Source: Opitutales bacterium
Lineage (GTDB): Bacteria; Verrucomicrobiota; Verrucomicrobiia; Opitutales; T3Sed10-336
Direction of reading: 5' to 3'
Assembly: GCA_007130045.1 (NCBI GenBank)
Contig: SLTG01000053.1
Location: 1-35,921 of the forward strand
Length of the DNA: 35,921 bases
Shown: in pieces, positions 1 through 35,921 of the stretch
Layout: each line of letters opens with the position of its first letter
How positions within the stretch are numbered: position 1 is the first letter of the stretch
Translations under genes and position numbers: made by a program
The notes under the pieces: generated by a model
The model's input: only the letters and a program-made list of their open reading frames with translations
Told to the model about the DNA's origin: nothing
Database searches by the model: none

Positions 1-206
1 ATGGACCGGTGACTGTGGGGGCAGACCGGGGAAGCGATCCACCGTGCGAAAATGCTGGAGGAGATCGGGTTCCGTGGCAAGGATATTTTGGAACGGAAGT
101 GGAGGCGCACCGGCGTAATGACGTGCCGGTTTCCTGAAACCGGAGGGTGCTTGCGGATTCTGCTTGAGAGGATCCGGGCGATCTGCGGAGAATCCTGACA
201 AACACA
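1..206. other. Unassigned left edge, no recognised gene
   Basis: This stretch precedes the first clear gene. One plus-strand frame has a stop at 10-12 and then stays open to a TGA at 196-198, with an internal ATG at 52. That would give a 48-residue peptide rich in Arg, Glu and Leu, ending 8 bases before the next start codon. I do not recognise it. It could be a small gene, the remnant of a larger one cut by the stop at 10, or non-coding DNA. No RNA gene or promoter stands out. Confidence 0.3.
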
Positions 207-1076
207 ATGCATGAGAGTTTGATTCTTTTTACGGCGATCGCCGTACTTGCGATACCGGCTGTGGCGATCGCCGCGATCGTGCTGGCGATCAAGGCTGGAA
301 GCCGCCATGAGGAGCTGGCGCGGCGCGTGGATAACCTGTCCCGGGAGGTGCGGCATCTCCGGGCCCGCCATGCTGACGAGTTCGGCCCGGATCCTTCCCG
401 GGCGGCAACGCAGGCCGGGGAGGTCGCCGGCGGCGGCGGAGAGATGGGCGAATCCGGCGCCATGCCGGGAGTTGAGGAAGGCCGCGTGGCAGCGGCGCGG
501 GGAGAGGAGTTTTCTCCGCGCACCCCTTCCGAGGCTGCGCCGGGAGAGCCGGCGGAGAAGCGCGCGTATTCATTTTCGTTTCTGGACAGTGAGGATTTTT
601 CCCCGGAATACGGGGAGGAGCCTTCGGCGGTCGTCGGATTTCTCAAGCGCGTGCAACTCTATCCTCCCGATGCGAAGGAATGCGGTACGGCGGGTTTGCG
701 CGCGTGGTGGATGAAGCGGGCGGGGATTCCGGCCGGGGTGATTGCACTGTTCTTTGTTGCGACGGTCCTTTCCCGAAGCGTTTCTCCGTGGCTGGGTGTC
801 GGGGTCATTCTCGGGGCCGTTGCGGGGGCGGGCGGATACGTTTACCAGCGTACCCGCGATAGAGGTGAGGAGCGGGGGGAGTCCGGCGCTTCTTCGCCAA
901 GCGCCAACGGTCGCTTGTCGAAGAACGAGGAGACGGCTCATGCACGCGCTGAACAGGGAGAGCTTTTCGTTAGATCCAAAGAGGATTCCCGGGGATCCGG
1001 AAAGAAGTCCAGGCAAGCGGGGAAGGCGAAAAAGCGAGGCGGAAAACAGGGTCGCCGGCAGAAGCGAGGGAGGTAA
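207..1076 (+). CDS. Membrane protein resembling the N-terminal part of DUF2339 proteins
   Basis: A 289-residue protein. It opens with a hydrophobic segment (about 5-30), followed by a charged heptad-like stretch (about 34-55) that looks like a coiled coil, then a low-complexity Gly/Glu/Ala linker. Two further membrane segments lie near residues 172-212, after the motif LRAWWMKRAGIPAG. The tail from about 215 is Ser/Glu-rich and becomes strongly basic, ending KKRGGKQGRRQKRGR. The plan of helix, coiled coil, linker, then W-x(3)-R-x-G before two helices resembles the start of DUF2339 proteins, which usually run to many hundreds of residues with many helices. Here it stops after three. It may be a truncated relative or a separate short family. 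The family call is inference from pattern; the membrane topology is read from the sequence. Function unknown. Confidence 0.65.
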   Translation: MHESLILFTAIAVLAIPAVAIAAIVLAIKAGSRHEELARRVDNLSREVRHLRARHADEFGPDPSRAATQAGEVAGGGGEMGESGAMPGVEEGRVAAARGEEFSPRTPSEAAPGEPAEKRAYSFSFLDSEDFSPEYGEEPSAVVGFLKRVQLYPPDAKECGTAGLRAWWMKRAGIPAGVIALFFVATVLSRSVSPWLGVGVILGAVAGAGGYVYQRTRDRGEERGESGASSPSANGRLSKNEETAHARAEQGELFVRSKEDSRGSGKKSRQAGKAKKRGGKQGRRQKRGR

Positions 1077-1084
1077 GGGGGGTT

Positions 1085-1118
1085 TAGGAGTCTGTCGGCG
1101 AAGCCCGACAGACTCCTA
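1085..1118. repeat. Perfect 14-bp palindrome between convergent genes
   Basis: TAGGAGTCTGTCGG at 1085-1098 is the exact reverse complement of 1105-1118, with the 6-base loop CGAAGC between. It lies between the stops of the 207-1076 gene and the minus-strand phosphodiesterase. No T-run follows on either strand, so it is not a standard intrinsic terminator. It looks like a REP-type extragenic palindrome, though it could block transcription or stabilise mRNA ends in both directions. Confidence 0.7.
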
Positions 1119-1136
1119 GCCCGAGCCCAAAAGTAG

Positions 1137-1156
1137 AACACGCTTTCCAGCGTGTT
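1137..1156. repeat. Second palindrome, 8-bp stem with TTCC loop
   Basis: AACACGCT (1137-1144) pairs perfectly with AGCGTGTT (1149-1156) around TTCC. It sits 18 bases after the larger palindrome and is followed near 1162-1175 by a short inverted AGGC/GCCT pair. The three together make a compact structured block in the convergent junction 1077-1214. There is no T-run next to it. Confidence 0.55.
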
Positions 1157-1214
1157 GTCTCAGGCTGGACGCCTAAGTTTACTGCGATCCACCGCGTTAA
1201 CCGGGACATTCCAT

Positions 1215-1658
1215 CTACTCCCGGAGCAGGACGATGCGCCAGGCGGGCGGGGCGCCTTTTTTAAATTCGAGCCATGCGTAGCTGGGCGGAGCGCCTTTGT
1301 TCGCGCGGTGAATGCAGCCGGGGTTGAGGTAACGGACTCCGGCGATCGTTTCGTCGCGCGGAAAGTGTGTGTGGCCGTGGAGCAGCAAGTCCACGTCGTC
1401 GGGGTGTTTGCGCGGAGGGATGTGAATCAGGCGCAGACGGTAATCGGCGCGTTTGATGTCCACGGAGATCGGCCACTCGGGGAAAAGGTCGTTGTTCCCT
1501 CGAACCAGCGTGACCGGCGGGCCGATAGCCTTCAGTGATTCAAAGACTCCGAAGTCGCACATGTCTCCGAGATGAAGGATTTCATCGGCCTCTGCCAGCT
1601 TCTCAGAAAGGGAAGCGGGAAGCCTGTTATGAGTATCGGCGATGACGGCGATGCGCAT
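1215..1658 (-). CDS. YfcE/MJ0936-type metallophosphodiesterase
   Basis: A 147-residue calcineurin-like phosphoesterase of the compact YfcE/MJ0936 type, which hydrolyses phosphodiester bonds using two metal ions. Metal-ligand motifs are in order: D8-T-H10 in IADTH, LGD (D32), RGNND (53-57), and HGHTH (94-98), then NPG (112-114). The length is slightly short for the family, and the stretch before HGHTH (LIHIPPRKHPDDVDL) is compressed. The start was set at the ATG beginning MRIAVIADTH, because the beta strand carrying the first motif begins there; the frame stays open upstream but that extension overlaps the divergent glycosyltransferase start. The physiological substrate cannot be told from sequence. 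Confidence 0.88.
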   Translation of the reverse strand: MRIAVIADTHNRLPASLSEKLAEADEILHLGDMCDFGVFESLKAIGPPVTLVRGNNDLFPEWPISVDIKRADYRLRLIHIPPRKHPDDVDLLLHGHTHFPRDETIAGVRYLNPGCIHRANKGAPPSYAWLEFKKGAPPAWRIVLLRE

Positions 1659-1708
1659 GAATTTGACCGATCCGCGTGGACTTGTTTTCTCCTTTTCTCC
1701 GGCAGGCA

Positions 1709-2509
1709 ATGACAAACGGGGAATTATTCTTATTGTCAGACACTGTGTCAACTCAGGTGAACATCAGCGTGCTCGTGCCCGCGTACAACGAGGAACTGTT
1801 AATCGGCGAGGCGCTGGGATCCGTGCGCGACAGCTTTGCGGCCGCAGGGCGCAGTGACTACGAAACGGTCGTCTGCGACAACGATTCGTCCGACGCGACG
1901 GCGGAGCGCGCGCGCGAATTCGGCGCGAGGGTGGTATTCGAGGAACACAACCAGATCGCGCGCGCGCGGAATGCGGCGGCTCGGGCCGCGCGGGGGAAAT
2001 GGCTGATCTTTATCGATGCCGACTCGCGTTTGACGCCCGGACTTCTTCGGCGGACGCTGGAAAATCTGGAATCGGGGAAGATTTGCGGGGGAGGCGCGCG
2101 GGTGGAAATGGAAGAGCCGCTGGACCGCGCGATGAAGGCCGGCCTGGGATTCTGGAATACCGTGTCGCGATGGTTTCGGATTGCGCCGGGGTCGTATGTG
2201 TATTGCGCGCGCGCGGCTTGGGAGGAAACGGGAGGGTTCGACGAACGGTACTACGCGGGCGAGGAGATCGCATTTTCTCGCAGTCTGAAAAAATGGGGGC
2301 GCCGGCGCGGTCTCGGATTCGAAATCATCAATGATTGCGCCCTTCTGACATCGTCACGAAAAGCCGAACAGTTTTCGTTGGGCCAAATGCTGGGCCAGGT
2401 GCTGGTGTGTTGTATTCCCGGTTCTCTGCGTCGCCGGGACCGATGCGGATTCTGGTACACCCGCCCGGCGACCCGGTCCGGCGGTGGCGAGGCCGGACGG
2501 GATGGGTAG
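1709..2509 (+). CDS. Family 2 glycosyltransferase (GT-A fold)
   Basis: A 266-residue protein with a GT2 catalytic domain, which transfers a sugar from a nucleotide-sugar donor. Visible motifs are VPAYNE (23-28), the nucleotide-binding CDNDSSD (56-62) and the metal-binding DADS (103-106). Near residue 180 comes a GEE followed by F-S-R-S, in the position of the acceptor/catalytic acidic motif. No membrane-spanning segment is evident, so it is probably cytosolic or peripheral. The ATG at 1709 was chosen over an in-frame ATG at 1676; a GTG at 1757 directly before the first strand is another option. It starts about 50 bases from the divergent phosphodiesterase gene, so their promoters must overlap. 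Acceptor unknown. Confidence 0.85.
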   Translation: MTNGELFLLSDTVSTQVNISVLVPAYNEELLIGEALGSVRDSFAAAGRSDYETVVCDNDSSDATAERAREFGARVVFEEHNQIARARNAAARAARGKWLIFIDADSRLTPGLLRRTLENLESGKICGGGARVEMEEPLDRAMKAGLGFWNTVSRWFRIAPGSYVYCARAAWEETGGFDERYYAGEEIAFSRSLKKWGRRRGLGFEIINDCALLTSSRKAEQFSLGQMLGQVLVCCIPGSLRRRDRCGFWYTRPATRSGGGEAGRDG

Positions 2510-2680
2510 AGATGCCCGGTGGAAGGCTCGCCGGGCGGGGAAAAGGTCGGCGGGGGATTTTACGGGGACAAAGAAGGACGCCGGGTTCCGGGCGTCCGCG
2601 GGGGCTGGTCGGCTTCTCGTGGATTGTTTTTTTATTATCGGTTCTTGGCGCGGACGGGATTTTCGGCTAGGATGGTTTTC

Positions 2681-2956
2681 ATGTACGCCGATGCCGTCAA
2701 GCTCCGTACCGGGTTGCGAGGAAAGCGCGACCTGAAGCCATTCGTCCGGTCGGTGGAAGTGAAGGAGGGGCAACAGAAACCGGTGATCGTTTTCGATGGT
2801 CTGCTTGCCGTGTTCTGGGGATTGATGCTGGCCAAGTGTATCCTGTGCACCTGGGCGGTCGGGTACTGGGATATGCCGATCAGCTCGTTCTGGGTGTGGC
2901 TCCCGTCGATGATATTCGGGGCGGTGTGTACGTTCCTGTACGTTTACCGGGAATAG
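2681..2956 (+). CDS. Small two-helix membrane protein, unknown function
   Basis: A 91-residue protein: a basic N-terminal part of about 30 residues, then two hydrophobic segments (about 35-54 and 63-87) ending in YVYRE. The first helix has two cysteines (AKCILC). The ATG at 2681 was chosen because AGGATGG lies 6 bases upstream as a plausible ribosome-binding site; an ATG at 2672 overlaps that site. I recognise no family. The preceding 170 bases (2510-2680) are non-coding, with one short hairpin and a distant T-run. Confidence 0.55.
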   Translation: MYADAVKLRTGLRGKRDLKPFVRSVEVKEGQQKPVIVFDGLLAVFWGLMLAKCILCTWAVGYWDMPISSFWVWLPSMIFGAVCTFLYVYRE

Positions 2957-3144
2957 GCGATCAACCTTGTGATCCCGGTTCACGAACGCCATTTCCCGCT
3001 CGTTGAAGGCGATGAGTTGAGAGGGGGTGAAAGAATCTCCGGAGTCCGGGCGAAACGCGTTCGTATGCCGGATGACTGTCGTGGGCGGGCGGTTTTTTGC
3101 TCGCGTGCCCTTGCTGCTTTCGGGTGGAATGCGGGCGAATTCTG

Positions 3145-3894
3145 ATGGTTGAAGTCTCCGGTCTCAGTAAATCGTTCAGTGACAGGAAGCGCGGATTGGT
3201 TCACGCGGTGGACGGGGTGTCGTTTCGATGCGAGGCGGGGAGAATTTACGGTTTGCTCGGGGGGAACGGCGCGGGGAAAACGACGACCCTGCGCATGCTG
3301 GCGACGCTCCTGAAGCCGTCGCGCGGCCGGGCATTGGTGGACGGATACGATGTGACGGCGTCACCGGATGCGGTTCGCTCGCGCGTCGGGTTTCTCTCAG
3401 GCGGAACCGCGCTTTACGGGCGTTTGACGGCGCGCGAGATGGTGGAGTACTTCGGTCGCCTGCACGGGTTGCGGGGGGAAGCGCTCAGCCGGAGCGTGGG
3501 CGCCCTTTTCGAAAGCCTCGAAATCCGGGACTTCGAGGATCGGCGCTGCGACAAGCTTTCCACGGGCATGAAGCAGAAAGTGTCGATCGCCCGCACGCTC
3601 GTTCACGATCCGGCGGTCATGATTTTCGACGAACCGACCGCGGGCCTGGACGTCATCACGGCGAGGGCGGTGCTCGGTTTCATTCGGGAATGCCGGGAGC
3701 GTGGAAAGACCGTCATCTTTTCCACTCACATCATGCGCGAAGCCGGAAAACTCTGCGACGTAATCGGGATCATTCACCGGGGCAAACTCGTGGACGAGGG
3801 TTCGCTGGCCGACCTGTGCGAGCGTCATGGGGAGACCGACCTCGAGGAGGTATTTGTGAAACTCGTGTCCGCGGAGGAGGAGACGGCGGCATGA
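3145..3894 (+). CDS. natA: ABC transporter ATPase, NatA-type
   Basis: A 249-residue ATP-binding subunit. It carries Walker A GGNGAGKTT (39-47), signature LSTGMKQK (138-145) and Walker B VMIFDEP (158-164) with GLD, then the switch histidine in FSTHIM. LSTGMKQK is typical of the NatA/CcmA-like exporter branch. The next gene encodes an ABC-2 permease and overlaps it by 4 bases (ATGA), so the two form an exporter whose ATPase drives an integral membrane partner. NatAB of Bacillus exports sodium, but related pairs export drugs or lipids, so the substrate is not fixed. The start is the ATG giving MVEVSGLSKSF, the usual N terminus of this fold. Confidence 0.88.
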   Translation: MVEVSGLSKSFSDRKRGLVHAVDGVSFRCEAGRIYGLLGGNGAGKTTTLRMLATLLKPSRGRALVDGYDVTASPDAVRSRVGFLSGGTALYGRLTAREMVEYFGRLHGLRGEALSRSVGALFESLEIRDFEDRRCDKLSTGMKQKVSIARTLVHDPAVMIFDEPTAGLDVITARAVLGFIRECRERGKTVIFSTHIMREAGKLCDVIGIIHRGKLVDEGSLADLCERHGETDLEEVFVKLVSAEEETAA

Positions 3895-5099
3895 AAATCT
3901 TTCGGCAGATCCATGTGGTTTACCGGAAGGAGTTGATCGACATCCTCCGGGACCGCCGGGCGCTGGTCTCGATGATCGTCGTTCCCTTGGTGGTGATCCC
4001 GTTGCTGATGTTCGGGATCGGAACGTTGTCGATTGTCGTTATGGAGCAGGCGCGCCAGGAGCAGCACCGGGTGATGGTGCTGGGCGGCGACGATTCGCCG
4101 GGCATTCTGGAGAAGCTCGGCGCGCTGGATGGCATCCTCGTGGTCTCGGACGGGGAGGACTACGTCGAGCGGATTCTTCGCCGTGACGTGCGCGCCGCAG
4201 TCAGGATACCGGAAGGATTCGAGTCCGCGGTCGAGGAAGAGCTGCCGGTTGAGGAAGTCACGCTTTACATTTTTGAAGGCGACGTGAAATCCAATCTTGC
4301 GGCCGGGGTGGTGCGGAGCTTCTTCCGCGAGTTGCGCGACGACGTCGTCGCGCGACGTCTTTCGGATCGGGATCTTTCGACGGATCTGTTGGACCCGTTC
4401 GCGATCGGCGTCAGCAACGTGGCGCCTCCCGAAAAAGTTACCGGGACGACGCTCGGAGGCGTGATCCCGTACATCATCATCCTGCTCTGCGTGACGGGGG
4501 CAATGTATCCGGCGATGGACCTGACGGCGGGCGAGAAGGAGCGCGGCACGATGGAAACGATCCTCAGCAGCCCGGTATCGCGGTTGGCGCTGGTGCTGGG
4601 AAAGTACCTCGTCGTCCTGACCGCTTCGCTGGCGACATCGTTGCTTGCGATCGGATCGCTCGGAGCGGCGCTTGTATTCGGATTTTCCTTGTTGGACGGC
4701 GGAACGGAGGCGGGCCGACCTCTCCTTGCGCTCGATCCTTTGGCGCTGGTGGCGGTTTTCTTTCTTTTACTCCCGGTGGCATGCCTGTTTTCCGCCGCGC
4801 TGCTGGCGCTCTCGCTGTTTGCGCGCAGCTTCAAGGAAGCGCAAACGTACGTGTCGCCGCTCCTGCTCCTGGCGATCCTGCCGGCGATCGCGGCCACGCT
4901 TCCCGGCATCGAGCTCACTCCGACACTGGTCTGGGCGCCGGTCTTGAACATCGCGCTGGTCAGCAAGGAGATGATGATCGGAACCTACGACTGGGGCGCG
5001 ATCGGCCTCGTGTTCGGAACAACGAGCGTTTACGCCGCGCTGGCGCTGGCGATAGCCGTGAGATTGTTCTACCGCGAAGCGGTGCTGTTCCGGTCGTGA
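3891..5099 (+). CDS. natB: ABC-2 type permease, NatB-like
   Basis: A 402-residue integral membrane partner of the upstream ATPase. One helix lies near residues 25-50. A soluble extracytoplasmic domain of about 130 residues follows. The C-terminal half (about 185-402) holds five or six hydrophobic segments and includes MDLTAGEKERGTMETILSSP, the hallmark segment of ABC-2 permeases of the NatB kind. The N terminus VYRKELIDILRDRRA is also typical. Its start overlaps the natA stop by 4 bases, giving translational coupling. It ends directly against a G-rich tract shared with the convergent CCA-adding enzyme gene. Export function is well supported; substrate unknown. Confidence 0.87.
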   Translation: MKIFRQIHVVYRKELIDILRDRRALVSMIVVPLVVIPLLMFGIGTLSIVVMEQARQEQHRVMVLGGDDSPGILEKLGALDGILVVSDGEDYVERILRRDVRAAVRIPEGFESAVEEELPVEEVTLYIFEGDVKSNLAAGVVRSFFRELRDDVVARRLSDRDLSTDLLDPFAIGVSNVAPPEKVTGTTLGGVIPYIIILLCVTGAMYPAMDLTAGEKERGTMETILSSPVSRLALVLGKYLVVLTASLATSLLAIGSLGAALVFGFSLLDGGTEAGRPLLALDPLALVAVFFLLLPVACLFSAALLALSLFARSFKEAQTYVSPLLLLAILPAIAATLPGIELTPTLVWAPVLNIALVSKEMMIGTYDWGAIGLVFGTTSVYAALALAIAVRLFYREAVLFRS

Positions 5100-5151
5100 G
5101 GGGAGCGTGGGGGCGAGGGGCGTGGGGCGTGGGAGCGTGGGGCGTGGGGGG
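5100..5151 (+). repeat. G-rich tract between convergent stop codons, G-quadruplex candidate
   Basis: The 52 bases between the natB stop (ends 5099) and the opposing stop (begins 5152) contain seven runs of three to six G separated by 3-5 bases (CGT, CGA, AGCGT). This satisfies the simple G3+ N1-7 quadruplex rule several times over. The repeated word is close to GGGGCGT. It would be G-rich in natB mRNA and C-rich in the opposing mRNA. No hairpin terminator is seen here. Confidence 0.7.
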
Positions 5152-6540
5152 TTATTTGCGGGGCTTGAGGAATTCGCGCAGGAAGCGGATGCCTTCTTCT
5201 TCGGTGGAGAAGGCGCCGTCGAGTTGGGCTTCGAATACGGCTTCCAGAATTTTGCCCATGTGTGGGCCGGGCTCGATGCCTTCCGCCAGGAGGTGACGTC
5301 CCATGATAATCGGTTTGGGTGCGCTGTCTTCAAGTTTGACGCGGCGGGCGGTCTCGCGGATGCCGGTGATTCCGGGGTGATCGGTTTCAGCCTTCGGCGG
5401 GCGCCCGCGTACGTCGGCCAGCATAACCAGGCATAGATCGTCGATGGTGGCCGGGGCGAGGCGCCGCGCGAGCCGGCGAATCGCGGACAACCTGGGGTCG
5501 TCGTCCTGCATGTGTATGTGGTAGAGATGGTTTTCGATCAAAGGGACGACGAATTGACGCGTGGATTTGGGAGCGCCGATCCGCTCCATGAACCGGACCG
5601 CGATTTTTCCTCCCTCGACCTCGTGGCGCGGGCTTACCCAGCGCAGGACGCCGTCTTTTTCAACCTGTTCGGTCGTCACGGCCTTGCCGAAATCGTGCGC
5701 CAAAACGGCGAGCATGAGATCGCGTCGCCTGGACGCGGTCGCGCTCCGCCATTCGCCCATCGCGGCGAGGCTGTCCAGGCAGTGAAGGGTGTGCGTGAAG
5801 ACATCGCCTTCGGGGTGCCACTCCGGATCCTGGGGGACGCCGCGGAGGGCGGCGATCTCGGGAAAGAACTCCATCCAGCCGGTCTCCTCCAGGACGCGGA
5901 TCCCGCGGGAGGGAAGGGTCGATTTCGCGGCCCATTTTTCCCATTCGCCCCAGATGCGTTCCCTGGGTAGTTCGGAGAACGCCCTGCGGATCGAGCGGCA
6001 GAGATCGGCGGTTTCGGGCGCCACATCGAGGTCGAAGCGGGCGGCCAACTGAAAGGCGCGCAGCACCCGGAGGGGATCCTCCGCAAAGGCCCCGCTGCTG
6101 TGGCGCAGGCGTCCGCGCTTGAGATCTTCGAGACCGCCCAGCGGATCGACGACCGTGCCGGCGGGATCGTACGAGATTGCGTTGAGAGTGAAGTCACGGC
6201 GCAGGGCGGCGGTTTCGATCGACAGGTTCGGGTCGGGCCGTACGTCGAAGCCCCGGTGGCCGGCCCCGCTTTTGATTTCCTTGCGGGGCAGGCTGAAGTC
6301 GTACTCGAGGCCGCGGGCACGAACCTTGACCACGCCGAATTGCTTGCCGACAACGTCGGTCGGCCCGAAGGCACGCAGGGCGTTTGCCAAAGTCGAATAG
6401 TCGATGCCGAAAACTTCGACGTCGAAGTCGATCGGGTCCAGACCCAGAAGCCAGTCGCGAACGCACCCGCCAACCAGCAGCGGTTGACCGACCCGGGACA
6501 GCTTTTTCAGCATCTCGGCCAGCTCCGGGGGAAGGTTCAT
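5152..6540 (-). CDS. cca: CCA tRNA nucleotidyltransferase / poly(A) polymerase family with HD domain
   Basis: A 462-residue class II nucleotidyltransferase that would add or repair the 3' CCA of tRNAs. It shows LLVGGCVRD (21-29), catalytic DFD (38-40), RRDFTLNA (114-121) and LRVLRAFQ (157-164). An HD domain follows with AHDFGKA (281-287), as in Escherichia-type enzymes. The ATG giving MNLPPELAEM was chosen; an in-frame ATG 60 bases upstream would add residues not expected before the catalytic domain. The tRNA-Leu in this window has no encoded CCA, so such activity is needed. Poly(A) polymerases share the fold and cannot be fully excluded. Convergent with natB, the two stops being separated only by a G-rich tract. 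Confidence 0.88.
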   Translation of the reverse strand: MNLPPELAEMLKKLSRVGQPLLVGGCVRDWLLGLDPIDFDVEVFGIDYSTLANALRAFGPTDVVGKQFGVVKVRARGLEYDFSLPRKEIKSGAGHRGFDVRPDPNLSIETAALRRDFTLNAISYDPAGTVVDPLGGLEDLKRGRLRHSSGAFAEDPLRVLRAFQLAARFDLDVAPETADLCRSIRRAFSELPRERIWGEWEKWAAKSTLPSRGIRVLEETGWMEFFPEIAALRGVPQDPEWHPEGDVFTHTLHCLDSLAAMGEWRSATASRRRDLMLAVLAHDFGKAVTTEQVEKDGVLRWVSPRHEVEGGKIAVRFMERIGAPKSTRQFVVPLIENHLYHIHMQDDDPRLSAIRRLARRLAPATIDDLCLVMLADVRGRPPKAETDHPGITGIRETARRVKLEDSAPKPIIMGRHLLAEGIEPGPHMGKILEAVFEAQLDGAFSTEEEGIRFLREFLKPRK

Positions 6541-6680
6541 GGATTCGCCCGGTTTCCGTTGAATGGTGTGTCGCCCGGTTTTGTTATCGGGAGCGTTCAT
6601 GTCATGCGCGAAAACTGTGTGAGGCCTTCTGTGAGCGAGTGTTGTTTGACGTCGATGAAGAGATCCGAGCCGGGGAGCAC

Positions 6681-6740
6681 CCCGTCCTCACGGACGGGCC
6701 TATGGGGGAGGTCCCCGTCCTCACGGACGGGCCTACGGGG
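6681..6740. repeat. Two tandem copies of the CCCGTCC-TCAC-GGACGGG hairpin repeat
   Basis: Two copies, with stems at 6681-6698 and 6714-6731, each CCCGTCC, loop TCAC, GGACGGG, followed by CCTA(T/C)GGGG. They are spaced 33 bases apart, between the cca start and the end of the DUF423 gene. The same unit occurs three times at 8293-8428. In some frames it translates to misleading peptides such as VGPSVRTG. Confidence 0.85.
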
Positions 6741-6762
6741 GCGTTTCCGGGCCTGCCGGGGG

Positions 6763-7152
6763 TTATGCCGGCGAGGTTTTCCATGCGCCTATGCCGAACA
6801 AGGCCCAGCCGATCATGAAGAGGATGCCTCCGGCCGGGGTGACCGGGCCGAGGAAACCCGGTCCGCCCAGCGCGAGAATGTAGAGGGTTCCGCAAAAAAT
6901 AAGAATTCCCGCCACCCAGCACCAGGCTCCGAACCGGGCGAGGCGGGCGGACGGTTCCAGGCGAATCCAGACCGCCGCGGCCATCAATGCCGCCGTATGG
7001 AAAAAGTGGTACCGCACGGCCGTTTCCCAGGCGACGACGGTTTCGCGCGCGTGAAGGATTTCCTCGAGCGCGTGGGCGCCGAGGGCGCCGAGAATAATGC
7101 CGGTCAGTCCGAAGAACCCGGCAAAGATCAGAAATATCCTTGAATGGTGCAT
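6763..7152 (-). CDS. DUF423 family membrane protein
   Basis: A 129-residue protein with four hydrophobic segments (about 6-26, 45-62, 75-95 and 103-123). The first segment ends LGALGAHALEE, and WETAVRYHFFHTAALM follows; both are strong hallmarks of the DUF423 (YgdD-like) inner-membrane family. Length is normal for the family. The biochemical role of the family is not established. Its stop lies about 20 bases from the tandem hairpin repeats, which separate it from cca on the same strand, so the two may not share a transcript. Confidence 0.88.
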   Translation of the reverse strand: MHHSRIFLIFAGFFGLTGIILGALGAHALEEILHARETVVAWETAVRYHFFHTAALMAAAVWIRLEPSARLARFGAWCWVAGILIFCGTLYILALGGPGFLGPVTPAGGILFMIGWALFGIGAWKTSPA

Positions 7153-7383
7153 GAAGCGTATCGGTTCTACTCAGAATTTTTGTTTTATTGCGGGAACCCC
7201 GGGACGACGAGGAAAAGTTTTCGCGGTTTCCGGCGGATAAACCCCGCAACCCTCCCGCGAATACGCGTTTTCTCCGAGGCCTCACATACATTCCAAAATT
7301 TCCTTGCTTGATAGTGAGGGAGTCTTTATCACCGCACTCGTATATTCTCGAACTCGAACTTTTACTATTAATTCAGATCCCGT

Positions 7384-8163
7384 ATGAAGAAAAAAACAAT
7401 GATCTTGGCCCTGGCGGGCATGGTGGGCGCTTCCAGTCTCCCGGCACAAATATTGGATATGTTTCCGATGGAGTACGGTCTAAACATGCAAATGGGGTAC
7501 GAGTCGCGGCATGTGTTCCGCGGTTTCAAACAGGCTGACGATGTATTCAGTCCGCATTTGGAGGTAAGCTACGGCGACACCTATTTCGGATGGGACGGCT
7601 ACTTTCCGATGGGAAGTGAGGACGCGGGGTTCCAGGAGCACCAGTTTTATGCGGGAATCGAATTCGGGATCCCCAGGCAGCGCAATTTCGGGATCGATCT
7701 CGGAACGGTGGTTTACGAGTTTCCGCACCAGGATGGCAGTCGCAACCATGAATTCTACGCGGGACTCCTTTACGGGAATTTCGACGCCGTGGAGGGCCTG
7801 GAGTTTTCGGCATATCTTCGGCATGACGCGGATATCAAACACACGATTTTTCAGCCGGGCGTGAGTTACCAGTACGACTTTGAAAACCCGCAGGTGCCGA
7901 TCCGGATCCGTTTTGACGGTTTTGTGGGCGTGCTGAGCGACCGGAAGCGGATTTCCAATTACCGGGATCCGGAGGGCGAACGGACGGACTTCAAGGACAG
8001 CTACAACTATTACGGCGGCTCCGCGCAGGTCTTTTTCCGGATTGATCCGAATGCGACGCTGGGGGCCGGCGTGCATTACGAGGATGCAATCAACCAGGAC
8101 GAGGATCGTCAGCCCAGGGATAACAATCTGTTTTGGACGGTCAACCTGACGATGGGCTTCTGA
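7384..8163 (+). CDS. Outer-membrane beta-barrel protein, TorF-like putative porin
   Basis: A 259-residue exported protein. An N-terminal signal peptide (MKKKTM, hydrophobic core, likely cut after SSLPA near residue 21) precedes a chain of alternating aromatic/polar strands. It ends in NLTMGF, with the terminal Phe expected by the outer-membrane assembly machinery. The first strand GYESRHVFRGFKQ resembles the conserved start of the TIGR02001/TorF putative porin family. It is monocistronic: 231 bases of non-coding DNA lie upstream (7153-7383) and a strong terminator follows. Upstream, TTGCTT at 7304 is a possible -35, but no convincing -10 was found. Substrate specificity cannot be stated. Confidence 0.8.
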   Translation: MKKKTMILALAGMVGASSLPAQILDMFPMEYGLNMQMGYESRHVFRGFKQADDVFSPHLEVSYGDTYFGWDGYFPMGSEDAGFQEHQFYAGIEFGIPRQRNFGIDLGTVVYEFPHQDGSRNHEFYAGLLYGNFDAVEGLEFSAYLRHDADIKHTIFQPGVSYQYDFENPQVPIRIRFDGFVGVLSDRKRISNYRDPEGERTDFKDSYNYYGGSAQVFFRIDPNATLGAGVHYEDAINQDEDRQPRDNNLFWTVNLTMGF

Positions 8164-8193
8164 TGGCGAGTCCGGCGGTTCGGATTTAACAGA

Positions 8194-8229
8194 GGAAAAA
8201 GCCCGCGACGCATGTCGCGGGCTTTTTCC
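8194..8229. terminator. Bidirectional intrinsic terminator
   Basis: GGAAAAAGCCCGCGAC (8194-8209), loop GCAT, and GTCGCGGGCTTTTTCC (8214-8229) form a perfect 16-bp inverted repeat. A GC-rich core is flanked by A5 on one side and T5 on the other, so it works as an intrinsic terminator in both directions. It lies 30 bases after the porin stop and ahead of the convergent gnd end. Confidence 0.9.
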
Positions 8230-8274
8230 TTATGGGACGCGTCGCGAGAAAAGGGAAAGGCGCGTAACTCACCC

Positions 8275-8428
8275 GTACTGTCGCACCGATTCCCTGTCCT
8301 CACGGACAGGCCTACGGGGGAGACCGACGTACTGTCGCACCGATTCCCCGTCCTCACGGACGGGCCTACGGGGAAACCGACGCACTGTCGCGTACCGGGT
8401 CCCTGTCCTCACGGACGGGCCTACGGGG
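8275..8428. repeat. Three 54-bp tandem repeats each carrying a covarying hairpin
   Basis: Units begin at 8275, 8329 and 8382. Units 1 and 2 share GTACTGTCGCACCGATTCCC and the following hairpin, and across about 45 bases differ only at two positions that pair with each other: T8295-A8308 in unit 1 is C8349-G8362 in unit 2. Unit 3 has T8404 opposite G8417, a wobble pair. Stems are 7 bp with loop TCAC, at 8293-8310, 8347-8364 and 8402-8419. The covariation argues that the folded form is maintained. Confidence 0.88.
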
Positions 8429-8470
8429 ACGGACGTGCCTTGCCGCAAGAAAAAGCGTTCCTCCGGATTC

Positions 8471-9973
8471 TCATGCTTCGATCTGCGGCCGGTCGGGTTT
8501 GGGCCAGTCGACGTGGAAGAATTTCCCTCGCGGCTGGTCAACCCGTTCGTAGGTGTGGGCGCCGAAATAATCGCGTTGGGCCTGGAGAAGATTGGCCGGC
8601 AAACGTTCCGAACGGTAGCTGTCGTAGTAGGCGAGCGCGGACGCGAAGGCGGGCGTTGCAACCCCGTGCTCCGCGGCGAGGGCGATAACCTTGCGCCAGT
8701 TGGCCTGGCCTTTCCCGATGGCGTCGTTGAAGTACGGATCCAGCAGGAGGTTTGCAAGCTTCGGGTCGCGCTCGTACGCGTCGGTAATCTTCTGCAGGAA
8801 GCGGGCACGAATGATGCAGCCGCCGCGGAAAATCCCGGCAATTTCTCCGAAATTCAGCGTCCATCCGTATTCGTCCTGCGCTGCCCGCATCAGCTGAAAC
8901 CCCTGCGCGTAGGAACAGATCTTCGAACAATAAAGCGCGTCACGGACGGCTTCGACAAAGGCTTCGCGGTCGTCGTCAAAGGATTTTTCCGGTCCGGCCA
9001 GAATCTTTGAAGCCGCCGTGCGCTCCTCCTTGAGGGCGCTGACGCACCGCGAGAAGACCGCTTCTGCGATGGTCGGAGCAGGCACGCCCATGTCGAGCGC
9101 GCTGATGGAGGTCCATTTGCCGGTGCCTTTCTGGCCCGCGGTATCCAGAACGACGTCGACGAAATCCCTTCCGGTGACCGGGTCTTTCTGTTGCAGGATG
9201 TCGGCGGTGATTTCGATCAGGAAGGAGTCCAGCTCGCCCTCGTTCCAACGGGCGAACACCTCTCCCATCTCCTCGGCGTTCATTCCCGCCACGTCCTTCA
9301 TCAGGGCGTACGCTTCGCAAATCATCTGCATATCGCCGTATTCGATCCCGTTATGGACCATTTTCACGTAATGGCCCGCGCCGTCCGATCCGATGTGAGT
9401 GGTGCACGGGACGCCTCTCTCGACCGGTTTCCCGGGTTTCGCGCCCGCGAGGGGTTTGCCCGTTTCCGGATCCACCTTGGCGGCGATCGCTTTCCAGACC
9501 GGCTCAATCTCATTCCATGCGGATTCTTCGCCCCCGGGCATGAGGGACGGGCCGAAGCGCGCCCCTTCCTCGCCGCCCGATACGCCCGATCCGATGAACC
9601 GGATGTTCTTTTCTTTGAGCTCTTTCTCGCGCCGGATCGTGTCGATCCAGTACGCGTTCCCCCCGTCGATAATGATGTCGCCGTCCTCCATGAGAGGAAC
9701 CAGATCGTTGATCACAGCGTCGGTGGCCTTCCCCGCCTGGACCATGATGACGACTTTTCGAGGCCTTTTGAGCGACTGCACGAATTCGGGCAACGTTTTG
9801 GCGCCGACGAGTCCGCCCGGTGTATCGGGGTTCTCGGCGACGAATTTTTCCGTTTTTTCCGTCGTGCGGTTGTACGCGGTGAGTTTAAAGCCGTGATCGA
9901 CGATGTTGAGGGCGAGGTTTTGCCCCATCACCGCCAGACCGATCAAGCCGATGTCGGATTCTTCGAGTTCCAT
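8471..9973 (-). CDS. gnd: 6-phosphogluconate dehydrogenase, decarboxylating
   Basis: A 500-residue enzyme converting 6-phosphogluconate to ribulose 5-phosphate and CO2 with reduction of NADP+ in the oxidative pentose phosphate pathway. The Rossmann motif [11 protein letters not shown] lies at 9-19. The family signature [14 protein letters not shown] lies at 130-143. Catalytic K204, H207 and N208 lie in [13 protein letters not shown]. The C-terminal helical dimer domain is complete. It is 20-30 residues longer than the common form, largely because of an insert near 170-188 ([16 protein letters not shown]) just before the catalytic lysine segment. The start giving [10 protein letters not shown] was chosen; no clear Shine-Dalgarno sequence precedes it. 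Transcribed away from the ABC-importer operon. Confidence 0.95.
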
Positions 9974-10297
9974 TATTGATGTTGGTGCTATCGGTTCGTG
10001 TCTATAACGTCGAATCGATCCAACCTGATGAAACGGCATGTGGAAAGTTTTTTTTCTGTTTGATGGCGAGCCGGACCGCGCGGTTGCACGGACACCTGAT
10101 CGGGTTCACGGCGCCCGGAAGCAGCTGCCCGTGCTGATTACAGCGGAAAAATTTAAATTATTTCCCAAAAATCTGGACAACCCTCAACGGGCCTTATTTA
10201 GTAAGCGGAATTTCTGCAATTCAACTCAATTGGACGCCCCGTGGTTGTCGATCGCCGGGCGCCGAATTTACCAAGATCGCAAAGGTCAGTTCAGGGA
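9974..10297. promoter_or_regulatory. Divergent intergenic region between gnd and the ABC importer operon
   Basis: A 324-base region between two divergently transcribed genes, so it should hold both promoters. About 10155-10175 is A/T-rich (AAAAATTTAAATTATTT) against a GC-rich background, and A/T-rich patches recur to 10235. I could not place a -35/-10 pair with confidence. A 90-codon open frame across it has no recognisable content and overlaps the start of the importer gene in another frame, so I treat it as non-coding. Confidence 0.4.
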
Positions 10298-13200
10298 ATG
10301 GTCAAATTGAAAAGCGGTGGCATCTATGTTTTTTTGCTGGTTCTGGCGGGGGTTTTTTTGGTGGCGGTGTTTTACCTGTTCGGCGCGTTCTTCAGGCCGG
10401 ATATGCACGCCGAGCGCCTTGTCCACGATCCGGAGGTTGTCGCCGCGGTTGAAGCCGACCGTGACACGTCGTTCGATCCGGACGACCCGCCGGTGATTCA
10501 TGTGGATGTCGACTACGGCGAAGGTGAGTCGGCGGCATGGTATCCCAAAGGCGAGTCTCCGATCCTGGCGGAATTGGTCGAGGAAGGACGGATTGATCCG
10601 GTGGCTCAGCGGGTCGGACCGCAACCGACCGTTATCAGGGGCGTGGAAGGGATCGGGAACTACGGCGGGACGTGGTACCGTGTCTCTCCCACGGAAGGGG
10701 ATGTCGGTGTAATAAATTGGCGATTGGCCGGCGACCGTTTTTTGCGCTGGTCGCCTTTGGGGTATCCGCTTAAGGCGAACCTCGCCAGGGATTGGGAAGT
10801 GTCGGACGATCGCCGCGAGTACATCATTCACATGCGAGAGGGGGTGCGCTGGTCGGACGGACACCCGTTCACGGCGCGCGACATCCTCTACTGGTGGGAG
10901 TACGAGGTTCAGCATTTCGAGCAAAGGCCCCAACACATGATGATTCGGGGGGAACTTCCAACTGTCGAGAAGATCGACGAGTTGACGGTCCGCATTACGT
11001 TTCCCTATCCGAACGCGATGTTTCCGGAATGGCTGGCGAAGTCGGAGCTCTGGGCGCCCGAGCACTATCTGAAGCAGTTTCATCCCGAGGCGGGCGATCC
11101 CGAGAAGATCGCCGCGATGATGGAGGTCCAGGGAGTTCCCACCGCGCGTGCGGCCTATTTTCGATTGAAGGAAACCCGCAATCCCGAACACCCGCGGATG
11201 TGGCCCTGGGTGCCCCGGAGCTATCAGGCAACCCCGCCGTATGAGTTCTTGCGCAATCCGTATTACTTTCAGGTGGACGTGGAGGGCAATCAGTTGCCGT
11301 ACGTGGACCGGATTCTGGTGGATATCCGTTCCGAGGGCATGATCTCCGTCACAGCCGCGGCCGGGGATATCACGATGCAGATGCGGCACATCCGGTATGA
11401 GGACCACACGCTGTACATGAACGAGCGGGACCGCAACGACTTTGACGTTTATTACTGGTTCAAGGGGGAGCGTTCAGTGTTTTGCGTTTTCCCGAACATG
11501 AATCGGATGGTGGATCCGAATCGACCGGAGACGCGGTGGAAGAACGAGTATTTGAACAAAAAGGAATTCCGTCAGGCAATGTCGCTGGCGATCAACCGGG
11601 AGGAGATCATCCGGGCGGATTATGACGGTCTGACCGAGCCGGCCCAACTCGATCCCGGCCCGGAATCGCCCTTCCACAACCCGCGCCTGTTCAAGAGCTT
11701 TACCGAGTACGATCCGGAGCGCGCGAATAAAATGCTCGACGAGATCGGACTCTCCAGGCGCGACGCCGCAGGGTACCGTACGTTTCCCGACGGTACGCCA
11801 ATGGCGTTCAACCTCCACGTGACGGACTTCACCGGGACCGGACCGTCGGATTTTCTCATCACGCATTGGTCGGAGGTCGGCGTGCGGGTGGTGTTGCATG
11901 AGCGTGCGCGATCTCTTTGGCAAGCCCTTCAGAGCGGTTTGGAGCATGACTTCACGGTGTGGACCGGCGAAAGCGAATTTTATCCGATCGTGGAGGCACG
12001 TAACTTTGTGCCGACAAAAAATCACTCGTTCTTCGCGCCGGGGTTCGCGGCTTGGTATATGCGGGGCGGCCTGTACGGCCATCCCGAAGCCTGGGAGCAC
12101 CCTCGCGCGATAGAACCTCCCGAGGACCACCCACTCCGGCGCGCTATGGAAATCCTGGAGGAGGCCGTGGGGATCGAAGGTATCGACGAACAGGTCGCGG
12201 TATTCAACGAAGCTCTTGAGATCGCAGCGGACAACGTCTGGAGCATTAACATCAGCACTCCGCCGCCCCAGTTGGTAATCGTGCAGAAGGGTTTTCGGAA
12301 CGTCCCGCGCAACGCCATCACCGGTCATATCTTCAACACTCCAGCCAACGCGGGAATCGAGACGTTTTTCTTCGACGAACCAAGCGATTCGCCCGGTGCG
12401 ATCGCCCAGATGAAGGAAGATCTGGCCAACGTTCGCCCCGATCCGAGCATGACGGTGAGCGGAGACGTTGGATTGGACGATACGACCGCCGGAGACTTCG
12501 TGGGTTCGTTCGTTCGTTATCTGATTTACGGAACGCTTCTCCTTGGGGGGGTGTTGCTTGTGCTTAGGCATCCGTTTATCGCGCGCCGGTGTATCATCCT
12601 GATCCCGACTCTTTTGGTGATTTCCATAGTGACGTTTGTCATCATTCAGCTCCCTCCAGGGAATTTCATCGACGCCCGGATAATCCAACTGGAAATGGAG
12701 GGCGATCTGTCGGCCATCCAGGAGGTCGAGGAGCTGAGGAACATTTTCCATGTGGAAGACCCGGCCGTGGTGCAGTATTTTCGCTGGCTCGGACTGCATT
12801 GGTTCGTGTCTTTTGATTCGTCCGATAAAGGGCTCCTGCAGGGATCTCTCGGACGTTCAATGGAAGACGCGCGCCTGGTCAACGACGTGGTGGGAGACCG
12901 GATCCTCCTGACGCTTGTGATTTCGATTTTCACGGTTTTGTTCACCTGGGCGTTGGCCATTCCCATCGGCATCTATTCCGCCGTGCGCCAGTATTCAATT
13001 GGCGACTACCTTTTTACGCTGATCGGTTTCATTGGCATGTGTATCCCCAATTTCCTGCTCGCGCTGATCCTCATGTATATCAGTGCAGCGGTGTTCGACG
13101 CCCAGGTCAGCGGTTTGTTCTCGCCTGAGTACGCGGGGCAACCGGACTGGACATGGGGCAAATTCGTGGATCTGCTGCAGCATATCTGGGTGCCCGTTGT

Positions 13201-13597
13201 GGTGATCGGCACTGCGGGCACGGCGTGGATGATCCGGGTGATGCGGGGCAATTTGCTTGACGAACTCCGTAAACCCTACGTGGTGACCGCCCGTGCGAAA
13301 GGGGTCCGTCCGATGAAGCTCCTTCTTAAATACCCGGTGCGGATGGCGTTGAACCCTTTTATTTCCGGGATCGGGCAGATCTTTCCACAGCTTATTTCCG
13401 GGGGGGCGATCGTGGCGATCGTCTTGAGCCTGCCGACTGTAGGGCCGCTTTTGCTCAGCGCATTGATGGCCCAGGACATGTACCTTGCGGGGTCGATGTT
13501 GATGGTCCTGAGTCTGCTGACGGTCTTCGGCACATTGGTGAGTGACTTGTTGCTGATGTGGGTCGATCCACGCATCCGGATGGGAGGTGCACAATGA
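10298..13597 (+). CDS. Fused solute-binding protein (family 5) and DppB-type permease
   Basis: One uninterrupted 1099-residue frame joins two usually separate ABC-importer parts. A helix at about 8-31 anchors a long periplasmic domain (to about 730) with family-5 peptide-binding features: LARDWEVSDD, the hallmark MREGVRWSDGHPFTARDI, and FRQAMSLAINREEI. A second helix (about 737-758) crosses back, followed by basic RHPFIARRC. A DppB-type permease then starts at IPTLLVISIVTFVIIQLPPGNF, with five or six helices and an EAA-like loop in VTARAKGVRPMKLLLKYPVR. The anchors place the binding domain outside and the permease N terminus inside. Start chosen at MVKLKSGG; the Shine-Dalgarno is weak. Its stop overlaps the next start by 4 bases. 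Substrate probably oligopeptides, by family only. Confidence 0.9.
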   Translation: MVKLKSGGIYVFLLVLAGVFLVAVFYLFGAFFRPDMHAERLVHDPEVVAAVEADRDTSFDPDDPPVIHVDVDYGEGESAAWYPKGESPILAELVEEGRIDPVAQRVGPQPTVIRGVEGIGNYGGTWYRVSPTEGDVGVINWRLAGDRFLRWSPLGYPLKANLARDWEVSDDRREYIIHMREGVRWSDGHPFTARDILYWWEYEVQHFEQRPQHMMIRGELPTVEKIDELTVRITFPYPNAMFPEWLAKSELWAPEHYLKQFHPEAGDPEKIAAMMEVQGVPTARAAYFRLKETRNPEHPRMWPWVPRSYQATPPYEFLRNPYYFQVDVEGNQLPYVDRILVDIRSEGMISVTAAAGDITMQMRHIRYEDHTLYMNERDRNDFDVYYWFKGERSVFCVFPNMNRMVDPNRPETRWKNEYLNKKEFRQAMSLAINREEIIRADYDGLTEPAQLDPGPESPFHNPRLFKSFTEYDPERANKMLDEIGLSRRDAAGYRTFPDGTPMAFNLHVTDFTGTGPSDFLITHWSEVGVRVVLHERARSLWQALQSGLEHDFTVWTGESEFYPIVEARNFVPTKNHSFFAPGFAAWYMRGGLYGHPEAWEHPRAIEPPEDHPLRRAMEILEEAVGIEGIDEQVAVFNEALEIAADNVWSINISTPPPQLVIVQKGFRNVPRNAITGHIFNTPANAGIETFFFDEPSDSPGAIAQMKEDLANVRPDPSMTVSGDVGLDDTTAGDFVGSFVRYLIYGTLLLGGVLLVLRHPFIARRCIILIPTLLVISIVTFVIIQLPPGNFIDARIIQLEMEGDLSAIQEVEELRNIFHVEDPAVVQYFRWLGLHWFVSFDSSDKGLLQGSLGRSMEDARLVNDVVGDRILLTLVISIFTVLFTWALAIPIGIYSAVRQYSIGDYLFTLIGFIGMCIPNFLLALILMYISAAVFDAQVSGLFSPEYAGQPDWTWGKFVDLLQHIWVPVVVIGTAGTAWMIRVMRGNLLDELRKPYVVTARAKGVRPMKLLLKYPVRMALNPFISGIGQIFPQLISGGAIVAIVLSLPTVGPLLLSALMAQDMYLAGSMLMVLSLLTVFGTLVSDLLLMWVDPRIRMGGAQ

Positions 13598-14778
13598 CGA
13601 CATTTCTGCAGAAACGCGCGCAGGAAATCCGCGAAGGGAAGGTGCCGGTCAAAGGCGCCGCAGAAACGGGGGTTTCCGTAGGGGAGCTGTCCCAGTGGCA
13701 ACTGGTTCGGAGGCGTTTCAAACGTCACCGCTTGGCGGTATTCTCCCTGTACGTTTTGATCGTGCTGTACCTGGCGGCGGCGTTTTGTGAGTTCGTCGCT
13801 CCCTATTCCCGGGAGTGGCGAAGCCTGGACTACATGTACGCACCGCCCCAGCTTCCGAAATTCAACTTCGAGCACGGCTGGTACGTTGACGCCATAGTGA
13901 TGGACGTGGATCCCATCACGCTTCAGAAGCGTTTTACCTATGTGGAGGACGAGGTGGTTCCATTGTCATTCTTTGTCAAGGGAGAGCCGTACAGATTGTG
14001 GGGCATGTTCGACATGGAACGACGCTTCTTCGGTGTGGATCACCGTGCGGTGGAAAGGGGGGAGGTCCCGGCCGAAAAGGCGACGTTTTATTTTATGGGA
14101 GCGGACAAATACGGCCATGACATTTTCAGCCGGTTGATCTTCGGCTCGCGAATAAGTTTATCGATCGGGATGATCGCGATCGTCCTCACCTCAATTCTCG
14201 GGATACTGATCGGCGGAATATCCGGGTACATGGGAGGTGCGGTGGACGATTTTATTCAGCGGTCCATAGAGATCGTGAATTCGTTCCCCCAGTTGCCGCT
14301 GTGGCTGGCTCTTGCCTCTATCATGCCTCCCGAATGGCCGTTGCTCGTGATGTACCTGGGGATAACCATCGTCCTGAGTCTTTTGGGATGGACCGGCTTG
14401 GCGCGGGTGGTGCGCGGGAAGATCCTGTCGCTTCGCGAAGAGGATTACGCTGTCGCCGCACGGCTGCTGGGCGCCAGTCACGGACGGGTTCTGTTCCGGC
14501 ATCTGGTTCCCGGCTTCACCAGTCATATTATCGTTGTTCTTACGTTGAGCGTGCCCGTAATGATCCTTGGGGAAACAGCGTTGAGCTTTCTGGGGCTTGG
14601 CCTTCGACCGCCGGTCGTAAGCTGGGGTGTGATGCTTCAGGATACGATGCAGTTGCAGGCTGTGGCGAACTATCCCTGGCTGCTGATGCCGGTCATGCCG
14701 ATTATCGTTACCGTGCTCGCGTTTAATTTCCTCGGGGACGGTATGCGGGATGCCGCCGACCCTTACACTTCGCTATAA
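13594..14778 (+). CDS. DppC/OppC-type ABC importer permease
   Basis: A 394-residue permease, the second membrane half of the importer. The first helix (about 46-68) follows the typical RRFKRHRLAVFSL start. An extracytoplasmic loop of about 100 residues is longer than usual and ends in MGADKYGHDIFSRLIFGSRISL, the family motif just before the permease core. Further helices and an EAA-like segment around LGASHGRVLFRHLVPG follow. The ATG is preceded by GGGAGG at good spacing and overlaps the previous stop (ATGA), so translation is coupled to the fused binding-protein/permease gene. The long loop may contact the tethered binding domain; that is inference. Confidence 0.9.
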   Translation: MTTFLQKRAQEIREGKVPVKGAAETGVSVGELSQWQLVRRRFKRHRLAVFSLYVLIVLYLAAAFCEFVAPYSREWRSLDYMYAPPQLPKFNFEHGWYVDAIVMDVDPITLQKRFTYVEDEVVPLSFFVKGEPYRLWGMFDMERRFFGVDHRAVERGEVPAEKATFYFMGADKYGHDIFSRLIFGSRISLSIGMIAIVLTSILGILIGGISGYMGGAVDDFIQRSIEIVNSFPQLPLWLALASIMPPEWPLLVMYLGITIVLSLLGWTGLARVVRGKILSLREEDYAVAARLLGASHGRVLFRHLVPGFTSHIIVVLTLSVPVMILGETALSFLGLGLRPPVVSWGVMLQDTMQLQAVANYPWLLMPVMPIIVTVLAFNFLGDGMRDAADPYTSL

Positions 14779-14782
14779 TCGC

Positions 14783-15892
14783 ATGGAAGAGAAACAAGAG
14801 AGTTCAACAGCGAACATACCGTCGACGCCGGGGCGCGACCGCGTGCTCGAAGTGAAGGATTTGCAGACTTGGTTCCATACGGAGGAGGGAGTGATTCCCG
14901 CGGTGGATGGCGTCACTTTCTCGCTGGATCGAGGGAAGACACTGGCGCTCGTGGGTGAAAGCGGATGCGGCAAGAGCGTGACCGCGTTTTCAATCCTTCG
15001 CTTGATTCAAAGGCCCGGCGAAATTGTCGGAGGCACCATCAATCTCTATCCGGAAAAGGACGAGAGCATCGAAATGGTCGGGCTCCATGAGAAGTCGGAT
15101 ATGATTTATCATGTACGTGGCGGGGTCGCGAGCATGATTTTCCAAGAGCCGATGACGGCATTGAGCCCCGTGCATACGATCGGCAACCAGCTATGCGAGG
15201 CGATTCTTACCCACCAGGAAGTCACGAACGCAGAGGCGGAACGGCGGGCCGTTGAAATGTTGCGCAGGGTGGGGATCCCGGGACCGGAAAGTCGCCTCAA
15301 GCAATACCCGTTCGAATTCAGCGGCGGGATGCGCCAGCGGGTGGTGATTGCGATGGCGCTGCTCTGTAATCCGAAGCTTCTGATCGCAGACGAGCCGACC
15401 ACGGCGCTGGATGTGACGATCCAGGCGCAGATTCTTGGCCTGATCAAGGATCTGCAGAAGGAAACGAACACCTCCGTCTTGCTGATTACGCACAACCTCG
15501 GCGTGGTGGCCCAGACGGCGGACGATGTCGCGGTGATGTATCTTGGACGCATCGTGGAGCATGCGGACGTGCGGACTCTTTTGAAGCGTCCCATGCATCC
15601 TTATACAATGGGCCTGCTCGAGTCCCTTCCCAGCGTCAATGTCCGTGAAAAGAGATTGAGGGCAATCAGCGGAAGTGTTCCATCGCTGACCCAGTTGCCC
15701 ACCGGCTGCCCCTTTCACCCGCGGTGTCCCTATGCGGAACCGGGGCGCTGTGACGTCGGCGGACCTCCGGAGCTGCGTGAGGTCGACGACGGACGAAAGG
15801 TCGCCTGTATCCGCGCCGAGGAGATTCAGGAGGAATTGAATCTTGCTTCTGCCGGGGGTGGACCTGTGAAGAAAGGGGGATCCGAAGAATGA
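14783..15892 (+). CDS. DppD/OppD-type ABC importer ATPase
   Basis: A 369-residue ATPase energising the importer. Walker A GESGCGKS lies at 58-65, the signature is FSGGMRQRV, and Walker B is LLIADEPTTALD. The C-terminal oligopeptide-ATPase extension has the Cys-containing motif TGCPFHPRCPY, typical of the Dpp/Opp ATPase C terminus. A charged insert of about 15 residues (around YPEKDESIEMVG) sits between Walker A and the Q-loop. The ATG at 14783 lies 4 bases after the dppC-like stop; an upstream in-frame ATG at 14750 would overlap by 29 bases and is an alternative. It probably forms a heterodimer with the next gene product. Confidence 0.92.
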   Translation: MEEKQESSTANIPSTPGRDRVLEVKDLQTWFHTEEGVIPAVDGVTFSLDRGKTLALVGESGCGKSVTAFSILRLIQRPGEIVGGTINLYPEKDESIEMVGLHEKSDMIYHVRGGVASMIFQEPMTALSPVHTIGNQLCEAILTHQEVTNAEAERRAVEMLRRVGIPGPESRLKQYPFEFSGGMRQRVVIAMALLCNPKLLIADEPTTALDVTIQAQILGLIKDLQKETNTSVLLITHNLGVVAQTADDVAVMYLGRIVEHADVRTLLKRPMHPYTMGLLESLPSVNVREKRLRAISGSVPSLTQLPTGCPFHPRCPYAEPGRCDVGGPPELREVDDGRKVACIRAEEIQEELNLASAGGGPVKKGGSEE

Positions 15893-16935
15893 GCGGGAAC
15901 GGTGACCAAAGCGTGAATAAGGAGGAACCGATCCTTAGAGTGCGCAATCTGTGCAAGCATTTTCCGATTCGCAGCAAAGGTTTTATCCGTCGCCGGATCG
16001 GGACGGTTAAGGCGGTGGATCAGATGAATTTCGAGCTGATGCCGGGCGAGACCCTTGGGCTCGTAGGGGAAAGCGGTTCGGGTAAGACCACCGCTGCCCG
16101 GGCGATTCTGCGGGCCTTCGAACCGACGAGCGGGGAAGTCCTGTTTCGTACAAACGGACGAACCGTTGATCTCGCGTCGCTCGGCGAGCGGGAGCTCAAG
16201 CCATTGCGCCAGCAGATGCAGATGATCTTCCAGGATCCTTTCTCATCCTTGAACCCCCGTATGACTGTCGGGGACATTGTCGGGGAGCCTCTGATGATTC
16301 ATAGCCTGGCCGAGGGGCGCGAATTGCGACGCCGCGTGGAGGAGGCGTTGGTCCGGGTCGGACTGAAGGCGGAGCACCGCGTACGGTACCCGCACGCGTT
16401 CAGCGGAGGGCAGCGACAACGCATCGGAATTGCCCGGGCATTGATCATGAATCCGGCCCTGATCGTTGCCGACGAAGCCGTCTCCGCGCTCGACGTATCG
16501 GTGCAGGCACAGGTGATCAATCTGTTGGAGGACATCCAGGAGGAGTACAAACTCACCTATATTTTCGTCGCGCACGACCTGAGTGTTATCCGGCACATTT
16601 GCGACAGGGTGGCGGTGATGTACGGCGGCAAAGTCGTCGAACTCGCCGAAACAGAGGCGCTGTTCGAGAATCCGCAACATCCCTACACCCGCGCCCTGAT
16701 CTCAGCAATCCCGTTTCCGGACCCTGACGTTCGCCTCAAATTCGAAATTAGCGGAGAGGCCGCCGATCCCGCCGATCTCCCCGCCGGTTGCAGCTTCCAC
16801 CCTCGCTGCCCACACGCCAAATCCGGAGTTTGCGACATCCGCGGCGAACCTCCCCAGTTGCGTGAGATCAGCCCCGGCCGTCGCGCGGCCTGTGTGCGAA
16901 TCGAGGAGATAGAGGAGATATCAACGCAAAAATAA
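15889..16935 (+). CDS. DppF/OppF-type ABC importer ATPase
   Basis: A 348-residue ATPase, partner of the preceding one. Walker A GESGSGKT lies at 60-67. Q-loop MIFQDPFSSLNPR, signature FSGGQRQRIGIARAL, Walker B LIVADEAVSALD and the C-terminal motif AGCSFHPRCPH follow in order. The reading ADEAVSALD instead of ADEPTSALD is common in the DppF branch. The start overlaps the dppD-like stop by 4 bases, with GGGGGA upstream as a ribosome-binding site. It closes the importer operon; no clear terminator hairpin lies between its stop and the tRNA-Leu at 17030. Confidence 0.92.
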   Translation: MSGNGDQSVNKEEPILRVRNLCKHFPIRSKGFIRRRIGTVKAVDQMNFELMPGETLGLVGESGSGKTTAARAILRAFEPTSGEVLFRTNGRTVDLASLGERELKPLRQQMQMIFQDPFSSLNPRMTVGDIVGEPLMIHSLAEGRELRRRVEEALVRVGLKAEHRVRYPHAFSGGQRQRIGIARALIMNPALIVADEAVSALDVSVQAQVINLLEDIQEEYKLTYIFVAHDLSVIRHICDRVAVMYGGKVVELAETEALFENPQHPYTRALISAIPFPDPDVRLKFEISGEAADPADLPAGCSFHPRCPHAKSGVCDIRGEPPQLREISPGRRAACVRIEEIEEISTQK

Positions 16936-17029
16936 GAATTCCGGGGTATCCGTAATAAATCAACACGCCTTTTTTCCGCGACGGAGGTAAGGCTATGCCT
17001 GTTACAAGGCCCCGCTCGTATAAAGGCGG

Positions 17030-17112
17030 TGCCCGGAGAGGGACTCGAACCCTCACCCTCTTGCGAGGAACGGATTTTAAGTCCGCAGCGTCTACCATTC
17101 CGCCATCCGGGC
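17030..17112 (-). tRNA. tRNA-Leu (anticodon UAA)
   Basis: The minus strand folds into an 83-nt tRNA. The acceptor stem GCCCGGA/TCCGGGC has discriminator A. The anticodon stem GCGGA/TCCGT has loop CTTAAAA, giving anticodon TAA. A long type II variable arm (CCTC-GCAA-GAGG) is typical of leucine tRNAs, and the T arm is GAGGG-TTCGAGT-CCCTC. The genome reads CCG rather than CCA after the discriminator, so CCA must be added post-transcriptionally. A TTGACT on the minus strand at 17155-17150 could be a -35 element, but no good -10 follows. Confidence 0.97.
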
Positions 17113-17514
17113 ATTGGAAAGGACTTTAAGTGCCGGAAAGCTTTCGATGAGTCAATGCCATTCCGGAGAAGACCCTGGGCTTCACAGGGCGTGGAAGCTT
17201 GCAAGGGCGATGCGAAAAGCGATCGCGCCGGCGCCGAAGAGGGCGTCCTTTACGATCGGCCACCGATTCCCGCGAAAAGAACGATGAGGGCGGAGCGATC
17301 CTGGTATCCCGCCTCTCCTGTACGCTGCCGTAATTGCGAAGGTTCCGCAGATAGCCGGCGAATTTGCATCAAAGAAGCGCGATGACGATAAAATTGAAAA
17401 GGGTGAAGAATGGGTTTTTTTGTTTCAATTATGTAGTCCAGGCAACCCGAAAATGTAATTTGGGGTGTTGACCCGGGCCTCTTAATGCGACATCTTTGAA
17501 ACATAGGATAGTTT
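17113..17514. promoter_or_regulatory. Intergenic region between tRNA-Leu and the sigma factor gene
   Basis: A 402-base region separating divergent genes. I see no protein gene. The part nearest the sigma gene is A/T-rich and has a T7 run at about 17415. TTGACC at 17468-17473 could serve as -35, but the matching -10 (CATCTT at 17491-17496) is poor, so the promoter call is tentative. AGGA at 17506-17509 is a good ribosome-binding site for the sigma ATG at 17515. The tRNA promoter must lie in the left part. Confidence 0.35.
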
Positions 17515-18633
17515 ATGAGCAGAGAATGCGGCAAGGAAAGCGTGATCCTCGAAGAAGGATTCGAAGCGGTTTCGATATCGATGGAGGAATCGGTATGCCG
17601 CAGAGTTATTGCCGCTTACCGCCGGAAGCTTGAGTATGTTCTGATGCTGCCGGAAATGGAGGAAACCTATGTTGCCGGGCTGGAGGCCCTGGGGCTTCCC
17701 GGCGCGCGTAAAGGGATCGGATTGCGAGCGGCTTTGAACGCCCTGCTGATTGAGAACAAGCACCAATTGATCCGGTGGTCGATCAACCGGTACCGAAGCC
17801 AGTTTCCCGCGACCAGCGCGCGGCGACTGGACCGGATGTTCGGGCTGGACCTTTTCAACACTCTCGAATTGGACGAATACTTGAGTGATCGGCAGTGGAC
17901 GCGTTTCATGGAAAACATCCTGTTTGTCCTCTCCCGCCACCATCGCCGCTACAAGCGTGCTCAGGAGATAATGTTCCGCAATTATCGCGAGCTGATCGAG
18001 ATGACGGTCAATCGGATCGTTTTCGATGCGGGCAAACGTCGCGATGCCGTCCAGGAAGGCTGTCTGGCGTTATTGCACGCCACCGACAAGGTGGAGGATT
18101 CAAACGCTTCATTCGGCGCATACGCTCAGACCTGGATCAAGCGCCAGGTGAAAAACTATCTGATGGGCGAGCGGTTTCCGGTTCATGTACCGATCAACCT
18201 CGCCTGCAAGACCCTGGTTCAACGCGACGAGAGCAAGCCGGACGCTTCGTCCGGCGGCACTGCGGAGAACGGCAAGATTGCCCTGATGATGGAACGGCTC
18301 AGACAGCCCAGCATTTCCCTTAACGAGGTTTTGGAGGATTCGACCTCGTTGTCGGAAAAGCTGCCCGATGAACTGGCGGAAAGCCCCCTTGCCTCGATTT
18401 CCCAGAAGGATCTCTGCGAGTTGGTTTCGGCTTTGATCCACCATCTTACGGCGAAGCAACGTGAAGTCCTCGAGTTGCGCTTCGGGCTGAACAGAGCCGG
18501 GCACACCTATACACTTTCGGAGATTTCCCGGAAAATCGGAATTTCGCACCAGCAGGTCAGCATGCGCGAGAAACGAGGACTCCAGAAGCTGCAACATGTT
18601 CTCACGCCGTACCTTGAAGAGATCTATGGATGA
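17515..18633 (+). CDS. Divergent sigma-70 family RNA polymerase sigma factor
   Basis: A 372-residue protein. Its first 150 or so residues match no region I recognise. Next comes a sigma region 2: NYRELIEMTVNRI, the core-binding AVQEGCLALLHATDK, and the -10 recognition helix AYAQTWIKRQVKNYL. An intermediate part (about 225-305) follows. Region 4 near the C terminus has LTAKQREVLELRFGLN and helix-turn-helix LSEISRKIGISHQQVSMREKRGLQKL. Aligned with housekeeping sigma, the residues equivalent to Escherichia coli Q437 and T440 read R and K, so -10 preference probably differs. It is therefore an alternative sigma rather than RpoD. AGGA lies upstream of the ATG. The stop overlaps nadD by 4 bases. 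Confidence 0.82.
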   Translation: MSRECGKESVILEEGFEAVSISMEESVCRRVIAAYRRKLEYVLMLPEMEETYVAGLEALGLPGARKGIGLRAALNALLIENKHQLIRWSINRYRSQFPATSARRLDRMFGLDLFNTLELDEYLSDRQWTRFMENILFVLSRHHRRYKRAQEIMFRNYRELIEMTVNRIVFDAGKRRDAVQEGCLALLHATDKVEDSNASFGAYAQTWIKRQVKNYLMGERFPVHVPINLACKTLVQRDESKPDASSGGTAENGKIALMMERLRQPSISLNEVLEDSTSLSEKLPDELAESPLASISQKDLCELVSALIHHLTAKQREVLELRFGLNRAGHTYTLSEISRKIGISHQQVSMREKRGLQKLQHVLTPYLEEIYG

Positions 18634-19205
18634 AGCTGGGGTTTTTCGGAGGGAGTTTTGATCCGATTCATCACGGCCATTTGATTGCCGCGCAGGACGT
18701 CCGCGAACAACTCGGCATGGAACGGGTCATCTTCGTTCCGAGTTTTCGTTCCCCGCTCAAGGAATCCGGACCGGGGATTTCTGCGGAAGAACGGGTCGGT
18801 CTTCTGGATCTCGCCGTGGCGGAGGTTCCTGGCTTTTCCGTTTCGACCATTGAGATTGAGCGGGGGGGAGTCAGCTACACTTTGGACACGGTGCTCGAGT
18901 TGAAGAAGCGTTATCACGCCGACGATTTTTTCTGGATAATCGGCGCGGACCAGGTCGCTCTGCTTTCGCAATGGTCCAGGATAGAGGACCTGGCCGGAGA
19001 GGTGACCTTTGCTGCGGTTCCGCGGCCGGGAGCTTCGTGGGTGTCAGCTCCGGCCGGAGTGAAATTATGTCCCGTGGATTCGCACCTGTGCGACATCAGT
19101 TCCACGGAGATCCGGGATCGGGTCCGGCAGGGACGGTCGATTCGCTTTCTGGCCCCGCCGCAGGTGGTATCGCGGATAATCGAACGGAATCTGTACAGAG
19201 GTTGA
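18630..19205 (+). CDS. nadD: Nicotinate-nucleotide adenylyltransferase
   Basis: A 191-residue enzyme joining nicotinate mononucleotide and ATP to form deamido-NAD in NAD synthesis. The nucleotidyltransferase motif GGSFDPIHHGH lies at 7-17. WIIGADQVALLSQW follows in the middle and the C-terminal ISSTEIRDRVRQG signature is present. Length is normal. The ATG overlaps the sigma stop (ATGA), so it is translationally coupled to a sigma factor, an uncommon upstream partner. The downstream gene is rsfS, its usual neighbour in many bacteria. Confidence 0.94.
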   Translation: MKLGFFGGSFDPIHHGHLIAAQDVREQLGMERVIFVPSFRSPLKESGPGISAEERVGLLDLAVAEVPGFSVSTIEIERGGVSYTLDTVLELKKRYHADDFFWIIGADQVALLSQWSRIEDLAGEVTFAAVPRPGASWVSAPAGVKLCPVDSHLCDISSTEIRDRVRQGRSIRFLAPPQVVSRIIERNLYRG

Positions 19206-19378
19206 AATGGCGGGCTCGTCAATCGGTAATTTTCCGAACCGGTTGCAAACTGTTGCCAAATCGAAGAATTTCGTCTAATGGTTGCGAGAATGAAAGAACG
19301 CGGACAACACGCTGCCTTCGGAACGAACGCCTCGACGCGTTCGATGCTACCCCAGTGCTTTTGTGCTCCGGTGAACCT

Positions 19379-19759
19379 ATGACGGACGAACAGCCCGGCA
19401 AACTGGAAACCGTGAAGCTCTGTTGTCGCGCGCTGGACGACAAGAAAGCTGAGGCGCTAAAAGTGCTCGATGTCAGTCGGGTTTCTTCAGTAACCGACTA
19501 TTTCATTATTGCGAGCGGGACGTCCGAACCGCACCTGCGCGCCCTTACCAATGAAGTTGCCCATGTGCTCAAGGAACATCACGTCGATGTGCTCGGCAAA
19601 GACCTCTCCGGTGAGAGCGGCTGGAACGTGGTGGATGCGTTCGACGTGATCATTCATCTTTTTCTTCCGGAAACGCGCGAGTATTACCGGCTCGATTCCC
19701 TTTGGAAAGACGGAGTTGAAGTGCCGTTGGACACTTTGCTTCCGGTGGGAACCCCGTAG
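19379..19759 (+). CDS. rsfS: Ribosomal silencing factor RsfS
   Basis: A 126-residue RsfS/Iojap protein, which binds ribosomal protein uL14 and blocks subunit joining when nutrients are scarce. Hallmarks are DVSRVSSVTDYFIIASGTS, GKDLSGESGWNVVD, and DVIIHLFLPETREYYRLDSLW. The ATG at 19379 is preceded by GGTGA. The 173 bases between nadD and this gene are non-coding and hold a perfect 7-bp hairpin (CGAACGC at 19324-19330 with GCGTTCG at 19337-19343). After the stop, AACCCCG (19750-19756) can pair with CGGGGTT (19771-19777) across the convergent junction, but no T-run follows. Confidence 0.93.
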   Translation: MTDEQPGKLETVKLCCRALDDKKAEALKVLDVSRVSSVTDYFIIASGTSEPHLRALTNEVAHVLKEHHVDVLGKDLSGESGWNVVDAFDVIIHLFLPETREYYRLDSLWKDGVEVPLDTLLPVGTP

Positions 19760-19786
19760 CCGGCTTATCGCGGGGTTGGTGCGGCC

Positions 19787-20578
19787 TCAGAACGAGTAAC
19801 CGATCGAAGTGACGAGCCGGTGTTCGGCCCGGTCCACGTCCGGCGCCACCTGGTTCTCGTAGATGAAATTGTAACGGACGCTCAGGTTGACGCTCTGCGT
19901 CATCGTGCCGACCAGGCCCGCGTTGAAGCGGTAGGTGTAGTTGTCTGTGTCCTCCGGTTCGATAAGGAACGTGCTGTCTTCTTCAAAGCGGTACGCCTCG
20001 GTGATCTGCCAATTGACGTCCTGGAAGAAGGTCGCCAGGTAATTCATTCCCGCTTCCACCCCGATTTCACGGTTGTATTGCGCGGTGAAACCGGGCGCAA
20101 TCGACGCGTCCACGTTTTCGCGATCAAGGAACTGGTAGCCGAGACTTACATTCTGTTCCGCGCGTTGTTTGACGCGGCGGACTTGGTCGACCTCGTAGGA
20201 GGTGAGACTTTGCGTGTAAAAGTACTCGCTGAGGACCCGTCGCCAGCGAAAACTCGCCCCGTAGCGATCACTGCTTTTGATGGTGCCGGCGTCGGTTTTC
20301 TGCTCGCCGTAGATGTATTCGGCGATGGCGCGGTATTTGTGAATGCCCGCTTCCCGGTCGGCCTGGCCGCGCAGGGTGAGTTCGTTGCGATCCGTGCGGC
20401 CGGACTGGTAGGTGTAACCAAGATCGACCCGTCCGGTCCAGTTCTGGAAAAAGTGCCCAGGATCCTCATCATTTTCGGCATCCTGAGCCTGCAGGGGCGG
20501 CAGGTGGGAGCAAAGGAGCAAAACGGCGGCGGCCGAGGCGATGCATTGGCGAAATGACGGTGATTTGTGGTTAAACAT
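19787..20578 (-). CDS. DUF481 family outer-membrane protein
   Basis: A 263-residue exported protein. The signal peptide (hydrophobic AAAVLLLC, likely cut after LQAQ near residue 34) leads to alternating strands such as WTGRVDLGYTYQSGRTDRNELTLRG. This is the pattern of DUF481 (YdiY-like) barrels. It ends LVTSIGYSF, with the terminal Phe of outer-membrane proteins. The start was placed at MFNHKSPSFR, where AGGA lies 8 bases upstream; the longer frame to 20647 adds nothing signal-like. Role unknown; the gene is divergent from the mechanosensitive channel gene. Confidence 0.83.
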   Translation of the reverse strand: MFNHKSPSFRQCIASAAAVLLLCSHLPPLQAQDAENDEDPGHFFQNWTGRVDLGYTYQSGRTDRNELTLRGQADREAGIHKYRAIAEYIYGEQKTDAGTIKSSDRYGASFRWRRVLSEYFYTQSLTSYEVDQVRRVKQRAEQNVSLGYQFLDRENVDASIAPGFTAQYNREIGVEAGMNYLATFFQDVNWQITEAYRFEEDSTFLIEPEDTDNYTYRFNAGLVGTMTQSVNLSVRYNFIYENQVAPDVDRAEHRLVTSIGYSF

Positions 20579-20702
20579 GGGACTGATCCTGGGAGATGTT
20601 TTGAATTCTGTAAAGAGTTTGTAAGCGGATCGAGGCTGAAGAATCATCTTCCGCGCGGGTTTTTGTTTGCACTTGAAGTGGTTGGCGTTTTCATCTCCGG
20701 CT

Positions 20703-21659
20703 ATGCCGGAGTCTAACGAATCGGAAACGGACAGAGGAGGGACGGCCGTCGAAACGCTTATCGAGGGCGCCAGCGAGTACGGGCTTCAGGTCGTAGGGGC
20801 GATCCTTATACTCCTGGTCGGTTTTTACGCGGCGAAATTGCTTGCCCGCGGGGTGGAGCGAACGTGCGCGAAGACCGAACGGATCGATCCGGTTATCCGC
20901 GGTATGCTGGTGAAGTTGACCAAGATTGTCGTGATCGGCTTCACGCTCTACGCCACCCTTTCCGCGTTCGGCGTGGAAACCACCGGGCTGGTGGCTCTGA
21001 TCGGCGCCGCCGGCCTCACCATTGGTCTGGCGTTGCAGGGCACGCTGACCAACGTGGCGGCCGGGGTCATGATGATGGTCTTTCGTCCCTTCAGCGTGGG
21101 CGAGGTTATCGTCGTCGGAGGCAACTTCTACATCATTGACGAACTCGGACTATTCATCACTCGCGCGCACGTGCCCGACGGTCCCTTCGTGATCCTGCCC
21201 AACGGGCAAATCTGGGGTAACGTCATAACCAATCTGTCCCGGACCCACAACGATATCCGCCGGGTGAACGAAACCTTTGGCATTTCGTATTCCGACGATA
21301 TCGACAAGGCCATCGGCATCGTGAAGGAGATCATCGCGGCCGATGAACGTTTCCTGACCGACCCGGCGCCCATGGTGGCCGTCGGGGGCCTGGGCGACAG
21401 CTCGGTCGATCTCCTGGTCCATGCCTGGACCAAACGCGCGGACTGGTGGCCGACCAGGCTGGATCTGAACAAGAAAATCAAGCAGGAGTTCGACAAGGCC
21501 GGCGTCAGTATTCCCTTCCCGCAGCGCGACGTTCATTTGTACGCCGAGGACGGTCAAGAGACGAAGGTCAAGGATCCAGGGTCAAAAAGCAAGGGTCAAG
21601 GGGCGACAGGCGCGAAGGTCCAAGGGCGTGGGGCGAAGAAGGGTCAGGGGCGAGGGTGA
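20703..21659 (+). CDS. mscS: Small-conductance mechanosensitive channel, MscS family
   Basis: A 318-residue inner-membrane channel that opens under membrane tension to release solutes during osmotic downshock. Three membrane helices lie near 28-47, 69-90 and 95-125. The pore-lining third helix is GLTIGLALQGTLTNVAAGVMMMVFRPF, the MscS signature, followed by the beta domain (ILPNGQIWGNVITNLSR) and the mixed C-terminal domain. The last 35 or so residues are Gly/Lys/Gln-rich low complexity and are encoded by degenerate G-rich repeat DNA from about 21565, so the natural domain appears to end near DVHLYAEDG. The ATG giving MPESNESE was chosen; an in-frame ATG 36 bases upstream is less likely. Confidence 0.9.
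   Translation: MPESNESETDRGGTAVETLIEGASEYGLQVVGAILILLVGFYAAKLLARGVERTCAKTERIDPVIRGMLVKLTKIVVIGFTLYATLSAFGVETTGLVALIGAAGLTIGLALQGTLTNVAAGVMMMVFRPFSVGEVIVVGGNFYIIDELGLFITRAHVPDGPFVILPNGQIWGNVITNLSRTHNDIRRVNETFGISYSDDIDKAIGIVKEIIAADERFLTDPAPMVAVGGLGDSSVDLLVHAWTKRADWWPTRLDLNKKIKQEFDKAGVSIPFPQRDVHLYAEDGQETKVKDPGSKSKGQGATGAKVQGRGAKKGQGRG
21565..21658 (+). repeat. Degenerate G-rich repeat read as the MscS C-terminal tail
   Basis: The words AAGGTCAAGG, GGGTCAAAAAGCAAGGGTC and GGGGCG recur irregularly over about 95 bases to the stop codon. The composition resembles the intergenic G-rich tract at 5100-5151. Reading it in frame gives the low-complexity tail GQGATGAKVQGRGAKKGQGRG. It is probably repeat DNA that became coding by loss of an earlier stop. 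Confidence 0.5.
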
Positions 21660-21868
21660 CTTGAGGTGTCCCGGTCCTTTGATGGGGTGTCACTTCGGAG
21701 GGGAAAAGGCGAAACGCAAGATGGAAATCCGGCGAGGGGCGGGGGATCGGAGGCGCCGGTGGGGTTGCGCCTGGTACCCGGCCACTCTTCTCCCAAAACG
21801 AGTACCCGAGTGAAGGGATGATTCCGGGTTTGTAACGGGGGACTTGAAGATTTGAAAAACCATGGATA

Positions 21869-21888
21869 ATCGCGCCGGACGGCGCGAT
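21869..21888 (-). terminator. Hairpin after the pdh operon, probable terminator
   Basis: ATCGCGCC (21869-21876) pairs perfectly with GGCGCGAT (21881-21888) around a 4-base loop, beginning at the last base of the pdhC stop. On the minus strand it is followed by ATTATCCATGG and then TTTTT, so the T-run is about 9 bases later than ideal. Plausible but imperfect. Confidence 0.45.
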
Positions 21889-23252
21889 CATACGAGCATG
21901 AGCGCCGGATTCTCCAGCAGTTCCCTGAGTGCGGAGAGGAACCGGGCGCCGGTTGCGCCATCGACGACGCGGTGGTCTCCGGAGAGGGTCAGCACCATGC
22001 GGTGCCCGATTTCGAATTCGTCGTTTTCGGTGACGACCGGAACCTTGCGGGTGCCGCCCACGGCGAGGATGGCGGCATTCGGGGGATTGATGATCGCCGA
22101 GAACCGGTCGATGCCGAACATTCCGAGATTGGACACGCAGAACGTGCCGCCCGTGAACTCTTCGGGTTTAAGCTTCTTGTTTTTCGCCTTCCAGGCGAGA
22201 TTCTTCGCCTCGGCGCTGATTTGGCGCAATGTCTTGGCCTGGGCGTCGAAAATGACCGGAGTAATCAACCCCTCCTCGATCGCGACCGCGAAGGAAATAT
22301 GCGCGGCGGGGTGCTGTTTGATGCTGCTGCCTTCCCAGGATGCGTTGACGGCGGGAACCCGGCGGAGAGCTTCCGCGCAGGCCTTCATGATGAAGTCGTT
22401 GACGCTGAGCTTACCGCCGCCCTTTTCCGGCGGCAGGTTCTCCAGTGCGGCGTTGATGGAGGCGCGGGCGGCGATCAGCGGGGTGGCGTCCACTTCGACC
22501 TCCAGGTAGTAATGCGGAATGCGGGTTTTGGACTCCAACAGCCGTCGCGCGATCGTGGCGCGCATGTTGGAGACCGGGATGTCATTCTCCTCGGCTATCC
22601 GTCCGCCGGCAAGGGCGTAGGCCGCCGGTTCGCCGTCGCGCCCGCCGGTCGTCGCCGGAACACCCTTTTCGATCGCCGCCATGACGTCGGCTTTCACGAT
22701 TCGACCGCCCGGCCCCGATCCCTTCAGGCGATCAACCGGAACGCCTTTGTCGCGCGCGACTCTCCGGGCGAGAGGAGAGATTCTGATTCGTTTGCCGGTG
22801 TCCTGCGTTTCCTCCGCTTCGGGCGCCTCCTTTGCGGACGTCGCGGATTCCCGGTCGTCTCCTTTATCCCCATTCCCGGAGGCTTCGGCGGCGGGCTCCA
22901 TCTCCTTCTTCGGGCGTTTTCGTTCGGAGTCTTTTTCCGATCCGGACTTTTCTTCCTTCTTGTCCGATTCGCTGGGTTCCGGCTGTTTTACGGAGGATTC
23001 GTCGAACTTCTCGCCCTTCTCGCCGATAGCGGCGACGGGAGCGCCCACTTGAACATCGGAGCCGTCTTTGACGAGTTGTTTGAGAAGGACGCCTTCATCG
23101 AAGGCTTCGAGCTGCATGGTGGCCTTGTCGGTCTCCACTTCGGCGAGCATGTCGCCGGTGGAGACGGAGTCTCCTTCTTTCTTCAACCATTTGACCAGCG
23201 TGCCCGCGGTCATGGTGTCACTCAGTTTGGGCATTTCGATGATCGTCGCCAT
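21888..23252 (-). CDS. pdhC: Pyruvate dehydrogenase E2, dihydrolipoyllysine acetyltransferase
   Basis: A 454-residue E2 core subunit that transfers the acetyl group to coenzyme A. A single lipoyl domain (1-77) carries the lipoylated K43 in ETDKATM. A charged Glu/Lys/Ser linker follows (about 80-155), then a peripheral subunit-binding domain with ISPLARRVARDKGV and GPGGRIVKADV. The catalytic domain ends in HRVVDGATG, containing the active-site His and Asp. The N terminus MATIIEMPKLSDTM is canonical. It is third in a pdhA-pdhB-pdhC order, 89 bases after pdhB. No Shine-Dalgarno is obvious. The related branched-chain enzyme is less likely, given the E1 partners. Confidence 0.94.
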   Translation of the reverse strand: MATIIEMPKLSDTMTAGTLVKWLKKEGDSVSTGDMLAEVETDKATMQLEAFDEGVLLKQLVKDGSDVQVGAPVAAIGEKGEKFDESSVKQPEPSESDKKEEKSGSEKDSERKRPKKEMEPAAEASGNGDKGDDRESATSAKEAPEAEETQDTGKRIRISPLARRVARDKGVPVDRLKGSGPGGRIVKADVMAAIEKGVPATTGGRDGEPAAYALAGGRIAEENDIPVSNMRATIARRLLESKTRIPHYYLEVEVDATPLIAARASINAALENLPPEKGGGKLSVNDFIMKACAEALRRVPAVNASWEGSSIKQHPAAHISFAVAIEEGLITPVIFDAQAKTLRQISAEAKNLAWKAKNKKLKPEEFTGGTFCVSNLGMFGIDRFSAIINPPNAAILAVGGTRKVPVVTENDEFEIGHRMVLTLSGDHRVVDGATGARFLSALRELLENPALMLV

Positions 23253-23341
23253 GGGTCTTAAAGGATCGGTTTTTGTTTTATTTTATTTTCGAGCGGTTTG
23301 AAGAGGGCCGGAAGGCAACCGGCTGCACTCCGAGTATAGGC

Positions 23342-24316
23342 TTAGAGGATCTCGCGGACGGTCCTGACGATTCGCTGGACATTGGGGATCATTTCATCCT
23401 CGAGCGGTTTGCTGTAGATTTGCGGGGCGTCGAGAGAGGACACCCGCTTGACCGGCGCGTCGAGATCGTCAAAGGCGTGTTCCTGGATGATCGCGGCGAT
23501 CTGGGCGCCGGTGCCGCAAAACGGCTTGTTTTCATCGACCAGCACGGCGCGATTCGTTTTCCGGACCGAGTTGAGGATGGCCTCCTGATCGAGCGGCCGG
23601 ATCGAGCGCAGGTCGAGGACTTCGGCGTCGATTTCGTAGTCCTCTTCAAGCACCTTTGCCGCTTCGAGGCAGGTGATGACACATCTCCCGTGGGCGATGA
23701 GCGAGATGTCCGCGCCTTCCCGCTTGATGTCGGCCTTTCCGATCGGAATCAGGTACTCCTCATCGGGCACCTCCCATTTCTGGCCGTAAAGGAGAGTATT
23801 CTCCATCACGAAGACCGGGTCGTTGTCGCGAATGGCGGATTTCATCAGGCCCTTGGCGTCGTAGGCGTTGGAGGGGCAGACGACTTTCAGCCCGGGGGTG
23901 TAGGCGGCGAAGTTTTCCGGGGTGTGCGAGTGGGTTGCACCGACGTTCGTTCCACCGTTTGCCGGACCTCGCACGACGATCGGCACGTTGATCAGGCCGC
24001 CGGACATGTAGCGGACCGTGGCGGCGTTGTTGAAAAGCTGGTCGAAGGCGACGTAGGAGAAGCTCCAGAACATAAGCTCAATGACCGGGCGGATCCCGAG
24101 CATTGAAGCGCCGATTCCGAGGCCGCAGAATGCGGCTTCACTGATCGGCGTGTCTATCACGCGGCGGTCGCCGAAGCGGGCGTGCAGGCCCTCGGTCACC
24201 TTGTAGGCGCCGTTGTACTCGGCGATTTCTTCGCCGATGAGCACGACGTTTTCGTCGCGCTCCAACTCTTCAGCGAAAGCGTCGTTCAGGGCTTTGCGGT
24301 ATAGGATTTGCGGCAT
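23342..24316 (-). CDS. pdhB: Pyruvate dehydrogenase E1 component, beta subunit
   Basis: A 324-residue beta subunit of the heterotetrameric E1, which with the alpha subunit decarboxylates pyruvate on thiamine diphosphate. Typical segments are LYRKALNDAFAEEL, VVLIGEEIAEYNGAYKVT, DTPISEAAFCGLGIGASM, GTNVGATHSHTPE, and the C-terminal domain with LRSIRPLD and VLVDENKPF. The E in GEEIAEYNG corresponds to the cofactor-activating Glu. It follows pdhA by 46 bases on the same strand and is full length. Confidence 0.94.
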   Translation of the reverse strand: MPQILYRKALNDAFAEELERDENVVLIGEEIAEYNGAYKVTEGLHARFGDRRVIDTPISEAAFCGLGIGASMLGIRPVIELMFWSFSYVAFDQLFNNAATVRYMSGGLINVPIVVRGPANGGTNVGATHSHTPENFAAYTPGLKVVCPSNAYDAKGLMKSAIRDNDPVFVMENTLLYGQKWEVPDEEYLIPIGKADIKREGADISLIAHGRCVITCLEAAKVLEEDYEIDAEVLDLRSIRPLDQEAILNSVRKTNRAVLVDENKPFCGTGAQIAAIIQEHAFDDLDAPVKRVSSLDAPQIYSKPLEDEMIPNVQRIVRTVREIL

Positions 24317-24362
24317 GGTTCAGTTGAGATTGGAAAGGAAGAGCGAAAGGGAGGCGCCGGCG

Positions 24363-25469
24363 TCAGTCGTTGAAAAAGATGCGGCCTTCATTTTTGCCGG
24401 TCCGGTGGTCGATCTCCCAATAGACGTCGGTGAATATTTCCTCTTGGGGCGGGTAGGGGCTTTCGTCGGCGAACTTCGCGGCGTCCGTCGCCTCCTTTTT
24501 GGCCTCGCGGTCGATCTCTTCGATGGTGGCGTCGGTCAAAACACCCTCTTTGATAAGGGTTTTCTCAAAGAGCATGATCGGGTCGTGATTCTTTTTGTAA
24601 TCCTCGATCTCTTTTTTGGATCGGTATTTTTCGGCGTTGGCGTCCGCGACCGAGTGACCGCGGTAGCGGTAGGTCTGGATCTCCACGACCGACGGGGTGC
24701 AGTCGTTGCGTGCGCGCTCCATCAGGGGGGACAGTTTTTCTCGGATTTCGTAAACCGAACTGCCGTCGATCACCTCCCAGTCCATATCGTAACTTTCCGC
24801 CCGGCGGGCGAGCGGGGCGCCGGCGGAGGACCGCTTCTGGCTGGTGCCCATGGAGTACCGGTTGTTCTCGATCACGTAGATGACCGGAAGGTTCCAGAGA
24901 GCGGCGAGATTGAGGGACTCGAGGTAGGCGCCTTGATTGACCGCCCCGTCGCCGAGCAGGCACAGGCAGCAGCCTTTGAGTTTTTTGTACTTGAGCGCGA
25001 ACGCGATTCCGGTGCCGAGGGGAGTCTGCCCGCCGACGATGCCGTGGCCGCCCCAGAAATTCTTATCCGGCGCAAAGTAGTGCATCGAGCCACCCTTGCC
25101 CTTGGAGCACCCGGTAAAACGTCCGTAGAGTTCGGCCATGCATTCGTTCATGGTCATGCCGACCGAGAGTGCGTTGCCGTGGTCGCGGTAGGCGGTGATG
25201 AGATGATCGTTATCCTCCATCAGGGACGCCGTTGCGACGGCGATGGATTCCTGCCCGATGTAGAGGTGGAGGAATCCGCCGATTCTTCCCTGCTGGTAGG
25301 AGTGGAGGGAGCGTTCCTCGAAGCGCCGGATCCGGACCATGTCCCGGTAGAGCTTGATCTTGTCGTCGCGCGTGAGTGAAGCGTTGATCTTCGCGGGTTT
25401 TTTTCCGGATTGTTTTTTTGCGCCGGACTTCTTGTCGGTTTCGAGAGTGGTGTTCGAGTTCTTGCTCAC
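24363..25469 (-). CDS. pdhA: Pyruvate dehydrogenase E1 component, alpha subunit
   Basis: A 368-residue alpha subunit holding the thiamine diphosphate motif GDGAVNQGAYLESLNLAALW, with IENN about 30 residues after its start. GGSMHYF and the phosphorylation-loop-like YRYRGHSVAD are also present. The conserved core starts near residue 32 (LTRDDKIKLYRDMVRIRRFEE); before it is a Lys/Ser-rich tail. The start codon is GTG with no clear Shine-Dalgarno, and no in-frame ATG lies upstream of the core, so the exact N terminus is uncertain. It is first of the pdh operon; E3 (lpd) is not in the window. Confidence 0.93.
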   Translation of the reverse strand: MSKNSNTTLETDKKSGAKKQSGKKPAKINASLTRDDKIKLYRDMVRIRRFEERSLHSYQQGRIGGFLHLYIGQESIAVATASLMEDNDHLITAYRDHGNALSVGMTMNECMAELYGRFTGCSKGKGGSMHYFAPDKNFWGGHGIVGGQTPLGTGIAFALKYKKLKGCCLCLLGDGAVNQGAYLESLNLAALWNLPVIYVIENNRYSMGTSQKRSSAGAPLARRAESYDMDWEVIDGSSVYEIREKLSPLMERARNDCTPSVVEIQTYRYRGHSVADANAEKYRSKKEIEDYKKNHDPIMLFEKTLIKEGVLTDATIEEIDREAKKEATDAAKFADESPYPPQEEIFTDVYWEIDHRTGKNEGRIFFND

Positions 25470-25663
25470 TGTTCGAAAAAAAGGATTAAGGTTTAACGAT
25501 CTAAAGACGGATCGAATAAATCAAGGCTTTTAAGGACCTGTAATTCGTGCAATCAATCATGGTGACGATCCGCGGTCAACGGTACAGCGGTGCAATCGGT
25601 GGCGGATCAGGCCTTTCCGTGAATTCGTATCGGGAGCAATCACTGGAGCGGCGCCGTTCACGT

Positions 25664-26173
25664 TCAAAGGGTTTCCTCGATCACGATGTCCGGAGGCCCG
25701 CCGGGAGTGCAGTCGGCCCGAAGAGCGACGAAGCGGTCACGGTACCGGTCGAACAGCGGCCAGAGAGCAACCCTGTCCGTTTCGGGAATATTGAGCTCGT
25801 CGATTTCGTCGCGGGCGAAAAATCCGAATGTTCCCTCCTCGATCGGTTCCGGAAGGGCGGGCACGGGGACCCTTCCATGGTATAGAAACATCAGCCAATG
25901 TCCGGAGCCTTCGTAGGCCTTTTCGGAGATCATGGCGAAGAGGTGCAGGTCCGCCGACGTGACCTCCAGCCCGATCTCCTCGCGGGTTTCACGAATGGCG
26001 CATTGGCAGGGAGACTCGCCCGTGGACATTTTGAGTTTTCCTCCGATCGGACTCCAGCATCCGCGGTTCGGGGGCTGGGTGCGACGGAGCAGAAGCTCCC
26101 TGCCTTCAGGGTTTTGCAGGAACACCAGGGCGCTGATCTTAAAAGGAAGGACGGCTTCGTTTCTGCGGGTCAT
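25664..26173 (-). CDS. Nudix family hydrolase
   Basis: A 169-residue Nudix protein, hydrolysing a nucleoside diphosphate linked to another group. The Nudix box reads GGKLKMSTGE, seven residues, then RETREEIGLEV. The catalytic REx2EE part is intact, but the loop between the Gly and the first Glu is two residues longer than the standard G-x5-E. QPPNRGCWSPIGGKL is typical of 8-oxo-dGTP or ADP-ribose type members. Substrate cannot be assigned. It is monocistronic, 194 bases from the pdhA start on the same strand, and divergent from the pilus locus. Confidence 0.87.
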   Translation of the reverse strand: MTRRNEAVLPFKISALVFLQNPEGRELLLRRTQPPNRGCWSPIGGKLKMSTGESPCQCAIRETREEIGLEVTSADLHLFAMISEKAYEGSGHWLMFLYHGRVPVPALPEPIEEGTFGFFARDEIDELNIPETDRVALWPLFDRYRDRFVALRADCTPGGPPDIVIEETL

Positions 26174-26345
26174 TGTGGAACCGGGCGTGTTGTGCCGGTG
26201 TCTTTTTTTTATATATGAGTGGAATGAGACGGGAATTTTGAAACCGTCGGTTATGGGCGTGAAATGCGGTTGATTGCAAGAAGGAAGCGCATTTTAAAAC
26301 CCATATTGATTTTTATATTGATTTATTCTATCCGAGGGGGCTTTC
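26174..26345 (+). promoter_or_regulatory. Promoter region of the pilus/secretin locus with a 10-bp direct repeat
   Basis: This A/T-rich region precedes the five-gene locus. ATATTGATTT occurs twice exactly (26303-26312 and 26315-26324), 12 bases apart start to start, about one DNA turn, as in a site for a dimeric regulator. A candidate promoter is TTGATT (26270-26275) with TTTAAA (26293-26298), spacer 17. GAGGGGG at 26334-26340 is a very strong ribosome-binding site 5 bases before TTG at 26346. The divergent Nudix promoter should also lie here. Confidence 0.45.
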
Positions 26346-26984
26346 TTGAAGGCGATGCGGTTTATGTTGTTTAACGGCGTTCTCCTGGCCATCCTTTTCT
26401 TCTTGCCGTTCGGCGGGGAGTTGAGAGCCCAGGATGAGGAAGGTCAGGTCGCGGTCCAACGGGTGATATTCAACCGGAACGCATCCCTGACCGGCGATAC
26501 CCGAAGGTGGCTCGAAACGGTCGTCGAGTTAAACGTATCGAGGCCCGCGGGGGAGGACGTGTTCAATCCGCGTTACGTGGATAACATTCAGATCGATCTG
26601 TATATTTCCTTCGACGTTTCGCGCGGGGATGTCTCCCGCACCCGATTCTATCGCTCATCGGTTGAACTCCCCACGCTCGAGCGGGGCAGGCACGAAATCC
26701 GTTTTTTCCTTCCCCCGGAAGTTATTGGGCGCGATAGAATTACGAGCGAACCCAGCACCTATTTGGTCCAGCTTTCGGTTGACGGTTTGCGGCAGGAATT
26801 GTCATCGGACGCGCGGGCGAGGATTTTGCGGCGGGATGAGGTCCTGGAGAGTTTTATGCGCAGAGTGGAGAGCGAGGCGGGCGCGAACGACGGAATATTG
26901 TTGCCGATTCACCTGACTCCGTTTGTAAATGAAAGACAGTATTTCCGCGACATGCCGTCGATCCGACGTTCGAACGTGCGATAA
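26346..26984 (+). CDS. Small exported pilus-locus protein, Amuc_1102-like
   Basis: A 212-residue exported protein. A signal peptide (hydrophobic LLAILFFLPF, likely cut after LRAQ near residue 28) leads to a beta-rich domain with WLETVVELNVSRP, YISFDVSR and VELPTLERGRHEIRFFLPPE, then an Arg-rich C-terminal part. The fold is unknown to me. The assignment rests mainly on position: first of five genes whose order and sizes match the Amuc_1102 to Amuc_1098 pilus locus. The start is probably TTG, since GAGGGGG sits 5 bases before it, whereas the ATG at 26355 would be 14 bases away. No catalytic motif is visible. Confidence 0.72.
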   Translation: MKAMRFMLFNGVLLAILFFLPFGGELRAQDEEGQVAVQRVIFNRNASLTGDTRRWLETVVELNVSRPAGEDVFNPRYVDNIQIDLYISFDVSRGDVSRTRFYRSSVELPTLERGRHEIRFFLPPEVIGRDRITSEPSTYLVQLSVDGLRQELSSDARARILRRDEVLESFMRRVESEAGANDGILLPIHLTPFVNERQYFRDMPSIRRSNVR

Positions 26985-27028
26985 CGGCGCGAAAAGACTC
27001 TTTCAGAGTTCAATAAAGCAGAACAAAC

Positions 27029-28744
27029 ATGAGTTCACAAAGATTTGCCCAGGTTGTCGATTGCGGAGGCACCCACGTTTCCGTCGGATTCTTTTCCGCG
27101 AAAGACGGCAATGTGACGTTGGACGGGTTCTTCACTGAAAGTATCGGGTGTGATTTTTCCAACGAAGAAGAGTGGATCACCGCAGTGGTTCAGGCGACGG
27201 AGGTGGTTCACCTGCAGAAGAAACTGCGGGGAAGGATCTCGCTCGTGGTTCCCGGGCATCTGCTTCTGATGAAGTTTCTGAAGATTCCCCATGTTGCGAA
27301 GTCGAAGCGCGACCAGATCGTGCGATTCGAGGCGCAGCAGAACATCCCCTTCCCGCTGAACGAGGTGGTCTGGGATTACGAGGTGGTGGCCGATGACGGG
27401 ACCGAGTTCGAAGTCGCGCTTGTGGCGGTCAAACTGGATATCATCGACCGGCTTTGCAGTGAGTTTACCCATCTGGGCGTGGAGGTTCAGCTTGTCGAGC
27501 CGTCCTGCATGGCCCAGTACAACGCCTTTCACTACAGCCATCCGGAAACCGACGAAAACATCCTCGTCGCCAACATAGGGGGAAAATCCTCCAACTTGCT
27601 GTTTATCAGTGAAGGCGGTTTTTTCGTCCGAAACATATCCCTTGCCGGGAACAGCCTGACCCACGCGATCGCGGAGGAGACGGGACAATCCCTCGCCGAT
27701 GCCGAAGCCGCGAAGTGGGAATTCATCGCCGCCGCTTACGAAGAGGGGGGAGAGGAGCGTTTTCAGGGCCACGTCGATTCCTTCCTGAAGCGCCTGGCTA
27801 TGGAGACAACGCGTTCGGTCGTCAATTTCCGCCGCCAGAGCGGAGAGGAAAAGATCGACCGCATTTTCCTGACCGGCGGGGGCGCCCTGATTCCCGGGAT
27901 CTCCGAGTACCTGAGCGAAAAGCTCAAACTGCCGGTCGAGTACTACTCGCCGATCGAGGGCATCAGCCTTGGCAGCGACGTCGATCCCGAACTCGCGGAA
28001 GGGTACCAGCACAATATTGGAGAGCTGCTCGGGTGCGCCCTGCGGGATATTGGAGAGTCGAAGACCCATTTCAATCTCCTTCCGCCGTTGATTGCACGCC
28101 AGATGCGCTTCAGGGAAAAGAAGCCGATGCTGATGACAACCGCAGTCGTTCTTGTCGCATCCGCCTTCCTTCCTATCTTCGGAATGAACTATATCGCGTT
28201 TGTGTACGAGGACAACATTGAGGAATTGGACGCCCGTCTAATGCCCCTCCAGAACTTGCACAGCCAATACGAGGAAATCACCAATGAGGTCGAGGGGGTC
28301 CGCAACCGGATCGCGGCGTTGCAGGGGCTCGGCGAATCAAGGGGCAATTGGATCGACTTTTTTCAAGACATACAGCAGCGCCTGACGGAAGTGGAGGACG
28401 TCTGGCTGGAGCGAATGGAGATCGTGCGATCGAACGGCGCGCCGCAAGAGCGGCGAGCCGGCGGCGGTCTGTTTCGTCAGGAGGGTCCGGAGCCGGACGT
28501 GGAGGAATTGGACGAAAATGAGCGGGCACCGGTCCGCCTCCGGTTCGTCGGTCGAATGCTCGACCGTGAAAATCCGCTTGAAACCGCCAGCCAGGACACG
28601 CGAGTTCGCGTCAGAGCCTTATTTAACAGCATGCTGCGATCGGAGTTTATCAGCCGAATAGAGAATGAAGAATTCGATGTGGGCACGCCCGGCATTCTCC
28701 GGTTTGACGTGATGATGGCCGTCGATCCTGAAAGACCTCTGTGA
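27029..28744 (+). CDS. PilM-like actin-fold protein fused to a PilN-like segment, Amuc_1101-like
   Basis: A 571-residue protein. Residues about 1-345 are an actin-like ATPase of the PilM family: VVDCGGTHVSVGFF at the start, ANIGGKSSNLLFISEGG near 180, and IFLTGGGALIPGISEYLSEKL near 280. After a break comes a membrane helix (about 370-390, TTAVVLVASAFLPIFGMNYI), a coiled-coil-like stretch (EELDARLMPLQNLHSQYEEI) and a periplasmic part with RLTEVEDVWLERMEIVR, the layout of PilN. In classical type IV pili PilM and PilN are separate proteins that bind each other; here they form one chain bridging cytoplasm and periplasm. The C-terminal stop overlaps a possible GTG start of the next gene. Confidence 0.85.
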   Translation: MSSQRFAQVVDCGGTHVSVGFFSAKDGNVTLDGFFTESIGCDFSNEEEWITAVVQATEVVHLQKKLRGRISLVVPGHLLLMKFLKIPHVAKSKRDQIVRFEAQQNIPFPLNEVVWDYEVVADDGTEFEVALVAVKLDIIDRLCSEFTHLGVEVQLVEPSCMAQYNAFHYSHPETDENILVANIGGKSSNLLFISEGGFFVRNISLAGNSLTHAIAEETGQSLADAEAAKWEFIAAAYEEGGEERFQGHVDSFLKRLAMETTRSVVNFRRQSGEEKIDRIFLTGGGALIPGISEYLSEKLKLPVEYYSPIEGISLGSDVDPELAEGYQHNIGELLGCALRDIGESKTHFNLLPPLIARQMRFREKKPMLMTTAVVLVASAFLPIFGMNYIAFVYEDNIEELDARLMPLQNLHSQYEEITNEVEGVRNRIAALQGLGESRGNWIDFFQDIQQRLTEVEDVWLERMEIVRSNGAPQERRAGGGLFRQEGPEPDVEELDENERAPVRLRFVGRMLDRENPLETASQDTRVRVRALFNSMLRSEFISRIENEEFDVGTPGILRFDVMMAVDPERPL

Positions 28745-28755
28745 GGCACCTATTT

Positions 28756-29661
28756 ATGTCCTGGTTCAAGCGAAATTCTCTTTTCTTTTCGGCACTCATT
28801 CTCCTGGGGATCGTATTGATCGCCCAAATCGTGGTGTTTTTCCAGCAAAGGGAAAAGGCCGAGCAAATGCGCCAATCCTTCGAGGCGAAGATCGAGGAGT
28901 ACCAATGGCTGGCCGAGTACAATCCCTCCCTGACCCGCGAGAATATCGAGATCGCGCGCCAGGACAGGGAACACGTCCGTGAGAACCTGGAACGCATTCG
29001 CGAGGCGCTTGGCGCCGAGGCGGATGTTACCGAGTTGTTTGGGGATCCTCCGGCGGAGCGTTCGGACGCGTATTTCGACATTATTTCATTCGCTGAAGAA
29101 TACCGGGAGAAAGCACGCCAGGTCGACGTAAACGACGGCGCCGGCGTTCGCCTCCCGTCGGATGATTACATGTTCGGCTTTTCCCGCTACGCCGATCGAG
29201 GTCCGCCGAACGAACTGATTGAACTCGTCTTCAAGCAGCGAAAGATCGTCGCTTACCTGCTGGACACGCTGTATGAAGTCAGGCCCGTGGAGTTGGAGCG
29301 CGTCGCCCGGGGGGACGCGGCGGAACGCCGGGGAATCGGTGCGCCCGCCGGCGGACAGGGGGGCGACTTCTTCAGGATCGCCCCGGAGGTGTCGGCCCGC
29401 ATTCCCGATTTCGTCGAAACCCACGAGTTTCGGCTTGTCTTCACCGGATACACGGCGACCTTGCGGGAATTTCTTAACCGGATTGCATCCCCGGAAGGGC
29501 AAGTGCCCCTGATTGTCCGCAGCGTTGAAGTCACTCCGGTCGAAGGGGGGCAGGCCGCCGCGCGGGCGGAAGCCGATGGAGCGGTGCCCATCGTCGCGTC
29601 CAACCTTTCCCGTTTTGTCGTCACTCTTGAGTTTATCGAGCTGGTCTCTCCCTCCGAATAA
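28756..29661 (+). CDS. Single-pass pilus-locus protein, Amuc_1100-like
   Basis: A 301-residue protein with an N-terminal membrane helix (about 8-28, LFFSALILLGIVLIAQIVVFF) after MSWFKRN. A long charged helix (about 30-95) that looks like a coiled coil follows, then an alpha/beta C-terminal domain with VSARIPDFVETHEFRLVFTG and LIVRSVEVTPV. The plan resembles PilO: helix, coiled coil, ferredoxin-like domain. Position identifies it as the equivalent of Amuc_1100, the Akkermansia membrane protein known for effects on host metabolism and TLR2; that activity cannot be assumed here. The ATG at 28756 was preferred (GAGG 9 bases upstream) over GTG at 28741, which overlaps the previous stop. Confidence 0.78.
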   Translation: MSWFKRNSLFFSALILLGIVLIAQIVVFFQQREKAEQMRQSFEAKIEEYQWLAEYNPSLTRENIEIARQDREHVRENLERIREALGAEADVTELFGDPPAERSDAYFDIISFAEEYREKARQVDVNDGAGVRLPSDDYMFGFSRYADRGPPNELIELVFKQRKIVAYLLDTLYEVRPVELERVARGDAAERRGIGAPAGGQGGDFFRIAPEVSARIPDFVETHEFRLVFTGYTATLREFLNRIASPEGQVPLIVRSVEVTPVEGGQAAARAEADGAVPIVASNLSRFVVTLEFIELVSPSE

Positions 29662-29688
29662 CGGGCCGCTTAGCACCTGGTCATCACG

Positions 29689-30507
29689 ATGTTTACCAAT
29701 TACTACGACAAGATCCTGTTTGGAATATCCCTCATTATTCTCATTGGTTTTTCCATTGTATTCTATCAGCGAAGCCAGCAGGTTATCGAGGAGCTCGAAA
29801 CGGATCTCCCCCCCCCACGGGTGGATAATGTCTACGAGCTGACTCCGGACACCCCTCTGGAGTTGGAGCCATCATTCTGGTCGGCCCCGGGTCCTCAAAG
29901 CCCCGGTCAGGCATGGGTGTACGATGTGTTCACGCCGCCTTCCATCTACTACAATGAAGCCGACGACCGGTTTGTTTCGGAGCCGCCTGGCATTGAAGCG
30001 CGGGATGAAGAGGTTCTCGCAGTCGAATTCGTCGAGTTCCGCCGGGCGCCGTTCCGGATCCAGTTGACCGGACAAGCCGGGAGCGAAGGCGAGTACACCC
30101 TGATGTTTCGAAATGTGGAAACCGGAAGGTACTACGTCACGCGTCTGGGGCGCACACTGGACGAGGTCGATGTCGAGATAATCGATTTCAATATCATTCG
30201 TGAAGAAGTCAACGGTGTGGTCGGGCGGACCTCCAAGGCGGTGATCCTCGACCAGCGCTCCGGCGAGGAGGTGACGCTCATTCAGGGGGAAACGAAATAC
30301 ACTGACGAACCGGCGATTTTCGTCAGGACCAACGAGCAACCGCCCCGCACGATTAACGCCCGCCTTGGCGAAGTGTTCGAAGTCGGCGAGCACACTTACC
30401 GGGTGGAAGACTTCACGCTCGAACCGCCCGAAGTCATTTTAATCAAGACCTCGCCTGATCGCGAGGAGCCGGAGCGATCAAGCCTGAGTCCCGGCCAGAG
30501 TTTCTGA
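29689..30507 (+). CDS. Single-pass pilus-locus protein, Amuc_1099-like
   Basis: A 272-residue protein with one N-terminal membrane helix (about 9-26, ILFGISLIILIGFSIVFY). A Pro-rich linker (DLPPPRVDNVYELTPDTP) and a periplasmic beta-rich domain follow, including PFRIQLTGQAGSEGEYTLMF and TINARLGEVFEVGEHTYRVEDF. The tail is acidic and Ser-rich. It recalls the periplasmic PilP-like partner that links inner-membrane proteins to a secretin, though no sequence motif proves that. It is fourth in the locus, 27 bases after the previous stop and 124 bases before the secretin gene. No strong ribosome-binding site. Confidence 0.75.
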   Translation: MFTNYYDKILFGISLIILIGFSIVFYQRSQQVIEELETDLPPPRVDNVYELTPDTPLELEPSFWSAPGPQSPGQAWVYDVFTPPSIYYNEADDRFVSEPPGIEARDEEVLAVEFVEFRRAPFRIQLTGQAGSEGEYTLMFRNVETGRYYVTRLGRTLDEVDVEIIDFNIIREEVNGVVGRTSKAVILDQRSGEEVTLIQGETKYTDEPAIFVRTNEQPPRTINARLGEVFEVGEHTYRVEDFTLEPPEVILIKTSPDREEPERSSLSPGQSF

Positions 30508-30546
30508 ACGCATTGTTGCCGTTTGCGATTGAAATTTGCGGGGAAT

Positions 30547-30570
30547 GCGCCTATCAGGGGCTTGTTTTTT
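30547..30570 (+). terminator. Weak hairpin with T-run before the secretin gene
   Basis: GCGCCT (30547-30552) pairs with AGGGGC (30556-30561), with one mismatch and a 3-base loop, followed at once by TTGTTTTTT. This could be a leaky intrinsic terminator that lowers readthrough into the secretin gene. Downstream, TAAAAT at 30604-30609 is a good -10-like hexamer, although no convincing -35 accompanies it, so an internal promoter is possible. Confidence 0.35.
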
Positions 30571-30631
30571 CCAATTCTCGAAAATTATTTTTGCCTTTTA
30601 ATCTAAAATATACCTTCAATTGTCCTGACTT

Positions 30632-33463
30632 ATGAAAAACTACCGAGCGACGAAAACTCTTCTGGCTTTCCTATCTTGTTGCTTGATTGCCCTATCCGGC
30701 ATGCAAACGACCGATGTTTACGCGCAAACGGATATGGAGACCAAGATCCGACTGATGTCGGAAGCGCTCACCGCCCGCAATGCGGGTGATCTGGAAACCG
30801 CAAAGGAAAAACTGGAAGAGCTTCGTGCGATCGCACCCGAAGACCGCCGTGTCGAGCAGTTGTTGGCAACCGTGGAAGCCGAGATCGAGGCGGCCGAAAA
30901 CGATGATCCCGATGTCGTGGTCGAGCCGGAGCCCGCACGGCCGGCAGTCGACACTCGCCGCATCGACCTTTGGGCGCAGGCGATCGATGCACGCAGAGAG
31001 GGGAACATCGACGAAGCGCGCCGCGTCGCGGAATTGATCGGTGAAGAATACCCTCAGGACACCCGGGTGGCTCCGTTCCTCGACGGATTGGCCGACCGTC
31101 GCGTCGCTCTTGAGGAAGCCCGCCGTATCGAAACCGTCAGTACGGAAGCCCGGGCGGTTCTCGGTTCCGCTCCCGATTGGATTGCCGCTGGCGAACACGA
31201 CCGCGTGGTTGATGAAATCAACTCCGTTCTCGAAGATCTGCCGGAAAACGTGCGCACCGTCACCTTGATCGGCGAGCTGAAGAAACTGCGTTCCGAAGCG
31301 GTCGCAAAAAAGGCGCTCGCCCAGCTGAAAGCAGGGCGGATCGATGAGGCCGAAGCCACACTTGCCGTTTACTACGAGTTCGAGGAAACCAACCGCGCGG
31401 CGCAGCAAACCGCGCGGGAAGTCGAGCGCGGCTTGGACGATCCCTATTATATTCCGATCGACGACGTCAGCCCGGAGTTTCGCGGCGACCGTCAGCGCGT
31501 GCGTACCGCCGTGCGGCGCGGGCGAGCCCAGTTCGTTCACGGTGACCTGCAGGGAGCGGAAGACACCTTCCGCCGTGTCGAGGCAATGGATCCGAACAAT
31601 CCCCAGGCCAAGGCATTCCTCAGGCTGATTTCCGACGAACGCGCGGCGGGCTCCCATCTGAATCGCCAGAAGACGCGCGCCCAGCTCCTCGAAGAAGTGG
31701 CCGACTTGTGGCAGCGACCACAGATATTCCTCGACGAGGAGCTTATAATCGAACAACCCGAAGAGCTGCCGCTCGAGGCGAAAATGCGGGAGATTGTTAT
31801 TCCCTTGGTGAATTTTGACGAGGTGCCTCTGCGTCAGGTCATTTCCACACTCAATGAGCTCAATCCGGAGTACGACGAAGAAGACGGTACCGGTGTGAAT
31901 ATTGTTTTGCGCGATCCCGACCGGCTCGATCCGGAGATTTCCATTGAGCTTCGAAACCTCACCCTGTACCGGGTCCTCGAGCTGATCCTGCAGGATGTTC
32001 CGTTCAGGTTCGAGGCTCAGGAGGACATCGTATTGGTAGCCCCGGGCGAAGGATTGCCGTCGGGTTTTGAGACCGATTTCTTTTCGGTGGACAGCCGGAC
32101 GCTGATACGAATCACCGGCACCGACGTGGCGGGGACCCCCCAGCAGCAGGAGGACGATCCTTTTGCCGATCCCGCTCCCGCCGACGCAGGCCCGCCTGTG
32201 GGCGAAACCAGCCAGCGAATACGGAGCTTTCTGCAGGCCGCCGGGGTCTCCTTCCCTCCGCAATCAAGCCTCGTCTTCGACGGGTCGTCAATCATCGTCA
32301 CCAACACCCGTCGCAACCTGGACAGCATTCGGCGAGTTCTCCTCCGCTACGCGGATGTCCGCCAAGTCGAGATTGAAGCGCGTTTCCTCGAAGTTCAACA
32401 GGGAGCGCTCGACGAACTCGGCTTCAACTACCAAGTCCAGGGCCGCGGTTCTCCTGTGTTCGATACGCAGTCCGGGCTTCCGATCATCGACTCATCCGGC
32501 AATCAGGTAGTCGGTAATTTTCGGCAGATCTTCGGCAGCGCCAACCGGCAGCTTTCCGGCGTGCAGGGCGGAGTGACCGGTTCGGGGGGGCAGGTCACGA
32601 TCGACAGCCCTGAGCTCAGTTTATCCATCCCGCAGGGTCCTCCCGACCTTCCGGGTCAAGTTCCGCTCGGCATCGGCGCCCCCGATCTCGCGGTCATGTC
32701 GGGCCGCATCGGAGGTTACGGGGTGGACGCAGCCATTCGGGCGCTATCCCGCCAAACCGGGTCCGACTTGCTCAGTGCTCCAAAAGTGACCGTTCTTTCC
32801 GGCGAAACCGCCCAGATCGTTGTCGCGCAGGAACTCCGGTACCCTGAAAGTTTTTCGGATCCCCAGAGTCAGGTGAGTCAGGCCGGAGGTGTAACCGCCG
32901 GCGCCACCGCCGCCGCCGGCGTCACGATCACCGCAGGCACGCCGCAGGATTTCCAGTCTCGCAACGTGGGTGTGGAACTCGTTGTCACTCCCACGGTTGA
33001 GGACGACGAGCGAAGCATTACCCTCGACTTGCATCCACAGGTAACCGAGTTTGAAGGTTTCGTGGAGTTCGGAGGGCCGAGTGTTGCGATTCAGGGTGAT
33101 ACCACGGTGACGATTCCTTCCGGGTTCTTCCAGCCGATTTTCGTCTCGCGCTCCATTCAAACCAAGGTCACCGTCTGGGACGGCGCTACGCTCGTCATGG
33201 GGGGATTGACTCGTGAAGAGGTGCGCACAATCAAAGACAAGGTTCCCGTTCTCGGTGATATTCCGCTTCTGGGCCGGCTTTTCCGGAGTGAGGGTGAAGC
33301 ATCATCGAAGCGGAATCTTCTGATTTTCGTGACGGCTAATCTTGTCAGTCCGGGAGGGTCTCTGAAGAATCAGGAACTTCGAAACGTGAGCCCCGGCTCC
33401 ACCTACCAGGTGCCGACGCACGTGACGCCAGGAGGTCCGGCGGCACGTATTCGCGGCGATTAA
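30632..33463 (+). CDS. Secretin-type outer-membrane pilus protein, Amuc_1098-like
   Basis: A 943-residue exported secretin forming the outer-membrane channel of the locus. The signal peptide (to about VYAQ, residue 32) leads to a helical TPR-like region (about 35-340) with repeated ALTARNAGDLETAKEKL-type units. N-domains follow: VNFDEVPLRQVISTLNELNP (near 395), and a second one with RNLDSIRRVLLRYADVRQVEI (near 570). The secretin domain begins about residue 690 and includes LLSAPKVTVLSGETAQIVVAQE, a Gly/Ala-rich gate (GGVTAGATAAAGVTITAG), VGVELVVTPTV, and the C-terminal VPVLGDIPLLGRLFRSE. A secretin with an N-terminal TPR array differs from the usual PilQ layout and fits the Amuc_1098 type. 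Last gene of the locus. Confidence 0.88.
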   Translation: MKNYRATKTLLAFLSCCLIALSGMQTTDVYAQTDMETKIRLMSEALTARNAGDLETAKEKLEELRAIAPEDRRVEQLLATVEAEIEAAENDDPDVVVEPEPARPAVDTRRIDLWAQAIDARREGNIDEARRVAELIGEEYPQDTRVAPFLDGLADRRVALEEARRIETVSTEARAVLGSAPDWIAAGEHDRVVDEINSVLEDLPENVRTVTLIGELKKLRSEAVAKKALAQLKAGRIDEAEATLAVYYEFEETNRAAQQTAREVERGLDDPYYIPIDDVSPEFRGDRQRVRTAVRRGRAQFVHGDLQGAEDTFRRVEAMDPNNPQAKAFLRLISDERAAGSHLNRQKTRAQLLEEVADLWQRPQIFLDEELIIEQPEELPLEAKMREIVIPLVNFDEVPLRQVISTLNELNPEYDEEDGTGVNIVLRDPDRLDPEISIELRNLTLYRVLELILQDVPFRFEAQEDIVLVAPGEGLPSGFETDFFSVDSRTLIRITGTDVAGTPQQQEDDPFADPAPADAGPPVGETSQRIRSFLQAAGVSFPPQSSLVFDGSSIIVTNTRRNLDSIRRVLLRYADVRQVEIEARFLEVQQGALDELGFNYQVQGRGSPVFDTQSGLPIIDSSGNQVVGNFRQIFGSANRQLSGVQGGVTGSGGQVTIDSPELSLSIPQGPPDLPGQVPLGIGAPDLAVMSGRIGGYGVDAAIRALSRQTGSDLLSAPKVTVLSGETAQIVVAQELRYPESFSDPQSQVSQAGGVTAGATAAAGVTITAGTPQDFQSRNVGVELVVTPTVEDDERSITLDLHPQVTEFEGFVEFGGPSVAIQGDTTVTIPSGFFQPIFVSRSIQTKVTVWDGATLVMGGLTREEVRTIKDKVPVLGDIPLLGRLFRSEGEASSKRNLLIFVTANLVSPGGSLKNQELRNVSPGSTYQVPTHVTPGGPAARIRGD

Positions 33464-33481
33464 AGTATTGTTTGCCCGAAG

Positions 33482-33511
33482 AGAAGGTTCCGCGGAAGTG
33501 CGGGACCTTCT
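33482..33511 (+). terminator. Hairpin after the secretin gene, probable terminator
   Basis: AGAAGGTTCCGC (33482-33493) pairs with GCGGGACCTTCT (33500-33511) over 12 bp with a single T-G wobble and a 6-base loop. It is followed by TCTCCCC, a poor T-run. It lies 18 bases after the secretin stop and 30 bases before the exonuclease gene, so it probably ends or protects the pilus-locus transcript. Confidence 0.55.
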
Positions 33512-33541
33512 TCTCCCCGCGACGGACTGAGGAAACTCGAT

Positions 33542-34411
33542 ATGGCGAAATGGGTCGTGTTCGACGCTTTGAACCTGGCTTTCCGTTGCTTTTACGCGAT
33601 TCCGGAACTGACTCGGAACGATGGGTTTCCTACCAACGCGCTGCATGGATGGGTTCGCTCGCTTTGGCGGGTGTCGGACGAATACGCGCCGAAGAATTCC
33701 GTGGTCGTGTTTGACGTCGGCGAAGACAAGAGAAAAAAGGAATTGCTTCCCGAATACAAGGAGCACCGGAAGGAAATGCCGGAGGCACTCGCGGCCCAGT
33801 TGCCGTATCTGAAAGAGTCCGCCGCGCTCATGGGACTGCGGACCGTCGAGCTTTCCGAAACCGAGGCGGACGATCTGATTGCGACACTCGCGGCACGCCT
33901 GACCGGTCAAGGGGATGAAGTTTTTATCGTCAGCGCCGACAAGGATCTCGCCCAGTGCGTCAATTCGAATGTGCGGATTCTTCTTCCTCCACCGACCGCT
34001 CGGGCGAAGGCGGGATGGACCGTATTGGATGAGAAGGGAGTCGAGGACAAGTACGGTGTGCCGCCCTCCGGAATCGCCGATCTTCTGGCGCTTGTTGGCG
34101 ACACCTCCGACAACATTCCCGGGCTCGCCGGGGTCGGTCCGAAGACGGCGGCGAAGTGGCTTCGCGAGTACGGGGATATCGAAGAGATAATTTCAAATGC
34201 CGGAACTCTGTCGCCGCGGCGGTTTCGCGAGCAGGTCGGTGAAAAAAAGGAGGAATTGCGCCGGAATCTGAAACTGACACGACTGAGGCGCGATCTGGAA
34301 TTGCCGGGATTCGAGGAACACCGCGCCGATCCCGAGGGGTTGATCGCGTTTCTCGAGAAAATGGAAATGAAAGGCGCTCTCGCCGACGCAAAGAAACGAT
34401 ACCTGCGATGA
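33542..34411 (+). CDS. Stand-alone 5'-3' exonuclease / flap endonuclease
   Basis: A 289-residue nuclease with the fold of the N-terminal domain of DNA polymerase I but without a polymerase domain. Metal-binding acidic residues are in order: D8 (VFDALN), EADD (108-111), SADKD (131-135) and GDTSDNIPG (186-194). A helix-hairpin-helix follows (GVGPKTA, 197-203). The basic PEYKEHRKEMPE segment (70-81) matches the substrate-binding helix. It would remove RNA primers or 5' flaps. Length is normal for stand-alone members. Whether it complements a PolA lacking this domain cannot be told from this window. Confidence 0.9.
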   Translation: MAKWVVFDALNLAFRCFYAIPELTRNDGFPTNALHGWVRSLWRVSDEYAPKNSVVVFDVGEDKRKKELLPEYKEHRKEMPEALAAQLPYLKESAALMGLRTVELSETEADDLIATLAARLTGQGDEVFIVSADKDLAQCVNSNVRILLPPPTARAKAGWTVLDEKGVEDKYGVPPSGIADLLALVGDTSDNIPGLAGVGPKTAAKWLREYGDIEEIISNAGTLSPRRFREQVGEKKEELRRNLKLTRLRRDLELPGFEEHRADPEGLIAFLEKMEMKGALADAKKRYLR

Positions 34412-34659
34412 TGGAATGGTTACACCGGTTTTGCGGGGCAATCCCTTTATCCGGTATTGCTTCGCCCGTTAATGCTATTTTTGGTTCGGGCTCGCATAAG
34501 GAGCCGGAATCAGGGAGGCTCAAGGCCGAAAAAGTTTATTTTAAAGCTTTACCTTACCCGGTTGACGCTTTTTGCTGGTTACTGCGTTTCCGCAGTCGTA
34601 TTTACGTGAAAATGACGCCTATTCGAGGGGAACTGTGATTGCCTAACCTCACGACCTAT

Positions 34660-35921
34660 ATGAACAAAAGACCGTTGATCCTCATTACCAGCCTGGCCGC
34701 AGCCTTTTTTGTTTCTTTGGCATGGTTACAGCCCTGGAAAACTGAAAGTTCACATAGCGAAGGAGTTTCCGCTGCCGATACGCCGAGTTACGCGGTCGAA
34801 GTTTCCGGCGATGAGAGGAGTTCCCCTGTTGCGGATGTGTCTGGCGCCACCGCCGGCACGGAACGGGCGCGGAGCGGCGAGCGGAACAGACGACCCGTAT
34901 CTCAGGTCTCTCGGGAGCGACTGGACGAGCGGAACGAAGAACATGTCCCCGGGTTTGAACAGGTGAGGTACGATTCCGTCCTGTTTGAGGAGACGACCCC
35001 GCCGGACGCGCGTGGACGGTTTGAAAGAGTGCGTGTGGTGGAGACCGATTTTCACTACCCGCACCTTCGCATCACCGAACACCTTGAAACCGATTCCGAA
35101 AGCGGCGAAGTGATCCGGAACGGATGGCACGGAATGATCGCGGATCACGTCATCGCGCGAATCGATCCGTCCCTGACGAACGACGAAGTGGAAGCACTGT
35201 TTCCCGGCGAGGAAATCCGGGTTCGCCGCCGCATGGAGGAACAGGGCCTGTTTCTCCTGGAGTTTCCGCTTGAGCGCATCGATGCGGTCGAGAGCGCGAT
35301 CGCACGGATCTCACGCGAAGCCGGCGTCGTCGAATATGTCGAACCCGACCAACTCGTGACGCCCGCGGCGATCGATCCGCCGAGAGATCCTCGGTTCGAT
35401 GAGCTATGGGGACTGCACAACACAGGTCAGGCCGGGTTTTTCTTTGATGTCTTTCGGGATCCTTTCTTCGGCGATTTTAACTTTCTAAATTTTGGTGAAG
35501 GACGCGAAGGCGCCGATATCGACGCACTCCGGGGATGGGAAATACGAACCGATGCTTCGGACATCGTTGTCGCCGTCCTGGATACCGGCGTGAATTTCAA
35601 TCACGAGGATTTGAGGCGGAACATGTGGCGCAATTCGCGCGAGATCGCCGACGGCAGGGACACGAGCGGGAACGGCTTCGTGGATGATATTTTCGGTGTG
35701 GACGTCACCACCGGCGGTCCGCCGATGGATGACCACGGTCATGGAACCCACGTCGCCGGAACCATCGGCGCCGTGGGTGACAACGGCGTGGGAATAACCG
35801 GGGTTGCGTGGGACGTTCAATTAATGGCGGTTCGCTTCCTGGTGCCGTTCGGGACGATCTCCGATGCGGTCATTTCCTTCGATTACGCGCGATCCAACGG
35901 CGCCGATATCGTCAATGCCAG
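34660..35921 (+). CDS. Secreted subtilisin-like (S8) serine protease, N-terminal part
   Basis: The frame is open to the window end: 420 complete codons. An N-terminal hydrophobic segment (about 5-23) is a signal peptide or anchor. A long polar propeptide-like region (about 30-245) follows, with the inhibitor-like part VIARIDPSLTNDEVEALFPG to EYVEPDQLVTP. The mature domain starts near DPRFDELWGLHNTGQ. Catalytic Asp is D308 in VAVLDTGVN; catalytic His is H361 in DDHGHGTHVAGTIG. The catalytic Ser lies beyond the window. A Phe-rich insert (FFFDVFRDPFFGDFNFLNFG) sits between the start of the domain and the Asp motif. Function: extracellular protein degradation. The 248 bases upstream (34412-34659) hold nothing I recognise. 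Confidence 0.88.
   Translation, partial: MNKRPLILITSLAAAFFVSLAWLQPWKTESSHSEGVSAADTPSYAVEVSGDERSSPVADVSGATAGTERARSGERNRRPVSQVSRERLDERNEEHVPGFEQVRYDSVLFEETTPPDARGRFERVRVVETDFHYPHLRITEHLETDSESGEVIRNGWHGMIADHVIARIDPSLTNDEVEALFPGEEIRVRRRMEEQGLFLLEFPLERIDAVESAIARISREAGVVEYVEPDQLVTPAAIDPPRDPRFDELWGLHNTGQAGFFFDVFRDPFFGDFNFLNFGEGREGADIDALRGWEIRTDASDIVVAVLDTGVNFNHEDLRRNMWRNSREIADGRDTSGNGFVDDIFGVDVTTGGPPMDDHGHGTHVAGTIGAVGDNGVGITGVAWDVQLMAVRFLVPFGTISDAVISFDYARSNGADIVNA

Follow-up and report, generated by a model that had tools for sequence, protein, structure and literature searches.

A distant Opitutales counterpart of the Akkermansia Amuc_1102-1098 cluster, very probably the alignment subcomplex of a type IVa pilus

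Studies of the Akkermansia protein Amuc_1100 treat it as a probiotic protein, and most often it is termed an outer-membrane or pili-like protein. The cluster that encodes it, Amuc_1102-1098, has itself been termed pili-like (PMC5332112), and Amuc_1098 was placed in the outer membrane by immuno-EM and named PilQ (PMC4960237). The mucin utilisation locus (MUL) genes of Akkermansia are required for mucin accumulation (review PMC12418764). One such locus, MUL2, is likened to a secretion system in PMC13174399, where its synteny is published for Akkermansiaceae and is reportedly often conserved in Verrucomicrobiales; a figure legend there shows a secretin, dephospho-CoA kinase and rho, and Amuc_1099 is termed uncharacterised. 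The text of that paper, as far as it was available, makes no mention of Opitutales or of motor genes.

The window – the whole stretch of 35,921 nucleotides analysed here – is one of the 146 contigs of a 3.4 Mb genome that is 97% complete, and whose nearest named relatives are Verrucomicrobia, Opitutia or Opitutales MAGs with isolate names that we read as sediment-like. Five intact open reading frames occupy 26346-33463 of its plus strand (Table 1); they are consecutive and follow the order Amuc_1102 to Amuc_1098, just as the first-pass annotation had proposed. Comparison of the same gene positions from 51 named loci and 40 further genome stretches showed this five-gene layout to be recurrent throughout Verrucomicrobiota: gene 1 keeps its position 5' of gene 2 across the phylum, and the exonuclease gene stands 3' of the secretin in many families. 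Two starts are ambiguous. Gene 1 may begin at TTG 26346, which is preceded by GAGGGGG, or at ATG 26355; gene 3 may begin at GTG 28741 or, as homologues favour and as is likely, at ATG 28756. Scans for promoters and terminators were uninformative. Positions 10241-16935 of the window hold an ABC transporter operon of the oligopeptide type; by inspection only, its first ORF (1118 aa) appears to join a substrate-binding protein and a permease in one chain.

Table 1. The five genes of the operon and the gene that follows them
Feature	Coordinates	Strand	Assignment	Basis
Gene 1	26346..26984	+	Amuc_1102/MUL2A-like small exported protein, 212 aa, Sec-type signal	hhalign, position
Gene 2	27029..28744	+	Amuc_1101 counterpart; PilM-like, TM, periplasmic tail	PF11104, NF045709
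Gene 3	28741..29661	+	Amuc_1100 counterpart; single-pass, PilO position	NF038287, hhalign
Gene 4	29689..30507	+	Amuc_1099 counterpart; TM helix and beta domains, predicted PilP/GspC equivalent	Structure model, hhalign
Gene 5	30632..33463	+	Amuc_1098 (PilQ) counterpart; TPR-containing secretin	PF00263, TPR, NF042912
Exonuclease	33542..34411	+	5'-3' exonuclease, PolA N-terminal type; conserved neighbour, outside the machine	PF02739, PF01367

A first issue is the distance that separates these genes from their Akkermansia namesakes. The NCBI Amuc_1098-1102 profiles match genes 2, 3, 4 and 5, while gene 1 has no NCBIfam or Pfam match, and every score falls below the equivalog cut-off: 355 of 650 bits for gene 2 (NF045709), a weak 62 of 180 for gene 3 (NF038287), 12.7 of 50 – barely a match – for gene 4, and 396 of 750 for gene 5 (NF042912, its best model). 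A genuine Akkermansia-type locus used as positive control (L125) passed all five NCBIfam cut-offs, and its proteins matched the solved chains of Amuc_1102 (7dsz) and Amuc_1100 (6lad, 6kny). For genes 1, 3 and 4 we compared profiles of Opitutales sets with those of Verrucomicrobiales sets by hhalign, which returned 96.5% (E 8.5e-10) for gene 1, against a profile that includes one Amuc_1102 protein, 99.7% (E 5e-27) for gene 3 and 98.7% (E 1.5e-16) for gene 4. Mismatched gene pairs gave 0.1-8%, except that partial stretches of genes 3 and 4 aligned with each other at 37-48%. The Opitutales gene 3 profile also reaches the Amuc_1100 chains 6kny/6lad (E 0.003). An Opitutales-only gene 1 profile found no relative in the PDB, 7DSZ (Amuc_1102) included, and the link between gene 1 and Amuc_1102 therefore rests on the profile-profile comparison. 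By sequence, then, the five genes correspond, at some distance, to the Akkermansia Amuc_1102-1098 cluster (PMC5332112, PMC13174399): order and strand are the same and all five genes are homologous, genes 2 and 5 by direct matches and genes 1, 3 and 4 by profile-profile comparison, so that the locus is of this type in the wider sense. One difference lies in gene 4, which lacks the TSP3-type calcium-loop insert (PF18884) seen in Amuc_1099-type proteins of Verrucomicrobiales (14 of the 34 homologues in alignment A1; for example L050:12923-13972).

With the type IVa PilMNOPQ systems of Myxococcus, Pseudomonas and Neisseria the locus shares a PilM domain, a PilP-like fold and a secretin, and its genome also has a PilT-containing motor cluster. 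Gene 2 opens with a PilM-like actin fold (about aa 1-340; PF11104 PilM_2, 97.8 bits against a cut-off of 27), followed by its membrane segment and a tail that carries an NLLPP motif. PF11104 was found in 29 of 29 gene 2 homologues, and the PilN Pfam model matched none of these 29. On layout and motif the C-terminal part appears PilN-like and the protein as a whole GspL-like; unlike in type IVa systems, PilM and the PilN-like part are here one protein. The PilO Pfam model does not match gene 3, for which a PilO assignment would be in line with its place in the operon. Gene 5 carries a secretin domain (PF00263, 123 bits against a cut-off of 27.5) and TPR matches, and scores 139 bits for GspD. 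Departures from the type IVa pattern are the N-terminal TPR region of this secretin, a connector predicted to be a transmembrane protein rather than a lipoprotein, and the additional exported protein encoded by gene 1.

The connector deserves closer attention. In an alignment-based model of gene 4 (mean pLDDT 79.6) a single N-terminal TM helix leads through a linker into beta domains; a model built without the alignment was useless (pLDDT 46.9). Foldseek by itself returned nothing significant (best E 0.023), and it was on realignment that the relevant matches came forward: first the GspC homology region of a GspC-GspD complex (3oss_C, Z 8.6, rmsd 1.8 over 63 of 65 residues), then three PilP structures (3jc8, Z 7.2; 2ivw, Z 7.0; 2lc4, Z 6.4), values that, being below 8, may reflect a common structural arrangement. 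The fifth match, just below the PilP set, is an unrelated chain (Z 5.9). Because the Foldseek E-values are non-significant and Z scores below 8 are ambiguous, the case rests on all of the top four matches belonging to one functional family and on the expected position in the operon. Together these predict a GspC/PilP secretin-binding domain in gene 4, and it is by this predicted fold that the protein resembles a type IVa PilP.

The first-pass annotation had seen no pilin, PilB, PilT or PilC gene near the locus. That absence is real, since genome-wide searches with PF00437, PF00482 and PF07963 match nothing on the window contig. Its further suggestion that parts might be encoded elsewhere is borne out: contig C92 carries coaE-rho-pilB-pilT-pilB-pilC, in which PilT scores 446 bits for TIGR01420 against a cut-off of 319 and one of the ATPases has a slightly better score with GspE than with PilB; the genome further holds 25 N_methyl prepilin matches and one prepilin peptidase (PF01478, on C3). 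Motor cluster and operon are thus unlinked here, and coaE-rho, which in Akkermansia relatives adjoins the locus, stands with the motor. The genome has four secretins, one in the operon and the others in sets on C68, C112 and C113. The C68 set is T2SS-like: it has a GspD-like secretin and an ATPase and GspF of its own. Another PilM/N/O/P/Q-like set occupies L027 6312-12990 on C112; its secretin is PilQ-like (TIGR02515, 214 bits), motor genes are lacking beside it, and a motorless assembly would be easier to argue for there than at 26346-33463. A cluster on C113 (L028 6261-13110) encodes an MshL/PilQ-like secretin and a PilB/MshE-type ATPase, together with a PilM-like and a single-pass protein. 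With four secretins present, and the C112 set motorless, the pairing of the C92 motor with the operon rests on relatives.

Two other Verrucomicrobiota genomes carry the motor 5' of the operon. Genome G157 has pilB-pilT-pilB-pilC, genes 1 to 5, one ORF and coaE-rho contiguously on one strand, and in G015, where the block is again contiguous, three prepilin-like genes stand between the motor and the five genes; pilin and motor genes next to the locus, which the first-pass annotation would have counted as refuting its proposal, thus occur in relatives, though not in the present genome. In a tree the C92 PilBa and PilBb group with the motors of these two genomes (clade support 1.0 for PilBb, a weak 0.49 for PilBa). 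Since coaE-rho lies 3' of the operon in many other orders and 5' of the motor in Opitutales, the arrangement suggests one ancestral block of operon, coaE-rho and motor that was later split. That the motor follows rho everywhere does not hold: it does so in Opitutales, and is absent from the stretch examined after rho in other orders.

Two further genomes of the same order, each 98% complete (G149, G176), are informative in another way: each has one secretin, of this type, and in each the PF00437 ATPases number exactly three, the pilB-pilT-pilB set adjoining pilC. Akkermansia-type genomes (G033, G021, G113) have two secretins, both matching the Amuc_1098 model, and one PilC gene. Among 195 Verrucomicrobiota genomes, the Amuc_1098 model (E < 1e-20) matched 182, PilC 188 and PilT 187; 18 genomes only pass the Amuc_1098 equivalog cut-off, and some of the weaker matches may be other secretins. 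PilC is present in all 182 secretin-bearing genomes, and the seven PilC-negative genomes also lack the secretin, a co-occurrence that reflects few independent events because the PilC-negative genomes are confined to two families. Two genomes (G116, G136) have the secretin and no PilT match. In several families two Amuc_1098-type secretin genes follow the PilM-like gene in tandem (L119, L120, L121, L124, L127). A reduced genome of 1.7 Mb (G108) retains an intact coaE-rho-pilB-pilT-pilB-pilC (L129), and no Amuc_1098-type secretin was found in it. Its sole secretin match is a frame broken by stops (L130 10731-12079); a first reading of this frame as a broken Amuc_1098-type copy was rejected, because it matches a GspD-like secretin.

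What, then, does the operon build? One of the two options that the first-pass annotation offered was an assembly distinct from a classical type IV pilus, and the MUL2 name would suit an envelope-spanning channel that is no pilus machine, for example one for glycan uptake or attachment in which no pilus is extended. No motor gene adjoins the locus in this genome, and both the requirement of Akkermansia MUL genes for mucin accumulation (PMC12418764) and the secretion-system-like description of MUL2 in PMC13174399 are in keeping with such a channel. We nevertheless consider it very improbable, and that first-pass option is not supported: where this secretin is the sole one, the genome has no PF00437 ATPases other than the pilB-pilT-pilB set next to pilC, and the operon adjoins the motor in G157 and the motor with prepilin-like genes in G015. 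Moreover, glycan use is compatible with pilus extension, which makes the question one of role more than of machine. Very improbable, too, is a type II secretion system drawing on the GspE/GspF-like parts of C92 or C68, for although gene 2, gene 4 and the secretin do recall GspL, GspC and GspD of the GspC, D, L, M set – the PilM-PilN fusion layout, the best structural match and the one GspE-leaning ATPase all point that way – C68 already holds a T2SS-like set, the secretin scores best with Amuc_1098 (396 bits, against 139 for GspD), and the motor linked in relatives includes PilT, a retraction ATPase not known to serve type II systems.

Our data – the homology of the five genes, the motor orthologues in the same genome, the linkage of the two in relatives and the predicted connector fold – make it very probable that the operon encodes the PilM(N)-O-P-Q alignment subcomplex of a Verrucomicrobiota type IVa pilus. 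Gene 2 would supply a cytoplasmic PilM fused to a PilN-like membrane and periplasmic part, as in GspL; gene 3 would occupy the place of PilO; gene 4, the PilP/GspC connector, would dock on the TPR-bearing PilQ secretin of gene 5; and gene 1 would be an exported accessory of the MUL2A type. The pilB-pilT-pilB-pilC motor and platform, the prepilins and the prepilin peptidase would be supplied from elsewhere in the genome: PilB and PilC would assemble pilins below the complex, the fibre would pass out through the secretin, and PilT would retract it. We infer that the complex assembles and a pilus forms in this organism, where it would probably serve attachment to surfaces or particles.

MUL2, to which the locus is related, is already published; what our analysis adds is the extension to Opitutales and beyond, the prediction that gene 4 has a PilP/GspC fold, and the connection with the motor. 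On balance we lean, if only slightly, towards regarding MUL2/Amuc_1098-1102 as the ancestral type IV pilus base of Verrucomicrobiota, with Amuc_1099 and Amuc_1100 as inner-membrane PilP- and PilO-like connectors rather than surface pilus subunits, and the uptake of mucin or other glycans as a purpose to which a retractable pilus was put later. The locus reaches beyond bacteria that live in mucus: most of the Verrucomicrobiota genomes sampled, sediment MAGs among them, have a related secretin. The interest of the finding lies in the native role of the Amuc_1098-1102 proteins, and for Amuc_1100 that role becomes testable from its placement next to a connector predicted to be PilP-like and, in related genomes, close to pilB-pilT-pilC motor genes.
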